DNA of 64,000 bases from the NCBI GenBank assembly GCA_002070095.1, contig MWCR01000008.1, positions 1-64,000 on the forward strand, written 5' to 3'. A program made the position numbers and the translations under genes. Below, in pieces: positions 1 to 64,000 of the stretch (position 1 is the stretch's first letter; the number at the start of each line of letters is the position of its first letter). The notes under the pieces are model-generated. The model was not told where the DNA came from. It was given only the letters and a program-made list of their open reading frames with translations, and did no database searches. Source of the DNA: Parcubacteria group bacterium ADurb.Bin192. Its GTDB lineage: Bacteria; Patescibacteriota; Patescibacteriia; 2-12-FULL-60-25.

Positions 1-4
1 TTTT

Positions 5-91
5 GACGCAGGACGCGGGACGAGCGACGCAGGACGTTAGGTACGTGAGAGGACGTTATGTACGCTAAGTACGTGATGGACGTGAGTATGC
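5..91. repeat. Degenerate short-word repeat array upstream of valS
   Basis: The stretch is built from overlapping short words. GACGCAGGACG occurs at 5-15 and 26-36, AGGACGTTA at 31-39 and 50-58, and GTACGTGA at 41-48 and 69-76. No gene is visible in it. The 13-mer at 17-29 reappears in reverse complement inside valS (1473-1485). Arrays of short drifting words between genes are common in Patescibacteria; what they do is unknown. The array may continue upstream of the window. Confidence 0.6.
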
Positions 92-140
92 TTGAGAGGC
101 ATTGCCTATCTCCCGTTTTTTCCGTAACATGGCAGTCATT

Positions 141-2858
141 ATGGATTACAGTGAATTGCCTAAAGCTTACGATGCTTCGGCCGTGGAAAAAGATATTTTT
201 AAAGCCTGGGAAGAGGCGGGTTATTTTGACCCGGATAAGCTCCCCGAGCGCAATCAAAACGGCGAGCCGTATTGTATTGTTTTACCCCCGCCTAACAGAA
301 CCGGGACTTTGCACATGGGACATGCCAAAATGCTGGCTGTAGAGGATTTGTTAATCCGTTTTTATCGTATGCAAGGACGAAAAGCTTACTGGATACCGGG
401 TACAGATCATGCGGCTATTTCAACGCAAGTTAAAGTTGAGCAGATATTAATCAAACAAGGCATGAAAGATCCTCGCCGCGAATTGGGACGAGAGAAGTTC
501 TTGGAAGAAGTGAAAAAGTTTGCCCAGCAATCACGCGATACCATTGTCAGCCAATGCAAAGCCATGGGTGCATCCATGGATTGGAACCGAGAAAAATACA
601 CTTTGGACGAAGATAGGAATAAAGCGGTCAATCACATGTTCAAGATGATGTATGAAGATGGTTTGATTGAGCGCGGTTTTCGCGTGGTTAACTGGGATCC
701 TCAATTCAAGACCACCTTGTCTGACGACGAGGTTTTGCATAAAGAGACTCAGGCAGAATTGGTGACTTTTAAGTATGATAAAGATTTTCCCATTGCCATA
801 TCCACCACTCGCGCTGAAACCAAATTTGGTGATACGGCCGTAGCGGTCCATCCTGATGACGTAAGATACAAGCAGTATATAGGGCAGACACTGGCGGCTA
901 ATTATTGCGGTAAACAAATTTCTGTCAAAGTAATTGCTGACAAGGAAGTTGATCCGGAATTTGGAACCGGGGCTTTGGGTGTGACCCCGGCGCATTCCAT
1001 GATTGATTCTGATATTGCGAATCGTCATGAATTGCCCATGGTGCAGGTGATTGGTCAGGACGCGCGCATGACAGTCGAAGCTGGACCTGATTTTGAAGGC
1101 TTAACCACCTTGGAAGCTCGTGCTAAGGCTATAAGCATGCTGGAAGAAGCTGGTTGTCTGATAAAAAAAGAAGCAGTTCCTCAGAATCTGATGATTGCGG
1201 AAAGAGGAGGGGCGACTGTTGAACAATTGCCAATGAGGCAGTGGTTTGTGCGCGTTAATAAACCGTTTAAATTACGTCAGAACTCTTTGGGTAAATGGAA
1301 GCAAGGCGATGAAACAACGCTTAAAGAGCTTATGCGCCACGCTGTTGAGTCCGGTCAGACGCGTATATTGCCGGAAAGTTTTCATAAAATTTATTTTCAT
1401 TGGATAGATAATTTGCGCGACTGGTGTATTTCGCGCCAGATTTGGTTTGGGCATCAAATCCCTGTGTGGTATCGTCGCTCGTCCCAGGCCGCTCGTCCCA
1501 CATCAGAGGATTGTGAGGTTAGCGTTGGGGTAGAACCCGAGGGTGATGGCTGGGAGCGTGACCCGGATACTTTGGATACCTGGTTCTCATCCGGCATGTG
1601 GACTTTTTCCACCTTGGGTTGGCCTGATACGGCTTCGGTTGATGAACAGGGAAATCTTATTAAAACAGGAGAACTGGCTATGTATCACCCAACCAATGTT
1701 TTGGAAACTGGTTATGACATTATATTCTTTTGGGTGGCGCGCATGATTTTAATGTCTGCCTATGCTTTGGGCGAAGTACCATTTCATGATTCTTATTTGC
1801 ATGGCTTAGTGCGTGATGATCAAGGCAGAAAAATGTCAAAGTCATTGGATAATATTTTAGACCCTTTGGATCTGATTCCGAAGTACGGCACGGACGCGGT
1901 GCGCTTATCGCTGGTCATGGGAACCAGTCCGGGATTGGATCAAAAATTATCAGAAGAAAAAATTAAGGATTTCAGAAATTTCACCAACAAGCTTTGGAAT
2001 ATATCCCGTTTTGTTTTACAGAGCACGAGCCAGACGACGGTTGAAGAAGCTGATCGTCAGCGGGCGGGCGGTAAAACTTTATCTGATGACTGGATTTTGT
2101 CTCGTTTCTACCATGTTCAAAATAAGGTCACGGCCTTAATTAAAGATTATCAACTATCACAAGCCGGTGAATTGTTGCGTGATTTTACTTGGAGCGATTT
2201 AGCGGATTGGTATCTGGAAATATCCAAGATTGAAAAAAATAAAGACGCTGTACTGGGGCATATTTTGCCGCGGCTTTTGAAATTATGGCACCCGTTCATG
2301 CCTTTTGTGACCGAATACATCTGGAAGGTCGGTGGGTTGGGCTCCGGGCAGTTAATGGTCTCCGAATGGCCAAGTGAAGAATCTCAAGCCTCGGAGGCGG
2401 AGAAGCGATTTGAAACAATCAAAACATTGGTGACTGATTTGCGCCGTTTGCGCAGTGAGCAGGGTATTGAGCCGGTAAAATTTGTGGAGTTCGCGGTGGT
2501 CGCGGATCATGCCGGAAGCCAAATTATTGAAAAGAACATGGAGGTGGTAAAAAGTTTATGCCGGGCCGAAAAGATTATTTTAGCCGATAAAATTGATGAC
2601 GGGTGGGCGGCGGCCGTCTCCGGGTCCATGACCATTGGTTTGAATTTGGCCGGAGCTGTGGATGTTGAGGCTGAAAAGATGAAACTGCAAAAAGAAATGG
2701 AAGATTTGATTCCGTATATAGAGTCTACTGAAAAGAAATTATCAAATTCAGAGTTTACAGCTAAAGCCCCGGAAAAAGTGGTAAAAGGCATGCAGGATAA
2801 GTTGGAAGAAGCAAAACACAAATTGGCGGCTTTGGAGCAAAGATTGAAGATTTTATAA
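141..2858 (+). CDS. valS: Valyl-tRNA synthetase
   Basis: Charges tRNA-Val in the cytoplasm; class I synthetase of about 905 residues. The HIGH signature is HMGH at residues 58-61 and the second signature KMSKS is near 564-568. Between them lies the CP1 editing region. An anticodon-binding domain and a C-terminal coiled coil (Lys/Glu-rich, last 65 residues) follow. I chose ATG 141 because similarity to the family begins at MDYSELPKAYD; ATG 129 and TTG 102 are in-frame alternatives and none has a clear ribosome site. Residues about 444-457 (bases 1471-1510) contain words shared with the repeat array at the window start, so this segment looks like a repeat insertion tolerated in a variable loop. 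Followed by a hairpin and a convergent small gene. Confidence 0.95.
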   Translation: MDYSELPKAYDASAVEKDIFKAWEEAGYFDPDKLPERNQNGEPYCIVLPPPNRTGTLHMGHAKMLAVEDLLIRFYRMQGRKAYWIPGTDHAAISTQVKVEQILIKQGMKDPRRELGREKFLEEVKKFAQQSRDTIVSQCKAMGASMDWNREKYTLDEDRNKAVNHMFKMMYEDGLIERGFRVVNWDPQFKTTLSDDEVLHKETQAELVTFKYDKDFPIAISTTRAETKFGDTAVAVHPDDVRYKQYIGQTLAANYCGKQISVKVIADKEVDPEFGTGALGVTPAHSMIDSDIANRHELPMVQVIGQDARMTVEAGPDFEGLTTLEARAKAISMLEEAGCLIKKEAVPQNLMIAERGGATVEQLPMRQWFVRVNKPFKLRQNSLGKWKQGDETTLKELMRHAVESGQTRILPESFHKIYFHWIDNLRDWCISRQIWFGHQIPVWYRRSSQAARPTSEDCEVSVGVEPEGDGWERDPDTLDTWFSSGMWTFSTLGWPDTASVDEQGNLIKTGELAMYHPTNVLETGYDIIFFWVARMILMSAYALGEVPFHDSYLHGLVRDDQGRKMSKSLDNILDPLDLIPKYGTDAVRLSLVMGTSPGLDQKLSEEKIKDFRNFTNKLWNISRFVLQSTSQTTVEEADRQRAGGKTLSDDWILSRFYHVQNKVTALIKDYQLSQAGELLRDFTWSDLADWYLEISKIEKNKDAVLGHILPRLLKLWHPFMPFVTEYIWKVGGLGSGQLMVSEWPSEESQASEAEKRFETIKTLVTDLRRLRSEQGIEPVKFVEFAVVADHAGSQIIEKNMEVVKSLCRAEKIILADKIDDGWAAAVSGSMTIGLNLAGAVDVEAEKMKLQKEMEDLIPYIESTEKKLSNSEFTAKAPEKVVKGMQDKLEEAKHKLAALEQRLKIL

Positions 2859-2887
2859 AAATCCTCGTGGTTTTATCCACGAGGGAG
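2859..2887 (-). terminator. Intrinsic terminator for the 85-aa acidic gene
   Basis: Stem CCTCGTGG/CCACGAGG around a 6-base loop. Read on the minus strand it is followed by ATTTTTAT, so it ends the small minus-strand gene. It also sits directly behind the valS stop. Confidence 0.75.
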
Positions 2888-2919
2888 AGAGTGCGTCCTA
2901 TTCGGACGTGTGAGTTGAG

Positions 2920-3177
2920 TTACCCGCGGAGCGGGCCGAACAGGCGGTCGAGCTCAGCTTCTTCGTCGGACAGGGATTCGTCTTTTCCTGACAGGCCGAC
3001 ATCTTCCCAGGGCATCTCTTCAGCCCAGTCGAAGTGCAACGGGTCAGTTTCATGGACGCCTTCATCTTCGAATTGGAATACGTCCTGTCCATCTGGAACG
3101 GATCCGTATGTTTGAGTATCTTCAGAGGGTTCAATGCCTTCAAAGCTGAAAGGCAGGGGTCCTTGCGGCCGGTTCAT
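2920..3177 (-). CDS. Small acidic protein of unknown function (85 aa)
   Basis: Not recognised. The product is strongly acidic (many Asp/Glu, few Lys), rich in Pro and Phe/Trp, with no membrane segment or signal peptide, so it is probably cytoplasmic and largely disordered. The start at 3177 is set by a good ribosome site (GGAGGA, five bases before ATG); the upstream GTG in the same frame would place that site inside the coding region. It has its own consensus promoter, a structured 45-nt leader and its own terminator, and is divergent from tyrS. That complete expression unit argues for a real gene despite the short length. Confidence 0.65.
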   Translation of the reverse strand: MNRPQGPLPFSFEGIEPSEDTQTYGSVPDGQDVFQFEDEGVHETDPLHFDWAEEMPWEDVGLSGKDESLSDEEAELDRLFGPLRG

Positions 3178-3225
3178 CGGTTCCTCCACTGATTTAATTG
3201 CTCACCGCTTTAAGCTGGTGAGTGG
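3178..3225 (-). promoter_or_regulatory. Structured 5' leader with ribosome-site-masking stem
   Basis: Nested inverted repeats CTCACC/GGTGAG (3201-3206, 3217-3222) and CCACT/AGTGG (3186-3190, 3221-3225). On the minus-strand RNA the AGTGG arm runs into the Shine-Dalgarno (GTGGAGGA), so one fold would partly hide it. The arms overlap by two bases, so the two stems may be alternatives. Confidence 0.5.
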
Positions 3226-3228
3226 CTT

Positions 3229-3257
3229 ATTAAATACGTTTTACGGTATTTTGTCAA
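3229..3257 (-). promoter_or_regulatory. Promoter of the 85-aa acidic gene
   Basis: Minus-strand TTGACA (3252-3257), 17-base spacer, TTTAAT (3229-3234). Near-perfect sigma-70-type spacing; transcription should begin near 3222. Confidence 0.75.
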
Positions 3258-3266
3258 TCTGGATAG

Positions 3267-3295
3267 TTGCGGTTTTGACTCTTTTTAGCTAATAT
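3267..3295 (+). promoter_or_regulatory. tyrS promoter, leaderless type
   Basis: TTGCGG (3267-3272), 17-base spacer, TAATAT (3290-3295), then only 7 bases to ATG 3303. Transcription would start at or next to the start codon. Confidence 0.65.
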
Positions 3296-3302
3296 TCGTG
3301 TC

Positions 3303-4706
3303 ATGACTAACATCAAGACAGATGACCAGCTGGTCACTAATTTTTTGGACAGGGCGGTTGAAAATGTTTATCCCTCCAAAGAAGCTTTTGGTACGGCTAT
3401 GAAATCCGGTAAGCAATTGACGGCTTATTTGGGTATAGATCCAACCGGACCTTCACTGCATTTGGGTCATGCCATTGCTATGAAAAAATTGCGCCAGCTT
3501 CAAGAGTTGGGCCACAAGGTCATTTTATTGATCGGTGATTTTACGGCCATGATCGGCGACCCGACCGATAAAGCTACGGCCAGAAAAAAGCTCACCAGAG
3601 AGCAGGTCTTGGAAAATTGTAAAAATTACAGGGAGCAGGCCGCCAAGATATTGGATATGGATGGCAGTCAAACCGGTAACCCCGTAGACATGAAATATAA
3701 CAGCGAGTGGTTGGGTAAAATGTCATTTGCGGACGTAGTGGAACTGGCCTCTCATTTTACGGTTCAGCAGATGTTGGAGCGGGATATGTTCCGCCGGCGC
3801 ATGTCTTGGCGTTCCGTGTGTCCGCGCTGTAAAAAAGAAAATTTGCTTTCGGCCGAAGTTCAGCAAACCGTGACCGATGAACATGGGAATAAAGTTGTTT
3901 TATCAAGCATCGATGATTTAACCTGGCAGTGCAAGGAATGTGGGAACAAATACACTACCGAGACGGCTAATGAGATACATTCTCCCAGGCCGGTCTTTGT
4001 GCATGAATTTTTATATCCTTTGATGCAGGGTTATGATTCCGTGGCCATGGATGTGGATGTGGAAGTGGGCGGCAATGATCAGACTTTTAACATGCTGGCC
4101 GGTCGTGAGTTGATGAAGGATTTGAAACAAAAAGAGAAATTTGTGTTGACGGCCAAGTTGCTGGCCGATCCGGACGGCAAAAAAATGGGTAAAAGCGAAG
4201 GCAATATGATTACGCTGGATGATGCTCCGGATCAAATGTTCGGCAAAGTCATGAGCTGGACGGACGGCATGATCGCCGATGGTTTTGAGCTGTGCACGGA
4301 CGTGCCCGGAGAGGAGATAGACGCCATGGTGGAAAAAATGGAAGAAGGTGAAAATCCGGTGGCTTTTAAGCGGCTGTTAGCCAAGGAAATAGTGGCGGCT
4401 TGGCATTCCGCGGAAGCGGCTGAAAGGGCTGAACAGGATTTTGACCGTCTTTTTAAGAAGCATGAAGCTCCGGACGAGATGCCTGAATTTACGGTAGATC
4501 TAAAAAGACATAAACTGATCGATCTTTTGGTTTTGTCCGGGCTGGCTCCTTCCAAGAGTGATGCGCGCCGGCAGATAGAGCAGGGCGCGGTTAAGGTTGA
4601 CGGTCAGTCCGTGGATGATCCGGAAGCGGAAACCGAAATGGTTAATGCTTATTTGATTCTGCAGAAAGGCAAACGCTACTTTGCTAAAATAATTCTAAAA
4701 TCATAG
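3303..4706 (+). CDS. tyrS: Tyrosyl-tRNA synthetase with inserted zinc ribbon
   Basis: Charges tRNA-Tyr; class I synthetase of 467 residues, longer than the usual 400-430. HLGH is at residues 53-56, KMGKS near 294-298 and a C-terminal S4 RNA-binding domain spans about residues 400-460. Between the two active-site signatures lies an extra segment of about 50 residues with two CxxC pairs (Cys173/176 and Cys210/213), the layout of a zinc ribbon, inserted just after the MFRRRM stretch and before the HEFLYPLMQGYDS block. The start codon follows a -10 box by 7 bases. argS begins 12 bases downstream, so the two probably share a transcript. Confidence 0.95.
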   Translation: MTNIKTDDQLVTNFLDRAVENVYPSKEAFGTAMKSGKQLTAYLGIDPTGPSLHLGHAIAMKKLRQLQELGHKVILLIGDFTAMIGDPTDKATARKKLTREQVLENCKNYREQAAKILDMDGSQTGNPVDMKYNSEWLGKMSFADVVELASHFTVQQMLERDMFRRRMSWRSVCPRCKKENLLSAEVQQTVTDEHGNKVVLSSIDDLTWQCKECGNKYTTETANEIHSPRPVFVHEFLYPLMQGYDSVAMDVDVEVGGNDQTFNMLAGRELMKDLKQKEKFVLTAKLLADPDGKKMGKSEGNMITLDDAPDQMFGKVMSWTDGMIADGFELCTDVPGEEIDAMVEKMEEGENPVAFKRLLAKEIVAAWHSAEAAERAEQDFDRLFKKHEAPDEMPEFTVDLKRHKLIDLLVLSGLAPSKSDARRQIEQGAVKVDGQSVDDPEAETEMVNAYLILQKGKRYFAKIILKS

Positions 4707-4718
4707 TCCGGTCATAAT

Positions 4719-6587
4719 ATGTACATGCTTGATGCGGTTAAATCCAATTTGGCCAGATTGATTGGAGAGGCGTTGGAAACTACGGTAGAGCCTCAAGAAG
4801 TGGTTGTCCCGCCCAAACCGGATATGGGCGATTTGGCTTACGGCTGTTTCAAGCTGGCTAAGGAAAGGGGTTTGAGTCCCAACGAATTGGCTAAAACGGT
4901 TGCTGATAATATCCAACATCTGGATCAAAGCATAGAATGCGTGGAAGCTTTGGGGCCTTATGTAAATTTTAAAATAAAAAATCAGGTTTTTGTGGAAAGG
5001 GTGATTAAAGAAATAGAGGCCAGAGGGGATGCTTATGGAGCGGGGGAAGCCGGGCGCGGACAGCAGGTGATGCTGGAGTTTGCTAATGTCAACACGCATA
5101 AAGAGTTTCACGTGGGCCATCTTAGAAATATTTTGTTGGGACTGTCGGTGCACAGGATTTTGGATTTCGCGGGCTGGAAAACCATTCCGGTTTCATATAT
5201 CAATGATTATGGTTCGCATGTGGCCAAATGCTTGTGGCTGTTCGTGCGCGAACACGCCAAAGATGTGCCTCAAAAAAAATCCAAAACCGGTTCGTCCAAA
5301 AAAGATCAGGCTCCGGCTCTGTCTCCGGAAGAGTGGACCGAGCATGTTATGCAAAATCTATCAGCCGTCTGGGTTAGAAAAATGATAGAGTCCATGCCGG
5401 TTAAAACCAGAACCGGCAGCTATCTGGGCGACTTGTATGTTGAGGCCAGCAAACTGCTGGAGGAAAATGATGACTGGAAAAAAGATATTTCTTTTATTCT
5501 TCAGAAACTGGAAGCGCACGATCCGGCCTGGACTTTGTTATGGCAAGAAACCAAGCGTTGGAGCATGCAGGAATTTTATCGTATTTTACAAGACTTTAAT
5601 GTCAGTATTCACCGCCAATACTTTGAGAGTGAAGTGGTCGATCAGAGCATCGGTTTGGTTCACGAACTGCTGGACAGGGGTATAGCCATGGAGTCCCAAG
5701 GCGCGGTTATTATTGATTTGGATGCTTATCCGGACCCGGAGATACAAAAGCAGAAACTGGGAGTGTTGATGTTGCGTAAGACTGACGGGACTTTAATTTA
5801 CGCCACCAAAGATGTGCCCTTGGCAGAACTGAAATTCATGGAATATCCGGAGCAGGTTTTGAGTATCATTGTGGTTGACTCACGTCAGTCTTTATACTTC
5901 AAGCAATTGTTTGCCACGCTTAAATTGCTGGGTTATGACAAGCCGTTTAAGCATTTGGCGTATGAATTCGTGACTCTGCCCGAAGGGGCCATGGCCAGCC
6001 GCAAAGGCAATGTGATTCTTTTGAAGGATTTAATGCAGAAGGCTTTTGAAGCGGCCAGGCAGGAGGTTCTAAAGAGGCATGATGATTGGAATGAGGGCAA
6101 GGTTGATTATACGGCTTGGTGCATTTCGCAGGGCGGCGTGAATTTTGCTTTGCTGAAACAAGATCCGGAAAAAGTGATTGTTTTTGATATTCAAAAAGCT
6201 TTATCTTTTGAGGGCGACACCGGCCCTTATGTGCAGTATGCGTTAACTCGCTTGCAGGCCATAGTCAATAAAGGCAAGGCGTCCAAAAAAGATTTATCGG
6301 GCGCGGATTTGACCAAGCTTGAACATGAGACGGAAAAACAATTGGCTGTCTGCCTGGCCCAATTTCCCGAGGTATGCGCTCGATCGGCCGCGCTTTACCG
6401 GCCGTCCTTGATAGCTCAATGGTTGCTGGAGGCGGCTTCCAAGGTCAATGCTTTTTACAGAGATGTGCAGGTTTTGGACGCGCCTAAAGATTTACAAATG
6501 GCCAGATTGCGTTTTATTTTGGCCGCGCAAAAAAGCATGACCAATGGTTTGCGGTGTTTGGGGATAAACGTACCCGATGCCATGTAA
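4719..6587 (+). CDS. argS: Arginyl-tRNA synthetase
   Basis: Charges tRNA-Arg; 622 residues, somewhat longer than the usual 550-590. The N-terminal Add-1 domain is followed by a HIGH-type motif, HVGH, in FHVGHLRN. The second signature is the degenerate form common in ArgRS (ASRKGNVI). The C-terminal DALR anticodon domain includes GDTGPYVQYALTRL just before it. A Lys/Ser-rich insert near residues 186-205 accounts for part of the extra length. ATG 4725, two codons in, is an equally good start; no ribosome site is visible. Cotranscribed with tyrS. Confidence 0.95.
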   Translation: MYMLDAVKSNLARLIGEALETTVEPQEVVVPPKPDMGDLAYGCFKLAKERGLSPNELAKTVADNIQHLDQSIECVEALGPYVNFKIKNQVFVERVIKEIEARGDAYGAGEAGRGQQVMLEFANVNTHKEFHVGHLRNILLGLSVHRILDFAGWKTIPVSYINDYGSHVAKCLWLFVREHAKDVPQKKSKTGSSKKDQAPALSPEEWTEHVMQNLSAVWVRKMIESMPVKTRTGSYLGDLYVEASKLLEENDDWKKDISFILQKLEAHDPAWTLLWQETKRWSMQEFYRILQDFNVSIHRQYFESEVVDQSIGLVHELLDRGIAMESQGAVIIDLDAYPDPEIQKQKLGVLMLRKTDGTLIYATKDVPLAELKFMEYPEQVLSIIVVDSRQSLYFKQLFATLKLLGYDKPFKHLAYEFVTLPEGAMASRKGNVILLKDLMQKAFEAARQEVLKRHDDWNEGKVDYTAWCISQGGVNFALLKQDPEKVIVFDIQKALSFEGDTGPYVQYALTRLQAIVNKGKASKKDLSGADLTKLEHETEKQLAVCLAQFPEVCARSAALYRPSLIAQWLLEAASKVNAFYRDVQVLDAPKDLQMARLRFILAAQKSMTNGLRCLGINVPDAM

Positions 6588-6596
6588 CTCAAGTCA

Positions 6597-6625
6597 TTGA
6601 TGATTGGGCGGTGAACGACTATAAT
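6597..6625 (+). promoter_or_regulatory. Histidine kinase promoter, near-leaderless
   Basis: TTGATG (6597-6602), 17-base spacer, perfect TATAAT (6620-6625), then 10 bases to ATG 6636. Confidence 0.75.
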
Positions 6626-6635
6626 ACAGGTGAAG

Positions 6636-8222
6636 ATGCACCTGCTTTCATACTCTCAAACCATTGTTTGCGGAGGGGCTTTGGCCACTTTGTGTTTTGG
6701 ATTGTGGGTTTGGTGGCGCCGTAAAAAACAAGCGGCCAATATTCTCGTAGGCTTATTGGCTTTTATTTTTGCTTTTTGGATCACTGCCCCTTGGATTGCC
6801 GGCTTGGGGCTTCTCTGGCGTCATTACACTTTAATTTGGTTTGTGGTTTATGCTTTGGCTTTATCTTTTGGACCGGCTATTTGTTTACACGGTTCTTCTT
6901 TGATCGCGCGCCGGGAAGATTTGCGCAGAATATATTTGGGTTATGCCATTTCATCAATTGTAGCCAGTTTAATGGTGTTTGGCATGCTGTTAAATAAATT
7001 TGGCTGGCAAGTCTTTTTGGGGCATTGGGTATTATGGGTGATCAACATGGTTTTGCTTGTCTGGTACGCGGGAACAATAATGAGCATTATCATAGATCAT
7101 TATCCACGGCTTTACGCGGAGACTAAACAGGACAACAATGCTTTTTTCGGATTAATTTTGTTTTTGTTGTTTTTAAGCACGGGTGCTCTCTTGATTGCTT
7201 TTGGCCCGGTTACCATGCAGGTATGGATCGCGGCCGCCTCGTTTTTATTTTTCACGGTCGGCTTGATTGCTTGCGTGAGTACCGGTTTCTTAGGGGTTAG
7301 ATTGGCGCCCATAGAAGCCTTTTTCCTTTTTTTGATCTGGGCCAGCGCCATCCTGTTGTTTCATGCCGCCGATCAAGGTGAATTTTGGTTGTCGTTGTTT
7401 GCCGTTATTTTGATTGGAGCTTTTGGCCGGTTTGCCTTGAGATCCATGGCCAAAGAGCATGCGCGGGTGGAAAGAATGGCTTTGTTGAACGAGCAGCTGC
7501 GTCAGCTGGATGAGGCAAGAAATGATTTTACGGCCATGGTGGCGCATCAGCTTAGGAGTCCCATCGGAGGCATCAGAGCGGCCGCTTCCATGTTAAGCGA
7601 CGGCACCTATGGGGAGTTGCCGGATAAGGCGCAGGAAGCCTCGGTTTTGATTAAAAACGCGTCTGAAAGATTGCTGACTTTGGCTGAGACTTACCTTCAG
7701 GGCGTGCGTTTGCATCAGGGCGTGTTTACAGTTAAACCCGTGGTGGCCAACGCGGACCAGCAAATTCAGGCTATAGCCGGTGAACTGATGCCTTTGGCCA
7801 AACTCAAGGGCTTGTTTATTAAAGTTGAGACCGAAAAAATACCCGCTAATTTGCGTTTTGACAGAGATATTTTATCCAATACCATTTTTAATTTGGTGGA
7901 TAATGCCATTAAGTATACGGATAAGGGCGGAGTGATAATCAAAGGCTCTTGGAAGTCGGGTATTCTGTGTATTGATGTGATTGATTCCGGAACCGGCATG
8001 AGCAATCAGGAGCTGTCTACGGCTTTCGACAGATATGCGGCCAAATCTTTGGCCAGCGCCAGGCAAAGAGCCGGGACAGGCTTGGGCCTGTATATAGTCA
8101 AGCGTCTTTTGCACGCGGCCGGCGGCACGATTAAGGCTAAAAGCGCCGGTTACGGCCAAGGGAGCAGGTTTAGTGTTTGTTTGCCCGCCGAGTCAGTTGA
8201 CTTGCGGACGCTAGGCAAGTAA
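6636..8222 (+). CDS. Membrane sensor histidine kinase
   Basis: Two-component sensor kinase of 528 residues. The N-terminal half (to about residue 275) is hydrophobic, with 7-8 predicted membrane spans and no extracytoplasmic domain. Then comes a short coiled linker, a HisKA dimerisation domain with the phosphorylated His at about 304 (AHQLRSP), and an HATPase_c domain with the N box (NLVDNAIKYT), G1 (DSGTGMS) and G2 (GTGLGLYIVK). No response regulator lies beside it, so the partner must be elsewhere. ATG 6636 is preferred over GTG 6630 because the -10 box would put the transcript start near 6632. Bactofilin follows after 12 bases. Confidence 0.9.
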   Translation: MHLLSYSQTIVCGGALATLCFGLWVWWRRKKQAANILVGLLAFIFAFWITAPWIAGLGLLWRHYTLIWFVVYALALSFGPAICLHGSSLIARREDLRRIYLGYAISSIVASLMVFGMLLNKFGWQVFLGHWVLWVINMVLLVWYAGTIMSIIIDHYPRLYAETKQDNNAFFGLILFLLFLSTGALLIAFGPVTMQVWIAAASFLFFTVGLIACVSTGFLGVRLAPIEAFFLFLIWASAILLFHAADQGEFWLSLFAVILIGAFGRFALRSMAKEHARVERMALLNEQLRQLDEARNDFTAMVAHQLRSPIGGIRAAASMLSDGTYGELPDKAQEASVLIKNASERLLTLAETYLQGVRLHQGVFTVKPVVANADQQIQAIAGELMPLAKLKGLFIKVETEKIPANLRFDRDILSNTIFNLVDNAIKYTDKGGVIIKGSWKSGILCIDVIDSGTGMSNQELSTAFDRYAAKSLASARQRAGTGLGLYIVKRLLHAAGGTIKAKSAGYGQGSRFSVCLPAESVDLRTLGK

Positions 8223-8234
8223 TGTTTGGCTGTT

Positions 8235-8717
8235 ATGTCACTTTTTGGATCCATGCCATCCGTCCCGGCGGATCGTCCGGAAAACGGCAGTCCTCAGCCG
8301 TCTGTGCCCATTTTTAATACCAAAAATAAAAATTCACCTTCAACCGTGATTGCCAAGGGTGTGCGTTTGGAGGGGGATTTTAAAAGCCAAGGCGATGTTT
8401 TAATCGAAGGAGAGGTTGTGGGCAGTATCAGTACGGACAGTCTTTTGACCGTGGGTAATGACGCTTTGCTTAAAGCCGGAGTACAGGCTTCGGAAGCCGT
8501 GATTGCCGGCCGGGTTGAAGGCAATCTGAATATCACAAATCGTCTCGAAATCAAAGGTACGGCTAAGATAAAGGGAGACATTGTCTGTCAGACGGTTGTG
8601 GTGGAGGCGGGAGCTGTTTTGCAGGGCAATATGAAAAGCGGGGATGGATCCAAGGCGGAGGATAATCCTTCGGCTCCGGTTTCCAAGCCGAATATCGAAC
8701 AAAAGCCATCCGCCTAA
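8235..8717 (+). CDS. Bactofilin (polymer-forming cytoskeletal protein)
   Basis: Bactofilins self-assemble into filaments that scaffold envelope processes. The 160-residue product has a disordered Pro/Ser-rich N terminus, a central DUF583 right-handed beta-helix (about residues 38-130) with repeating turns such as GDVLIEGEVVGSI and AEVAGRVEGNL-like steps, and a disordered tail. No signal peptide, so it acts from the cytoplasm. ATG 8235 is taken as start; TTG 8226 is possible. It lies between the sensor kinase and the DAGK-like gene, probably in one operon. Confidence 0.88.
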   Translation: MSLFGSMPSVPADRPENGSPQPSVPIFNTKNKNSPSTVIAKGVRLEGDFKSQGDVLIEGEVVGSISTDSLLTVGNDALLKAGVQASEAVIAGRVEGNLNITNRLEIKGTAKIKGDIVCQTVVVEAGAVLQGNMKSGDGSKAEDNPSAPVSKPNIEQKPSA

Positions 8718-8744
8718 GGCGGTTGGTTTTGTAATCAGGCCATT

Positions 8745-9542
8745 ATGAATCCGGCCTACGCCTACATCTATGATGATTTTTTGGTGGATCGCAGATACCA
8801 AGAGATTTTGGATTCACTGGAAACCAAACTGGCGGCTTTGGGTTTGAGCGGGCGCATCGGCAGGTTGACTTTGTTCCGCAACTCCAAAGAGTTGGTCGAA
8901 GATTTTGTAGCTCAAGGGGTCAAGAACATTGTTTTGGTTGGTAATGATTATACTATAGATAAAGTTCTTTGGTTTTTGCCGGATTTGCCGGTTACCATGG
9001 GCTATATTCCTTTGGCGGAACCCTGGGGCATGGCTGGTTTGTTAAATATCCCAACCGGTCTGGGCGCTTGTGATATTTTAAGCGCTCGTTTGATCGAATC
9101 TTTGGATGTGGGCAAATTGGATGACCGCTATTTTTTATCGGAGATAATTTTTGAGAACACTACGGCCACCTTGGCTTTGGAAGGCGGATACAAGGTTACT
9201 CTGATACAGGGAGGAGTTTTGGAAATCAGAAACTTGGGGCAAGCGTCTTTTGATTCCGCCAAGCTGTCTGATGCTCAAGATGGTTTATTGGAGGCCGTAA
9301 TAACTCCCCGCGCGGGTTTTAAGAGCGGTTTTTTTCATAAATTAAGACCGGCTGAAAAACATGAAACCCGCATCATGTTTAAAGCCGGATCCATTCTGTC
9401 TGAACAGCCCATGGAGGGTTTGGCCGACAGATTCGCTATCAGCGGTTTTAATTTTAACGTCTCGGTTATTCCCAATAGATTAAAAGTCATTATGGGCAGA
9501 AAATTGGCCGGCTATAAAACTCCTAACGCAGGTGCAAATTAG
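8745..9542 (+). CDS. Diacylglycerol-kinase-fold protein, possibly non-catalytic
   Basis: 265 residues resembling the DAGK/YegS lipid kinase fold: an N-terminal alpha/beta domain (IYDDFLVDRRY, then a conserved VKNIVLVGNDYT strand-loop) and a beta-rich C-terminal domain ending in VIPNRLKVIMG. In active members the nucleotide loop reads GGDGT; here it is GNDYT, so the Gly-rich loop is degraded and catalysis is doubtful. Known relatives phosphorylate lipids at the membrane; the role here is not known. Follows bactofilin by 27 bases and is closed by a hairpin at 9563. Confidence 0.6.
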   Translation: MNPAYAYIYDDFLVDRRYQEILDSLETKLAALGLSGRIGRLTLFRNSKELVEDFVAQGVKNIVLVGNDYTIDKVLWFLPDLPVTMGYIPLAEPWGMAGLLNIPTGLGACDILSARLIESLDVGKLDDRYFLSEIIFENTTATLALEGGYKVTLIQGGVLEIRNLGQASFDSAKLSDAQDGLLEAVITPRAGFKSGFFHKLRPAEKHETRIMFKAGSILSEQPMEGLADRFAISGFNFNVSVIPNRLKVIMGRKLAGYKTPNAGAN

Positions 9543-9562
9543 ACGAATCTTTGAAGAATAAA

Positions 9563-9595
9563 AAATCCCCCGCAATTTTTAGGTGAAGGGGATTT
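9563..9595. terminator. Bidirectional terminator
   Basis: Stem AAATCCCC (9563-9570)/GGGGATTT (9588-9595). On the minus strand a run GATTTTTTATT follows, serving tRNA-Leu transcripts; on the plus strand it follows the DAGK-like gene. Confidence 0.75.
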
Positions 9596-9610
9596 ATATA
9601 CCATGAGTGA

Positions 9611-9663
9611 CACTCCCCATAGCTTCACGACGCGCAAAGCGCCAAGTGGAGCGACGGGGAGTG
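9611..9663 (-). repeat. Long three-part hairpin abutting the tRNA-Leu 3' end
   Basis: Almost perfectly self-complementary: CACTCCCC (9611-9618)/GGGGAGTG (9656-9663), then GCTTCAC/GTGGAGC, then GCGC AAA GCGC at the tip, separated by 3-base internal loops. The outer arm includes two bases of the encoded tRNA CCA end. No U-tract follows on either strand, so it is not a simple terminator. Confidence 0.7.
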
Positions 9664-9748
9664 GTGCTCGGAAGAGGACTTGAACCTCCAAGGGATTGCT
9701 CCCACTAGCACCTCAAGCTAGCGCGTATACCGATTCCGCCATCCGAGC
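9662..9748 (-). tRNA. tRNA-Leu (anticodon GAG)
   Basis: Minus-strand cloverleaf with 7-bp acceptor stem GCTCGGA/TCCGAGC, a long variable arm typical of class II tRNAs, T-loop GTTCAAGTC, anticodon loop TTGAGGT giving GAG, and an encoded CCA. Reads CUU and CUC codons. Confidence 0.95.
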
Positions 9749-9847
9749 GTATTTTTGTGCGGTTAGAATAGCAATCCTTTGGTTACTTGGCAAGATTCGC
9801 TAATTAAGTTAATATTTGGGTCGCCGGTTAAGTGAATTGTTTTTTAT

Positions 9848-9924
9848 GGACGCCTAGCTCAGTTGGTTAGAGCATCTCGTTTACACCGAGAGGGTCAGGG
9901 GTTCGAATCCCTTGGCGTCCACCA
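9848..9924 (+). tRNA. tRNA-Val (anticodon UAC)
   Basis: Acceptor stem GGACGCC/GGCGTCC, D-loop AGTTGGTTAGA, anticodon stem TCTCG/CGAGA with loop TTTACAC (anticodon TAC), T-loop GTTCGAATC and an encoded CCA end. Reads GUA and GUG. Confidence 0.97.
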
Positions 9925-9954
9925 TCAAAAAAATGCCGAAAGGCATTTTTTTGA
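9925..9954. terminator. Bidirectional terminator after tRNA-Val
   Basis: Perfect 13-bp stem TCAAAAAAATGCC/GGCATTTTTTTGA with a GAAA tetraloop. It begins at the base after the tRNA CCA and lies six bases from the convergent peptidase stop, so it should serve both. Confidence 0.9.
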
Positions 9955-9960
9955 TGTGAG

Positions 9961-10899
9961 TCAAAAAATATTTTTTAATAGCAGGCTGACGGCTTGGTTC
10001 AGGAATTGGTCTTGGATTTGCTCCAGGTCATCTTTTGGTGAATGATAAACCGTCATTAATCGATCCATGTCTCCGTGCATGATGCGAACCTTGGATTTGA
10101 TGGTTTTGGGATTTTTTAAAGGAAAAGCCAGATGTACCAAGTCGCCTTGATCGGTTATTTTGGTCGGACCGTTACCCAAAGAATCCGCCACCCATATTTT
10201 TTGCGCGGATTTAAGGAGTTTGGCGTGTTTTTTTTCAAATTCACGATAACCCTTGCCCCAATAGGCTGGTTCTTGGTCGTAGGACAGTTCTTCACTGCCG
10301 GATAAAACGAAGAGGTTGCTTTTTAAGATTTCTGGTTGTTGCAGGAAAGCGGCCATGGTCACAGCCACACCCGAGCCGTTGTCCGTGGCGCCTGTTTCGA
10401 TGGAATCGAAATGAGCAAAGATGATATTTTTTGGATTGTTATGATTGCCAATTAAAATATTGGCCGTGGTAAAGTTTTCGGGCGTGACTTTGACTTGGGC
10501 TTTGATTTTTTCAGCTTTGAGCAAAAATGGTAAGTCTGCTCGGCTGATGGCTATGGCCGGTTGCCGGTAGAGGTTGGCCTGGGATATCTGGTCGCTCCAA
10601 GGATTAAAATTAATATTGGGTTTATCGCATTCCACCCAAGAACTGATAATACTGGCTTTGTCCGTTATTGTTCCGCTTTTAAAACAGGCGCCTTTGCAGG
10701 GTATGGCGTGTTGGTCGGCTGTCAGGCGGGCCAAAGTAAAGCGCGGTATTTTATTTTTAAATTTTTCAACGCGATAATGAATCCGCAGTTCATCCAGTTC
10801 ATGACACAAAAAAGCTACGCACAATGCCTCGCGTTTACCGGTGCGCGGCGCCAAATCCACTAATTGCTTGAGTATTTTACCGGCGGTTGTCTGTTTCAT
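9961..10899 (-). CDS. M28-family metallopeptidase (aminopeptidase-like)
   Basis: 312 residues, a zinc-dependent exopeptidase of the M28 (bacterial leucyl aminopeptidase-like) family. Metal and catalytic landmarks are visible in order: the His-Asp of AHFDSIETGA, the bridging Asp of ATDNGSG, the Glu pair of SGSEELS, an Asp in VADSLGNG and the late His in VYHSPKDD. There is no signal peptide, so it probably works in the cytoplasm on peptides. It shares the 9925 terminator with tRNA-Val. No ribosome site is evident before the ATG at 10899. Confidence 0.85.
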   Translation of the reverse strand: MKQTTAGKILKQLVDLAPRTGKREALCVAFLCHELDELRIHYRVEKFKNKIPRFTLARLTADQHAIPCKGACFKSGTITDKASIISSWVECDKPNINFNPWSDQISQANLYRQPAIAISRADLPFLLKAEKIKAQVKVTPENFTTANILIGNHNNPKNIIFAHFDSIETGATDNGSGVAVTMAAFLQQPEILKSNLFVLSGSEELSYDQEPAYWGKGYREFEKKHAKLLKSAQKIWVADSLGNGPTKITDQGDLVHLAFPLKNPKTIKSKVRIMHGDMDRLMTVYHSPKDDLEQIQDQFLNQAVSLLLKNIF

Positions 10900-10913
10900 A
10901 AGTTATAAATTTA

Positions 10914-10946
10914 ACAAAAAAAAGAGCGGACGTAAATACGAACCGC
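10914..10946 (-). terminator. Terminator of the 242-aa gene
   Basis: Minus-strand stem AGCGG/CCGCT with a 13-base loop, followed by C and nine Ts, just behind the stop codon. Confidence 0.8.
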
Positions 10947-11674
10947 TAGACGATGAACCCCGCTTGGCGGAGCACGGGTTGGCAGGAGGCGTGGTACCAG
11001 CCGTCAAAGGGCGTGGTCGGCAGGCGGACGATCAGCGGCTCCAGGCCGTAATCGCGTTTGAGCTCGGTGATGGCGCGTTCCACGATATGGCACTTGAAGG
11101 TGCCGGCCGTTTCGAAGTCTTCGACCATGACAGCGTGAGCCAAGAACAGGGCCAGGAGCGGCTTGTAGTACACTTCGGCCCGCCCGCCCCGGGCATGGAG
11201 CCAGTCCGAGATGTCCAGCAGCGTGTATTGATCCAGGCCGGCGGCCGAGCGCAGCTGCCGGTGGAACTGGGCCAGGGCCACGCCGTGGCGGGTGCTGAGA
11301 CGGTTCAGGGGTTGGCCGTCGTGCCGCTTGGGACTGTCCATGAGACAAAAGCCCGGCCCGGTGTAGCCGCCCTTGCGTCCTTGTCTTTCGGCCACGCGCG
11401 ATTCCACCAGCTGACGTTTCTCGCGGTTGGAAAAACAGAACTTGTCCTGGTTGTAGGTGAACCAGACCGGCGGGAGATCCGCCCGGCGAGACATGTCCAG
11501 GAAGGTCATGTCTTCCATTCTGGCTGACGCTACGTGCCGGGCAATGGTCAGAAAGGGCCGGTCAAAGGGAAAGGGGAAATCGTGCAAAAAGCCGTCCATG
11601 CGCTCCAGTAAGCCCGGTTGGGCGCGTCTTCGCATAATCTCTTGCACGGCCGCCTCCATGCTGTCCGCGTACAT
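10946..11674 (-). CDS. Protein of unknown function (242 aa)
   Basis: Not recognised. The product is soluble, rich in Arg, His, Phe and Asp, with no signal peptide or membrane segment; the mixed helical pattern suggests a globular cytoplasmic protein. The start at 11674 is chosen for the strong ribosome site GAGGAGGA eight bases upstream. An in-frame ATG at 11734 would add 20 residues and runs through the leader terminator. GC content and codon choice (CGC, CTG, GCC) are visibly higher than in the neighbours, suggesting acquisition from another lineage. It is a single-gene unit with its own leader attenuator and terminator. Confidence 0.75.
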   Translation of the reverse strand: MYADSMEAAVQEIMRRRAQPGLLERMDGFLHDFPFPFDRPFLTIARHVASARMEDMTFLDMSRRADLPPVWFTYNQDKFCFSNREKRQLVESRVAERQGRKGGYTGPGFCLMDSPKRHDGQPLNRLSTRHGVALAQFHRQLRSAAGLDQYTLLDISDWLHARGGRAEVYYKPLLALFLAHAVMVEDFETAGTFKCHIVERAITELKRDYGLEPLIVRLPTTPFDGWYHASCQPVLRQAGFIV

Positions 11675-11835
11675 CGGTTGTCCTCCTCGCAGTTGAAAGG
11701 GCGAAAAAAAATGACCTCGCGTTTGCGGGGCCATCCTTAATTTTCCTGTGTATTTTGAAAAACTAAAGACGGCCTCGTTTAATAAAGAGGTTCATTACAA
11801 AAATAATATTGCTTTTCACGAAGATCATACCCGAT
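11675..11835 (-). promoter_or_regulatory. Leader with attenuator upstream of the 242-aa gene
   Basis: Minus-strand leader. A possible promoter is TGTAAA, 17 bases, TATGAT. It is followed by a CCTC/GAGG hairpin and then a strong intrinsic terminator, GGCCCCGC-AAAC-GCGAGGTC plus eight Ts (about 11702-11732). The ribosome site comes 40 bases later. An in-frame ATG (11732-11734) opens at the very start of the terminator stem, so translation of the leader could melt it. Confidence 0.6.
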
Positions 11836-11898
11836 AAATTTTATTTTTACATGGCTCGATTTATTTGTAAAGTGGGCAACAGTTGTGGGTAAATATGT

Positions 11899-11904
11899 TA
11901 TAAT
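11899..11904 (+). promoter_or_regulatory. Extended -10 box of the MBL gene
   Basis: TGTTATAAT with TATAAT at 11899-11904, ten bases before ATG 11915. Extended -10 type; no good -35. Confidence 0.6.
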
Positions 11905-11914
11905 CCAGTTTGAT

Positions 11915-12742
11915 ATGAGCATCAAAATTATAGCTTTGGGTTCAGGAGTGTGCGCCAATGGCTGTGCTCCGGGTCCGCGTCGTTTTCCTCCCGGTTTTTT
12001 AATAGATTACAATCAACAATTGCTTTTGATGGATGCCAGCGAAGGCATCAGGTATCGCATCGAGGATGCGGGGTATGATTATGGTTTACTGCAAGAGGTT
12101 TTTTTAAGTCATGTTCATCCTGATCACGCGGCCATTGCTCAATTATTGCAAGCCAAATTATGCCGGGCTTTATGGGGCGAACCCAAGGCCGGTGTGGAAA
12201 TGATGAATGTCTATTTGCACGAAGCTTCGGTGCAGGGCTTTGAACAATCTTGGGCTTGGCATCATCCGGAAGCCGGAGAAAAAATGAATCATTTTCCCGA
12301 CAAGTTTAATTTTAATATTCAGCCTATTCGCGGATCTTGGGAGAAAGAGGTGTTTTCGGGTTTAACAATTAAGGCGTTCGGTGTGTATCATGGTTTTGGC
12401 CAGCATCCGGCCTTGGGTTTCAGAATTCAAACCAAAGAAGGCGTGATCGTGTATACGGGTGACACGGGCATTGTTGACTCTTTGTTTGAGAACGTGGAAA
12501 AAGCCGATTTGTTGATTGCTGATTGCGGTACCAGAATAGGCCGTGAAGAGACCGGCGGCTATGGTCACATGGGCCCAGGCCAGTGCGGTTTGCTGGCTTA
12601 TCGCGGGCAGGTTAAGGAATTGTGGTTAACTCACTATGTTGGCTTTGATGCACCGGCGGCCATGGAATCTGAAGCACGTAAATCCGGTTTTGCAGGAGAA
12701 CTCAAAGTAGCTACGGATGGCTTGGTTTGGGAAAGGAGTTAA
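11915..12742 (+). CDS. Metallo-beta-lactamase-fold hydrolase (RNase Z-like)
   Basis: 275 residues with the MBL metal-binding plan: SHVHPDHAA (HxHxDH), a later Asp in VYTGDTGI and a His in LTHYVG. The N-terminal ALGSG strand-turn and the spacing of motifs resemble the ribonuclease Z/arylsulfatase branch; whether it cuts tRNA 3' ends is an inference only. The PGPRRFPPGF segment after the first strand is a family-like insertion. No ribosome site; TATAAT lies ten bases before ATG 11915, so the longer reading from 11885 is unlikely to be translated. Confidence 0.75.
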   Translation: MSIKIIALGSGVCANGCAPGPRRFPPGFLIDYNQQLLLMDASEGIRYRIEDAGYDYGLLQEVFLSHVHPDHAAIAQLLQAKLCRALWGEPKAGVEMMNVYLHEASVQGFEQSWAWHHPEAGEKMNHFPDKFNFNIQPIRGSWEKEVFSGLTIKAFGVYHGFGQHPALGFRIQTKEGVIVYTGDTGIVDSLFENVEKADLLIADCGTRIGREETGGYGHMGPGQCGLLAYRGQVKELWLTHYVGFDAPAAMESEARKSGFAGELKVATDGLVWERS

Positions 12743-12748
12743 GCGTGT

Positions 12749-12754
12749 TATAAT
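12749..12754 (+). promoter_or_regulatory. Extended -10 box before the 93-aa gene
   Basis: TGTTATAAT with TATAAT at 12749-12754, nine bases before ATG 12764; same arrangement as 11899. Confidence 0.6.
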
Positions 12755-12763
12755 ATTGTTATT

Positions 12764-13045
12764 ATGTTAACAAGAATACTTATCGGCTTGGCCTTGGCCG
12801 TGATTGGAGCCGTAATTGTGATAAAGACAAACAAGCTTTATGAGTGGTTCGGGTCCATTGATTGGGCGGATCGCAATCTGGGAGCCGGAGGTTCTCGTTT
12901 GATCTACAGAGTGGTTGGTGTGTCTATCAGCTTGATCGGGTTTATGTGGGCGACCAATTTATGGACGCCTTTTTTACGGGCCACCATCGGCGAATGGTTG
13001 AATTTGAACCCTAAAAATGATTACGAGTATTATTTGGAGCAATAA
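12764..13045 (+). CDS. Small membrane protein (93 aa)
   Basis: Not assigned to a family. Two hydrophobic spans (about residues 4-21 and 44-65) flank a short polar loop containing EWFGSIDWADRNLGAGG; the C terminus is polar and acidic. Such two-span proteins are frequent in Patescibacteria. It starts nine bases after a TATAAT box and is followed after two bases by a methyltransferase gene, so the two are cotranscribed. Confidence 0.65.
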   Translation: MLTRILIGLALAVIGAVIVIKTNKLYEWFGSIDWADRNLGAGGSRLIYRVVGVSISLIGFMWATNLWTPFLRATIGEWLNLNPKNDYEYYLEQ

Positions 13046-13047
13046 CT

Positions 13048-13620
13048 ATGCGGGGCTTTGTTTTAAAAAGCGGTACTGAATTGATTAATCCCTTTAAACT
13101 TTTGGAGCGTGTTGGCATACGCCAAACTTGGCACGTGGCTGATTTGGGTTGCGGTTCGACCGGTCATTTTGTTTTGCCGGCCGCTCAGATGGTTGGCCCG
13201 GACGGTGAAGTATACGCCGTGGATATCAGACGCGATTTTTTAGAACATGTGGCTCACACGGCCAAGCAAGAGCAGTTTTTTAATATCAAAACCGTCTGGT
13301 CTGACATGGATGTTTACGGAGCGACGCGCATTCCGGAGAGTTCTTTGGATTTGTGTCTTTTGATCAATAATTTATTTCTATCGCAAAATCGTCCGTCTTT
13401 GATCAGGGAGATGGCCAGGCTGACCAAGCCGGGCGGGCGCGTGGTAATTGTGGAATGGAAAGCATCGGCCACGCCTATCGGTCCGCCGGTTGAGCGTCGG
13501 TTGAGCGTCGAGCAGAGCAAGGTTATCTGTCAGAGCCCGTATTTTGAGTTATTGGACGAAGTGGATGTGGGTCATTCTCATTATGGTCTGCTGTACGAAA
13601 GAACCGAATCTCCGGTCTAG
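13048..13620 (+). CDS. Class I SAM-dependent methyltransferase
   Basis: 190 residues with a Rossmann methyltransferase core: motif I VADLGCGSTG (about residues 30-39), motif II acidic end VYAVDIR, a post-II DMDVYG, and motif IV/V region LDLCLLINNLF with the downstream KPGGRVVIVEW strand. Closest in style to UbiE/COQ5-like small-molecule methyltransferases; the substrate cannot be read from the sequence. Directly follows the 93-aa membrane protein. Confidence 0.8.
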   Translation: MRGFVLKSGTELINPFKLLERVGIRQTWHVADLGCGSTGHFVLPAAQMVGPDGEVYAVDIRRDFLEHVAHTAKQEQFFNIKTVWSDMDVYGATRIPESSLDLCLLINNLFLSQNRPSLIREMARLTKPGGRVVIVEWKASATPIGPPVERRLSVEQSKVICQSPYFELLDEVDVGHSHYGLLYERTESPV

Positions 13621-13679
13621 TGATTTTTAGCTCTTGCCAAGCCGGGGGTTTTTAGGCAATCTATGGCTAATAAAAAAAT

Positions 13680-14084
13680 ATGATGAATCTATTAAGCTTG
13701 AGTTTTTGGTTCCAGCTGCAGCCTCCCATGTTTTTGGGCTGGATAGGGACCGTTTTATTGATAGTATTTTCTCTGATGGCCGTGATCGGTTTGGCGGTTA
13801 AAATTTACGGAGCCAAATCAAGTTTGGAAAAATACAGAAAGAGAGCCGTGCAAAAGGCGGGAAGCCTGTTGCTCACCATGGGTTTGGCCGGATTGATGTT
13901 TTACTTTTTTACCTATGAACGCCTGCCTATCTTGAGTATGAGGATTTGGTTGATGGTGTGGCTGGGCGTTTTGGTTTTATGGACCTGGAGTATTTATCAG
14001 TTTATTAAAATAGAAATACCCAGGGTTGAGGCTTTGAGACAAGAAAGAGAAAAGTTGGAAAAGTGGTTGCCCAAAAAGAAATAA
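13680..14084 (+). CDS. Membrane protein of unknown function (134 aa)
   Basis: Three or four hydrophobic spans (about residues 16-40, 62-80, 85-108) and a basic, coiled C-terminal tail (REKLEKWLPKKK). No family recognised. Six bases before yraN, so probably cotranscribed with it. Start at ATG 13680 or the adjacent ATG 13683; no ribosome site. Confidence 0.6.
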   Translation: MMNLLSLSFWFQLQPPMFLGWIGTVLLIVFSLMAVIGLAVKIYGAKSSLEKYRKRAVQKAGSLLLTMGLAGLMFYFFTYERLPILSMRIWLMVWLGVLVLWTWSIYQFIKIEIPRVEALRQEREKLEKWLPKKK

Positions 14085-14090
14085 GCGGCC

Positions 14091-14447
14091 ATGTCGTGCA
14101 AGAATAAAATTTTAGGCCAAAGCGGCGAAAACATGGCCGCTTTGTTTTTTGAGCAAAAAGGTTATGTAGTGGAGGAGCGTAATTGGCGTTGCAAGGCCGG
14201 GGAGATAGATTTAATTATTCGTAAAGCCTCGGAGTGGAGGTTTGTGGAGGTCAAAACCCGCAGCTCAGATAAGTTTGGCCTGCCGGAAGAGGCCTTAACA
14301 GCCGTTAAACGTGCTCATTTCAGGCAGGCGATTGAATGGTATGTGGCAAAAAATAGAGGCAAAATTAATGATTTTCATGCGGACGTGGTGGCTATCTTGC
14401 TGGATAGTCAGACATTTACAGTAAGGTGGTTGCCGGACAGTTTGTAA
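14091..14447 (+). CDS. yraN: YraN/UPF0102 family nuclease-like protein
   Basis: 118 residues matching UPF0102, a restriction-endonuclease-like fold. The conserved signatures are present: GENMAALFFEQKGY at the start, RNWRCKAGEIDLI (the E-x-D core) and FVEVKTRSSDKFG (the ExK element). Its cellular role is poorly defined; it is a presumed nuclease linked to DNA processing. Ends before a strong AT-rich bidirectional terminator shared with queA. Confidence 0.85.
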   Translation: MSCKNKILGQSGENMAALFFEQKGYVVEERNWRCKAGEIDLIIRKASEWRFVEVKTRSSDKFGLPEEALTAVKRAHFRQAIEWYVAKNRGKINDFHADVVAILLDSQTFTVRWLPDSL

Positions 14448-14473
14448 AAAGATCGCCTCACGCTTTATTATTT

Positions 14474-14511
14474 AAATAAAAAATCGTACAACGATACGTA
14501 ATTTTTTATTT
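14474..14511. terminator. Bidirectional terminator between yraN and queA
   Basis: 11-bp stem AAATAAAAAAT/ATTTTTTATTT with an inner TCGT/ACGA hairpin; suits both convergent genes. AT-rich words (ATTTGATATTTGATAATTG) follow. Confidence 0.75.
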
Positions 14512-14530
14512 GATATTTGATAATTGATAT

Positions 14531-15622
14531 TTATTCAGTTATCAGCATGGCGTCGCCAAAAGAGTAGAATCTGTAATCATTATTGATGGCTTCTTGGTAG
14601 GCTTTGAGTACAAATTGGCGTCCTTGATCCGGCTCCGTCATTTTGCTTTGCGCCAAAGCGCTGACCAACATGATCAGGGTCGACTGGGGTAGATGAAAAT
14701 TAGTCACCATGGTATCTATCACGTAAAACACGTCGCCCGGTTTGATAAAAATATTGGTAAAACCTTGAAAGGGTTTTAATTGATTGTCATTAGCTCTGGC
14801 CGCGCCTTCCAGAGCACGAACCGAAGTCGTGCCCACGGCGATTACCCGTCCGCCGTCTTTTTTGACTTGTTTAATCAGTTGACAGGTTTCAGGTGATACT
14901 TCGATCCATTCGGCGTGCATGGTGTGGTCTTCGATTTTTTCAGCTTGCACGGGCTTAAAAGTACCCAGGCCCACATGCAAGGTCACCCGGGCGAATTTCA
15001 GGCCTTGATTTTTAAGTTTGGTTATCAGCTCATCGGTAAAGTGAAAACCGGCCGTGGGCGCGGCCGCGGAGCCGGTTTTTTCGGCATACACGGTTTGATA
15101 ATCTTGAGCATCGGCCGGCGCTTGTTCCACATAGGGAGGAGTGGGGATCTGCCCGTACTTGTCGGTCAGTTCAAATACTTTTTCGGTTGGCAGATCAAAA
15201 TGAATTAAAAGCGTGCCGTCAGCCTGTTTATCCGCGACCCGCCCTTGGAAATCAGGGCTTATGATTATCGAATCATTGATTTTAAGTTTTTTAGCCGGCT
15301 TGGCCAGGGCCAGCCAATTATCACCTTCCGGTCTAAGCAGAAAAATTTCGATGGCAACTCCCGGAGCATCGGATTTGACGCGTTGTGCTTCTTCCGGCCG
15401 CCAGGGGCGAATGGCGGGCAATCTGGCTTTAAAGACCTTGGTGTCGTTAACAATCAGTAAGTCGCCCGGTTTTAGGTAATCAGGCAGGTCGTAAAAATGC
15501 CTGTGTTCAAGGCTTTTTTGAGCACAATTAAGAACCATTAACTTGGAATGGTCGCGAGGCCGGACCGGGGTTTGAGCGATTCTGTCCTCGGGCAGGTCGT
15601 ACCAAAAATCTCGGGTTAACAT
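14531..15622 (-). CDS. queA: S-adenosylmethionine:tRNA ribosyltransferase-isomerase
   Basis: Transfers and isomerises the ribosyl part of SAM onto preQ1 in tRNA, giving epoxyqueuosine at the wobble base. 363 residues. Family signatures: the N-terminal FWYDLPEDRIAQTPV, DLLIVNDTKVFKARL, the AAPTAGFHFT motif, HVGLGTFKPV, and MVTNFHLPQSTL near the C terminus. I place the start at 15622 (MLTRDFWYD); the longer ATG at 15658 adds a non-conserved tail. No other queuosine gene lies in the window. Confidence 0.93.
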   Translation of the reverse strand: MLTRDFWYDLPEDRIAQTPVRPRDHSKLMVLNCAQKSLEHRHFYDLPDYLKPGDLLIVNDTKVFKARLPAIRPWRPEEAQRVKSDAPGVAIEIFLLRPEGDNWLALAKPAKKLKINDSIIISPDFQGRVADKQADGTLLIHFDLPTEKVFELTDKYGQIPTPPYVEQAPADAQDYQTVYAEKTGSAAAPTAGFHFTDELITKLKNQGLKFARVTLHVGLGTFKPVQAEKIEDHTMHAEWIEVSPETCQLIKQVKKDGGRVIAVGTTSVRALEGAARANDNQLKPFQGFTNIFIKPGDVFYVIDTMVTNFHLPQSTLIMLVSALAQSKMTEPDQGRQFVLKAYQEAINNDYRFYSFGDAMLITE

Positions 15623-15692
15623 GGCCCAAGAATAACCCAAACCTTTAAGTCTTGCCAAGTGTCAAAACCTTTGATATTCTGTGGCAACCAAT

Positions 15693-16001
15693 ATGAAAGC
15701 CAATGTTCACCCAACCTATTACCCGGATGCCAAGATTATTTGCGCTTGCGGCAACGAGATGACCGTGGGATCAACGGTTAAGGAAATTCGCGTTGAATTG
15801 TGCGCCAATTGCCATCCTTTTTATACAGGTAAAAAAGTTTTGATTGACACGGAAGGTCGTGTTGAAAAATTCAAGAAGAAGACCGAAATCAAAGATTCGA
15901 AAAAGTCTGTTTTGGGTAAAAAGGCCAAGACCGAAAAGCGTGCCAAGGCCAAGGCCGAGAAGAGAGCGGCCAAGCAGCCAGAAATGCTGATCGAAGAGTA
16001 G
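15693..16001 (+). CDS. rpmE: Ribosomal protein bL31, zinc form, with Lys-rich tail
   Basis: Large-subunit protein at the 50S-30S interface. 102 residues against the usual 65-75: the bL31 core occupies the first 55 residues, with CxC (ICACGNE) and CxxC (LCANCHPF) cysteines of the zinc-binding form, and is followed by a Lys/Ala-rich tail of about 45 residues. Start at ATG 15693, where bL31 similarity begins; GTG 15681 is in frame. Closed by a terminator just before prfA. Confidence 0.93.
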   Translation: MKANVHPTYYPDAKIICACGNEMTVGSTVKEIRVELCANCHPFYTGKKVLIDTEGRVEKFKKKTEIKDSKKSVLGKKAKTEKRAKAKAEKRAAKQPEMLIEE

Positions 16002-16011
16002 ATACAGTTGA

Positions 16012-16045
16012 GTCCCCAGCACACCATGCCGGGGACGTGTTTTTA
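16012..16045 (+). terminator. Terminator between rpmE and prfA
   Basis: Stem GTCCCC/GGGGAC (16012-16017, 16031-16036) followed by GTGTTTTTAT; the T-run ends directly at the prfA start, so prfA transcription must read through or begin inside. Confidence 0.75.
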
Positions 16046-16046
16046 T

Positions 16047-17114
16047 ATGTCCGATTTATTGGAGAGATATCAAACTGCGCGGGCTGAATTTGAAAAGCTG
16101 GAAGCTCAAATGGGTGATCCGGTTGTTTTGGCCGATCAGGAAAAAATCAAAGCCGTATCGCGCGAATATTCACGAGCCAAGATTCTATATGAGCTGGGGC
16201 AGGATTTTGTGATGGCTAAAAAGGCTTTGGAGGAAACCGAATCAGCGGCCGGAGAAGAGGATCTCGAAATGAAAGCCATGGCCGAAGCCGAACTGCCCTT
16301 ATTGCGTGAGAGTTTTGAAGAAAAACGTCAAGCTTTTGAGGCGGCTTTAATACCTCCGGGCCCGCATGATCACAGTAATGCGATTATTGAAATCAGAGCC
16401 GGAGTAGGCGGTGAGGAAGCGGCTATTTTTGCGGCTGATTTGTTCAGGATGTACGTCAGGTACGCGGAAAGGCATGGCTGGAAAATGGTTTTGGCGTCCG
16501 AGTCTCAAGCTGAACAGGGTGGTTACAAAGAAGTTATTTTTACGATACAGGCGACTGGCGCTTATGGTTTGTTGAAAACAGAAATGGGCGTGCATCGTGT
16601 ACAGCGCGTGCCTGTGACAGAAAAACAAGGACGAATCCATACTTCCACGGCCACGGTGGCGGTTTTGCCGGAGCTGGAAGAAACCGAGCTCAAGATTGAT
16701 GCCAAGGATTTGAGGATTGATACTTTTTGCGCGGGCGGTAAAGGCGGCCAATCCGTGAACACCACCTATTCGGCCGTGCGCATTACACATATTCCCACGG
16801 GTATCGTGGTTAATTGCCAAGACGAGCGGTCGCAACTGCAAAACCGGGAGCGTGCCATGCAAATTTTACGGGCCCGCATTTGGGAACAGGAAGAAATGAA
16901 GCGCCGGCAGGATTTAGACAGCGAGAGACGCGCTCAAATAGGTTCGGGCGACCGGTCTGAAAAAATCAGGACTTATAATTACCCTCAAGATCGCATTACT
17001 GACCATCGCATCAAAAAATCATGGCATAATATAGATCTGATCCTGGACGGAGATTTGGATCAGGTGATTGAAGCTGTAAAAAGCGGCAAAATGGGGAACG
17101 AAGAAGATGAATAA
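16047..17114 (+). CDS. prfA: Peptide chain release factor 1
   Basis: Releases finished proteins at UAA and UAG. 355 residues. The stop-codon recognition PxT motif appears as [16 protein letters not shown] and the catalytic loop as [17 protein letters not shown]: the invariant GGQ is intact, but the residue before it is Lys where most RF1s have Ala (GAGGQ). C-terminal family block [14 protein letters not shown] is present. Start at ATG 16047. Its methylase PrmC is encoded at 55667. Confidence 0.95.
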
Positions 17115-17173
17115 AATTGATTATTTCATCTAAAATAAGCCAAAGAAGATGAGTCGACGGCCGTGGTCACAGC

Positions 17174-17202
17174 TTGACAAAACGGCCGTTTTAAGGTATA
17201 GC
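17174..17202 (+). promoter_or_regulatory. Promoter with palindromic spacer, lipoprotein gene
   Basis: TTGACA (17174-17179), 17-base spacer, TATAGC (17197-17202). The spacer holds a perfect 14-base palindrome AAAACGGCCGTTTT (17179-17192), well placed to be a repressor operator. Downstream, TCGCT/AGCGA flanks the AGGAGAG ribosome site, presenting it in a hairpin loop. Confidence 0.7.
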
Positions 17203-17241
17203 GAGTGTAAACAAAAACCCAAATCGCTAAGGAGAGAAGCG

Positions 17242-18072
17242 ATGAAAAAGGTTCTTTTCAGTGCAGTGTTGGCGGCAGCTTGGCTCATAGCCGGCTGCGG
17301 AGGGGAGGAATTCAGTGAATTTCCTCCCGGAGACCAAGATGCCGGTCAGGATACTGGTCAGGAGACGGCCGTTCCGGACACGAGCATCGAAGCCGAAGCC
17401 GGTTCGGATGTGGTGCCGGACACGCGACTCGAAACCGATGTGCCGGATACACAGCCGGACGTGGAGGGTGATGTCTCGCTCGAAGCCGGTGAAGACGTGG
17501 AGCCGGATGCGGTTCCGGATGTCCTGCCTGAAGCCGGTGAAGACGCGGAGCAGGACGTGGCACCTGATGTTCCGCTCGACGTGGCCCCGGAGGCTCAACC
17601 CGAAGCGGGTCCGGATGGTCCTCAGCCGATTGATTGCGAGCTTCACGGCGTGCCCGGCAAGATCAAAGTCATCGTGCGTCACGCGGTCGACGCTCCCAAG
17701 GTGTTGGCCGTCGCCGGCAAGCTGACCCATGACGACGTGGCTCTGGATTCCAGCTTTCAGACCTGGTGCTGGGCCGGAGCCAACCAGGAAGAGTTGGTCT
17801 GCGTGCCTCGCGACAAGAACGGTCAGCCGGCCCAGCCTGTCACCGGGGTGGGACTGCGGGTTCAGTTTGTGCCCGGCCAGGTCTTGGATGGGGTGCAAAT
17901 GAACGATACGAGCATGTTCTGCAACGCAACCGGTTGTCCGTCCGAAGGTGACTACTTGGTCTGTAACGGCAAGGAAACGCTGTGTCGTTGGGACTACGGA
18001 GTGCTTTCCGGACCAACCGACTTGGCTATTGGCCCCTGGGGAATGCAGAACTTGGTCTGTGTTTTCCCTTGA
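17242..18072 (+). CDS. Lipoprotein with long acidic Asp/Pro stalk
   Basis: 276-residue exported lipoprotein of unknown function. A basic start and hydrophobic core end in the lipobox LIAGC (Cys about residue 18). Residues about 20-130 are a low-complexity stalk of Asp, Glu, Pro, Val, Ala and Gly with repeated VPD-, EAGED- and PDV-type units. Then a Cys-containing globular domain of about 145 residues (eight or nine Cys, likely disulphides). Start fixed by AGGAGAG. GC content is well above the neighbours. Asp/Pro stalks of this style are familiar from myxobacterial lipoproteins, which suggests transfer; this is inference. Confidence 0.8.
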   Translation: MKKVLFSAVLAAAWLIAGCGGEEFSEFPPGDQDAGQDTGQETAVPDTSIEAEAGSDVVPDTRLETDVPDTQPDVEGDVSLEAGEDVEPDAVPDVLPEAGEDAEQDVAPDVPLDVAPEAQPEAGPDGPQPIDCELHGVPGKIKVIVRHAVDAPKVLAVAGKLTHDDVALDSSFQTWCWAGANQEELVCVPRDKNGQPAQPVTGVGLRVQFVPGQVLDGVQMNDTSMFCNATGCPSEGDYLVCNGKETLCRWDYGVLSGPTDLAIGPWGMQNLVCVFP

Positions 18073-18118
18073 GCCCTGCTTGTGCCCTTGTGCCATTCGG
18101 TATGAGGGCTTTTTATTT
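18072..18118 (+). terminator. Terminator of the lipoprotein gene
   Basis: AGCCCT/AGGGCT (18072-18077, 18105-18110) then TTTTATTT; the stem starts on the last base of the TGA stop. Confidence 0.7.
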
Positions 18119-18125
18119 GGCAAGG

Positions 18126-18155
18126 TTGACGCAAAATCATGGATACTGCTATACT
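18126..18155 (+). promoter_or_regulatory. rpsB promoter
   Basis: TTGACG (18126-18131), 18-base spacer, TATACT (18150-18155). Predicted start near 18162. Confidence 0.75.
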
Positions 18156-18161
18156 CGTGAC

Positions 18162-18330
18162 GCCCTTAAAAAAGGCATTTTATCATTAAAAGTCCTCATG
18201 TGAGGCACAATCACTCATTTTCGGCCCCTCATCTTAGGCGCCTGTCCGGGCGCATTGTCCGGATTCCTAAGACAAGCCGGGAAGAGGTTATTAAGGCTCC
18301 CGGGGCTTAACGGTCAACGGGATTAAAACT
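18162..18330 (+). promoter_or_regulatory. Structured rpsB leader, candidate S2 control element
   Basis: A 169-nt leader with several helices: CCTCA/TGAGG near 18195; TCTTAGG (18232-18238)/CCTAAGA (18266-18272) enclosing GCGCC/GGGCGC; and AAGCCGGG/CCC-GGGCTT closer to the start. Long leaders before rpsB often carry S2 autoregulation; the sequence does not match a family I can name. Confidence 0.5.
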
Positions 18331-19095
18331 ATGTTCAAGATTCCCACTCTAGTCGAGATGCTGGAGGCCGGTGTGCATTTTGGCCACCGCACATCCAAAT
18401 GGCATCCCAAAATGAAGAATTACCTGTTCGGTTCACGCCAGGGTATTCATATTATAAACTTGGAAGAAACTCAAAAGAAACTGGAAGAGGCTATGGGTTT
18501 TTGCAAGCAAGTCACGTCTCGTGGAGGCGTTATATTATTTGTCGGCACCAAAAAACAAGCCGCGCCCGTACTGGAAGCCATGGCCAAAGAAGCGGGCATG
18601 CCTTTCGTTAACAAACGTTGGCTGGGCGGAACCTTAACCAATTTCTCGGTTATTACTCAATTGCTTAAACGCTTTAAAGACTTGAAACGCAAACACGAAA
18701 AAGGCGAATTGGGCAAATATACCAAATTGGAACAGTTGAAATTCAGTGAACAGATTCAGATGCTGGAAGAAAAAATCGGCGGTTTGCAGGACATGAACCG
18801 CATTCCTGACGCCATCTTTATTCAAGATATTCATAAAGACAAAACAGCCTTGGCCGAAGCGGTCAGAAGAGGAGTTAAAGTAGTGGCTATTTGTGACTCC
18901 AATGTTAACCCCAAAGAGGTTGATTATCCTATTCCGGCCAATGATGACGCGGTTAAATCCATAGAACTGATGGTGGGAGCCATTGCCCGGGCTTGCAAAC
19001 AAGGCCGTGATGAATGGGAGGCTAATCGCCAAAGATTGGCCGGTTCACTGGTGCAGGCGGGTCCGCGGGAACGTAAAGTTCAAGATAAAAATTAA
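18331..19095 (+). CDS. rpsB: Ribosomal protein uS2
   Basis: Small-subunit protein needed for S1 or mRNA docking. 254 residues. Conserved blocks: LEAGVHFGHRTSKWHPKM, YLFGSRQGIHIINLEET, FVGTKKQA, RWLGGTLTNF, DAIFIQDIHKDKTALAEA and VAICDSNVNPKEVDYPIPANDDA. Complete and of normal length. Encoded ahead of tsf as in most bacteria, but separated by 120 bases with an inverted repeat. Confidence 0.97.
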   Translation: MFKIPTLVEMLEAGVHFGHRTSKWHPKMKNYLFGSRQGIHIINLEETQKKLEEAMGFCKQVTSRGGVILFVGTKKQAAPVLEAMAKEAGMPFVNKRWLGGTLTNFSVITQLLKRFKDLKRKHEKGELGKYTKLEQLKFSEQIQMLEEKIGGLQDMNRIPDAIFIQDIHKDKTALAEAVRRGVKVVAICDSNVNPKEVDYPIPANDDAVKSIELMVGAIARACKQGRDEWEANRQRLAGSLVQAGPRERKVQDKN

Positions 19096-19103
19096 TAATT
19101 AAC

Positions 19104-19182
19104 AAATAACAAATAATAATGTTTGGTGTCGCTGTGTGAATCCAAGGCCATAATTAAGCGGTGATATCCGGATTTGTTATTT
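19104..19182. terminator. Long-loop inverted repeat between rpsB and tsf
   Basis: Perfect 11-bp arms AAATAACAAAT (19104-19114) and ATTTGTTATTT (19172-19182) around a 57-base loop, followed by T-rich words. It may be a partial terminator setting the rpsB:tsf ratio, or a mirrored copy of an AT-rich word array. Confidence 0.4.
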
Positions 19183-19215
19183 CTTATTTGAATCTTTGTT
19201 ATTTATTTAGATATT

Positions 19216-19824
19216 ATGGCAGACGCAAAAATGGTCGCGGAATTGCGCGACAAGACGGGCGCGGGCATGATGGCCTGCAAAAAAGCTTTGACCGAGGCCG
19301 GAGATGATATGGTTAAGGCGGTTGAAATATTGAAAAAAATGGGTGCCATGAAAGCCGCGCAAAAAACCGCGGAAAGAACAACGGCCGAGGGCATTATTGT
19401 GACTTATCTGCATCATAATAAAAAACTGGCTTCCATGCTGGAGTTGCAGTGTGAATCTGATTTTGTGGCGCGCAACGAAGATTTTGTGGCCTTTGCCAAT
19501 GATTTGGCTATGCAGGTGGCGGCCATGGCGCCGGAATACGTATCACCTGACAGTATTCCCGAGATTGACGTGGAAAAACAAAAGCAGGTATTCGTGCAAG
19601 AGATCGCCGAAGATAAAAAGCCGGATGATATCAAGGCTAAGATTGTCCAGGGCAAATTGGATAAATGGATGCAGGATGTTTGCTTGACTAAACAGGCTTT
19701 TTTCAAGGATGAAGATAAAACCGTGGAGCAGTTGCTGACCGAAAAGATAGCCACTATCGGTGAAAAAATCGTGATTGCCAGGTTCGCGCGTTGGGAATTA
19801 GGCAAGAGCGCGTCCAGCTGCTAA
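19216..19824 (+). CDS. tsf: Elongation factor Ts
   Basis: Nucleotide exchange factor for EF-Tu. 202 residues, the short form. N-terminal UBA-like domain AELRDKTGAGMMACKKAL, the TDFVAKN-type block as SDFVARNEDF, and a single compact dimerisation region. Followed by a strong terminator at 19843. Confidence 0.95.
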   Translation: MADAKMVAELRDKTGAGMMACKKALTEAGDDMVKAVEILKKMGAMKAAQKTAERTTAEGIIVTYLHHNKKLASMLELQCESDFVARNEDFVAFANDLAMQVAAMAPEYVSPDSIPEIDVEKQKQVFVQEIAEDKKPDDIKAKIVQGKLDKWMQDVCLTKQAFFKDEDKTVEQLLTEKIATIGEKIVIARFARWELGKSASSC

Positions 19825-19842
19825 ATGGAGTTATTGGCAAGA

Positions 19843-19878
19843 ACAACCGTTTATCCTCGGATGACGGTTGTTTTTTTG
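19843..19878 (+). terminator. tsf terminator
   Basis: ACAACCGT (19843-19850)/ACGGTTGT (19864-19871) with a run of seven Ts. Confidence 0.85.
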
Positions 19879-19897
19879 CTTTAAATATCGGTATTTC

Positions 19898-19926
19898 TTG
19901 ACTATCAGGCCAAAAAAGCCTATAGT
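19898..19926 (+). promoter_or_regulatory. infB promoter, leaderless type
   Basis: TTGACT (19898-19903), 17-base spacer, TATAGT (19921-19926), then 7 bases to ATG 19934. Confidence 0.75.
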
Positions 19927-19933
19927 GCGGGGC

Positions 19934-21970
19934 ATGAATGTAAGTGATTTAGCCCGTCGTTTAAAGGTAACTCCGCAAGAGCTGTTGGATAAACTGCCGG
20001 AGTTGGGTTTTGATATTGGAGCTCGCGCCATCAAAATAGATAACATAATGGCTGAGAAAATTTTTCGTAAATGGATAGACACATCAAGGCGCGAAAGGTT
20101 GCGAGGTCAATTATTGGTTTCATCTCAACAGACCAAGGATCGGGAAGAGGCTGCGGCTGGAGGTAAGAAAAAAGTGGCTTTGCCCGAAATAATCATTGTC
20201 CGTGAATTGGCCGGTAAGTTGAATTTGCCGGTGACACGTGTGATTCAAGAGCTGATGAGGGCCGGTATTTTGGCCTCACAGAACGAAAGATTGGATTTTG
20301 AAACCGCGGCCATTATTGCTGAAGAACTTGGCTTTGAAGCCTCTAAACAAGAGGATGATGCGAATGATAGTCAGGAGTCGGTACAAGCTCAGGATCGTTT
20401 AAAACAAATACTGGATAAAGATACCGAGGGGCAGGCCATTGCTCGTCCGCCCGTTGTGGTTGTTATGGGCCATGTGGATCACGGCAAAACCAAAACCTTG
20501 GATGCTATCAGGCGTACCAATGTAGTGGAGGGAGAGGCCGGCGGTATTACACAGCATATAGGTGCTTATCAGGTGGAGCGCAAAGAGCGTCTGATGACGT
20601 TTATCGATACTCCGGGACACGAAGCTTTTACGGTTATGCGTTCGCGTGGAGCCAAGGTGGCGGATATCGCTATTTTAGTGGTGGCGGCTGATGATGGCGT
20701 GCAACCGCAGACCAAAGAAGTGATTGATATCATCCACGCGGCCAAACTGCCGTTTATTGTGGCTATTAATAAGATAGATAAACCCGAAGCTGATCCGGAC
20801 AGAGTTTTGGCTCAATTGGCTGAAGCCGGAGTGACGACTGAAGCTTGGGGGGGCAGCGTGCCGGTTGTTAAGATTTCGGCTAAACAGGGTTTGGGCATAG
20901 ATGATTTACTGGAAATGATTTTATTATTGGCCGACATGAATGCCGATCAGATAAAAGCCAATCCTAATCGTTTGGCCGCGGGCACGATTATTGAATCTCA
21001 TGTGGATAAGGCCGAAGGTCCGGTGGCTACGGTTTTGGTGCAGTCCGGGACCTTAAAGCGTAATGACTATTTGGGTTTGGGCGGCAGTTTGTACGGACGG
21101 GTAAGAGCCATGCGTGATTGGAAGGGGGAGATTTTGGATGAAGCTACTCCGGGCGTACCGGTCAAAATTTTGGGCTTTAAAGTGGCGCCTTCGGTCGGGG
21201 ATATCGTGGAAGTTCCCGAGAATTTGAAGTCTTTGGAAAAAAGAAAAGTTAAGGCTAACTTTCAGGCCGGTAACCAGTTTACGGCGGTCAAGGTCCAGAA
21301 GATGGAAGGCGAGCAGAGTGATCAAAAGAAGGTTTTGCTCAACATTGTGCTTAAGGCCGATGTACTTGGTTCACTGGAGGCTATTTTGGGCATGCTGGAA
21401 AAAATCAATCATGAATACGTAGGCGTGGAAGTTCTGAAAAAAGGCTTGGGCAATATTACGGAGGGTGACATTGAGAGCGCAGCCGCGGCTCCGCCGTCCG
21501 TGGTGTATGGTTTTAATACTGTGGCTATGCCGGATGCCGCGGTTTTGGCCCGTGAAAAAGGGGTTGAATTAAAGCAGGTTAAGATTATTTATGAATTGAT
21601 TGATGATGTGGTGGTTCGTTTAAATCAGATGCTGCCGCCCGAGGTTATCCGGACACAGGTCGGCAAGGCCGAGGCCGTGGCTATTTTTAGGACCGAGAAA
21701 GACCGCATGGTTATCGGTTGCAAGGTCAGGCAGGGGAAGATCCACCCGGGAGCCAAGGTGATTATTTGGAGGAAAGAAGAGGGTGAGGATCAACCGGTTG
21801 GCGAGGGTTTGATTGAATCAGTACAGGTTGGCAAGGAACAGGTTAAGGAAGTTATTGTGGGGCAAGAGTGCGGAGTGTCTTATAGGGGCAAGGAAAAGGT
21901 TCAGGCCGGAGACATGATTGAGATTTTCACCGAAGAAACCAAAGTTCGCCGGGTGGAGATACAAAGGTAA
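19934..21970 (+). CDS. infB: Translation initiation factor IF-2
   Basis: GTPase that places fMet-tRNA on the small subunit. 678 residues: a short N-terminal region starting with an IF2_N-type helix module ([17 protein letters not shown]) and a second one ([17 protein letters not shown]), then the G domain with G1 GHVDHGKT, G3 DTPGHEAF and G4 NKID, followed by the beta-barrel and C-terminal tRNA-binding domains. ATG 19934 is chosen over the upstream in-frame 19868 because a promoter -10 box lies between them. Confidence 0.96.
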
Positions 21971-22035
21971 AAAAATCGGCGGATGGTCAATCAATGATTA
22001 CCAATTTATTTATATAAAATTTTTAGCTAAATAAT

Positions 22036-22350
22036 ATGGAAGTGATATTAAACGAACAAAATTTTGAACAAGAGGTTTTGCAATCGGATAAACCGGTTTT
22101 GGTTGATTTTTGGGCTACTTGGTGCGGTCCTTGCCGGCAAATGTCGCCTATCGTGGAAGAGTTGGCGAATGAGATGCAGGGGGTTAAAATCGCCAAACTC
22201 AATGTAGATGAAGCCGGCGGCATAGCCGGTCAATACAATATTATGTCCATTCCCACGTTTTTAATTTTCAAAAACGGGGCAGTAGTCGATCAAATGGTGG
22301 GCGGAGTGGCTAAAGAGGTTTTAAAAGAGCGTCTATCTCAATATATATAA
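22036..22350 (+). CDS. trxA: Thioredoxin
   Basis: 104-residue cytoplasmic thiol-disulphide reductant. The active site is the canonical WCGPC (WATWCGPCRQM) and the cis-Pro loop is SIPTFLIFKNG. No signal peptide. Stands alone with its own terminator at 22367. Confidence 0.95.
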   Translation: MEVILNEQNFEQEVLQSDKPVLVDFWATWCGPCRQMSPIVEELANEMQGVKIAKLNVDEAGGIAGQYNIMSIPTFLIFKNGAVVDQMVGGVAKEVLKERLSQYI

Positions 22351-22366
22351 AAAGTTAAAATTTCAT

Positions 22367-22400
22367 AAAACAGCCCGGGTTATGTTAAGGGCTGTTTTTT
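22367..22400 (+). terminator. trxA terminator
   Basis: AAAACAGCCC/GGGCTGTTTTTT; textbook intrinsic terminator. An extended -10 box (TGATATAAT) for the next gene follows at about 22402. Confidence 0.85.
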
Positions 22401-22437
22401 GTGATATAATTGTTTCGGACGATTATTCGTCTTAAAT

Positions 22438-23280
22438 ATGCCCACTTTAAAACGCAAGAAAAATTCTTTAATTCCTGACCGCCGAAAAATATTTTTGGGA
22501 GATATTTGCACTCCTGGAAATTTTTGGATCATGGTGCTGTTCTCATTCATTTTGGTAATTCAGGTTATTCTGACGGGTTTTGTGATTTCTTTGTATCAAA
22601 GGCAATTGCTGATGGTCAGGGCTTTTGATGCTTTAAGCGATCGTTCGCAGTATCTGGTATCAGCCCCCAAAGATCAGGCTGATAGGTTTTTTAAAGAGAC
22701 TCAAGTGGCCGGTTTGTATTATGAATATCAACCCTGCAGGCCCACTTTTACCGGGGCTTGCGATGATGCCTCGATTTATCGTCTGGCCAAAAACGGCTCC
22801 AAAGAAGTGGTGGTTCCCAGTTTAAGGCGGTTGACCGGAGCTCCTTTGACCAGTGAATTGCTTCAGCCCATAACGCAAAGTTCTGATAAACGCTGGATGA
22901 TTTTTGGAGCTTGGTCTTTCGGTTCAAAAAGAAATGTTAATGATCGCAGGATCTGGTTATTCGACCAACAGGTCGGGGATGTGGTTTTGGCTTCTTCGGT
23001 TCCGGCTGACGCAGTGTATTCGCCGGATTTCAAGTACGCGGCTTATGCCAGTCCTGACGGCAATGGCGATATCCGTGACGTAACCATTTTGGATATTTGG
23101 ACCGGACGGGATGTGGGCGGAGCCAAAGCCGAAACAGGCGTAACTTTTATGGGCCCCAATGGACTGGCTTTACTGCGCTGGGGAGATGAGAAGAATTTGT
23201 TTGTTACGGAGTACGCGAGAACTGACATTGAGAATACCGTGCCTGTTTTGCGCGGAGAGAGAAATTTAAAAGTTAAATAA
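22438..23280 (+). CDS. Membrane-anchored protein with propeller-like ectodomain
   Basis: 280 residues, not assigned to a family. A basic cytoplasmic N terminus is followed by one hydrophobic span (about residues 29-57) and a roughly 220-residue outer domain with strand repeats such as RRIWLFDQQVGDVVLA and VYSPDFKYAAYASPDGNGD, reminiscent of TolB/WD40-type blades but too few for a complete propeller. Four bases before gap, so it likely heads that transcript. Confidence 0.6.
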   Translation: MPTLKRKKNSLIPDRRKIFLGDICTPGNFWIMVLFSFILVIQVILTGFVISLYQRQLLMVRAFDALSDRSQYLVSAPKDQADRFFKETQVAGLYYEYQPCRPTFTGACDDASIYRLAKNGSKEVVVPSLRRLTGAPLTSELLQPITQSSDKRWMIFGAWSFGSKRNVNDRRIWLFDQQVGDVVLASSVPADAVYSPDFKYAAYASPDGNGDIRDVTILDIWTGRDVGGAKAETGVTFMGPNGLALLRWGDEKNLFVTEYARTDIENTVPVLRGERNLKVK

Positions 23281-23284
23281 ATAT

Positions 23285-24289
23285 ATGCCCAATATTGCAA
23301 TCAATGGTTTTGGCCGTATCGGCCGCGGTGTTTTTAAGGCAGGTTTTGGAAAAGCCGGTTTTAAGGTGGTGGCGGTTAATGACCTGACCGATGCCATGAC
23401 CTTGGCCCATTTGCTTAAACACGATTCCACTTATCGCACATGGGATAAAAAAGTATCTTACGACGCCAAGCATTTGATTGTGGAAGGGGTTAAGATACCG
23501 GTTTTGGCTGAAAAAGATCCAACCAAATTGCCTTGGGGAGAGATGAAGATAGACGTTGTTTTGGAGTGTACGGGTCGTTTTACGGACGAAAAGGGTGCGG
23601 GCCAGCATATCACGGCGGGGGCCAAAAGAGTGGTCTTGTCAGCCCCGGCCAAAGGGGGCTATGTGCCGACTCATGTCATTGGTTTAAACGAAAAGAAGAT
23701 TAATCGAAAAGCCAGAGTCATTAATAACGCGTCTTGCACCACCAACTGCATAGCGCCCGTGGCCGCCGTCATTCACAGCGCTTTTGGCATCAAGAAGGCC
23801 ATGATGACCACCATTCATTCTTATACGGCGGATCAGGTTTTACAGGATGGCCCGCATAAGGACTTGAGGCGCGCGCGTTCAGCGGCCGAAAATATTATTC
23901 CAACCACCACGGGTGCGGCCATTGCCACCACCGAGGTTATTCCGGCGTTAAAGGGTAAGTTTGACGGTATTTCAATCCGTGTGCCAACCTCTTGCGTATC
24001 CCTATCCGATTTTACTTTTTTGATAAAAAAGAAAACCACGGTTGAACAGGTTAATGAAGTATTAAAAAAGGCCGCCAAGAATCCTGTGTATAAAGGCATT
24101 ATGGAAGTGACCAACGAGCCATTGGTGTCTTCAGATTTTATCGGTAATCAAGCCTCTTCGATTGTGGATCTGCAGTTTACTCAAGTTTTGGACGGCGATA
24201 TGGTCAAGGTGCTGGCTTGGTATGATAATGAGTGGGGTTATTCCAACCGCTTGGCGGAAATGGCTCTGCAGGCCGCCAAAAGTTTATAG
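23285..24289 (+). CDS. gap: Glyceraldehyde-3-phosphate dehydrogenase
   Basis: Oxidises and phosphorylates glyceraldehyde-3-phosphate in glycolysis. 334 residues. NAD-binding Rossmann start INGFGRIGRGVFK, catalytic Cys in NNASCTTNCIAP, phosphate-binding HSYTADQVLQDGPHKDLRRAR and the C-terminal WYDNEWGYSNRL are all intact. Heads a near-continuous run with a phosphoesterase, pgk and eno. Confidence 0.97.
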   Translation: MPNIAINGFGRIGRGVFKAGFGKAGFKVVAVNDLTDAMTLAHLLKHDSTYRTWDKKVSYDAKHLIVEGVKIPVLAEKDPTKLPWGEMKIDVVLECTGRFTDEKGAGQHITAGAKRVVLSAPAKGGYVPTHVIGLNEKKINRKARVINNASCTTNCIAPVAAVIHSAFGIKKAMMTTIHSYTADQVLQDGPHKDLRRARSAAENIIPTTTGAAIATTEVIPALKGKFDGISIRVPTSCVSLSDFTFLIKKKTTVEQVNEVLKKAAKNPVYKGIMEVTNEPLVSSDFIGNQASSIVDLQFTQVLDGDMVKVLAWYDNEWGYSNRLAEMALQAAKSL

Positions 24290-24310
24290 CTGGTCGGTTT
24301 TTTGAGGTTG

Positions 24311-25222
24311 ATGTTTGTGACTTTGAATTGCAATAAAGACAATCAATCGTTTATTGTTTTTGATCTAGCCATGCTGGCTCTGGGTGTTTTTGGTTTACTG
24401 CTGGTTTGGGCGGGTTGGTTTTTGGGCGGTTGGTGGTTGATTTTGAGTGCGCTCATGTTGCTGGGGATTGTTTTGCTGGCCTATGGCGTATGGGTGGAAC
24501 CGAGGCGGGTTAAGGTTAGTAATTTTAAAATCAATCTGTCTTCACAGTCCAAGGTCATGATAAAAGTGGTTTTTATTGCCGATTTGCATGCGGGTTCCAA
24601 TAAACCAAAAAAATGGTATGACCGTGTTTTCAGCCGGATAAAAGACATGGGCGCGGATTTATTGCTGGTGGGAGGCGATTTGGTCGTATCTCAAGCATCA
24701 CATCTTAATAAACTGGAGGCATTGAATGAAATTGGTTGCCAATATGGCAAGTATTTTGTTTTGGGCAATCATGATTATCTGGATAATCCCGGTCAGATCG
24801 TCAAAAGCCTGACGGGCTGGGGTTTTCATGATTTAACCAATGCGAATTTAACTTTGCGCTGTCAGGGACTGGATTTGCGTTTAGCCGGCATCGATGACTG
24901 TGTTTTTGGACAGCAGGCAGCCGTACCCGCTCCGGCCTGTGCCTCGCCTTTGATTTTATTGTGTCACGAGCCGGATGTTCTGCGGGATTTGGCCGAAGGA
25001 CAGGCGGATCTGGTGCTTTGCGGACATAATCATGGCGGACAGATCAGGTGGCCGGGCTTGGGAGCCTTGTTTGTGCCTTCAAAACTGGGCCGCCGGGTTG
25101 ACGCGGGTTTTAAAGTGGTCAACGGCATTAGGACTTATTTGACCACGGGCCTGGGAGAGGTTTTGTGCCGAGCTCGTTTGTTTTGTCCGCCTGAAATAGT
25201 GGTCTTGGAGATAGGTATTTAA
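24311..25222 (+). CDS. Membrane-bound calcineurin-like phosphoesterase
   Basis: 303 residues: two N-terminal hydrophobic spans (about residues 15-60), then a metallophosphoesterase domain with the five metal motifs ADLHAGS, GGDLV, GNHDYL, a His in LCHEPD and GHNHGGQ. Layout matches the YaeI/YkuE branch, whose members hydrolyse lipid-linked or other phosphoesters at the membrane; the substrate is unknown here. ATG 24311 preferred; TTG 24302 is in frame. It sits between gap and pgk without obvious functional link. Confidence 0.85.
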   Translation: MFVTLNCNKDNQSFIVFDLAMLALGVFGLLLVWAGWFLGGWWLILSALMLLGIVLLAYGVWVEPRRVKVSNFKINLSSQSKVMIKVVFIADLHAGSNKPKKWYDRVFSRIKDMGADLLLVGGDLVVSQASHLNKLEALNEIGCQYGKYFVLGNHDYLDNPGQIVKSLTGWGFHDLTNANLTLRCQGLDLRLAGIDDCVFGQQAAVPAPACASPLILLCHEPDVLRDLAEGQADLVLCGHNHGGQIRWPGLGALFVPSKLGRRVDAGFKVVNGIRTYLTTGLGEVLCRARLFCPPEIVVLEIGI

Positions 25223-25287
25223 CTGATCTGATTCAGGAAAAGATGATCCGGCCCAATTTGTGATTTTGCTTTTTGGCCGAGTGTTTC

Positions 25288-25316
25288 TTTCATCTTTAAC
25301 GCGTTTAAGTTAAAAT
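25288..25316 (+). promoter_or_regulatory. pgk promoter, leaderless type
   Basis: TTTCAT (25288-25293), 17-base spacer, TAAAAT (25311-25316), 8 bases to ATG 25325. Confidence 0.5.
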
Positions 25317-25324
25317 GAAGATCT

Positions 25325-26686
25325 ATGAAAGAGTTGCCTGTATTAAACTCGCGTGTCGCTTTACGCGGTAAAAAGGTTTTGTTGAGATTGGATTGGAATA
25401 TTCCGATCAAGGGGACTCCCAAAGAAGAGGATTTAGCCAAGATAGAAAATTCGGTTAAAACAGTTCATGATTTGCAAAAAAAAGGAGCTGTGGTGGTGAT
25501 TTTGACTCATCTGGGGCGCCCTGTGAAGCGGGAAAAAGAACTGTCAACCGTGCGTTTGCTGCCATTGGCTGAAGCTTATCTGGATTGTCCGGTTATGTTT
25601 TGCGGTGAAGATATTTTTACGGAAGAGGGCAGATCAATGGTCAAAGACAGTTTACAGGCCTCACGGCCCGGAGATGTTCTCCTTTTGGAGAATGTGCGTT
25701 TTTATGCCGGAGAAGAAAAAAATGATAAAAAATTATCACAGGCTTACGCGGATTTGGCCGATTATTACGTGAACGATGCTTTCGCTGCCTGCCATCGGGC
25801 GCATAGCTCGGTGGCCGGCATCCCGGCTTATTTGCCTCATTTTGCCGGTTCTCAGTTAACGGCTGAAGTGGCGGCGGCCGGCTATTTATTAAGACGCCCC
25901 AAAAAACCGCTGGTGGCCATTATTGGCGGAGCCAAGTTGAGCACCAAAATACCGGTGGTTAAATCTTTATTAAAAGTAGCCGACCATGTTTTGATCGGCG
26001 GAGCCATGGCCCATCCCTTTTTAGTGGCTCAAAATTTTAAAATAGGCAAATCTTTGATGGAAAAGCAAAGCTTGAGCCAGGCCAAGCTTTTGTTGAAAAA
26101 TAAAAAAATCATGTTGCCGGTCGATTTTTTAGTGGCTGATAAAATTAATGATCAAGTCAAACCCAAATGCGTGCCGGTTAATCAGATTAAGGCCAAGGAC
26201 ATGATTGGAGACATTGGCACGCAAACCATGCGCCAATGGTCGGCCTTGATTAATAAAGCGCAAACCATCTTGTGGAACGGTCCTTTGGGCGTAGCTGAAT
26301 ACGAACCTTTTGCTTTCGGTTCTCTGCTAATAGGCAGAGCTGTGGCCGCCAGGAGCAAAGGCAAGGCTTACGGCTTGGTGGGTGGAGGTGATACCGTGCC
26401 CGTGGCCCTGCAAACCGGCATGAGCCAGTGGTTTGATCATATTTCCATGGGCGGCGGAGCTCTATTGGAATTTATTGCCAATAACGGCAAACTGCCCGGC
26501 ATAGAGGCTTTGTATCGTCCGGCTTCGCAATCTTCATCTGCCTCGTCAAATAAACCAAAGAGGATGAAAATATCGCGGAAGGTGTTCAAATTAAAAAATC
26601 AGGCTGTTAAAAAGTTAAAAGCCGTCAAAAAGTTGAATATTAAATCCAAGTCAAAAAGCAAGACAGCTAAGTCTAAGAAAAAATAA
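25325..26686 (+). CDS. pgk: Phosphoglycerate kinase with Lys-rich C-terminal tail
   Basis: Makes ATP from 1,3-bisphosphoglycerate. 453 residues; the catalytic body ends near residue 400, as usual. Conserved blocks: LLRLDWNIPIK, LLLENVRFYAGEEKNDKKL, the AHSSVAGIPAYLP helix, GGAKLSTKIPV, GGGDTVPVA and the nucleotide loop SMGGGALLEFI. The last 50 or so residues are an added tail of Lys, Ser and Val, strongly basic, absent from typical PGKs. eno starts one base after the stop. Confidence 0.95.
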   Translation: MKELPVLNSRVALRGKKVLLRLDWNIPIKGTPKEEDLAKIENSVKTVHDLQKKGAVVVILTHLGRPVKREKELSTVRLLPLAEAYLDCPVMFCGEDIFTEEGRSMVKDSLQASRPGDVLLLENVRFYAGEEKNDKKLSQAYADLADYYVNDAFAACHRAHSSVAGIPAYLPHFAGSQLTAEVAAAGYLLRRPKKPLVAIIGGAKLSTKIPVVKSLLKVADHVLIGGAMAHPFLVAQNFKIGKSLMEKQSLSQAKLLLKNKKIMLPVDFLVADKINDQVKPKCVPVNQIKAKDMIGDIGTQTMRQWSALINKAQTILWNGPLGVAEYEPFAFGSLLIGRAVAARSKGKAYGLVGGGDTVPVALQTGMSQWFDHISMGGGALLEFIANNGKLPGIEALYRPASQSSSASSNKPKRMKISRKVFKLKNQAVKKLKAVKKLNIKSKSKSKTAKSKKK

Positions 26687-26687
26687 T

Positions 26688-27956
26688 ATGACCACGAAAA
26701 ATGATTACCTGATACAATCGATTGTCGCGCGTGAAGTTTTGGATTCCAGAGGCAATCCTACGGTGGCTTGCCGGGTGACTTTGAAATCCGGAGCTTCAGC
26801 TGAAGCCAAAGTGCCGTCAGGTGCCTCAACAGGCTCGCATGAAGCGCTTGAACTGCGTGATGGCGGCAAACGTTACGGTGGTAAAGGTGTGCTTAAAGCG
26901 GTTGTCAATATTAACAAAAAAGTTGCACCCATCTTAAAAAACATAGATGTACGCCGTCAAAAAGATATTGATCATGTCATGATTGAATTGGACGGTACTT
27001 CGGGTAAAAAGAAGTTGGGCGCCAATGCGATTCTGGCCGTGTCTTTGGCCTGTGCTCAAGTCCATGCCGTACAGGCAAAAAAACCTTTATGGCAAATTAT
27101 ACGTAAAATCTATAACTTTCCGCGGCCGGCCGGTTTGCCTGTTCCAACCATGAACGTGTTAAACGGAGGAGCGCATGCCAATTGGTCTTTGGATGTTCAG
27201 GAATGCATGATTGTGCCTTTGGCCCGTAAGATGAGCGACCGTGTACGTATGGGCGCCGAAGTTTTTCAGGCGTTGAAAAAGATTTTGGCTGAAAAAGATT
27301 TTGCGACCACGGTCGGAGATGAAGGCGGATTTGCTCCTAAATTGAAAACTGTGGAAGCGGCTTTCGATCTTTTAAAGGAAGCTATTAAAGCCGCGGGCTA
27401 CAAGCCGGGTAAGGATGTGGCTTTGGCCACGGATGTGGCCGCTTCGGAATTTTATGACAGCTCCAAAGCCGTCTATGTTTTTAGAGCCGAAGGCGGACGC
27501 GAGTTTACCTCGGATAAATTGCTGGATCGTTATCTGGCTTGGCAAAAGAAATATCCCCTGGTTTCCATTGAAGATCCTTTTGCGGAAGATGATTGGGCGG
27601 CCTGGTCAGGTTCATTTTCTCGCCTGTCCAAACGGTCGCATATCGTGGGGGATGATTTATTGGTCACCAATATCGCCAGACTGGATAAAGCTGTGGCTGA
27701 AAAAACGTGTAATGCCATTTTGATTAAAGTCAATCAAATAGGCACTCTGACTGAAGCTGTGTCGGCTATCATTATGGCTCATAAGAATGGTTTTGCTACC
27801 AGTATCTCCCATCGTTCGGGCGAAACCGACGATACGACCATTGCGGATTTGGCCGTGGCCAGCGGGTCGGAATACATTAAAACAGGCTCACTTTCAAGGT
27901 CTGAACGCGTGGAAAAATATAACAGACTGCTTGAAATTGAAGAGAACGAAATGTAA
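26688..27956 (+). CDS. eno: Enolase
   Basis: Converts 2-phosphoglycerate to phosphoenolpyruvate. 422 residues. Landmarks: VAREVLDSRGNPTV, the lid GASTGSHEALELRD, GANAILAVSLA, general acid region VGDEGGFAP, metal ligand SIEDPFAEDDW, catalytic Lys in ILIKVNQIGT and the signature ISHRSGETDDTTIADLAV. Cotranscribed with pgk; ends at a strong bidirectional terminator. Confidence 0.97.
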   Translation: MTTKNDYLIQSIVAREVLDSRGNPTVACRVTLKSGASAEAKVPSGASTGSHEALELRDGGKRYGGKGVLKAVVNINKKVAPILKNIDVRRQKDIDHVMIELDGTSGKKKLGANAILAVSLACAQVHAVQAKKPLWQIIRKIYNFPRPAGLPVPTMNVLNGGAHANWSLDVQECMIVPLARKMSDRVRMGAEVFQALKKILAEKDFATTVGDEGGFAPKLKTVEAAFDLLKEAIKAAGYKPGKDVALATDVAASEFYDSSKAVYVFRAEGGREFTSDKLLDRYLAWQKKYPLVSIEDPFAEDDWAAWSGSFSRLSKRSHIVGDDLLVTNIARLDKAVAEKTCNAILIKVNQIGTLTEAVSAIIMAHKNGFATSISHRSGETDDTTIADLAVASGSEYIKTGSLSRSERVEKYNRLLEIEENEM

Positions 27957-27973
27957 AGCCTTAATAAGTTTTT

Positions 27974-28000
27974 AAAAAATCCCTTTTTTAGGGATTTTTT
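27974..28000. terminator. Bidirectional terminator eno / 60-aa gene
   Basis: AAAAAATCCC/GGGATTTTTT around a T-rich 7-base loop. The stop codon of the minus-strand 60-aa gene lies in the loop. Confidence 0.85.
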
Positions 28001-28170
28001 GTTAATAATTTTTGGATTTCTTGAGCTTTTTGAGCATCCAGATCTTCCAATATTTTTTTGATTCTTTGGCGGTGCCGGTTGATTATATCGTCCGATTCCA
28101 ATCTAAACCTCTGCAAGATTTCTTGAATGGCTTTTTGTTGTTCATTTGTCAGTTGTTGCTGGTCTGGCAT
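27988..28170 (-). CDS. Small coiled-coil protein (60 aa)
   Basis: Unknown function. Nearly all of the sequence is predicted helix with heptad-like spacing and many Gln, Lys, Arg, Ile and Leu (LTNEQQKAIQEILQRF, then RIKKILEDLDAQKAQ). No membrane segment. It shares its terminator with eno, the stop codon lying in the hairpin loop; this arrangement and the clear coding bias favour a real gene. Divergent from miaB. Confidence 0.55.
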   Translation of the reverse strand: MPDQQQLTNEQQKAIQEILQRFRLESDDIINRHRQRIKKILEDLDAQKAQEIQKLLTKNP

Positions 28171-28289
28171 ATGCCTGAATTGAGCAGATGAAAAACTCCA
28201 ATAAAAGTTATGCTTTTGGTGTTTTGGACCGGATTGATGAATGCCTGTTATGTTGGACGTAGTATAAATAATATGTTACTCTCGCGCAC

Positions 28290-29696
28290 ATGAAAAGTCC
28301 ACAATTAAGCCCTTCAATTGCGGATAAAGCGACCGGATCGGAAGCTGATCAGGGCCTGCTCGAATCGGGAGTTAAAGTCCCGAGCTATTTTATTTTAACT
28401 TATGGCTGTCAGATGAATACCAATGACTCGGAAAGATTGACGGCTATGCTAAAAAATTGCGGTTTGACAGAGTCCCTGACCGAAGAAGAGGCTGATTTGG
28501 TGATATTTAATACTTGTTCGGTCAGAGAACACGCGGAACAGCGAATTTACGGCAAGATGGAAAATTTAGTGGAACGCAAAAGAAAAGGGGAAAGGGTTTT
28601 GATAGCGGTAACGGGCTGTATGGCCGGCCGTGATAAAAATGGGGATTTGCGGCGCAGATTAAGCATGGTCGATCTGTTTTTTGCCACGGCCGATATGATC
28701 AACTTGCCCAGATGGCTGGCTGAATTGAGGCCGGACTGGATGATTAGCGGAGATCAGGAGGCTGATTATCTAAAGATAAGTCCCGCCAGACGCAGCCCTC
28801 ACCAGGCCTATGTGACCATTCAAACCGGCTGTAATCATTTTTGCAGTTACTGTGTAGTGCCTTATGCCAGAGGATTGGAAAGGAACCGTCCGGTCGATGA
28901 TATTTTAATAGAAATTCGACAAAGCGTGGAACTCGGGGCCTTGGATATAACTTTGCTCGGTCAGGCGGTTAATGAGTACCGGGCTTCAGACTCCGGTTCT
29001 TTTAGTGCGCATAATCCTTATAAAAATCATTTTGCGGCTTTACTTTGGGAAATTAATCAATTGGAAGGCGTGAAGCGTGTGCATTGGACAGCTGCCCATC
29101 CCTTGTTCATGGATGATGAAGTGATACATGCATTGACTTTACCCAAGCAAGTGAATTATTTGCATCTCCCGGTACAATCGGGTTCCAATGAAGTTCTCAG
29201 GCGCATGAACCGTAAATACACCAGAGAACAGTATTTGGAAAAAATCGCCAAGATTAAACAAGTCAGGCCGGGTATTGCTCTGGGGACCGATATAATTGTA
29301 GGTTTTCCGGGGGAAACAGAGCGGGATTTTTTGGAAACCGTGGATTTATATAAGCAATGTGATTACGATATATCATATACGGCTCAATACAGTCCCAGGA
29401 CCGGCACTTTGAGCCATCGTCTGTTTGCGGATGATGTCAGTTCTCAAGAAAAGAAACGGCGCTGGGAGGTTTTGCAGGCTTTAATGGAGGAGACGGTTTG
29501 GCGTAAAAATCAGGTTTATAAAGATATGGTCTTGGATGTTTTGATTGAAAAAATAGATGGAGAATGGGCTTACGGCACGTCCGGAGAGTTGAAAAATATA
29601 CGAGCCTTGGGGGCTAAGGAGGGCATGGTTGGCACCATGCAACAAATAAGGGTTGATAAGCCGATGACCTGGCTTTTGGAAGGGCAAATTATCTAA
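28290..29696 (+). CDS. miaB: tRNA-2-methylthio-N6-dimethylallyladenosine synthase
   Basis: Radical-SAM methylthiotransferase that adds a methylthio group to i6A37 in tRNA. 468 residues. N-terminal UPF0004 domain with cluster cysteines in TYGCQMNTND, NTCSVREHA and TGCMAG; radical-SAM motif CNHFCSYC; and a C-terminal TRAM domain. The first 25 residues precede the conserved part. The gene for MiaA, which makes its substrate, lies 460 bases downstream with one small gene in between. Confidence 0.94.
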   Translation: MKSPQLSPSIADKATGSEADQGLLESGVKVPSYFILTYGCQMNTNDSERLTAMLKNCGLTESLTEEEADLVIFNTCSVREHAEQRIYGKMENLVERKRKGERVLIAVTGCMAGRDKNGDLRRRLSMVDLFFATADMINLPRWLAELRPDWMISGDQEADYLKISPARRSPHQAYVTIQTGCNHFCSYCVVPYARGLERNRPVDDILIEIRQSVELGALDITLLGQAVNEYRASDSGSFSAHNPYKNHFAALLWEINQLEGVKRVHWTAAHPLFMDDEVIHALTLPKQVNYLHLPVQSGSNEVLRRMNRKYTREQYLEKIAKIKQVRPGIALGTDIIVGFPGETERDFLETVDLYKQCDYDISYTAQYSPRTGTLSHRLFADDVSSQEKKRRWEVLQALMEETVWRKNQVYKDMVLDVLIEKIDGEWAYGTSGELKNIRALGAKEGMVGTMQQIRVDKPMTWLLEGQII

Positions 29697-29703
29697 AATG
29701 TGG

Positions 29704-29709
29704 TATAAT
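29704..29709 (+). promoter_or_regulatory. Extended -10 box, leaderless start
   Basis: TGGTATAAT with TATAAT at 29704-29709, exactly six bases before ATG 29716; it overlaps the end of the miaB region. Confidence 0.65.
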
Positions 29710-29715
29710 CAAACT

Positions 29716-30153
29716 ATGCAAAAGAAGATTTACATTTTGATTGGAGTTGTGATTTTGGCCTTGGCCGGTCTGTTTTTCTGGGTTTTTAGTCAGCCGAATG
29801 AGCGGCCGGTCGGCCTTAAGCAGGTGGTAAAAATGGATTGCGCTACGGCTCAAGTGCCTTTTGCCTGTTATTTGGATAAGGCCATGGCTGCCAAGGATCC
29901 TAATCTGTGTCTGAATGCGGGGGCGGCCAAGAAGCTGGATTGTTTGGAAGCTTATAAAGAAATTTTGGGAGTGGAAGTGGATTGCACCGTCATACAAGAT
30001 GCTGATTTTCAAAGGGAGTGCATGATGTTCGCGCAAAACGGATTGACTGAAGAATTGACCGAAGGCGAGGGAGTTGAGCAAAAATCTGTGAGTGATCCGG
30101 AAGTTGAATCGGAGATGGATCCGGAGGATGAAAAGTCTATTGACCGTCCATAG
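29716..30153 (+). CDS. Membrane-anchored Cys-containing protein (145 aa)
   Basis: Unknown function. One N-terminal hydrophobic span (about residues 4-24) anchors an outer domain with seven or eight cysteines spaced as in small disulphide-bonded helical proteins (ACYLDKAMAAKDPNLC, DCLEAY, DCTVIQDADFQREC), then an acidic disordered tail. The true start is 29716, six bases after a TATAAT box; an in-frame ATG at 29698 lies upstream of that box. Sits between miaB and miaA, three bases before the latter. Confidence 0.65.
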   Translation: MQKKIYILIGVVILALAGLFFWVFSQPNERPVGLKQVVKMDCATAQVPFACYLDKAMAAKDPNLCLNAGAAKKLDCLEAYKEILGVEVDCTVIQDADFQRECMMFAQNGLTEELTEGEGVEQKSVSDPEVESEMDPEDEKSIDRP

Positions 30154-30156
30154 TCT

Positions 30157-31188
30157 ATGGCCAATAAAATAACGCGCGGAGGAGGCAGTGAAAAGAGGCC
30201 TTTGCCGCGTGTTCTTGTAATTGTGGGGCCGACTTCTTCCGGAAAAACGGGGTTGAGTTTGAGGATCGCGAAAAAATATCAAGGCGAAATAATCAACGCG
30301 GACGCGCGGCAAATGTACAAAGGTTTTTCCATTGGCACGGGCAAACCTCCGGGCCGCCGGGGTAAATATGCCGGGCATGATTGCTACATGGTCAGGGTTC
30401 CTTATAACAATGAAAAATCCAAACTTGAAAAAGATGCAGCCGATCTGGATAAAGAGTATCCGGAAATTCCGCATTACTTGATGGATTTTTTGGAACCGAG
30501 CACGGTTTTGACGGTCGCTGATTGGCGGGAGAAAGCCATTAAAGCCATTAAAGGCATTGTCAGAAGGGATCATCTGCCCGTAATCGTGGGCGGAACAGGT
30601 TTGTTCACCACGGCTTTGATAGAAAATTTTTCCATCCCCCGGGTTCCGCCCAATGAAAGTTTGAGACAGTCTTTTGAAAAATTACCGCTGGATAAGCTGG
30701 TGGATTTATTGTCAAAAATAGATCCGACGGCTTCGAGCGTGATAGATATTAAAAATCCTCGCCGCGTGATACGGGCTTTGGAGATTTGCACGTTTACGGG
30801 TAAACCGATTGCTCAGCAAAGACTCAAGCGTCCGCCGGTGATTGACGCTTTTCAGATAGGTCTTAAGTGGCCCAGGGAGCAGTTAAGACAGCGGATTGAC
30901 TCTTCGATTATGCGCATGATGGAAGAAGGCTGGCCCGAAGAAGTCCGCAAGGTCAGGGCCAAGGGTTTGCCTTGGACAGCTCCGGCCATGACTTCTATCG
31001 GCTATAGAGAGATGGGTATGTATTTAAGAGGTGAGATCATGCTGGATGAGGCCATTGCCAAAGCCAAACAGGCCACTTATCAATACGCCAAGCGCCAGGA
31101 GACTTGGTATAAAAAAGATAAAAAAATCAATTGGGTTTTAACCGAAAAGCAGGCCATGACCCTGGTTGATAAATGGATGGGGGCGTAA
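30157..31188 (+). CDS. miaA: tRNA dimethylallyltransferase
   Basis: Adds the dimethylallyl group to A37 of tRNAs reading UNN codons, providing the substrate of MiaB. 343 residues. P-loop GPTSSGKTGL, NADARQMYKG (DxxQ motif), GGTGLF and the helical insertion IGLKWPREQLRQRI are present. Preceded by a 20-residue basic extension. Convergent with gatB, three bases apart. Confidence 0.95.
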   Translation: MANKITRGGGSEKRPLPRVLVIVGPTSSGKTGLSLRIAKKYQGEIINADARQMYKGFSIGTGKPPGRRGKYAGHDCYMVRVPYNNEKSKLEKDAADLDKEYPEIPHYLMDFLEPSTVLTVADWREKAIKAIKGIVRRDHLPVIVGGTGLFTTALIENFSIPRVPPNESLRQSFEKLPLDKLVDLLSKIDPTASSVIDIKNPRRVIRALEICTFTGKPIAQQRLKRPPVIDAFQIGLKWPREQLRQRIDSSIMRMMEEGWPEEVRKVRAKGLPWTAPAMTSIGYREMGMYLRGEIMLDEAIAKAKQATYQYAKRQETWYKKDKKINWVLTEKQAMTLVDKWMGA

Positions 31189-31191
31189 TGG

Positions 31192-32739
31192 TTATTGGTC
31201 CAGTTGCCGCCGGATTTCTTCTTCGGCCTGTTGCGGATTGGCCCGGCCTTCGGTATCACGCATGACGACACCCACGAACCATTTGATGATTTGCGTTTTG
31301 CCTTTTTTAATATCTTCAACTTTTTCCGGATTGGCCTCCAGATTTCTTTTAACCGCGTCCGTCAGTTCGGAGTTATCCAGATTCTGACCCAGATTGTAAG
31401 TTTCCATCAAATTCGAGGGGTCTTGGCCGGTTTCGTGCATCATTTGCAATAATTTCTGGCCATTGGCGCTGTTAATGGCTTGTGTATACAGCAAATGGAT
31501 GAATTCCGCGAAATTTTCCGGCGTTATATTACAATCCTTGAGGCTTAGATTTTTTTCAGTCAATATGCCGGCCAGTTTGGAGGTTAGCCAGCCGCCCACC
31601 AGTTTGGAGAAGATCTGCTTTTTATTTGCCAGGGCTTCAGAACCGCTAATCGCTTCATTGTCCGAGGCTTCCAGCCAACCGGCTAATTCTCCCATGACTT
31701 GTTCGGCGTATTCGGGCCAACCGTCATTATTGGTGAAAAACATGACATTGGCTTTGGAAAAACCCCATTCCTGAATCATCCGGCCGCGGATTGCCGAGGG
31801 GAGCTCGGGCAGACGGTGAAGCATTTTTTCCTTCAGTTCAACCAAATCTTGGGGCGGCAGGTCCGGTTCAGGAAAATAACGGTAATCGGCCGAGGACTCT
31901 TTGGTTCTTTGCTCTATGGTTTTGCCCTGCCCCTCGTCCCAGCCGCGGGTGGCTTCGACAGGCGGAGTGCTGGCTTCAAACAGGGCTGTTTGGCGCTTTA
32001 TTTCATAGTTGATAGCCCTTTCCACTGACCGGAAGGAATTGAGGTTTTTGATTTCGGTCCGCGCGTTTAAAGTTTGTTTGAGCGGATACCCGTTGTCATC
32101 CACTTCCATCAGCGAGATATTGACGTCGCAGCGCATCTGGCCTTTTTCCATGTCCGCGTTTGAAGCTTTAATGGCACGCATGATGGCGCGCAGTTCTTGT
32201 AAAAAATATTTGGCTTCAGAGGCGGATCTGATTTCGGGTTCGGTTACGATTTCAATCAGAGGAGTGCCGGCCCGGTTATAATCCACAAAAGTCGCCGGTC
32301 TGCCGTTCAGCCCCTGTGGAGCATGAAAGTTTTTAGCCGCGTCTTCTTCCAGATGAGCTCGGGTGATATTAAGGCGAATCTTTTCCCGTCCGGGCAGGGC
32401 ATTTTCCGGAATCTCCAATTCCACAAAACCGTTAATGGCAATGGGTAAAGAAAACTGGGAGATTTGATAGCCCTTGGGCAGATCAGGATAAAAATAGTTT
32501 TTACGGTCAAAGGCGCTCTTGTCCGGTATTTGGCAGTTGAGCGCCAAGCCTGTTAAAAGGCCTTTTTCCAGGGCAGTTTCGTTTAAAGCGGGCAAAGCAC
32601 CGGGTTGCCCCGTGCAGACCGGGCAAATGGCCGTATTGGGCGCGGCTCCATCATCCAGATTGGGGCAGGCGCAAAACATCTTGCTTTGAGTGTTTAGCTG
32701 GACATGTATTTCCAAACCGATGATGGGTGTGAGTTTCAT
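31192..32739 (-). CDS. gatB: Asp-tRNA(Asn)/Glu-tRNA(Gln) amidotransferase subunit B
   Basis: Binds misacylated tRNA and activates it for amidation. 515 residues. N-terminal block IIGLEIHVQLNTQSKMFCACPN, zinc-site cysteines there and in AICPVCTGQPGALP, kinase-like motifs FDRKNYFYPDLPKGYQISQF and RCDVNIS, and a C-terminal YqeY-like tail ending in the GatB helical domain. gatA and gatC are not in this window; a stand-alone YqeY relative is at 60231. Start at 32739; ATG 32757 is in frame but beyond the conserved part. Confidence 0.95.
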   Translation of the reverse strand: MKLTPIIGLEIHVQLNTQSKMFCACPNLDDGAAPNTAICPVCTGQPGALPALNETALEKGLLTGLALNCQIPDKSAFDRKNYFYPDLPKGYQISQFSLPIAINGFVELEIPENALPGREKIRLNITRAHLEEDAAKNFHAPQGLNGRPATFVDYNRAGTPLIEIVTEPEIRSASEAKYFLQELRAIMRAIKASNADMEKGQMRCDVNISLMEVDDNGYPLKQTLNARTEIKNLNSFRSVERAINYEIKRQTALFEASTPPVEATRGWDEGQGKTIEQRTKESSADYRYFPEPDLPPQDLVELKEKMLHRLPELPSAIRGRMIQEWGFSKANVMFFTNNDGWPEYAEQVMGELAGWLEASDNEAISGSEALANKKQIFSKLVGGWLTSKLAGILTEKNLSLKDCNITPENFAEFIHLLYTQAINSANGQKLLQMMHETGQDPSNLMETYNLGQNLDNSELTDAVKRNLEANPEKVEDIKKGKTQIIKWFVGVVMRDTEGRANPQQAEEEIRRQLDQ

Positions 32740-32804
32740 ATGTTTGATTAATTTCAATAGGATCGCTTCAGCTTTTTTGAAGCGTTATTTTGGATGGAAC
32801 CGCA

Positions 32805-34016
32805 TCATTCAGATGTTCGGCGGAAGGTACGGAAAAGTTTAAGGGTGAACATGATTAAGAGCGGCATGGTAATCATTTGAACCACGCCGTTTAAGGCATT
32901 GCCCAGCAATTCGGCGATGGCCGGTCCTTGATTAAATGATTTTAGCATCATGCCCAATATGACACCGGCCACGTTCATGCCCAAGCTGATCATCAGGGCG
33001 TAGCCCCCAAAAATCAGGCCTGACATTTGATTTTTCCAGAACAAACCCCACCAACGATGACGGGCCATGGTTTCGCAGGTTTTTAAAGCGTTGTAGCCTT
33101 TAATTTTTTCGGTGACGAATAAAGGCATGGTCAAATTATTCCAAATCGTGCTCTTGTAGATAAGCCAGAGCCAGGCCGGGAACATGAGCACCAAGCCGAC
33201 GAGCGACAGGGCGGCTGTTCCCAATGACGGGACAAGAGAAGAGAAACTGTCTATATCTCCCATTTGCATCATGGTTATGACATCGCTCCAGCTGCCGGCG
33301 AAGATGGGAATCATAATCATGATTACGCTTAAAAACAGGGGCCCGGCGGCTATCAGAGTGGTCAGCAGAACGATCAATAGATAGGACCAAAGATCGCGGT
33401 TATTGGTTTTTATATCCAAAATCGGAGTTTCTTTATTTTCCAGGGCGATTTGTTGTTTTAAAAGCATCAGGCTGATCCAGAGAGAGCCGATGACCACGGG
33501 GATCATTAAGATGCCCGCCGCCAGCGGCACCCAGTCCGGTTTAAAATATGAAGTAAGGCCGGTCAGCGCTCCCAGAGCCGTAAACAGATAAACGAACCAG
33601 TGCGATACCTTGAGGCTGGTTTTAAAGTTGTCGACATAGGTCAGCCAAGTATCTTTGATTAAAGACCAGGTATAAGGCAGACGTTTATTTTCCGGTTTAT
33701 CATCAGCCGCGTATTTAAGAGGCTCCAAGATCAGCATGCCGACCAGGAACGGGCCGATGATCGGAAAAAATACCCACAAGCTGGCCCAAGGGGTTACGCC
33801 TACACCGGAAGCTCCTTTCCATAATTCAATAAACAGCCACACAAAAAGTCCCAGCCAAGTAAAGGTCAAGGCTAGGACAATGATGCCCGTGTTGCCCAAA
33901 CCCGCCAGGTCGGCCGCCAAACCCAGTACAAGGCCGATTATTGGCCAGAAAAAGCCAATTATTAACAAACTAAGGATTAGACGAAATTTGGATTTCGCCT
34001 GATTTTTATCAATCAT
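32805..34016 (-). CDS. Polytopic membrane protein (403 aa)
   Basis: Family not recognised. Eight to ten hydrophobic spans, arranged as an N-terminal group of three, a middle group of three or four and a C-terminal group; a basic linker with TWSLIKDTWLTYVDNF between. The KSTIWNNLTMPLFVTEKIKGYNALK segment resembles the amphipathic loop found in DUF975/UPF0259-like membrane proteins, but that is weak. No catalytic residues are evident. Lies between tmk and gatB on the same strand. Confidence 0.7.
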   Translation of the reverse strand: MIDKNQAKSKFRLILSLLIIGFFWPIIGLVLGLAADLAGLGNTGIIVLALTFTWLGLFVWLFIELWKGASGVGVTPWASLWVFFPIIGPFLVGMLILEPLKYAADDKPENKRLPYTWSLIKDTWLTYVDNFKTSLKVSHWFVYLFTALGALTGLTSYFKPDWVPLAAGILMIPVVIGSLWISLMLLKQQIALENKETPILDIKTNNRDLWSYLLIVLLTTLIAAGPLFLSVIMIMIPIFAGSWSDVITMMQMGDIDSFSSLVPSLGTAALSLVGLVLMFPAWLWLIYKSTIWNNLTMPLFVTEKIKGYNALKTCETMARHRWWGLFWKNQMSGLIFGGYALMISLGMNVAGVILGMMLKSFNQGPAIAELLGNALNGVVQMITMPLLIMFTLKLFRTFRRTSE

Positions 34017-34045
34017 ATTAAATTAAACAGGTCAGTTAATGACAT

Positions 34046-34837
34046 TTATGCTTTCATCCTAGCAAAAAAGTCCAGTTTTTGCGAGAGAGCGCTTTTTACT
34101 TCCTTGGCCACCTGCTCGATGTTTTGGTTGCCGTCAATTTCGCTTATCATGGTGCCGGCTTGTTTAAATGGTCCCAAGACATCATCTGATAAAAATCTCT
34201 GTACTAATTTGGTTTGAAAATCCGGTTCTTCGAAGATCACTTCATCTTGTTTGTCTGTTCTTTGGGCCAGTCTGGCCATGGCGGCCGCGGCCTCTGTGCG
34301 GATGAGTAATAACAGGGTGGGGTTAAAGGCCACGGTTTGAGCATTGCCCGGTAACTCCAGTAGGCGTTCGGTACTCAAGCTCGTGTCCTGCAGGGGTTGA
34401 TAAGCCAAAGATGAGCCCAGTCCGCGGTCTTGAAAGATGATGCGTTCCGGGTGGTTGCGCAAAAAGGGGATGATCAGTCTTCTGAATAATACCAGTCTAT
34501 CCAAAGCAAAAGCCTGGGCTGTCTCCCAGCCCGAATAACGTGGCTCAACAATTTCTCCTGAAACAGAGTCTGCGAGATATTTGGCAATAATTTCTTCGCG
34601 AATAGCCCGACCTATCCAGCAGAAAGTGGGTTCTGCACACAGTAACCCGTTGGCCCCGCCCAGGTCAGCGGTATTCGGCAAGCGTTGTTCTTGTTCCATA
34701 AAAGAAACAACATCGAAGAAAGTCGCGCCTCGCTCCTCGGCCCATTCACGGCAGGCTTTGAGCACGGTGGATTTACCCGAGCCGTCTATGCCTTCGACCA
34801 TGACATGCAGGCCGTCATTCGCTTGTCTTTTGATCAT
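34046..34837 (-). CDS. tmk: Thymidylate kinase
   Basis: Phosphorylates dTMP to dTDP. 263 residues, longer than the usual 200-215. P-loop VEGIDGSGKSTV, the nucleoside-binding DRGLGSSLAYQP motif (DR-x-x-S-x-A-Y-Q), and a LID-like region with RTEAAAAMARLAQR. An insert around residues 65-110 explains the length. The start at 34837 fits the family; upstream in-frame codons are AT-rich non-coding sequence. Downstream of thyX on the same strand, in a dTMP-forming cluster with dut. Confidence 0.85.
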   Translation of the reverse strand: MIKRQANDGLHVMVEGIDGSGKSTVLKACREWAEERGATFFDVVSFMEQEQRLPNTADLGGANGLLCAEPTFCWIGRAIREEIIAKYLADSVSGEIVEPRYSGWETAQAFALDRLVLFRRLIIPFLRNHPERIIFQDRGLGSSLAYQPLQDTSLSTERLLELPGNAQTVAFNPTLLLLIRTEAAAAMARLAQRTDKQDEVIFEEPDFQTKLVQRFLSDDVLGPFKQAGTMISEIDGNQNIEQVAKEVKSALSQKLDFFARMKA

Positions 34838-34967
34838 ACTGAAATACAATTGTTCAAATATAAAATTATAAATATAAAATTTGGAATCGCTTGGCGATAT
34901 TATATATGATAATCCGCAGGGCGGCACCGGATTTGTTATCTGGTTATTTTATAATTGAAATTTTTTA
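34838..34967 (-). other. AT-rich thyX-tmk intergenic region
   Basis: 130 bases holding a direct repeat TTTTATATTT (twice, minus strand) and a TATAAT about 60 bases before tmk that may be its promoter. No gene seen. Confidence 0.4.
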
Positions 34968-36533
34968 TTAAAATCCTTTCGGTTTTTCGCCTAGTGTTGA
35001 GACGCCGGTTTCACTTAAGTCAACGCGAATCAAAGAAGCGAGCAGGGGGTGGGTTTGATTAAGGCCGCGCCATACCTCTTGAGCGATGCGTCTGTATGAC
35101 GGGTGGCCTTTTTTCCCGGAACGCAGTTCTATGAAGTGGAATAATTCACGCAGGTTCCAGCCGATCAGCAGGCGCCGTCTGTAGGCCATGGGCACCACGT
35201 ATTCGGCTTCGGCTTCCAAACCGGCGGCCAGTATCTCTCGGTTCAGTTTTCCGGCCATATCCATAATCTTGGCGAAATCCTTGGCTTTACCGATGTCCGT
35301 GATTTCTTGAGGTATGTCATAGCCCAGTTCAGTGCCCAGCGGTTGGTTGGTTTGGGTACAGATGCGGTGTCTTTGAATATCTCTCCAAGCTCCATAGTCC
35401 ATGACTATCTCATGCTGGAACCAGGCATGCTCAAATTCTCTGCAAGGCGCGTCATGCGGACCCCTGTCTTCGACTGCGGCTTTTATCAGAGCGGCTTGCT
35501 TGTCCGAATTTTTGGCCAGCATGTCCATGGCTGCCGGCATGGGGATTTTGGCATATCTGGATAACAGGGCGGCCGATATGCGTTGTTCGGCCAAATAGTC
35601 GTCAAAAGTGCAGAGCACAGGTTGTTCGGCCGTGGCACCCGCTTGATCGCGCGGCAGTCGGTCTTCAATCAAAACATTGGTCAGCTCGCGCATTCTGCTT
35701 GGCAAGAGTGATTGATAGGAATTCGGATCAGCGTATTTAAGCAGGGTGGGCAGAGGGAAATGCTTCAAAGCCTGGTCTTTATCCAGATGCTCGAAGCCTT
35801 TAAGCACGCTTTTTACTTCTTCACCGATTTGGCGCGCCAGAGGGTCTTGCGAGGACAAAAGTTTTTTTATGACATGTTCCCAGACTCTGGCATTGGCCGT
35901 CATGCCCAGCGAGCCCAAAGCCGCGGCCGGCAATAAATAGCGCACCCGGTCGCAAATCAAGGCTTTGAGCGTGGCTGCGTAGGCCGCGTCGCTCATGTCA
36001 TTTTGAGGTTCGTGTTCTTTGAATAGGGGAGTTAAGAGAGCGTAGCATTCGTCGTATAGATTATATAAAGCATCAAACAGTTCATTGACTTTGTCTGCGA
36101 ATTGGCTTTGAGCCAGGGTTTTTGGAATGCCCACCCGGTCGCGCGTAAAAATTTGGTAACGCGATGATTTTTCAGTATAAGAAGCCAGTCGCCCATCTTC
36201 CAGGATCTTGATGACGGTTTGGGGTATGTTCTGGAAAGCCACGGATGCGACCGCGTGTTCGGCCACCGAGGCGTGCCCGTAGCCCACCACCCATTTTTCA
36301 TGGAATTCAGCCGCTTTTTCCAAGCTGACATCGTCAATATTTTGATCAAAAGGCGTTGAACTGCGCGAGCATTTGGCCACGGCCACGGCCAGCTGCTCGG
36401 GGGTGGGTTTAAGTTCAACCAAATCTCCGTTTTCACGTTTGGTTTTGATGTTGTTCAACCAATAAATACGGCGTGTTGAGTTGTCTTGAGGCTGTATGAG
36501 TTTAGCCTTGGGAGCGGAATCATTGATAGGCAT
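34968..36533 (-). CDS. thyX: FAD-dependent thymidylate synthase, tandem-fused form
   Basis: Makes dTMP from dUMP with FAD and methylene-folate. 521 residues, about twice normal ThyX, because two ThyX-like halves are joined. The N half (about 40-270) has GHASVAEH and the back part of the ThyX motif (RLASYTEKSSRY, residues 115-126) but RHR is degraded to DGR. The C half (about 350-510) has an intact RHR (388-390) but lacks the S-x-RY part, reading CTQTNQPLGTELGY. The halves therefore complement each other in one chain. Located between dut and tmk. Confidence 0.88.
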   Translation of the reverse strand: MPINDSAPKAKLIQPQDNSTRRIYWLNNIKTKRENGDLVELKPTPEQLAVAVAKCSRSSTPFDQNIDDVSLEKAAEFHEKWVVGYGHASVAEHAVASVAFQNIPQTVIKILEDGRLASYTEKSSRYQIFTRDRVGIPKTLAQSQFADKVNELFDALYNLYDECYALLTPLFKEHEPQNDMSDAAYAATLKALICDRVRYLLPAAALGSLGMTANARVWEHVIKKLLSSQDPLARQIGEEVKSVLKGFEHLDKDQALKHFPLPTLLKYADPNSYQSLLPSRMRELTNVLIEDRLPRDQAGATAEQPVLCTFDDYLAEQRISAALLSRYAKIPMPAAMDMLAKNSDKQAALIKAAVEDRGPHDAPCREFEHAWFQHEIVMDYGAWRDIQRHRICTQTNQPLGTELGYDIPQEITDIGKAKDFAKIMDMAGKLNREILAAGLEAEAEYVVPMAYRRRLLIGWNLRELFHFIELRSGKKGHPSYRRIAQEVWRGLNQTHPLLASLIRVDLSETGVSTLGEKPKGF

Positions 36534-36595
36534 AAAAGTCCAATTAATATCGAAAATCCGCTATACCTTGGCATATGGTTATTTATCAGTCAAAA

Positions 36596-36680
36596 ACATG
36601 TAGCATGTAGCACGTAGCATGTAGCATGTAACAAAAATCAAGACGGAATTGCTTCGTGCTACATGTTGTGTGTTACATGA
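36596..36680. repeat. ATGTAGC-type heptad repeats with inverted copy
   Basis: Repeats of CATGTAGC/CACGTAGC words at 36596-36632, then an inverted set at 36656-36680. ACATGTAGCA (36596-36605) pairs perfectly with TGCTACATGT (36658-36667), and CATGTAAC with GTTACATG. The 15-mer at 36618-36632 recurs at 39805-39819. Confidence 0.75.
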
Positions 36681-36682
36681 GG

Positions 36683-37108
36683 TCAGCCGGTAGATCCAAA
36701 GCCTCCGCGGTTTGAGCCTTCGGGTTGGCTTTCAATGAAATCAGCTCTCAGGCATGGCAGGATCAGGCCTTGGGCGATTCTTTCGCCCGGTTCAACTGTC
36801 ACGGGCCTGGTGCCGGGGTTAAAACAGGCGATGTAAATTTGGTCATCAGGCCCTCGATAATCACTGTCAATAACACCAATGCCGTTGGCCAGCATCAAGC
36901 CCTTTTTTTTGAACAGACTGGAACGGGCCGCCAGCACGAGAACATGATTTTCCGGAGTCGCGATTATGAGCCCGGTGGGCACCAGCCCGGATTGGCCGGC
37001 CGGGATTATGGTCTGTTCGGCGGCCGCCAAATCAAAAGCGGCCGATCCTTGGGTTTGATATTCGGGCAGGGCCACGGAGGGATTTAAGCGGGTAATTTTA
37101 ATCTGCAT
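36683..37108 (-). CDS. dut: Deoxyuridine 5'-triphosphate nucleotidohydrolase
   Basis: Hydrolyses dUTP to dUMP, protecting DNA and feeding ThyX. 141 residues. Five trimeric dUTPase motifs are visible: SAAFDLAA (1), RSSL (2), NGIGVIDSDYRGP (3), GERIAQ (4) and GGFGSTG (5). Two bases after the P-loop gene upstream on the same strand, followed by a repeat array and thyX. Confidence 0.95.
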   Translation of the reverse strand: MQIKITRLNPSVALPEYQTQGSAAFDLAAAEQTIIPAGQSGLVPTGLIIATPENHVLVLAARSSLFKKKGLMLANGIGVIDSDYRGPDDQIYIACFNPGTRPVTVEPGERIAQGLILPCLRADFIESQPEGSNRGGFGSTG

Positions 37109-37110
37109 AA

Positions 37111-37665
37111 TTAAGCCAGATAAGATCTTATCAGTTGCAGCATATTTGTTTTAAGCGCGGATAAATCCCGGCTGTTGTCGATTTTTTTTTCGGCTTGCGC
37201 GGCCACTCCGGCTATGGTGGCCTCGGTTTCCTTTTGACTCATGGCTAAAAAGTCTTCCCAGGTCATTTCCGTTTCACCCGGTTTTTCATTACGTTTTTTA
37301 AGTCTTTCAAATCTGATTTCAGGCGGCGCCCAAACTTCTATCAAGTGAAAAGCAGGGTTCTTTTTTAAGTCCGCGATATCGTCAAACCGTCTAATACCGT
37401 CCACGACCACAATGTCAGCCTCCGAAGCCGCCACCTGCCTTTCCATGGCATTGGACAGGGCGTCTTGGCCAAAGGCTTGCCTGACGGCGGTGGATAAAGC
37501 GATCAGGTTTTCCCGGCTGGCCGGCAGGAACAGACGCTTGAGCATGTCTTTGAGAATATCGCTGAAAACAAAAACCTGGATTTTATATTCATCTTTTATG
37601 CATTCCGCGGCCGTAAATTTGCCGGCTCCGGCCTGTCCGACCAAGCCCAAGATCAGTTTGGGCAT
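37111..37665 (-). CDS. P-loop nucleotide/dephospho-CoA kinase-like protein
   Basis: 184-residue P-loop kinase of the NMP/dephospho-CoA kinase type. Walker A is GQAGAGKFT, with Phe where Ser/Thr is usual and Thr next, similar to adenylate kinases (GKGT). A DGIRRFDD motif and an arginine-rich RFERLKKRNEK lid follow. Placement two bases before dut and near thyX and tmk suggests a deoxynucleotide or nucleotide kinase, but the substrate cannot be fixed. Confidence 0.7.
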   Translation of the reverse strand: MPKLILGLVGQAGAGKFTAAECIKDEYKIQVFVFSDILKDMLKRLFLPASRENLIALSTAVRQAFGQDALSNAMERQVAASEADIVVVDGIRRFDDIADLKKNPAFHLIEVWAPPEIRFERLKKRNEKPGETEMTWEDFLAMSQKETEATIAGVAAQAEKKIDNSRDLSALKTNMLQLIRSYLA

Positions 37666-37666
37666 A

Positions 37667-37879
37667 CTAAGCGGCTTTATTGATTATTTTTCCTTCGTGT
37701 AAAATTTGTCTGCGTCTGGCATCGGTTACCATTTCGCCCCGGTCATTATAAGCGTAACCTTCCGGAGTTAAGTAATAAACCGTTTGGTTGAACTCATATT
37801 TTTCCGCCTCTTTTTCCAATTTCTCCACCGGGATGGCTTGAAGCTCATGGTCTTCTTCTGGTATTTGTTCAAAATTCAT
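37667..37879 (-). CDS. Small acidic protein (70 aa)
   Basis: Unknown function; Glu/Tyr-rich, one predicted helix (IPVEKLEKEAEKYEF) followed by strands (TVYYLTPEGYAYNDRGEMV). One base before the P-loop kinase gene on the same strand, heading the dTMP-related transcript. No membrane segment. Confidence 0.6.
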   Translation of the reverse strand: MNFEQIPEEDHELQAIPVEKLEKEAEKYEFNQTVYYLTPEGYAYNDRGEMVTDARRRQILHEGKIINKAA

Positions 37880-37962
37880 ATGCAGTTAAGTCTAATGTCA
37901 GGTAAGTTTAAAGTCAAAAATCCCCCGTCGCATCAAGCTTCGGGGGATTGTTGTTTTGTGTT

Positions 37963-38655
37963 TTAGGCTAGTGATGATGGATCGATTTGTATTCCCGGAC
38001 CCATGGTGGTTGTCAAGGTAACGCTTTTTAGATAGGCGCCTTTAGCTGAAGATGGTTTGGCTTTTTTGATAACCTCCATCAAGGCATTGAGATTTTCCAG
38101 CAGTTTGGCATTGTCCAGATCGGTTTTACCAATGGCTTGATGGATAATGCCTGTGCTGTCGTTTTTAAAAGCGATTTTGCCCTTTTTAAGATCTTCCACC
38201 ATTTTTTTAACGTTGGGTCCAACCGTATCTGTTTTGGGGTTGGGCATTAAACCTTTTGGTCCCAAGAGTTTAGCCAGCTTGGCCAGCTTAGGCATCATGT
38301 CCGGCGTGGCCACGGCCACCTCAAAGTCAGTCTTTCCGCTTTGTGCTATTTCGTTGATCAGCTCTTCTCCGCCTACCAGATCAGCGCCCGCTTCTTTAGC
38401 GTCTTTTTCTTTATCCTGGCCCACAAAGGCGATAATTTTTTTGGTCTTGCCGATGGTATTCGGAAACACTAAAGTCGCGCGGACCGACTGCTCTGATTTT
38501 TCAGGGTCAATACCCAGTCTGATGTGCAGTTCGACACTGCCCGTAAATTTGGTATTGGCGGTTTTTTTAGCCAAATCAATAGCCTCTTCCGGGCTGTATT
38601 TTTTGGCTTTGTCTACCAATTTGGAGACTTCTTGAAAGCGCTTGCTGTGCGCCAT
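37963..38655 (-). CDS. rplA: Ribosomal protein uL1
   Basis: Forms the mobile L1 stalk of the 50S subunit and, in many bacteria, represses its own mRNA. 230 residues, normal length. Starts MAHSKRFQEV; conserved blocks include GSVELHIRLGIDPEKSEQ, VATPDMMPKLAKLAKLLGPKGLMPNPKTDTV and TTMGPGIQID. The start at 38655 is set by family alignment; longer in-frame readings enter the structured leader. Unlike the usual rplK-rplA pair it has its own promoter and leader. Its presence excludes the L1-lacking Patescibacteria groups. Confidence 0.96.
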   Translation of the reverse strand: MAHSKRFQEVSKLVDKAKKYSPEEAIDLAKKTANTKFTGSVELHIRLGIDPEKSEQSVRATLVFPNTIGKTKKIIAFVGQDKEKDAKEAGADLVGGEELINEIAQSGKTDFEVAVATPDMMPKLAKLAKLLGPKGLMPNPKTDTVGPNVKKMVEDLKKGKIAFKNDSTGIIHQAIGKTDLDNAKLLENLNALMEVIKKAKPSSAKGAYLKSVTLTTTMGPGIQIDPSSLA

Positions 38656-38770
38656 ATGCTTGTTTGAGGAAAGGCTTATTTGGCCCGTCCCCGTGGTAAA
38701 CCTCGGCTTCGAGGAGCGTTCGTCCCACTCCGCTAAAGCTTCGAGGGACTCCCACGTGAATAATGGGCCT
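38656..38770 (-). promoter_or_regulatory. rplA leader mimicking the 23S rRNA L1-binding site
   Basis: Minus-strand leader. CACGTGGGAG (38758-38749) followed by CTCGAAG, two local hairpins (GTCCC/GGGAC and CCTCG-AAGC-CGAGG) and TTTACCACGG (38700-38691). The GTGGGAG...GAAG...TACCAC order and pairing copy the L1-binding helices of 23S rRNA, where GGTGGGAG pairs with TACCACC. GGCCC/GGGCC may close the base. Confidence 0.7.
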
Positions 38771-38799
38771 ATACTAAGCCTGTTTAGGCCGGATGTCAA
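38771..38799 (-). promoter_or_regulatory. rplA promoter
   Basis: Consensus TTGACA (38794-38799), 17-base spacer, TAGTAT (38771-38776). The -35 overlaps the stop codon of the upstream gene. Confidence 0.75.
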
Positions 38800-39290
38800 G
38801 CCTTGCCGTCAGCTTTTTGTTCGCGTCTGATGGTGGCCCAGTGGTACAGAAACAGGGGGATTCCGACTACCAGGAAAGAAATGTCTCTGACCGCGTCCCT
38901 TTGCTTGCGGATGGCTCTGGCTTCGTTTTCATCCATTCGGCCCTGTTCGCACTGCTGGATGCGGTTTCGGTATTGCTCCTCGGTTTCCTGCAAAGAGGGG
39001 TCCTTCATGATCATGACCGCGCAGGAAGGCTCTTTGTATTCATTTAAATCGGCTTTGGGGAAGATCCAGGTTTTTAAACCCAGATTGACCAGGTCGGCCG
39101 TGGAAAAGACGATCATCATTAAAGCGATTAATGAGACCGTGTAAAAGTAGACTGTTTTTATGAGAGCAGTCTTAGGAGTGTTGTTTAACATAGGGTTTTC
39201 ATCAGAGTTATCGCGTAGTAAATAAACAAAGCCGATTAAAATTAGGCTAAGAATGAATAAGATAAAAATTAAAATCATGGAAAAAGCCAT
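38796..39290 (-). CDS. Membrane protein between rplK and rplA (DUF5671-like)
   Basis: 164 residues with three hydrophobic spans (about 4-24, 45-72 and 138-155) and a charged cytoplasmic or outer loop of 65 residues between the last two. The second span and the LVVGIPLFLYHWATIRRE segment resemble DUF5671-type proteins common in Patescibacteria; this assignment is tentative. It interrupts the normally adjacent rplK and rplA, sitting behind the rplK terminator and ahead of the rplA promoter. Confidence 0.6.
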   Translation of the reverse strand: MAFSMILIFILFILSLILIGFVYLLRDNSDENPMLNNTPKTALIKTVYFYTVSLIALMMIVFSTADLVNLGLKTWIFPKADLNEYKEPSCAVMIMKDPSLQETEEQYRNRIQQCEQGRMDENEARAIRKQRDAVRDISFLVVGIPLFLYHWATIRREQKADGKA

Positions 39291-39335
39291 ATCCTAAATA
39301 CCCATGGTTATAGCATACTCTGATTGCCAAAGATT

Positions 39336-39372
39336 AAAAATACCCTCGGCATTGCTCGAGGGTATTTTTTTT
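39336..39372 (-). terminator. rplK terminator
   Basis: TACCCTCG/CGAGGGTA with A- and T-runs on both sides; overlaps the last bases of rplK. Active in either direction in principle. Confidence 0.85.
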
Positions 39373-39796
39373 AGGCTGTGATTTCCAAGCCCATCTGTTT
39401 GGCTGTACCTTCCACTTGTCTCATGCCCGCTTCGACTGTCATGCAGTTTAAGTCAGGCATTTTCTTTTCGGCTATTTCACGGATTTGTTTGAGAGATACC
39501 TTGCCGATTTTTTCCTGCAGGGGTTTGGCTGAACCTTTTTTGATGCCGGCCGCTTTTTTGAGCAACTCAGGTACCGGTGGGGTCTTTAGAATAAAATCAT
39601 AGGTTCTGTCTTCGTAGACCGTGAGCACGCACGGTACGACTTCGCCCATTCTTTCTTTGGTGGCATCGTTGAATCTTTTGCAGAATTCAGCAATGTTCAA
39701 ACCATGGGGGCCAAGGGCTGTGCCGACCGGAGGGGCCGGGTTGGCCTTACCGCCTTCGATTTGAAGCTTGATAAGGGTTTTAATTTTTTTAGCCAT
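39371..39796 (-). CDS. rplK: Ribosomal protein uL11
   Basis: Builds the GTPase-associated centre of the 50S subunit. 141 residues, standard. N-terminal [25 protein letters not shown] and C-terminal RNA-binding domain with [14 protein letters not shown] and [10 protein letters not shown] are intact. Start at 39796; the upstream in-frame reading from 39835 is made of repeat sequence ([10 protein letters not shown]) and is not credible. Downstream of nusG on the same strand. Confidence 0.96.
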
Positions 39797-39918
39797 AATT
39801 AAGTCATGTAGCATGTAACATGTCGCATGCAGCAAACAGTCACGTGCATATTTAGTTCATAATCGTTAAGATGAGATGAGAAGCGCATCGCATCTATGGC
39901 GATTATGAAATCGCAATT
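39797..39918 (-). repeat. nusG-rplK gap with ATGTAGC-type repeats
   Basis: CATGTAGCATGTAAC (39805-39819) plus variants CATGTCGCATGCAGC follow. The rest of the gap holds GCGCATCGCATC-like words; no gene seen. Same word family as 36596-36680. Confidence 0.65.
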
Positions 39919-40467
39919 TTATATCTTTTTAACTTGGGTAAAATCTAACTCGAGAGGAGTCTCGCGGCCGAACATGGAAACCAGGATTTTAACCTTGCCG
40001 CGTGCGCCGTCGATTTCGATAACCTTGCCTTCAAAGCCTTTAAACGGCCCTTCCCCGATTTTGACCGGAGAACCGGTTTGAATGTCGATGGTATAGGCCG
40101 GTTCCTCCTGGGTGCCGATGCGTTTGAACAGGTGATTGACTTCGTCTTGCGACAAAGGGGAGGGGGTGGTGCCTGTACCGATAAAACCGGTGACATTGGG
40201 CGTGTTGCGCACCACATACCATGAGTCATCGGTCACAATCATTTCAACCAGCACATAGCCGGGATAAATTTTTTCTTCAACTAATTTTCTCTTGCCGTTT
40301 TTGATCTTAATCTTTTTTTCAATAGGCACGGTGACGTTGAAAATTTTATCTTTCATACCCAGCGTGTCTATGCGTCTTTGCAGATTTTCGGCCACGTTTT
40401 CTTCGTAGCCGGAATAGGTATGAATGGCGTACCAGCGTCTTCCAAGGTCCAGGGTCTGTTTAGGCAT
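39919..40467 (-). CDS. nusG: Transcription termination/antitermination factor NusG
   Basis: Binds RNA polymerase and couples it to the ribosome. 182 residues. NGN domain WYAIHTYSGYEENVAENL, MIVTDDSWYVVRNTPNVTGFIG, and a KOW domain VKIGEGPFKGFEGKVIEID at the C terminus. Start at 40467 just behind the secE stop; the longer reading from 40539 overlaps secE. Confidence 0.96.
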   Translation of the reverse strand: MPKQTLDLGRRWYAIHTYSGYEENVAENLQRRIDTLGMKDKIFNVTVPIEKKIKIKNGKRKLVEEKIYPGYVLVEMIVTDDSWYVVRNTPNVTGFIGTGTTPSPLSQDEVNHLFKRIGTQEEPAYTIDIQTGSPVKIGEGPFKGFEGKVIEIDGARGKVKILVSMFGRETPLELDFTQVKKI

Positions 40468-40468
40468 A

Positions 40469-40810
40469 CTATTCTTGGTTATCGGTTTGAGTATCCGGGG
40501 TGCCGTTGTCAGGCGTGCTGATAGGTGTAACGCTGTCAAAGTCTATGCTGGGCACATCTGTCTGAATATCCGGCGCGGGCCCGACCGGTTCTACGGGTTC
40601 TGTGGGAGCGGCTGTTTTATTAGCCAAAGAAGCGGCTACCAGCTTGCTTAAGCCCATGTCCAGCAGGCCGAAGAAGGCGGCCACGGATAAGCTGATAACA
40701 ATTACCAGCACGGAGTAGCGGGTGGTATTTTGCTTGGATGGCCAGGTTACTTTGGTAAGCTCGTTTTTGGCCGACCGCAGATAGTCTAAAATTTTATTGA
40801 AAATAAGCAT
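40469..40810 (-). CDS. secE: Preprotein translocase subunit SecE with acidic tail
   Basis: Clamp subunit of the SecYEG channel. 113 residues. The amphipathic KNELTKVTWPSKQNTTRYSV segment and one membrane span (about residues 33-56) are canonical. After the span comes an unusual 55-residue outer tail rich in Thr, Pro, Asp and Glu, which standard short SecE lacks. Start at 40810 by family fit. Directly upstream of nusG, the usual order. Confidence 0.93.
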   Translation of the reverse strand: MLIFNKILDYLRSAKNELTKVTWPSKQNTTRYSVLVIVISLSVAAFFGLLDMGLSKLVAASLANKTAAPTEPVEPVGPAPDIQTDVPSIDFDSVTPISTPDNGTPDTQTDNQE

Positions 40811-40822
40811 ATTTATGTTCTT

Positions 40823-40876
40823 AAAAAGCCCTTCCCAGGGCGCTTGGATAATAGCAAATATAACGGGATTTGGCAA
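40823..40876 (-). promoter_or_regulatory. secE-nusG promoter and 5' hairpin
   Basis: TTGCCA (40871-40876), 17-base spacer, TGC-TATTAT (-10 at 40848-40853). The short leader starts with GCCCT-GGGA-AGGGC (40841-40828) and TTTTT, terminator-like but only about 20 bases from the predicted transcript start, so perhaps a 5' stability or pausing element. Confidence 0.6.
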
Positions 40877-40931
40877 GGCGGATGGGGTTAAGTCCAAGAG
40901 ATTTGCTAAATAAGCTGAAAAAGCGCCTTCT

Positions 40932-40960
40932 TAGACAATCGGGCGGTAAATGCCTATACT
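40932..40960 (+). promoter_or_regulatory. Promoter of the flavoenzyme gene
   Basis: TAGACA (40932-40937), 17-base spacer, TATACT (40955-40960); about 30 bases of leader to ATG 40998. Divergent from secE. Confidence 0.65.
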
Positions 40961-40997
40961 ATAGCAAGATGTTCACAATTCCATTATTACCAGTGAT

Positions 40998-42923
40998 ATG
41001 AAGTATTTGAAACTTTTCTCTGCCGGCCGAATAGGCAAGTTGAAATTAAAAAACCGGCTGGTGATGCCGCCCATGGTCAGGAATTATGCGGATGCCAAGG
41101 GTTTAGCGACCGTGCGTTACTTGGATCATATTGAGCGGATAGCCCAAGGCGGGACGGGCATGTTGATTTTGGAAGCCAGCTATGTGAATCCCGAAGGCAA
41201 GGGCTTTGTGAACGGGCTGGGTATTCATTCGGACGCCTGTGTGCCGGGCTTGAAGAAGCTGGCCGCCAAAGCGCATGAGCATAAGGCGGCTATCGGCATC
41301 CAGCTTTACCATGCCGGACGGCAGACCGTGTCCAAAATATGCGGTAAAAAACCGGTTGCGCCATCAGCTATCCCGTGTCCGGTTATGCAGGAGATGCCAC
41401 GGTCATTGAAGATTGATGAAATTAAAAAGCTGGTTAAGGATTTTGCCAAGGCCGCCCTGCGGGCCAAGAAAGCGGGTCTGGATTTTGTGGAGATTCATGG
41501 GGCTCATGGTTACTTGGTAGCTCAATTTTTGTCGCCTTTTTCCAATGCCAGAAAAGATGCTTACGGCGGAGATGAAGAAAAGAGATTTAGGTTTTTAAAA
41601 GAAGTCTATGAAGCGGTCAGGCAAGCTGTTGGTCCGGAGTTTCCGGTCATCGTGCGTTTATCCGGTGACGAGTGGGTGGAAGGCGGTTTGACCATTAAGG
41701 ACGTAGTTAAGGTTTGCCGGAAGCTGGAAGAGGCCGGGGTGAACGCCTTGCATATCAGCTCGGGTAATTACGGCTCCTATGTTCAGGGGAAAATGATTCC
41801 TCCCATGGCTGTTCAGGACGGCGTGTTATTGCCTTTGGCCAAAGAGATTAAGCGGTCGGTAAAAATTCCGGTTATTACCGTCGGCAAAATCCGAACGCCC
41901 GAGCTGGCTGAAAAAGCTTTGAAGAACAGCGAGGCTGATTTTGTGGCCATAGGCCGTTCTTTGCTGGCTGATCCGGATTGGCCCCTTAAAGCCAAAGCTG
42001 GAAAATTAAAAGAGATTAATCATTGCGTAGCCTGCAACCAAGGTTGCATCAGTCGTCTGTTCGCTCAGCAGGATGTGTGGTGCACGGTTAATCCGGAATG
42101 CGGGCGGGAAAATGAATTCAGCTTACCTGTCAAAGAAAAGAAAAAAGTGGCTGTGGTGGGAGGCGGTCCGGCCGGTTTGTCGGCCGCCAGAACAGCGGCC
42201 ATACGCGGACACAAAGTGGTTTTGTTTGAATCAGGCAAGAGTTTGGGCGGACAGCTGCTGCCCGCGGCCGCGGCCCCACATCGCGAGGACTGGGATTTGC
42301 TGCGAAAATTTTTGGTTCAAGAAATGAAGAGGCTTAAAGTTGAGGTTAATCTGGAGCACGAGTTCGGTTTGGAAGAGGCCAAGGCCGGCAAATATGACGC
42401 GGTTATCGCGGCTATGGGTTCATCAACCATGGTTCCCAAGATACCCGGCCTGGAAAGCGCGAACGCGGTTATGGCGCGGGATGTGTTTGAGGGCGGGGTT
42501 GAGGTTAAAGGCAAGGTAGTGGTGGTTGGGGGTGGGTGCATGGGCGCGCAGACCGCTGAATTGCTGGCCGTAAAAAATCATTCGGTTACACTAATCGAAA
42601 TGTCAGAAAATATAGCTTTGGAATCACCCATGGATGAAAGATTTTTATTGTTGCAACGCCTGGAGAAATTAAAAGTCAAACTTTTGTCTCAAACTCGGGT
42701 TTTAAAAATTGCCGCGGAAGGGGTTTTGGTCACCGGGCCGCAAGGCAAGCATACGGTTGAGGCTGACACGGTGGTCATGTGTCTGGGGTCGGTTTCCAAT
42801 GAAGGTCTTGGTCAAAAATTGAGATATTTGGTCAAGACCGTCAAAATAGTGGGTGACGCGCTTAAGCCGCGCAGAGTAACGGAGGCTGTGCTGGAGGGCG
42901 CCATGGCGGCTTTGGAGCTGTGA
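40998..42923 (+). CDS. OYE-type FMN/4Fe-4S/FAD oxidoreductase
   Basis: 641-residue flavoenzyme of the 2,4-dienoyl-CoA reductase/enoate reductase class. An N-terminal Old Yellow Enzyme TIM barrel (about 1-335, with LKNRLVMPPM, GIQLYHAGRQ, EIHGAHGYLVAQFLSP and GRSLLADPDW) is followed by a 4Fe-4S cysteine set (CVACNQGC...WCTVNPECG) and two nucleotide folds, VAVVGGGPAGLSAAR for FAD and VVVVGGGCMGAQTAE for NAD(P)H. Relatives reduce activated C=C bonds; the substrate here is unknown. An elaborate redox enzyme for a presumed reduced metabolism. Confidence 0.88.
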   Translation: MKYLKLFSAGRIGKLKLKNRLVMPPMVRNYADAKGLATVRYLDHIERIAQGGTGMLILEASYVNPEGKGFVNGLGIHSDACVPGLKKLAAKAHEHKAAIGIQLYHAGRQTVSKICGKKPVAPSAIPCPVMQEMPRSLKIDEIKKLVKDFAKAALRAKKAGLDFVEIHGAHGYLVAQFLSPFSNARKDAYGGDEEKRFRFLKEVYEAVRQAVGPEFPVIVRLSGDEWVEGGLTIKDVVKVCRKLEEAGVNALHISSGNYGSYVQGKMIPPMAVQDGVLLPLAKEIKRSVKIPVITVGKIRTPELAEKALKNSEADFVAIGRSLLADPDWPLKAKAGKLKEINHCVACNQGCISRLFAQQDVWCTVNPECGRENEFSLPVKEKKKVAVVGGGPAGLSAARTAAIRGHKVVLFESGKSLGGQLLPAAAAPHREDWDLLRKFLVQEMKRLKVEVNLEHEFGLEEAKAGKYDAVIAAMGSSTMVPKIPGLESANAVMARDVFEGGVEVKGKVVVVGGGCMGAQTAELLAVKNHSVTLIEMSENIALESPMDERFLLLQRLEKLKVKLLSQTRVLKIAAEGVLVTGPQGKHTVEADTVVMCLGSVSNEGLGQKLRYLVKTVKIVGDALKPRRVTEAVLEGAMAALEL

Positions 42924-42926
42924 GGC

Positions 42927-42955
42927 TTGACATTTTGCCTGGCATGTGCTAGCTT
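42927..42955 (+). promoter_or_regulatory. Promoter of the MFS leader
   Basis: TTGACA (42927-42932), 17-base spacer, TGC-TAGCTT (42950-42955); begins four bases after the flavoenzyme stop. Confidence 0.6.
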
Positions 42956-42992
42956 AAAAATAATATGAATCGCCATACTTTTCCGATGATTC

Positions 42993-43030
42993 AAAAAGCC
43001 TACGACTGCAGTGTCGCCGGCCGGCTTTTT
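42993..43030 (+). terminator. Leader terminator 1 upstream of the MFS gene
   Basis: AAAAAGCC (42993-43000)/GGCTTTTT (43023-43030) with an inner CGAC/GTCG hairpin. Lies within a 39-codon open frame (42965-43084). Confidence 0.7.
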
Positions 43031-43110
43031 GTTTCTCGGGCTTGTATGGATTCTGATAAGCGTTTTAGCGCCATTAACGCGTAACGCGCAGTAAGATCGG
43101 AATTCGCAGA

Positions 43111-43137
43111 GGCTCGGGAATAAACCCGGGCCTTTTT
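43111..43137 (+). terminator. Leader terminator 2 upstream of the MFS gene
   Basis: GGCTCGGG (43111-43118)/CCCGGGCC (43125-43132) with TTTTT; ends 25 bases before the MFS start codon. Confidence 0.8.
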
Positions 43138-43162
43138 GGGTCTTGACGCAAGGAGAGAGGGC

Positions 43163-44404
43163 ATGTTCTTTTCAGTAAAACAACGTGATTGGCACCCCGG
43201 AAAGGTCTACCTGCTGATCAGCGCACTAAGAGGATTGGGCATGGGTTGCCATGCCACTATCTACTCTTTATTTTTGCGCGATATCGGCATTAAGCAGGAT
43301 CAGATTTCGGCCCTGAACTCCTTGTTCTGGCTGACCTTGATTCTGTCCGAATTGCCTACCGGCATGCTGGCGGACGGTAAGAGCAGGGCTTGGTCGATTA
43401 AGGTTGGTTTTTTGTTAATGAGTTTCAGTATTGGCGGGTATGGCTTAGCTCAAGGCTTTTGGTCGGCTTTAGCCGCGGAAGCATTGATCGCCGTAGCGCT
43501 CGCCTTCCTGTCCGGAGCTGAACAGGCTTGGCTGGTAGATGCTTTGGAGGCTCGCGGTTTGGGGCATGAACTGAAAAAGGTCTACGCTCAAAATGCCATC
43601 TGGAGCGCTACGGCGGCGTTGACTGGAGGCTTCTTAAGCGATCTTCTGGCGCAATACTGGGGCTATCGCCTGGGCTGGTTTGTGGGCGGGGTGTTTATGT
43701 CAGCCGGTTTTGTGTTGGCCCTGGTTTGTCTGGGCAAGCAAGGCGAACCCAAAAAACGCTTGACCGAATGGCAGGCTCTTAAGGCCAGCGTAGCAGCCCT
43801 TAAAGCCAGTCCGGCGCTTATCTGGGCCGTGGCCGCGGCCATGAGCCTGGGTTTCATCAATCCGTTCAATCATTTCTGGAGCCAGTTTTTTCATGGGCGC
43901 CTGCAGGGCGGTTCCTTGGGCTGGATCTGGATCGTGGTTTACGGATCTTGCGCCTTGGCGGGCGTCATCATTAAGTGTGTGTCTTTCGTACGGGGCAGAG
44001 AAGCCGGCGCCATACTCGGTCTGTTGTTTTTAACGGCTGCCGGCTATGCGGCTATTGGCAGGTTTGACGGCGTTTATCTGCCCTTGCTGATGGTGGTTTT
44101 GCATGAAGTGGGCCGAGGGGCTTACATGCCCTTGGCCGACGTCTTTGTGCAGCGCCGTATTGAAAGCAATTTCCGGGCCACTTACGGATCCTTGCACTCT
44201 TTCTTGGGCCGTATGGGCAATGCGGTGATTCTGGCCGGGGTCTGGTATTTTTCTCGCTCCCTGCCTGATGGGGAGGAAAAAATTCTGTCCATCTGGTCTG
44301 CCACCGGCGGGATGTTGTTGATAGCTGTGCTGTTTCTTTGGTTTCTGCGTCCTTCGGCCAAGCCCGAGCCTTTGGTTGTCACGACCGCTTCTTCCACTCA
44401 ATAA
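43163..44404 (+). CDS. MFS transporter
   Basis: 413-residue Major Facilitator Superfamily permease with about 12 hydrophobic spans. The loop 2-3 signature appears as GMLADGKSRAWSIKVGF (G-x-x-x-D-x-x-x-R-type) and an acidic SGAEQAWLVDALE segment resembles bacterial multidrug or sugar-type MFS members. Substrate unknown. ATG 43163 is fixed by AGGAGAG eight to nine bases upstream. GC-rich relative to neighbours. Expression is probably gated by two terminator hairpins in its leader; its own terminator overlaps the stop codon. Confidence 0.85.
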   Translation: MFFSVKQRDWHPGKVYLLISALRGLGMGCHATIYSLFLRDIGIKQDQISALNSLFWLTLILSELPTGMLADGKSRAWSIKVGFLLMSFSIGGYGLAQGFWSALAAEALIAVALAFLSGAEQAWLVDALEARGLGHELKKVYAQNAIWSATAALTGGFLSDLLAQYWGYRLGWFVGGVFMSAGFVLALVCLGKQGEPKKRLTEWQALKASVAALKASPALIWAVAAAMSLGFINPFNHFWSQFFHGRLQGGSLGWIWIVVYGSCALAGVIIKCVSFVRGREAGAILGLLFLTAAGYAAIGRFDGVYLPLLMVVLHEVGRGAYMPLADVFVQRRIESNFRATYGSLHSFLGRMGNAVILAGVWYFSRSLPDGEEKILSIWSATGGMLLIAVLFLWFLRPSAKPEPLVVTTASSTQ

Positions 44405-44419
44405 GAGTGGATTTTTTTT
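44394..44419 (+). terminator. MFS terminator overlapping the stop codon
   Basis: CCACTC (44394-44399)/GAGTGG (44405-44410) then ATTTTTTTT. The TAA stop is in the loop and the T-run supplies the next gene's -35. Confidence 0.85.
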
Positions 44420-44444
44420 ACATAGCCCAAAAAAGTGATAGACT
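44417..44444 (+). promoter_or_regulatory. Promoter of the 83-aa gene, leaderless type
   Basis: TTTACA (44417-44422), 16-base spacer, TAGACT (44439-44444), six bases to ATG 44451. Confidence 0.65.
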
Positions 44445-44450
44445 GTATGT

Positions 44451-44702
44451 ATGTCAGGCAATAAAAGATTGTTTTTGGGAGTGGGGGTTTTATTGGTCCC
44501 CTTGGTTTTGATTTTTTTGGTGCTTAATCTTTGGGCTTTGGTGACGTTTTTTTTAAGTTCTTACTTTAATACATCGGAAAGCGTGATCGGCGCGGCTCGA
44601 TGGTTTAACATAATTTTCGGTTTACTGGGGATCTTGTCCATTTTTTTAATTCCGGTCTGTATCGCCTTGGGTATATATTTGATTGTCAGCCGCAAGAAAT
44701 GA
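44451..44702 (+). CDS. Small two-span membrane protein (83 aa)
   Basis: Unknown function. Two long hydrophobic stretches (about residues 6-32 and 50-77) with a short loop FNTSESVIGAARWFN and a basic end RKK. Start follows a -10 box by six bases, so a leaderless mRNA is likely. 73 bases before the exported bactofilin-like gene. Confidence 0.6.
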   Translation: MSGNKRLFLGVGVLLVPLVLIFLVLNLWALVTFFLSSYFNTSESVIGAARWFNIIFGLLGILSIFLIPVCIALGIYLIVSRKK

Positions 44703-44775
44703 TTTAAGACGGGCGGGTGAGCGTAAAATATTTTATTAAGCAAGTTAATCCAATTTTTACTTAACAATCAAGATT

Positions 44776-45924
44776 ATGTTAAAAAAACAGATCATAATGG
44801 GGTTATTGATGGCAGGGTGTATATTTGCCGTCTCGCCCGCGCAGGCGGCTGATTTTAGATCCGGTGAAATAATTAATTTATCATCCGGCGACGCGGTCAA
44901 CGGCGATATATATGCGGCGGCCAATGATATTTCAGTGGATGTCAATCTGCCCGGAGACGCTTTTTTGGCCGCGGCCAACGTGCGTGTTAACGGAGATGTG
45001 GCTCAAGATCTGTTTGCGGCCGGGGCCATGGTTACCGTTTCCGGTTATGTTGGGGATGATGTGCGTGTTGCCGGCAGTCAGGTATTGATCAGCGGGACAA
45101 TAGAAGGAGACCTTTTTGCGGCCGGGGCCATGGTTACCGTTTTGCCCGGAGCGGAAATTAAAGGAGATGTTTACTCGGGAGCCGGTAATTTGGTTATTGA
45201 CGGCAAGGTGGCCGGCAATGTCGTAGCCTCCGGAGGAGAAGTGTTTATCAGAGGAGAAATTGGGAATAGCTCTATGCTCTGGGCTGACAGTGTGAGAGTG
45301 GGTCCGGATGCCAAAATTGCCGGCAGATTGGTTTATAATTCAGTCAAAGAGGCAAGTATTGCGGAGAGCGCGGTTATCGGTGCGGGAGTTGAATACCATA
45401 AGATTGAACGGGCGGAAAAAACCGCCGTTCATAAAAATGGAAAGGGGGGTTTTGGAGTATTTTATTTCGGTTGGTTCATTTTTAAACTTTTATGCGGATT
45501 GGCCTCGGCCTTCGTTTTATTTTATTTTTTCAAGCAAGGCCTTGCGCAAATCGTGGAACTGTCGCTTAAAAATTTTGCCGGGCAATTGGGCTGGGGTTTT
45601 GTTTGGCTGATAGTGGCGCCGGTGGCTTGCATTTTTTTGCTGGTGACTGTTTTTGGGGCGCCTTTGGCCTTTATGGGGATGTTGGTTTACGCAATAACCA
45701 TCATGATTGCCAAAATAGTTTCAGGCATTGTTTTGGGTGTCTGGATCATGCGTTTAATCGATAAAAAACGAAATTGGTTAGTGGATTGGAAGGCGATTTT
45801 ATCGGGTGTGCCATTAATTACCATTATTGCGGCCATACCGTTTTTTGGCTGGGTCGTTGTGTTCGCGATTTTCTTGGCTGCTTTGGGCGCAACTATAAAT
45901 AATTTAAAAAAGATAGCAAGATAG
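44776..45924 (+). CDS. Exported bactofilin-like protein with membrane domain
   Basis: 382 residues. A signal peptide (cleavage likely after AQA at about residue 24) precedes a polymer-forming right-handed beta-helix (about 30-200) of repeats such as GDAFLAAANVRVNGDV, then four hydrophobic spans in the last 170 residues. Bactofilins are normally cytosolic; here the beta-helix would lie outside and be held by the C-terminal spans. Two helical turns 34 residues apart are encoded by an identical 28-base string (45013-45040 and 45115-45142), indicating recent internal duplication. Function unknown; a surface scaffold is plausible. Confidence 0.75.
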   Translation: MLKKQIIMGLLMAGCIFAVSPAQAADFRSGEIINLSSGDAVNGDIYAAANDISVDVNLPGDAFLAAANVRVNGDVAQDLFAAGAMVTVSGYVGDDVRVAGSQVLISGTIEGDLFAAGAMVTVLPGAEIKGDVYSGAGNLVIDGKVAGNVVASGGEVFIRGEIGNSSMLWADSVRVGPDAKIAGRLVYNSVKEASIAESAVIGAGVEYHKIERAEKTAVHKNGKGGFGVFYFGWFIFKLLCGLASAFVLFYFFKQGLAQIVELSLKNFAGQLGWGFVWLIVAPVACIFLLVTVFGAPLAFMGMLVYAITIMIAKIVSGIVLGVWIMRLIDKKRNWLVDWKAILSGVPLITIIAAIPFFGWVVVFAIFLAALGATINNLKKIAR

Positions 45925-45931
45925 GTGATTC

Positions 45932-45986
45932 AGTCAAGCTTAAAAAATCAATTACGGTTGACTGTTTTTGGCGTGACTGTTAAAAA
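45932..45986 (+). promoter_or_regulatory. Terminator/promoter overlap before the zinc-ribbon gene
   Basis: CAGTCAA/TTGACTG arms followed by TTTTT look like a terminator for the upstream gene. The second arm doubles as a -35 (TTGACT 45958-45963) with a 17-base spacer to TAAAAA (45981-45986). Confidence 0.5.
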
Positions 45987-46007
45987 ACTCGCCAGGAGGC
46001 GATGAAC

Positions 46008-46565
46008 ATGCACATTCTGGAAAAGCAGGGCTGTTTTAGCTGCTATGGCGCCACGGACGCGGAAGCGCCTTTTTTCATCTCTTTGGCTTGGAGGCTGAAG
46101 AAAGGGCAGCGTCTGTATCATTGCGGTCATGAAACGCGCGCGGATGGCTTGACCACGGGCCTGCGTTTGTACTCAAAAGATGAGCTGGGCACTTGGTCCA
46201 AGGTTGAACAGGATTTTACGCGCAGCTGCTATGAGCCTGACATCGGGGTTATCACTCTGCGGGCCGAAACCGACGAGAACGTCAGGGTTCTGACGCGGGC
46301 GCGTTACGCGGCGGCCATGGCCGGCAGTTTGACGGTCAATGCCCTGATTCAATTGCCGGACGAAGGCGCCGTGGTTTTGACCGGTGGTTATTGCCCGCGC
46401 TGCGGGTCGGCCATGAGCGATCCTGACCGGTGCGCTTGGGATATTTGCCCGTCGTGCGCCAAAAAATGCGACCATGAGTACAAGGAGAGACTGGCCGCTC
46501 CGATTGGTCAACCGGCCGGTTTCCGGTTTGTTTGCCGCCGATGCGGTTTGTTCAGGCGCTCATAA
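46008..46565 (+). CDS. Zinc-ribbon protein of unknown function (185 aa)
   Basis: Not recognised. The N terminus has a CFSC pair near residue 8 and a lone CGHE; the C terminus carries three more knuckles (CPRCG, CPSCAKKC, CRRCG), so two zinc sites are likely. The middle is beta-rich with Arg/Glu-heavy strands. ATG 46008 is preferred over 46002 because AGGAGG lies eight bases away rather than two. CGCC-AGGA-GGCG forms a small hairpin presenting the ribosome site. GC-rich, single-gene unit with its own terminator at 46597. Confidence 0.7.
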   Translation: MHILEKQGCFSCYGATDAEAPFFISLAWRLKKGQRLYHCGHETRADGLTTGLRLYSKDELGTWSKVEQDFTRSCYEPDIGVITLRAETDENVRVLTRARYAAAMAGSLTVNALIQLPDEGAVVLTGGYCPRCGSAMSDPDRCAWDICPSCAKKCDHEYKERLAAPIGQPAGFRFVCRRCGLFRRS

Positions 46566-46596
46566 CCCTCCGGTTCATCGCCTAAGCCGTCTTCTC

Positions 46597-46622
46597 GCGG
46601 ATCCCTGCAAGGGACCGCTTTT

Positions 46623-46624
<2 letters not shown>
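46597..46624 (+). terminator. Terminator of the zinc-ribbon gene
   Basis: GCGGATCCC/GGGACCGC (one bulge) with TGCAA loop and TTTTTT; convergent with gyrB. Confidence 0.8.
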
Positions 46625-48705
<2,081 letters not shown>

Positions 48706-48736
48706 GTAAAAATGTCAACCCGCGGAAGCCCGATTA

Positions 48737-48852
48737 AAATAAAAAGCCCGCTCCGGTGGGGGCGGGGAGCGCGTCGCTGTACTGCTCATTGCGTGAGGAG
48801 GAGGATGCCGCAGTCACGGCGACGCCGGGCGGTCCAGTGCTTGCGACCGTAT
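48737..48852 (-). ncRNA. Candidate small RNA with CCUCCUCCU anti-SD loop
   Basis: About 115 nt on the minus strand between its own promoter and terminator. A 7-bp helix GCGTCGC/GCGACGC (48819-48825 with 48771-48777) encloses CTGC/GCAG (48810-48813 with 48782-48785) and CTCA/TGAG. The loop carries CCTCCTCCTC (48795-48804), complementary to strong Shine-Dalgarno sites. It lacks the signatures of SRP RNA, tmRNA, RNase P or 6S RNA that I can check by eye. A plus-strand small ORF (48805) overlaps but lacks a promoter. Confidence 0.5.
48741..48766 (-). terminator. Terminator of the candidate small RNA
   Basis: CCCGCTCC (48747-48754)/GGGGCGGG (48759-48766), one G-U pair, followed on the minus strand by GCTTTTTATTTT. 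Points toward gyrB. Confidence 0.85.
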
Positions 48853-48857
48853 TTGGC

Positions 48858-48885
48858 AGTATACAGATGGCCGGTAATTAATCAA
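48858..48885 (-). promoter_or_regulatory. Promoter of the candidate small RNA
   Basis: TTGATT (48880-48885), 16-base spacer, TATACT (48858-48863); predicted start near 48851. Confidence 0.6.
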
Positions 48886-48936
48886 GCGGCCGGCATCCGT
48901 TGGACACCCGGTCTTCCGTGCGTCAAAATATTCAAT

Positions 48937-49518
48937 ATGCCGGTTATTTATTTAATGCGACACGGCCGGGTGCATAATCCGGATGAAATCATGTATGGGG
49001 ATTTGCCCGGTTTTCATTTAAGTGAAGAGGGAGTTGTTCAGGCACAAAAAGCCGGAGATGGTTTTGTGCAAGCCGGCATCCGGCTCGGGTTGATTATCAG
49101 TTCTCCTCTGGAGAGAGCGGCCGAAACGGCTCAAGCGGTCGCCTCCGTTACCGGAGCGCCTTTGCGTTTTGATGAACGCTTGACCGAATGGGGCAATGCT
49201 TTGTGGGCGGGTAAAAAGATAAAAGAGTTTGATTTGAAGTCCGGTTATTATGCCGAGCCCATGGTCATGAACGGAATGGAACCGCATGAACGGGCCGCGC
49301 AACGGGTCTTGTCCGTCATACATGAATTAAAATTTTCTTCAGATAACGAGTCTGTTTTGCTGGTGTCGCACCGGGAGGCGCTGGCCAGCGCGATTTTGAG
49401 CATCAATCGACAGCCGTTTGATCGGATTCATGATGTTTGTTTGCCCATGGGCAGTGTCTGGGAAGTTGTTTTGCGGGACGGTTTGCCTTTTGAGGCCAAG
49501 TTTAAATGGGAGTTTTGA
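48937..49518 (+). CDS. Histidine phosphatase (phosphoglycerate-mutase-like)
   Basis: 193 residues of the branch-1 histidine phosphatase superfamily. The catalytic RHG is in YLMRHGRVHNP, the second Arg in SSPLERAAETAQ, a Glu in DERLTEWG and the late His in LLVSHREAL. Could be a phosphoglycerate mutase-type or a general phosphatase (for example of sugar phosphates); no glycolytic mutase is otherwise seen here. ATG 48937 is chosen since RHG normally lies near the N terminus; the in-frame extension upstream crosses the small-RNA region. Confidence 0.85.
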   Translation: MPVIYLMRHGRVHNPDEIMYGDLPGFHLSEEGVVQAQKAGDGFVQAGIRLGLIISSPLERAAETAQAVASVTGAPLRFDERLTEWGNALWAGKKIKEFDLKSGYYAEPMVMNGMEPHERAAQRVLSVIHELKFSSDNESVLLVSHREALASAILSINRQPFDRIHDVCLPMGSVWEVVLRDGLPFEAKFKWEF

Positions 49519-49550
49519 AGCCTGTTAATGCGGTCGGTTTGAATAGATGA

Positions 49551-49556
49551 TATAAT
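49551..49556 (+). promoter_or_regulatory. Extended -10 box before the 292-aa gene
   Basis: TGATATAAT with TATAAT at 49551-49556, nine bases before ATG 49566. Confidence 0.6.
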
Positions 49557-49565
49557 AATCCGCAT

Positions 49566-50444
49566 ATGGAAACATATTCGGGTTTTACGGAGGGAGACTT
49601 GAAGGCGGCCAATTGGTGGATAAGGAATAAAATAAAAATTAATTTTTGGTTTCGGGCCGGCTTGATCGCGAGCAATGTTTTGGTTTGGGGTTATATTTTT
49701 TGGTTCGTGGTCGATGCTTATGCCTTGTCTTACCCCAAGGAGTCGCGCATCACATTGGATATCGCCCAAAATCAACAATTGCTGGATAGGATTGAGCAGG
49801 ACAGACCCAGGAATATTAATACGTCGCAGGTGATGGTGTTCGCGACCACGGATGACAGGCTGGACGTGTTTGTTGATTTGGAAAACTCCAACGAGCAGTG
49901 GTGGGCGGAATTCACTTATAAATTTAACGTCTCCGGAGAGCAAACTTCTCCCAAACAGGGTTTTGTTTTACCCGCTTCCCAGACCACATTGACCGAGTTG
50001 GGCTGGAAGCCGAAACAGCCGGGCGGACGCAATGCTCAATTAATGGTGGAAAATATGCGTTGGCACAGGGTTATTCCCAGCGAGGTGGAGAACAATTACA
50101 GTGAATTCATTCGCAAGCGCTTTGCCGGTGTGACCGCTGAACATGTCAGGTATGAATCGGTTGCCGTGTCCGAAGGTCAGCGTTTGAGCCGCACCACCTT
50201 TGATGTGGTTAACAGCGGAGCTTTTGGTTATTGGTCGATCGATTATGTGATAAAACTGAAGAGGGGTAATACGGTGGCGGCTATCAACAAAATAAATATC
50301 AGGGATTTGAAGCCAGGAGAAATCCGTCCCATTGAAGTTTATTGGTTTGATGAAATTACGGGTGTAACTCAAACCGAAATAATTCCCATCATCAATCTTT
50401 TGGATCCGGGTGCTTATCTCTCGTCCGAGAGGCTGACTCCTTGA
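49566..50444 (+). CDS. Single-span membrane protein with beta-rich ectodomain
   Basis: 292 residues, family not recognised. A 35-residue cytoplasmic start, one hydrophobic span (about 30-52, AGLIASNVLVWGYIFWFVV), then a long outer region of alternating strands (two Ig-like or fibronectin-like units suggested by TTDDRLDVFVDLENSN and TTFDVVNSGAFGYWSIDYVIKL). Proteins of this layout are frequent in Patescibacteria beside rodA. A hairpin at 50448 follows. Confidence 0.6.
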   Translation: METYSGFTEGDLKAANWWIRNKIKINFWFRAGLIASNVLVWGYIFWFVVDAYALSYPKESRITLDIAQNQQLLDRIEQDRPRNINTSQVMVFATTDDRLDVFVDLENSNEQWWAEFTYKFNVSGEQTSPKQGFVLPASQTTLTELGWKPKQPGGRNAQLMVENMRWHRVIPSEVENNYSEFIRKRFAGVTAEHVRYESVAVSEGQRLSRTTFDVVNSGAFGYWSIDYVIKLKRGNTVAAINKINIRDLKPGEIRPIEVYWFDEITGVTQTEIIPIINLLDPGAYLSSERLTP

Positions 50445-50447
50445 TGA

Positions 50448-50481
50448 CCGCCTGGTTTTACTTTTTACCCTCCAGGCTTTA
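50448..50481 (+). terminator. Weak terminator-like hairpin
   Basis: GCCTGG/CCAGGC with a T-rich 16-base loop, followed by TTTAAGG. The U-tract is short, so read-through into rodA is likely. Confidence 0.4.
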
Positions 50482-50491
50482 AGGTTGAGGT

Positions 50492-51607
50492 ATGCGTCGT
50501 CTTTGGTTTGATGCGCTTTGGAAAATAGATTGGATTTTATTGGGCGCTCTTTTGGCTTTGACCGTGATCGGTTTATTAATGGTTTACAGCATCGGAGCAT
50601 CTTACGAAGTCGTTTCTCTGGCGCAATTCAGAAAGCAGATTATGGCTTTTGTCATGGGTTTTTTATTTCTGTCTTTTTTGACCATCATCGACTATCGGCA
50701 GTTAAAGAGCTTGTGGTCGGTTGTCTATATTTTTGGCTTGACTTTGTTGATCGGGGTGTTGGTTTTCGGAGTGACGGTCCGCGGCACTCAGGGTTGGTAC
50801 AGGGTAGGGTCCATTTCCATCCAGCCCGTGGAAGTCGCCAAGGTGGCATTTGCGGTTTTTTTAGCCTCTTATTTCGCCAGACATTTGTATCAAAAACTCA
50901 ATTGGGTAACTTTTTTTGGAAGCTTGCTGGCTTTGTTCGGTTACGTTATTCCGGTTTTACTGCAGCCTGATTTTGGATCGGCCATGGTGCTGGTGGCTAT
51001 GTGGCTGGCGGCCGTGGCTTTTGCGGGTTTGCGCTGGAAGGCTTGGGTGCTGTTGTTTTTGGTCGGGATAATTGCTTCGGTCGGTTTATGGCAATACGGT
51101 TTAAAGCCATATCAGCGTGACAGGCTTTTGGCTTTCGTGGATCCGCAGTCAGATCCTTTGGGGGCCGGTTATAATGTAATTCAAGCTCAAACGGCTATTG
51201 GTTCGGGCGGCCTTTTGGGCAAGGGAGTGGGCGAAGGCAGTCAGTCTCGTTTGCGTTTTTTGCCTGAAGCTTCAACTGATTTTATGTTTGCTGTCATTGG
51301 CGAAGAATTGGGCTTTGTGGGCATTGCTTTGATTTTGGGGCTGTTTGGGGTTGTCTTGATCCGCATACTGTTAATCGGGCTAAGCTCAGAAGATTCTTTT
51401 GTGGGGATTTATTGCGGGGCCACGGCCGGCATGTTTGGCATGCACGTCTTGATTAATGCGGGCATGAACATGGGGATTATGCCGGTGACCGGCATTCCTT
51501 TGCATTTTTCATCGGCCGCGGCTTCTTCCTTGGTGGCCGGTTACATGGCGATCGGCATAGTTGAGAGTGCGGCCCTGCATGGGCACGGTAAAATTTCAGA
51601 ACGTTGA
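50492..51607 (+). CDS. rodA: SEDS peptidoglycan polymerase RodA
   Basis: Polymerises glycan strands for elongation. 371 residues, about ten membrane spans. SEDS features: RGTQGWYRVGSISIQPVE (the QP-E motif before the catalytic region), LLQPDFGSAMVL, GKGVGEGSQSRLRFLPE and STDFMFAVIGEELGFVG with the conserved Asp; the C-terminal PVTGIPLHFSSAAASS is RodA/FtsW-typical. RodA is favoured over FtsW by the GSISIQPVEVAK context, but the two are hard to separate. A GAGG stretch precedes the ATG. Confidence 0.88.
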   Translation: MRRLWFDALWKIDWILLGALLALTVIGLLMVYSIGASYEVVSLAQFRKQIMAFVMGFLFLSFLTIIDYRQLKSLWSVVYIFGLTLLIGVLVFGVTVRGTQGWYRVGSISIQPVEVAKVAFAVFLASYFARHLYQKLNWVTFFGSLLALFGYVIPVLLQPDFGSAMVLVAMWLAAVAFAGLRWKAWVLLFLVGIIASVGLWQYGLKPYQRDRLLAFVDPQSDPLGAGYNVIQAQTAIGSGGLLGKGVGEGSQSRLRFLPEASTDFMFAVIGEELGFVGIALILGLFGVVLIRILLIGLSSEDSFVGIYCGATAGMFGMHVLINAGMNMGIMPVTGIPLHFSSAAASSLVAGYMAIGIVESAALHGHGKISER

Positions 51608-51638
51608 CCCAAATGTGTTTTAAGGATAAATTATATAA

Positions 51639-51980
51639 ATGCCTAATTCGAGTTTTTACCCTTTGTTGACGCATTGCCCAATCTGTCACTCTCTATACGC
51701 CAAAGAAGACGTAAAACTGGTGGAAGAGGCTGCGCGGGCCAGGCTGTACCATTCTTTTTGCCGGTCTTGCGGCCACGGGCTGTTGGCCTATGTCATTGAG
51801 TCTTCGGCCGGGGTCAGCTCTTTGGGCATGGTAACCGACGCCTCGGGCGTGGATGCCGTACGTTTAGCCGAATATGAGCCGGTCAGCGCCGAAGAATGCC
51901 TGGAGGCGCATAGATTGATTTTGGCTGACAGCCGGGAGCTTTGCCGTAGATTGCTTGACATTTCAGGCAAGTTAGCCTAA
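51639..51980 (+). CDS. Zinc-ribbon-containing small protein (113 aa)
   Basis: Unknown function. An N-terminal zinc ribbon with CPIC and CRSCG knuckles (residues about 13-45) is followed by a beta stretch (LLAYVIESSAG) and a C-terminal helix. No membrane segment; cytoplasmic. Lies between rodA and rplY with 20-30-base gaps. GC-leaning codons, no ribosome site. Confidence 0.6.
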   Translation: MPNSSFYPLLTHCPICHSLYAKEDVKLVEEAARARLYHSFCRSCGHGLLAYVIESSAGVSSLGMVTDASGVDAVRLAEYEPVSAEECLEAHRLILADSRELCRRLLDISGKLA

Positions 51981-52003
51981 TATTCAGGCACTCAAAAAAC
52001 ACT

Positions 52004-52672
52004 ATGACCAGCATGATTAAAGCGCAGTTGCGCGACAAAAAAGAGTCAGCCGCCACCACCAAAGAGCACAACATGATTAAGGCTGTGGTTTATGGCAGAG
52101 AAATCCCCAATCGGAATTTATTTATTTCAGCCAACGACTTTTTTAAACTTTTTAGAGATGTCAGGCATTCGATGCTGCTTGATTTGGAAATAGATCAAGA
52201 ACAGCCGGTTAAGGCCTTGATTGGCGAAGTTCAAGTTAATCCCGTGAATATGCAGCCCGTCCACGTTGATTTTAGACAGGTCAGGATGGATGAAACGGTC
52301 ACCGTGCCCGTGCCTTTAGTTTATGTGGGTGAATCGGCCGCGGTTAAAGCCTTGGGCGGTACTTTGGTTAAATCTTTGGATACTTTGGAAGTGGAATGTT
52401 TGCCCGGCGATCTGCCCAAGCAGATCGAGGTTGATTTATCAGTTCTTCAGACCTTTGAAGATATGATTACGGTTGGTTCTTTGAATATGCCCAAGGGCGT
52501 GTCCGCCACCCATGATCCGGAAGATGCCATCGCCACGGTGGAAGCTCCGTTGACCGAAGAGCAGATCAAGGAATTGGAAGCGGCTGACGTGGGTGATGTG
52601 ACCGCGGTTAAGACAGAGGCTGAAGAAAAGAAAGAACAGCAAGATAAGGCGGCGGATGAATCGGAAAAATGA
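52004..52672 (+). CDS. rplY: Ribosomal protein bL25 (CTC form)
   Basis: Binds 5S rRNA in the 50S subunit. 222 residues: N-terminal L25 beta-barrel (KAVVYGREIPNRNLFI) and the C-terminal TL5/CTC domain (VPVPLVYVGESAAVKALGG...LPKQIEVDLSVL), ending in a Glu/Lys tail. bL25 is patchily distributed in Patescibacteria, so its presence is taxonomically useful. Overlap with the next frame is avoided if that gene starts at 52686. Confidence 0.92.
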   Translation: MTSMIKAQLRDKKESAATTKEHNMIKAVVYGREIPNRNLFISANDFFKLFRDVRHSMLLDLEIDQEQPVKALIGEVQVNPVNMQPVHVDFRQVRMDETVTVPVPLVYVGESAAVKALGGTLVKSLDTLEVECLPGDLPKQIEVDLSVLQTFEDMITVGSLNMPKGVSATHDPEDAIATVEAPLTEEQIKELEAADVGDVTAVKTEAEEKKEQQDKAADESEK

Positions 52673-52685
52673 ATTTAAAATCAAC

Positions 52686-53801
52686 ATGGAGGAGGAGTTG
52701 ATTAAAAAAAATCAGACGGATCCGGCAAAAATCATCAAAAAATATTGGCCCTATCTTTTAGGTGGGGCTTTTTTGATTGTTTTAGCCAGCGGTTTGTTTT
52801 TGAAGTACGCTTTGACTGAAAAAAAAGATGATCAGCCGGCTGATGGGTCTTTTAACGTCACTTCGACCGATTCGGCTGTTGATTATGATGGTTTGACGGG
52901 CCGGGCTTTGGACGGTGTTTTAGTGCCTCCGGAGCAGGCCGAACTCATGCCTTACGCGGTTATGGTGGAAATGCACACCGAGGCCAGGCCATTGTCAGGC
53001 ATAGCCAAGGCCGGCTTGGTTTATGAGGCTCCGGTCGAGGGCGGGATAACTCGTTTAATGGCGGTTTTTGACGCGACTACCACAGTTGAAAGCATCGGTC
53101 CGGTGCGCAGCGCCAGGCCGTATTTCGTGGAATGGGCGGATGCCTTAAATGCGGTCTACGCTCATGTGGGAGGCAGCCCGGAATCTTTAAACCGTATCAA
53201 GGGCTTGCTTGATTTAAAAAATTTGGATGAATTTTCTCAAGGTCAGTATTTTTGGAGATCTAAACAAAGATCGGCGCCGCATAATACTTATACCAGTCAA
53301 GAATTGTTGTCCAAAGCCGCGGGAGCTAATGATTGGAAACCCGCCAAGTTCAGGGTGTGGTCTTATGAAGAACCCGGATCAGAGGTAATTAAAGGCGATT
53401 ACCGAACCGTTCAGATTCCTTACGGCGGTTCTTATACCATGGAATGGAGATATGACGAGGAGACGGATTTGTATACGCGGTATCAAGGCGGAAAAATTTT
53501 TAAAGATGCTGACGGAACAGCCGTGACCGCCAAAAATGTGGCTGTGATTTTAACCGAGCAAAGAGTGCTGGACGAGGTTGGACGTTTATACATAAGAACC
53601 ACAGGTTCGGGCCGGGCCATGCTCTTCAGCCATGGTCAGCAGGCCGACGCGCAATGGAAACGTACGGCCGGTGAGCATATATCTTTTGAAACGGTTGATG
53701 GTTTGCTTATGCCTCTGGCCCGTGGCACGACTTGGATTCAGGTTGTTACCAGGGCAGATTTTATGCCTAAGGTTGATTTGTCATCCGAGGGTGTTGAGTG
53801 A
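52686..53801 (+). CDS. DUF3048 (YerB-like) membrane-anchored protein
   Basis: 371 residues; an N-terminal basic stretch and one span (about residues 22-43) hold a large outer domain. Recognisable DUF3048 blocks: PYAVMVEMHTEARPLSGIAKA, VYEAPVEGGITRLMAVF and GPVRSARPYFVEWA, with the second subdomain ending in LMPLARGTTWIQVV. Role unknown; the family is found in cell-envelope contexts of Firmicutes and Patescibacteria. ATG 52686 chosen; 52656 would overlap rplY. murA follows, overlapping by four bases if it starts at GTG 53798. Confidence 0.82.
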   Translation: MEEELIKKNQTDPAKIIKKYWPYLLGGAFLIVLASGLFLKYALTEKKDDQPADGSFNVTSTDSAVDYDGLTGRALDGVLVPPEQAELMPYAVMVEMHTEARPLSGIAKAGLVYEAPVEGGITRLMAVFDATTTVESIGPVRSARPYFVEWADALNAVYAHVGGSPESLNRIKGLLDLKNLDEFSQGQYFWRSKQRSAPHNTYTSQELLSKAAGANDWKPAKFRVWSYEEPGSEVIKGDYRTVQIPYGGSYTMEWRYDEETDLYTRYQGGKIFKDADGTAVTAKNVAVILTEQRVLDEVGRLYIRTTGSGRAMLFSHGQQADAQWKRTAGEHISFETVDGLLMPLARGTTWIQVVTRADFMPKVDLSSEGVE

Positions 53802-53815
53802 GTTTCAACTTTATT

Positions 53816-55165
53816 ATGAAAAACAGTAAAAAACCTCTTGTAAAAAAAGATGGAGCCGCGTTTGAAGACGGACGAGCTTATTTGCTTAAGGGCGGCCGTT
53901 CTTTGAGCGGAGAAGTGGCGGTTAGCGGAGCCAAGAACGCGGCCACCAAACAGCTGGTGGCCGCCCTTTTGGCCGATGAGCCGGTTATTTTGAACAATGT
54001 GCCCGACATAGGGGATGTCAGAGCGACCTTGGATATGTTGCGGGAGTTGGGTGTGGGAGTTGAATTTGCGAATAATCGAGCTGTTATAGACGGGCGGAAG
54101 TTGAAGACCAGTGAAGTGGCCGAAGCTTTGACCAGAAAAAACAGAATTCCGATTTTGCTTTTGGGTCCGTTATTGCACCGCTTTGGTGAAGCGCGCATAC
54201 CTGCCTTGGGCGGCTGCCAGATCGGCCCAAGGCCGGTTAATATTCATTTGGATGGTTTGGCGCAAATGGGCGCGGATATCAGTAACGAGGATGGTTATTT
54301 TGTGGCACGAGCCAAGCGTCTTAAGGCGGCCATGATTGAATTGAGTTTTCCGTCCGTGGGCGCTACGGAGAATCTCATATTGGCTGCGGTTAAGGCCAAG
54401 GGCACAACCGTGATCGCCAATGCGGCCGTTGAGCCGGAGATTTTGGATACGGCTAAATTATTGCAATCCATGGGTGCTATTATTAACTTGGAGACCAATC
54501 GTACTTGGGTTATAGAAGGCGTGGAAAAATTACACGGTGCCGAGCATACGGTTTTGTCCGACAGGATAGAAGCCGCCTCCTTTGGGATTGCCGCGGCTCT
54601 GACCAAGGGTTCGATTTTTGTTAAGCACGCGAGACAGGATGATATGCTGTCATTTTTGAACGCTATTCGCAGAGTGGGCGTGCCTTTTAAGGTTGAGCAA
54701 GACGGCATTTTGTTCGGTTCGGCTGATAATTATCGTCCCGTAGTGTTGGAAACCGATACTCATCCCGGGTTCATGACTGATTGGCAGCAGCCTTTTGTGA
54801 TGCTGCTGACTCAAGCCAAGGGCGTGTCCATTGTGCACGAAACCATTTTCGAAGACAGATTTGGTTATACGGAAACATTGGTCAAAATGGGAGCGCATAT
54901 TCAATTGCATTCCGATTGTCTGGGCAGTAAAAACTGTCGCTTCAAACATAAAAATTTCATGCATTCATGCATCGTCTCCGGCCCTACGCCGCTCACGGCC
55001 GCAGATGTTTGCATCCCTGATTTGCGGGCCGGTTTTTCTTATTTGCTGGCCGCTTTGATGGCCAAGGGCGAGTCCAGGGTCACGGGCGTGGGAATTATTG
55101 AACGCGGTTATGAAGATATAATCGGCAAACTGCAAAAATTGGGAGCGGATATTAAAGTTGGATAA
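53816..55165 (+). CDS. murA: UDP-N-acetylglucosamine 1-carboxyvinyltransferase
   Basis: First committed step of peptidoglycan synthesis. 449 residues. The GAKNAATKQLVAALL start, the catalytic loop GGCQIGPRPVNIHL with the Cys that fosfomycin alkylates, and the C-terminal RAGFSYLLAALMAKGESRV are intact. A Cys-rich insert (DCLGSKNCRFKH) near residue 370 is unusual. ATG 53816 preferred; GTG 53798 overlaps the previous stop as GTGA. Confidence 0.94.
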   Translation: MKNSKKPLVKKDGAAFEDGRAYLLKGGRSLSGEVAVSGAKNAATKQLVAALLADEPVILNNVPDIGDVRATLDMLRELGVGVEFANNRAVIDGRKLKTSEVAEALTRKNRIPILLLGPLLHRFGEARIPALGGCQIGPRPVNIHLDGLAQMGADISNEDGYFVARAKRLKAAMIELSFPSVGATENLILAAVKAKGTTVIANAAVEPEILDTAKLLQSMGAIINLETNRTWVIEGVEKLHGAEHTVLSDRIEAASFGIAAALTKGSIFVKHARQDDMLSFLNAIRRVGVPFKVEQDGILFGSADNYRPVVLETDTHPGFMTDWQQPFVMLLTQAKGVSIVHETIFEDRFGYTETLVKMGAHIQLHSDCLGSKNCRFKHKNFMHSCIVSGPTPLTAADVCIPDLRAGFSYLLAALMAKGESRVTGVGIIERGYEDIIGKLQKLGADIKVG

Positions 55166-55179
55166 ATGATTGATTGAAT

Positions 55180-55680
55180 ATGCGTATAAGGAGGGCAACA
55201 GAACGGGACTTGGAAATCATCAAAAGCTGGACTTCGGTTGGGCGCTTGGAAGAAAGAACTTGTCGTCCTGTAAAAAACGGTCGTCATGTGCCGTCATCGG
55301 GCAAGGTGGTCAGATTGGCTTATTTTGTAGATGGTCAGAAAAATCCGGTGGGTAAATTCGATGTATTTGATTTTAATACCCGCAATCGTTCGGCCGAATT
55401 TGGAATCATGATCGATCCGGAATGCAGGGGCCTGGGGCATGGCCGGCAGATGGTGGCTGATTGTTTGGATTATTTGTTTGCCACAACGAATTTGAATAAG
55501 TTATACGGACAAACCGGAGAATTTAATCAGGCGGCCGTTGGTTTATTGAAAAAATTGGGTTTTCATCGGGACGCGGTTTTACGGCAGCATCATGAACTGG
55601 ATGGGGGGCTGTATGATGATTATGTGTTTAGTATTTTGCGCGAAGAGTGGTTGTCCCGTAAAAAGGTTAAGCGGAAATAA
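55180..55680 (+). CDS. GNAT-family N-acetyltransferase
   Basis: 166 residues of the RimJ/RimL-like GNAT fold: RRATERDLEIIKSW at the start, the beta4/acetyl-CoA loop AEFGIMIDPECRGLGHGRQM (motif A, R-G-x-G-x-G/A) and NLNKLYGQTGEFNQAAVGLLKKLGF at the end. Target unknown (small molecule or protein N terminus). Convergent with prmC, their ends overlapping by 14 bases. Confidence 0.82.
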   Translation: MRIRRATERDLEIIKSWTSVGRLEERTCRPVKNGRHVPSSGKVVRLAYFVDGQKNPVGKFDVFDFNTRNRSAEFGIMIDPECRGLGHGRQMVADCLDYLFATTNLNKLYGQTGEFNQAAVGLLKKLGFHRDAVLRQHHELDGGLYDDYVFSILREEWLSRKKVKRK

Positions 55681-56524
55681 CCAGGTATCTTGGCCGGCCG
55701 GCCAGATCGGGCAGGACGCGTACTTGCCAGGAGGGGAATAGTTTTTTGATGATTTTGGTCAGCTTTTTTGATTGAGAGGGGTCGATTTCCAGGTACGCTG
55801 ACTTGATTAATGATGCTAGTTTAGACTTGGAGATTTGAGTTAACAGCTTGTTGATCAACATAAGTCCGTCGGATCCGGCGAATAAAGCGGTGCTTGGTTC
55901 GTAGTCCACAACGTCGGGCGCCATGTCTTTTTTATAACTTGTTGGCAGGTAAGGCAGATTGGCGACTAAGACAATCCGGTCAAAGAAGGTTTTTTTTAGA
56001 GTCTGGTGAATTTTTGATTGGAGCTCATCTCCCAGTAAATCATCTTGTACCAAGACAGCCTCTGCTTTCAGGCTTCGTGAGTTTTTGCGGGCTACGTTCA
56101 AAGCCTTGCGGGAAATGTCCGAAGCGATGACCGTGGCATTGGGTATTTGGAGCTTAAGCGTGATGCTCAGGCAGCCGCTGCCGGTCCCGACATCGATAAT
56201 CAGTTTTTTTGACGGTTTATTGGTTAAATCTTTTTTAATGATATCGACCAAGTATTCTGTTTCCGGCCTGGGAATCAGGGTGTGACGATTAACCATGAAC
56301 GGTTGTCCGTAGAATGGTTGTGATTTCAGAATATAGGCTATGGGTTCGTTGTGAGTCCGCCGTTTTTCCAAGGACTTGAATTTGAGCAGTTGCGCGCGGG
56401 ACAGTTTGAAATCCGGCCGGGCTTTGATGAAAATATGGTCTTTTTTTAAAACATGAGACAGTAAAAGTTCGGCCTCTTTGGATTGAATGGCCGTCTGACG
56501 TAAAGCGGTTCGGATGTCGTTCAT
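55667..56524 (-). CDS. prmC: Release factor glutamine methyltransferase
   Basis: Methylates the GGQ glutamine of RF1. 285 residues: N-terminal helical RF-binding domain, then a SAM fold with IIDVGTGSGCLSITL (motif I) and the catalytic tetrapeptide region. The tetrapeptide reads NLPY (VANLPYLPTS) where most PrmC enzymes have NPPY. RF1 at 16047 has GKGGQ. Ends overlap the GNAT gene by 14 bases. Confidence 0.9.
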   Translation of the reverse strand: MNDIRTALRQTAIQSKEAELLLSHVLKKDHIFIKARPDFKLSRAQLLKFKSLEKRRTHNEPIAYILKSQPFYGQPFMVNRHTLIPRPETEYLVDIIKKDLTNKPSKKLIIDVGTGSGCLSITLKLQIPNATVIASDISRKALNVARKNSRSLKAEAVLVQDDLLGDELQSKIHQTLKKTFFDRIVLVANLPYLPTSYKKDMAPDVVDYEPSTALFAGSDGLMLINKLLTQISKSKLASLIKSAYLEIDPSQSKKLTKIIKKLFPSWQVRVLPDLAGRPRYLVISA

Positions 56525-56574
56525 CAGAATAAATTAACACGTTCCATGAGTTTAGCGAAGATGGGTTATCGTGT

Positions 56575-56580
56575 TATAAT
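56575..56580 (+). promoter_or_regulatory. Extended -10 box, leaderless start
   Basis: TGTTATAAT with TATAAT at 56575-56580, exactly six bases before ATG 56587. Confidence 0.7.
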
Positions 56581-56586
56581 CAGCGC

Positions 56587-57819
56587 ATGCTCAAAGCTGT
56601 GTCAGAGGGGTGGAAGAGTATTTTGGAAAAGAGCCGCGGAACAGACCGGTCGGACGAAGACTGGGTTGTTATTAGTGATCCGAATATTTTGTTTGATTAT
56701 AAACGACTGTCTCCTGAATTGCGTTATTTGATTTATTCCCGTCCTTCCCGGCAAGACAAGGTGCGCGAATTGCTGGAGTCAGGTTATGCCTTGGGTCTTT
56801 CCAAAGGCGGTGATGTGCCGGCCGGCGTCAGACGGGCGGTTGGTCATATCGCGTATGCCACGCAAAACGGGTTGATTTTTTCTTGGCTGGAAAGGTTTGT
56901 CTTGCACGAAGAAAATCCGGTTTGGTCTGAAGCCGAAGCTGATCAAGCCGGTTCGCAGGGCATTGATTTGAAAAATGAATTGCAGACCATCAAAAATTAC
57001 CGAGACAATCATCAAAATATTAAAATAATGAGCCAGCCGGGCAAGGATTTGTCGGGTTTGGATACGCGGGTCATCAGTGATATGAACACGGATTTGGCGC
57101 CTTTGTCCGTGCACAGAGCTTGGTGCCGGTTGAGACGCTGTTTCGATCCTCTGAATCTGCCTGTCAGTTCAATCGTTGTCTTAGTCTTATTGATAGGCGC
57201 CTTGTCTTATGCGGTGTCAACCGCTTGGTCATTGGCCGTGCCTTTGACGGGCGTGCTCTTAATTAATTTATTTTTATTGGGCAGAGAATGGATCGTGAAA
57301 AACGGTCTGCGGACCGCGCAATGGAAACAGGATAAAGTCTGGCTGAAGTGGCTGTCTTTGGCTTTGGCTCCATTGCTGGCTGGGCTGGCTTATTATCTAT
57401 TTATGTCTACTTCTTTCTTTTTGGCGGGCTTGTTTTTGGGAACGTCCTATGTTTTGTTCAGATTTTATCAGCTGACGGTTTATTTGAAAAAAGTGGTGGA
57501 TGAACAGAGGAAGATGGTTTTGTCCGGTAAAATCAGAGTGTACGCCGGCGGTTTAGTACGGCAGACCATCAAGCAGGAAAGATTGGCCATGCTGCGTATT
57601 TACGGATTGGGTCTCGGAGTTTTGGTGGTTGGTTTATTGGCTCTATCAAGTCAGCGGGCTTTTTTTGACGGCCTCATGCCGGCATTGGCGGCCTTGATTC
57701 CTCTGTTAATTTCCGAGAGCGCGGCCCGGCTGGAGATCTTATGGCATGAGTATTCTTATCGCCGGTCATTGAACAGATTATGGAGAAAAGTCATTGTTTT
57801 AACTTCGGACGCGTGGTAG
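56587..57819 (+). CDS. Membrane protein of unknown function (410 aa)
   Basis: No family recognised. A soluble N-terminal part of about 185 residues (charged, with LSPELRYLIYSRPSRQDKVRELLESGYALG) is followed by two pairs of hydrophobic spans (about 190-240, 255-295) separated by basic loops, and two more near 335-385, then a short basic end. Start is six bases after a TATAAT box. Stands between prmC (divergent) and lepB. Confidence 0.65.
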   Translation: MLKAVSEGWKSILEKSRGTDRSDEDWVVISDPNILFDYKRLSPELRYLIYSRPSRQDKVRELLESGYALGLSKGGDVPAGVRRAVGHIAYATQNGLIFSWLERFVLHEENPVWSEAEADQAGSQGIDLKNELQTIKNYRDNHQNIKIMSQPGKDLSGLDTRVISDMNTDLAPLSVHRAWCRLRRCFDPLNLPVSSIVVLVLLIGALSYAVSTAWSLAVPLTGVLLINLFLLGREWIVKNGLRTAQWKQDKVWLKWLSLALAPLLAGLAYYLFMSTSFFLAGLFLGTSYVLFRFYQLTVYLKKVVDEQRKMVLSGKIRVYAGGLVRQTIKQERLAMLRIYGLGLGVLVVGLLALSSQRAFFDGLMPALAALIPLLISESAARLEILWHEYSYRRSLNRLWRKVIVLTSDAW

Positions 57820-57905
57820 GTTGCGGATTCGGACACAGGCCATGGACAAAGCGGTTGTTTTTGTATAACATGGCTTAATTCAAGGATATTGGTCAATAAA
57901 ATATT

Positions 57906-58514
57906 ATGTCGATTTTAGAGCGAAATAAACAAAAAGACGATGATATATCGCCTTCTTCTTCCAAGGCTGCTTTGAAGTTCTTTTTGGAGCTGGTGCAAGT
58001 GGTGGCTATTTCGTTGGCCATTATCATTCCGGTCAGATATTTTTTGGTTCAGCCTTTTTTTGTTAAAGGCGCATCCATGGAGCCGAATTTTTTTGATCAT
58101 GAGTATTTGATTATTGATGAGTTGAGTTACAGATTCAGAGAGCCGGATAGAGGCGATATTGTGGTTTTTCATTATCCCAATGATCCGAAAAATTATTTTA
58201 TCAAGAGGGTTATTGCTTTGCCGGGTGAGACGGTTGAAATCATCGACGGCCAAGTAAAGGTTTATAACGATCAATATCCCAACGGCATCGTCTTGGATGA
58301 GAGGGCTTATTTGGATGATATTTATACGGCTCAAACGCGCCGCGAGACTTTAAAGGCCAACGAGTATTTCGTATTGGGCGACAATCGGGCTTCGAGTTTG
58401 GATTCCAGATACTTCGGTCCCATTTCGGAAGATGTGGTTGTGGGGCGGGTTTGGGTGCGCGGCTGGCCGTTCGACCGCTGGAAAATATTTTCACCACCGA
58501 ATTATAATTTTTGA
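57906..58514 (+). CDS. lepB: Signal peptidase I
   Basis: Removes signal peptides at the outer face of the membrane. 202 residues, one N-terminal span (about 24-46). Catalytic Ser in KGASMEPNF, catalytic Lys in IKRVIALPGE, and the GDNRASSLDSRYFG box E are all intact. A short insert (ERAYLDDIYTAQTRRETL) lies between boxes D and E. It would process the lipoprotein-free exports here such as the bactofilin-like and pilin-domain proteins. Confidence 0.94.
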   Translation: MSILERNKQKDDDISPSSSKAALKFFLELVQVVAISLAIIIPVRYFLVQPFFVKGASMEPNFFDHEYLIIDELSYRFREPDRGDIVVFHYPNDPKNYFIKRVIALPGETVEIIDGQVKVYNDQYPNGIVLDERAYLDDIYTAQTRRETLKANEYFVLGDNRASSLDSRYFGPISEDVVVGRVWVRGWPFDRWKIFSPPNYNF

Positions 58515-58526
58515 CAGCAGTATTTT

Positions 58527-59888
58527 ATGGCAACCGTAAAAAAAACAGCAGGCGCTTCCGCTAAAAAGGATTCTCCATCCAAAAAAGCTTCGCAACCCAT
58601 CGGCTTGGTTAGAGGTATGCGCGATATTTTGCCGTCCGAGCAGATGTATTGGCGCATGATCTATGACAAGGCTTCCGCTTTGTGTGATGCCTATGGGCTT
58701 GAAAGGATTGAAACTCCGGTACTCGAAGATACGGCCTTGTTCGTGCGCGGTGTGGGCAAGCAGACGGATATCGTAGAAAAAGAAATGTACAGCTTTCAGA
58801 CTTCGGGCGGGGACAATGTCAGCCTGCGGCCCGAGGGTACGGCCGGTATTTGCAGGGCGTACATTCATCATGGCATGGTCAGCCTGCCGCAACCGGTTAA
58901 GCTGTGGTACTGGGGTCCGTTTTTCAGGCATGAGAGGCCGCAATCCGGACGCTATCGTCAGTTTTATCAGTTTGGATGCGAGTTGTTGGGTGAGGAGGAC
59001 GCGGTTATCGACGCGCAGTTGGTTTTGATGTCTTGGTTACTGCTCAAAGAATTGGGCATTGAGGCCACGGTTAAAATCAATTCCATCGGCACAGCCGAAT
59101 GCCGGGCCAATTATCGCAATGCTTTGGTGGCTTATTTCAGACCAAAGCGCAGCCGGATGTCTGAAGATGATAAAAAGAGATTGTTGAAAAATCCTTTAAG
59201 ATTATTGGACTCCAAAGATCCGGTTATTCAGGAAATGACGGCTGAAGCGCCCCAGATTGTTGATTGGCTGGATGAGGCTTCCAAGAATCATTTTATGCGT
59301 GTTTTGGAATATTTGGACGAAGTCGGGGTGCCGTATCAACTGGATCCGTTTTTGGTGAGAGGTTTGGATTATTATACTAATACTGTTTTTGAGCTGTTCG
59401 ATTCCTCCAACGAAGATTCTGAACACGGGCAAAATGCTTACGGCGGCGGCGGAAGATATGACGGGCTGGTGGAATTGCTTGGAGGTCAACATACTCCGGC
59501 GGCCGGTTTTGCCATGGGTATTGAAAGAATAGTGTCCAAGTTAAAGTCCATGAATGTGACCGCGGATAAAAAGCGGGTCGATGTTTTTGTGGCTCAATTG
59601 GGCGAACAGGGCAGAAAAAGAGCCTTGGCCATTTTTGAAGAACTGCGTTTGGCCGGTATTAATTCGTCCGAATCTTTCGCTAAGAGTTCCATTAAATCTC
59701 AGATGGAGGCGGCCAATCGCTTGGGTGCCAGATGGACCTTAATTGTCGGTCAAAAAGAAGTTTTGGACGGCACGGTTATCATCAGAGATATGGAGGCCGG
59801 GACTCAAGAGATTGTGGACGGACGCAAAGTGGTACACGAGATACAGAAAAAGATGCAACAACAGGATGAGGTTAAAGGCTCGAATTAG
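58527..59888 (+). CDS. hisS: Histidyl-tRNA synthetase
   Basis: Charges tRNA-His; class II synthetase of 453 residues. A Lys/Ser-rich 20-residue N-terminal extension precedes IGLVRGMRDILP (motif 1 region). Motif 2 is FFRHERPQSGRYRQFYQFGCE, the HisA loops LVRGLDYYTNTVFE and GGGGRYDGL, and motif 3 AAGFAMGIERI. Anticodon-binding domain at the C terminus (VDVFVAQLGEQGRK). 12 bases after lepB. Confidence 0.95.
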   Translation: MATVKKTAGASAKKDSPSKKASQPIGLVRGMRDILPSEQMYWRMIYDKASALCDAYGLERIETPVLEDTALFVRGVGKQTDIVEKEMYSFQTSGGDNVSLRPEGTAGICRAYIHHGMVSLPQPVKLWYWGPFFRHERPQSGRYRQFYQFGCELLGEEDAVIDAQLVLMSWLLLKELGIEATVKINSIGTAECRANYRNALVAYFRPKRSRMSEDDKKRLLKNPLRLLDSKDPVIQEMTAEAPQIVDWLDEASKNHFMRVLEYLDEVGVPYQLDPFLVRGLDYYTNTVFELFDSSNEDSEHGQNAYGGGGRYDGLVELLGGQHTPAAGFAMGIERIVSKLKSMNVTADKKRVDVFVAQLGEQGRKRALAIFEELRLAGINSSESFAKSSIKSQMEAANRLGARWTLIVGQKEVLDGTVIIRDMEAGTQEIVDGRKVVHEIQKKMQQQDEVKGSN

Positions 59889-59894
59889 GCTCTA

Positions 59895-59923
59895 TTGACG
59901 CATAGTTGCGAGTGCCGTATGCT
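59895..59923 (+). promoter_or_regulatory. rpsU promoter
   Basis: TTGACG (59895-59900), 17-base spacer, TATGCT (59918-59923). About 50 bases of leader, with AAAGGAG nine bases before ATG 59981. Confidence 0.65.
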
Positions 59924-59980
59924 GTACACAGTCCCGCTTAAGGGGAAAACTAATCTTTATTAAGAAAGGAGTGTTTTTTC

Positions 59981-60226
59981 ATGGCTGAAGTCAAGCGAAA
60001 AAAAGGTGAAAATTTCGATTCTTTGTTGCGGCGCTTTCAGAGGCGTATTCAACAAGGCGGAATTACCATTGAAGCTAGGAAGCATCGTTTTCATGACGGT
60101 AAAACCAACCGTAACAAAACACGCGAAAGCGCCTTGCGTCGTGAGTCCAAGAAGCAGCAGTATGAATATCTGCTGAAAACAGGGCAGTTGAAAGAAGAGA
60201 CTCAACGTCGAAATTACAGATCTTAA
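59981..60226 (+). CDS. rpsU: Ribosomal protein bS21
   Basis: Small basic 30S protein at the anti-Shine-Dalgarno end of 16S rRNA. 81 residues; NFDSLLRRFQRRIQQGGITIEARKHRFH matches the family core. One of the few core genes here with a clear ribosome site (AAGGAG). yqeY follows after four bases, the common rpsU-yqeY pairing. Confidence 0.92.
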   Translation: MAEVKRKKGENFDSLLRRFQRRIQQGGITIEARKHRFHDGKTNRNKTRESALRRESKKQQYEYLLKTGQLKEETQRRNYRS

Positions 60227-60230
60227 AAAC

Positions 60231-60680
60231 ATGAGTTTATTTGAGCGCATTGAGCATGACCTTAAACAGGCCATGAAAGATAAAAAAGAGCTGGAATTAT
60301 CCGTGCTTCGTTTGATGCGCAGTAATTTAAAGAATAAACAGATAGAGCTCATGCATCCGTTGTCCGAAGAAGAAAGTCAGGCTGTTATCCGCACCATGAT
60401 CAAACAGGGTAAGGATGCTCTGACTGATTTTACGGGGGCCGGACGCATGGACTTGGTGGAGAGGCAGACCGGGGAGATAGGTATTTTGGAACAATATCTT
60501 CCCCCGGCCATGTCTTTGGATGAAGTGGAAGCTATTTGCAAGCAAGTCATACAAGAAGCAAACGCCGCCTCGCCCGCTGATTTGGGCCGGGTGATGGGTT
60601 TGGCTATGAAAGTCGTGGCCGGCCGTGCTGACGGGAATACTGTCCGTGCGATCGTCCAAAGACTTATGTCTGAAAAATAG
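60231..60680 (+). CDS. yqeY: YqeY / GatB-tail-like protein
   Basis: 149 residues of the GatB/YqeY family: LFERIEHDLKQAMKDKKELELSVLRLMRSNLKN and the C-terminal PADLGRVMGLAMKVVAGRADGNTVRAIVQRLM typical of the tRNA-contacting GatB tail. May act in tRNA-dependent amidation or tRNA binding; not known. Coupled to rpsU. Confidence 0.92.
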   Translation: MSLFERIEHDLKQAMKDKKELELSVLRLMRSNLKNKQIELMHPLSEEESQAVIRTMIKQGKDALTDFTGAGRMDLVERQTGEIGILEQYLPPAMSLDEVEAICKQVIQEANAASPADLGRVMGLAMKVVAGRADGNTVRAIVQRLMSEK

Positions 60681-60733
60681 GTTTTTTAGGAGGGCGATCT
60701 TTTCATTTTTATTTTTGTTTGGCTTCTCTTTCC

Positions 60734-62686
60734 ATGCCGGAGAAATGCCGTATTCAAGCTAAAACCAGAAGTCTTTATGGAAAGGCTATTTTGTGGTGCG
60801 CGGTTTTAAGTTTCGGTTGTTTATTGGGAGCTTCATTGGCCAATACGGCCAATGCTCAGCTGGATGAGAGCCAGGTGGTGGTAGGGGAAACGGCTGAAGC
60901 CGCGGGATTGGCTCAAACCACAACTGATTTGCCTACCATTATAGGCCGGCTCATTTATATCGCGTTAAGCACGGTCGGCATTATCTTTTTGGCTTTGTTG
61001 TTGTATTCCGGTTATCAGTACATGACGGCCGGGGGCGATCCGGATAAAATTAAATCCGCGGTCTCCAGAATCAGGAACGCGGTTATAGGTTTGTTGGTGA
61101 TCGCTTTTTCTTTTGTGATTGTTAATTTTATTTTGGGCTGGCTGACCGGAGATGGCAGTATTTGGGGGAGTGTAACCGGCGGTGGAGGGCAGGCCGGCGG
61201 GCTGGGGCAGTGGGGAAACAGCGGCGGCTTGGGCAACGGACAGATTTTGGAATATCATTACCCTGAACCCGGGCAAATGGGCGTGCCCCGCAATACGGCC
61301 ATTGTTATTACTTTTATAGATAAGATAGATCCGGCATCCGTTATCAACGGGTGGACAGCCGGTAATCCGACTTCGGGTGAATTGAACGCCACCAATTTTT
61401 TGATACATCCGGAAGCTAATAAAAATCAAAATTTATTGCCCAATCAGGCTTTGGCCGTACTGTCTGAAGATGGTCACACGGTTATGATTAAGCCGGCTGA
61501 ATTGCTGGGCAACGCCACTAAGCCCACTTGGTATGAAGTGAAGCTGGAAAATGACATCCTGAATGCTTCGGGCACCAAGATTTTTCAAGGTGATTTTTCA
61601 GAAGGTTATGTCTGGAGTTTTGAGGTTTCGACTCAAGTAGACAACAGTCCGCCGAAAGTTCAGTCCATCATTCCCATCTCGGGAGGAATTTACGCGCGTA
61701 ACATTGTGGTGCAGATTAATTTCAATGAACCCATGTTTCCCGCCAGCGTGGCCGGAATTTATAATGGCGGAGGATTTCAGAATTTACAACTTTATCAAAG
61801 CGATGCCGGAGCCAACCCTTTGCAAATCAACGGTGAATATAGGCTGTCCAATGGCTATCGAACCGTGGAGTTTATTACCACGGACGAATGCGGTTTGAAT
61901 TCATGCTTGGTAAAAATGTTTTGTTTACCGGCCTCGAAAACCATTAACGGTATCATCAAAGCGGCTTCCTTGCTGGATAATCAGTCGGCCTTGGCCGCCG
62001 GTTTTGAAACGGGCGTGTTTAACGGGGCCGTGGACATGGCTTTCAATTCTTTGGACGGCGATGGGGACGGCCTGGCCACGGGTCCGCTGGGCGATCCGGC
62101 CGGAGGCGCTGATGATTATCCGTCCATCAATTCTCCGCCTTTTGCTTTTCAGACCAGCGCGGCCATAGAAAGAGATCCTCCGTTTATCAAAATGGTTGAT
62201 CCTGACGTTTTGTCGGACCAAATTGTTTTGGATAAAAATGTGGATGTTTATTGGCTGTCTGACCCGAATAATATGAACGGCGTTTTATTGGGTTATACGG
62301 TCAATTCCAAGAGCTTCAGGATTTACGCCGAAGGCCCTCAAGAAGATGATGCTGATACTTGGTGGTTTTATTCCAAGATGAAAAATATTGATGATAACGG
62401 AGAAGAGGCTACTTCCACTACCAGCCACGCGCAAAGCCTGGTCAGCATCTATCATCGTCCTTATCAGCCTTCCGCCATTCCCAAGCCCGGAGATCCTCCC
62501 GGCAGTACACTGAATTGGTATGATCCATATGTCCGCCACTATGTGATGAATGTTTATCAGAATTGCTATAATCCGGCCGCCAGATTGGATCAGGGTATAA
62601 AACGCATGGCTACGCCGCCAAACTCCAATTATTGCAATAACGTTGAGCAGGGCGGGGAGTATTGTAACTTTATCAAAAAACCATGA
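60734..62686 (+). CDS. TrbC/VirB2-like pilin domain fused to Ig-like domains
   Basis: 650-residue exported protein. A signal peptide (cleavage likely after ANA, about residue 39) is followed by a TrbC/VirB2-type two-span module (IIGRLIYIALSTVGIIFLALLLY, then a GGDPDKIKSAVSRIRNAVIG hinge and a second span), a Gly-rich linker and two or three Big_5-style Ig domains (PEPGQMGVPRNTAIVITF; DNSPPKVQSIIPISGGIYARN). A DGDGDG turn suggests calcium binding. ATG 60734 chosen; an AGGAGG 40 bases upstream is too far to define it. The next gene has the same plan and overlaps its stop by four bases. Confidence 0.8.
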   Translation: MPEKCRIQAKTRSLYGKAILWCAVLSFGCLLGASLANTANAQLDESQVVVGETAEAAGLAQTTTDLPTIIGRLIYIALSTVGIIFLALLLYSGYQYMTAGGDPDKIKSAVSRIRNAVIGLLVIAFSFVIVNFILGWLTGDGSIWGSVTGGGGQAGGLGQWGNSGGLGNGQILEYHYPEPGQMGVPRNTAIVITFIDKIDPASVINGWTAGNPTSGELNATNFLIHPEANKNQNLLPNQALAVLSEDGHTVMIKPAELLGNATKPTWYEVKLENDILNASGTKIFQGDFSEGYVWSFEVSTQVDNSPPKVQSIIPISGGIYARNIVVQINFNEPMFPASVAGIYNGGGFQNLQLYQSDAGANPLQINGEYRLSNGYRTVEFITTDECGLNSCLVKMFCLPASKTINGIIKAASLLDNQSALAAGFETGVFNGAVDMAFNSLDGDGDGLATGPLGDPAGGADDYPSINSPPFAFQTSAAIERDPPFIKMVDPDVLSDQIVLDKNVDVYWLSDPNNMNGVLLGYTVNSKSFRIYAEGPQEDDADTWWFYSKMKNIDDNGEEATSTTSHAQSLVSIYHRPYQPSAIPKPGDPPGSTLNWYDPYVRHYVMNVYQNCYNPAARLDQGIKRMATPPNSNYCNNVEQGGEYCNFIKKP

Positions 62687-64000
62687 GCATCAAGCGTTTA
62701 TTTTGTGTTTTGATTATTTCGCTGGCCTGCTTTACGGCCATGGGTTTTTTGAGTCCGGCCTTCGCTCAAGTTGACGCGGGGCTGGCCGAGGTTGGTCAAA
62801 CCATCAAATTATCGGGTACGGATCCGCGCACCATGGCGGCCAATATCATTAATGTTGTTTTGGGGTTTTTGGGTATTATCTTATTGGGCATGATTTTGTA
62901 TGCCGGCTTTTTATGGATGACTTCGGGCGGGGATCAGGCCAAGGTGCAAAAAGCGCAAAAAATAATACGCAATGCTTTGATCGGTTTGGTGATTATTTTG
63001 TCGGCTTGGGCTATCGCTTATTACGTAATCAATGTCCTGCTTAAGGCTACTCAGGATGGCGGCGGGACCACGGGTACCGGGCCGGGCGGTTGTGTGGGCC
63101 CGAATTGTTTTGGTCCGGGCGCGGGTTCCGCTCCTTTTAGAATCGCTTCAGCCACTCCGCAGGGGGATGAGACCAAACCGTATAATACGAATGCCAAGAT
63201 TGATATCACTTTTACTCGGGAGATAAATTCAGCGGTCATTCAGAACTGGACTAATTATATCAGTGTGACGGATGAAGCCGGTCAGCCGGTGGCCGGTCAA
63301 TGGTCGGTTATGAACAGCGGGGCCACCTGGATACGTTTTACGCCGCAAGATGATTGTGTTCAGGATCCCAATCAAAAATGTTTCGCGATCAATACTTTGT
63401 ATTCCGTGTCTGTTGATAAAGATGATTTTACGTCAGCTAACGGTGAGCCGCTATCTTGCGGGGGTTTGTATCCGGCGTGTGATTTTCAGTTTTACATAGG
63501 TGACCAGATGGACTCGGAAGCGCCCAAGGTGACGATTACGGGCTTGTATGATTATCAGGCTTTTTGCGAAGACGTGCCTTATGTTCAGGTTCCGGCTACT
63601 GCTGTGGATAACTTTGGAGTGTCAGTAATGGAGTGGCTGGAAGAGGGTACGGTTTGGAGTTCTGACGGACCCAGCGGTACACCCACGCCCAAAGAATTCA
63701 GCTCGGCTGCGGACTGGTCAACCGTGGGCAAGGTACTCAAGCAGCCTTATTTGATTTCGGTCAGAGCCGCGGATATAGATAACAATACGGGTTCACAGTC
63801 TCTTCATTTGACGGTCTTAAGAGATCATTGCTGCAATAATACCCAAGACGCGGACGAACTGGGAGTGGATTGCGGCGGAGCGGATTGTTTGGCATGTACC
63901 GGAGGGGTTTGCAACAGCAATGTTCAATGCGCCAGCGGTGTTTGCTTGAACGGCGTGTGCGCTGAACAGCCTATTATTACCAATATCAGTCCCACCAGCG
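62683..64000 (+). CDS. Second TrbC-like/Ig surface protein (cut by window end)
   Basis: 439 codons open to the window edge, starting as ATGA over the previous stop, so translationally coupled. Signal peptide (FLSPAFA-Q), a two-span TrbC/VirB2-type module (IINVVLGFLGIILLGMILY, hinge SGGDQAKVQKAQKIIRNALIG, second span), a Gly/Thr/Cys linker, a Big_5-like domain (ATPQGDETKPYNTNAKIDITF), an Ig-type domain and a Cys-rich GVDCGGADCLAC...VCAEQ module near the edge. A paralogue of the previous gene; probably a membrane-anchored adhesin or pilus-like component. Confidence 0.78.
   Translation, partial: MSIKRLFCVLIISLACFTAMGFLSPAFAQVDAGLAEVGQTIKLSGTDPRTMAANIINVVLGFLGIILLGMILYAGFLWMTSGGDQAKVQKAQKIIRNALIGLVIILSAWAIAYYVINVLLKATQDGGGTTGTGPGGCVGPNCFGPGAGSAPFRIASATPQGDETKPYNTNAKIDITFTREINSAVIQNWTNYISVTDEAGQPVAGQWSVMNSGATWIRFTPQDDCVQDPNQKCFAINTLYSVSVDKDDFTSANGEPLSCGGLYPACDFQFYIGDQMDSEAPKVTITGLYDYQAFCEDVPYVQVPATAVDNFGVSVMEWLEEGTVWSSDGPSGTPTPKEFSSAADWSTVGKVLKQPYLISVRAADIDNNTGSQSLHLTVLRDHCCNNTQDADELGVDCGGADCLACTGGVCNSNVQCASGVCLNGVCAEQPIITNISPTS

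Follow-up and report, generated by a model that had tools for sequence, protein, structure and literature searches.

The 274-base intergenic region between gyrB and a divergent histidine phosphatase gene carries, on the minus strand, a promoter-like site followed by a terminator-like hairpin, and these two signals would delimit a short, independent non-coding RNA of about 115 nt. The host is a Candidatus Uhrbacteria genome (1.44 Mb in 69 contigs), with several Ca. Uhrbacteria bins among the closest gyrB relatives in named genomes. Whether such a transcript exists is, to judge by these signals, an even call. An orphan transcript of about 115 nt, acting in trans through a C-rich loop if it has a function, is our best explanation of the region as a whole, held tentatively and at somewhat less than an even chance. 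The features of the region are the following:

46623..48662, minus strand: gyrB, DNA gyrase subunit B, with its ATG at 48662
48677..48718, minus strand: promoter of gyrB itself, TTGACA-7-TTGATG-17-TAATAT, located about 15 nt upstream of the ATG and downstream of the candidate RNA's terminator
48736..48766, minus strand: hairpin resembling a Rho-independent terminator, CCCGCCCCCACCGGAGCGGG (48766-48747), then UUUUUAUUUU, with the U-tract at 48745-48736
48737..48851, minus strand: candidate transcript, about 115 nt long, with its 5′ end predicted at about 48851 and its transcription inferred from sequence and fold
48771..48825, minus strand: hairpin domain with a 7-bp closing helix (GCGUCGC/GCGACGC) and an inner helix around the C-rich loop
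48795..48804, minus strand: C-rich loop CCUCCUCCUC, predicted to be single-stranded
48858..48885, minus strand: sigma-70-like promoter TTGATT-16-TATACT (9/12), with the -35 box at 48885-48880, the -10 box at 48863-48858 and a 16-nt spacer
48937..49518, plus strand: histidine phosphatase (Pfam PF00300, E 1.4e-28), divergent from gyrB, with its ATG at 48937

The anatomy proposed in the initial annotation is largely borne out. The promoter TTGATT-16-TATACT lies at 48885-48858 of the minus strand as described, and the 7-bp helix does enclose the C-rich stretch: its two sides (48825-48819 and 48777-48771) pair with a predicted probability of 0.98-1.0, and CCUCCUCCUC within its loop is predicted to be unpaired with a probability of 0.83-0.98 per base. 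The terminator, which had been called strong, is present as a hairpin with a U-tract but is of moderate strength; its G+C hairpin (48766-48747) reaches -10.9 kcal/mol. Transcription starting near 48851 would end at this hairpin and U-tract (48766-48736), ahead of gyrB's own promoter.

The region is not a gene, its coding potential being lower than in most genuine coding stretches of similar size. The two longest frames that run through it, each of 47 codons and complementary to one another, have codon-statistic z values of 2.2 (plus) and 1.7 (minus), whereas for true coding stretches of equal length the median is 3.7 and the 10th percentile 2.35. Pfam gave no match for either frame, and neither has protein relatives beyond chance in 41 family genomes. 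The absence of a convincing open reading frame, noted earlier for the minus strand, holds on either strand. We also considered whether the phosphatase might extend at its N-terminus through the frame open from 48667, and rejected this (codon z 1.7 for the extension versus 8.5 for the gene). The base composition of the region stands apart, with 59% G+C at 48700-48899 against 23-54%, mostly below 45%, in other intergenic stretches and 47.7% (about 48%) in the host genome.

In order to evaluate these signals against chance, we compared the 274-base intergenic region with 400 dinucleotide shuffles of itself. Single signals appeared in the shuffles at rates of 24.5% for a promoter, 0.75% for a terminator and 0.5% for CCTCCTCC, while a promoter followed 50-220 nt downstream by a terminator on the same strand appeared in none of the 400. 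The promoter alone is therefore at chance level, but promoter and terminator jointly are above it. In the whole 64-kb window (the entire stretch of DNA analysed) this arrangement occurs at three places, the candidate RNA included; the others run from 9764 to 9563, spanning a tRNA-Leu gene (9748-9662), and from 11842 to 11711. The rarity of the joint arrangement supports the part of the earlier "candidate sRNA" proposal that concerns a separate short transcript; the part in which a C-rich loop blocks ribosome sites is weak, as detailed below.

In regards to homologues, BLAST searches of the host's own genome, 57 relatives and phages returned the element itself and chance matches only, and an exact core pattern had no match in viral contigs. 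A covariance model built from the single sequence gave one weak match in the 41 family genomes; it looks like coding sequence, which we take to be a nucleotide-sugar dehydrogenase, and was judged a chance hit. Nor was a homologue detected by nhmmer and covariance scans of the gyrB loci in relatives, and neither these loci nor the 41 family genomes contain a conserved C-rich region or stem. The comparative search for the helix and loop upstream of gyrB, which the initial annotation had proposed as a check, was thus negative by BLAST, nhmmer and covariance model alike. Rfam 15, at curated and permissive thresholds, holds no family for the element (a search up to E 10 gave two non-significant matches only), and covariance models did not place it in RsaE or another Rfam sRNA family. 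Since the genus-level comparison comprises nine genomes, a species-level RNA may exist. A lineage-specific (orphan) element is at most plausible on this evidence.

These results also bear on the main alternative, that there is no functional RNA and that the region is a G+C-rich decayed gene or a rearrangement scar, with a terminator whose sole role would be to stop stray antisense transcription ahead of gyrB. This alternative is a real possibility, only a little less probable than the orphan transcript. It accords with the finding that not even same-genus genomes conserve the element, in a divergent region that changes fast and whose content differs among most relatives examined, with the borderline codon statistics of the two complementary frames, and with a fold at shuffle level: the minus strand folds with -41.6 kcal/mol (z -1.21), a value reached by 24 of 200 shuffles, and is thus no better than chance. 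Against it stand the joint promoter-terminator arrangement, rare by chance, and the failure to find protein relatives of either frame.

The plus strand folds better than the minus (-55.3 kcal/mol, z -2.20; best window z -3.4), and folding therefore leaves the strand of the candidate RNA ambiguous. The region could accordingly belong to the histidine phosphatase mRNA as a structured leader on the plus strand, starting from ATGTCA-17-TAAAAT at 48712-48740, a site that scores as well as the minus-strand promoter; in addition, G-U pairs on the plus strand correspond to A-C mismatches on the minus. We nevertheless consider a phosphatase leader unlikely, because the U-tract has the opposite orientation, the element is not conserved in relatives that keep the phosphatase, and a nearer promoter-like site at 48901-48929 would give a near-leaderless mRNA, as we infer for gyrB.

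In the case of gyrB, a promoter of its own with a very short leader is the most likely arrangement on sequence grounds, given that four genomes of the same genus (L033, L037, L039 and L041) have an identical double -35-like layout with 7-base spacing before gyrB. This genus-conserved TTGACA-7-TTGAT, about 17 nt ahead of TAATAT-like -10 boxes, may represent a tandem -35 element or the site of a regulator. Because the promoter sits between the terminator and the ATG, the terminator is not an attenuator of gyrB and most likely ends whatever transcription arrives from upstream; it follows that the candidate RNA is very unlikely to be a 5′ leader or an attenuator belonging to gyrB, as the shared strand and a terminator 74 nt ahead of the gyrB start codon might suggest. 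The intervening promoter, whose layout recurs in those four relatives, also speaks against the co-transcription expected of a cis-regulatory leader.

The same position in relatives looks like a slot for differing non-coding RNAs across the genus. In two same-genus genomes, G008 (L086:1963-2345) and G007 (L087:2275-2640), an RNA-like element lies between the phosphatase and gyrB on the gyrB strand. The G008 element, of 383 nt, folds with -171.8 kcal/mol (z -6.82), and none of 100 shuffles was as stable. The cores of the two are 74% identical, with seven pairs changed on both sides in a compensatory manner; both have a TTGACA promoter, and that of G008 ends in a terminator. This RNA has no Rfam match, and in a 381-genome sample of the class it was matched in G008 and G007 only. 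In G003 the slot (L168, G003:C5:60600-61200, minus strand) holds a stretch of about 224 nt that folds with z -3.55, led by a promoter (TTGACA-18-TATTAT) and closed by a terminator just before gyrB that overlaps the gyrB promoter. This stretch contains CGCCUCCUCC and ACCUCCUUUCA, which we take to resemble the 3′ tail of 16S rRNA.

The slot RNAs of these three genomes resemble the candidate in position upstream of gyrB, in strand and in having a promoter, and those of G008 and G003 share with it a clear terminator, but they are much longer and far more stable, and show no sequence or covariance similarity to it. The common position therefore supports an RNA-bearing slot and does not show homology. 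Two further observations concern the same neighbourhood. Another stretch of G008 (L086:2535-2800) has a 72%-identical, non-coding-looking counterpart in G004 (L166), about 1300-1500 bases before gyrB; both contain CACACAGCCGGGRCATGTGAGATGGGTC, and the fold is not significant. Upstream of gyrB in two family members (L038 and L085) there are long inverted repeats in which one inner motif recurs, CGAGGAATGT...GAGCGAGTTCCGCAGC. For the candidate itself, a short separate transcript is made plausible by the joint promoter-terminator anatomy, the downstream gyrB promoter and the RNA-like, promoter-led elements in the slot of relatives.

If the candidate RNA is functional, it would most likely act in trans, its CCUCCUCCUC loop pairing with a small number of mRNAs at G-rich stretches that resemble Shine-Dalgarno sequences and hindering their translation. 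As predicted from its sequence, the candidate would share several properties with the C-rich-loop sRNAs of Firmicutes (staphylococcal IsrR; RsaE/RoxS; FsrA), which are likewise short, with hairpins, a C-rich single-stranded loop stretch, a Rho-independent terminator and Shine-Dalgarno complementarity (PMC9410917). However, the stems and C-rich regions of IsrR are conserved across staphylococci while the candidate is not conserved in relatives, and the candidate has no Rfam match. Moreover, the staphylococcal genome, of about 70% AT, has few G-rich stretches other than ribosome sites, which lets C-rich loops find their targets (PMC9410917); in a host of about 48% GC, where such stretches also occur elsewhere, this logic is weak.

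The G-rich sites that had been put forward as targets, before 11674, 3177 and 46008, do exist, and 49 of the 58 called genes have a Shine-Dalgarno match of at most four bases. Target ribosome sites did not stand out among the complements of the loop, most G-rich complements lying inside genes. The window contains 48 complements of at least six bases, ten of which precede a codon that could start a long frame; among those of eight bases, one of five precedes a plausible start codon (at 11688, ahead of the gene that starts at 11674). Among random pieces of 30 bases, about 0.5% match the best candidate target in binding to the loop. Elsewhere in the genome, a perfect 10-base complement (C7, L076) stands directly before the ATG of a 145-codon frame, and genome-wide CCTCCTCCTC has seven matches against eight for a reversed control, i.e. 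a background frequency. Targeting by the loop is thus possible yet not specific by computation. What speaks for ribosome-site blocking is complementarity, set against the background frequency of the motif, the mostly intragenic complements and the lack of conservation, and we regard action of the loop on ribosome sites as unlikely. The fuller proposal, in which the CCUCCUCCUC loop of a Patescibacteria sRNA specific to this lineage would compete with ribosomes for the few strong Shine-Dalgarno sites that an otherwise Shine-Dalgarno-poor genome has, is more doubtful still. As a separate observation, the minus strand at 11842-11674 has a promoter-like site followed by the hairpin TGGCCCCGCAAACGCGAGGTCA and its eight T; a gene whose ribosome site is strong (GCGAGGAGGA) comes directly after, and this stretch could be an attenuator leader or a small RNA.

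A limited literature search turned up no description of a trans-acting sRNA from Patescibacteria. The candidate RNA is presently one candidate among many, a plausible orphan small transcript, and the 383-nt RNA of the two relatives is the stronger lead and merits more attention. A verified sRNA at this locus would, if true, give a first handle on RNA regulation in the reduced, uncultured Patescibacteria.
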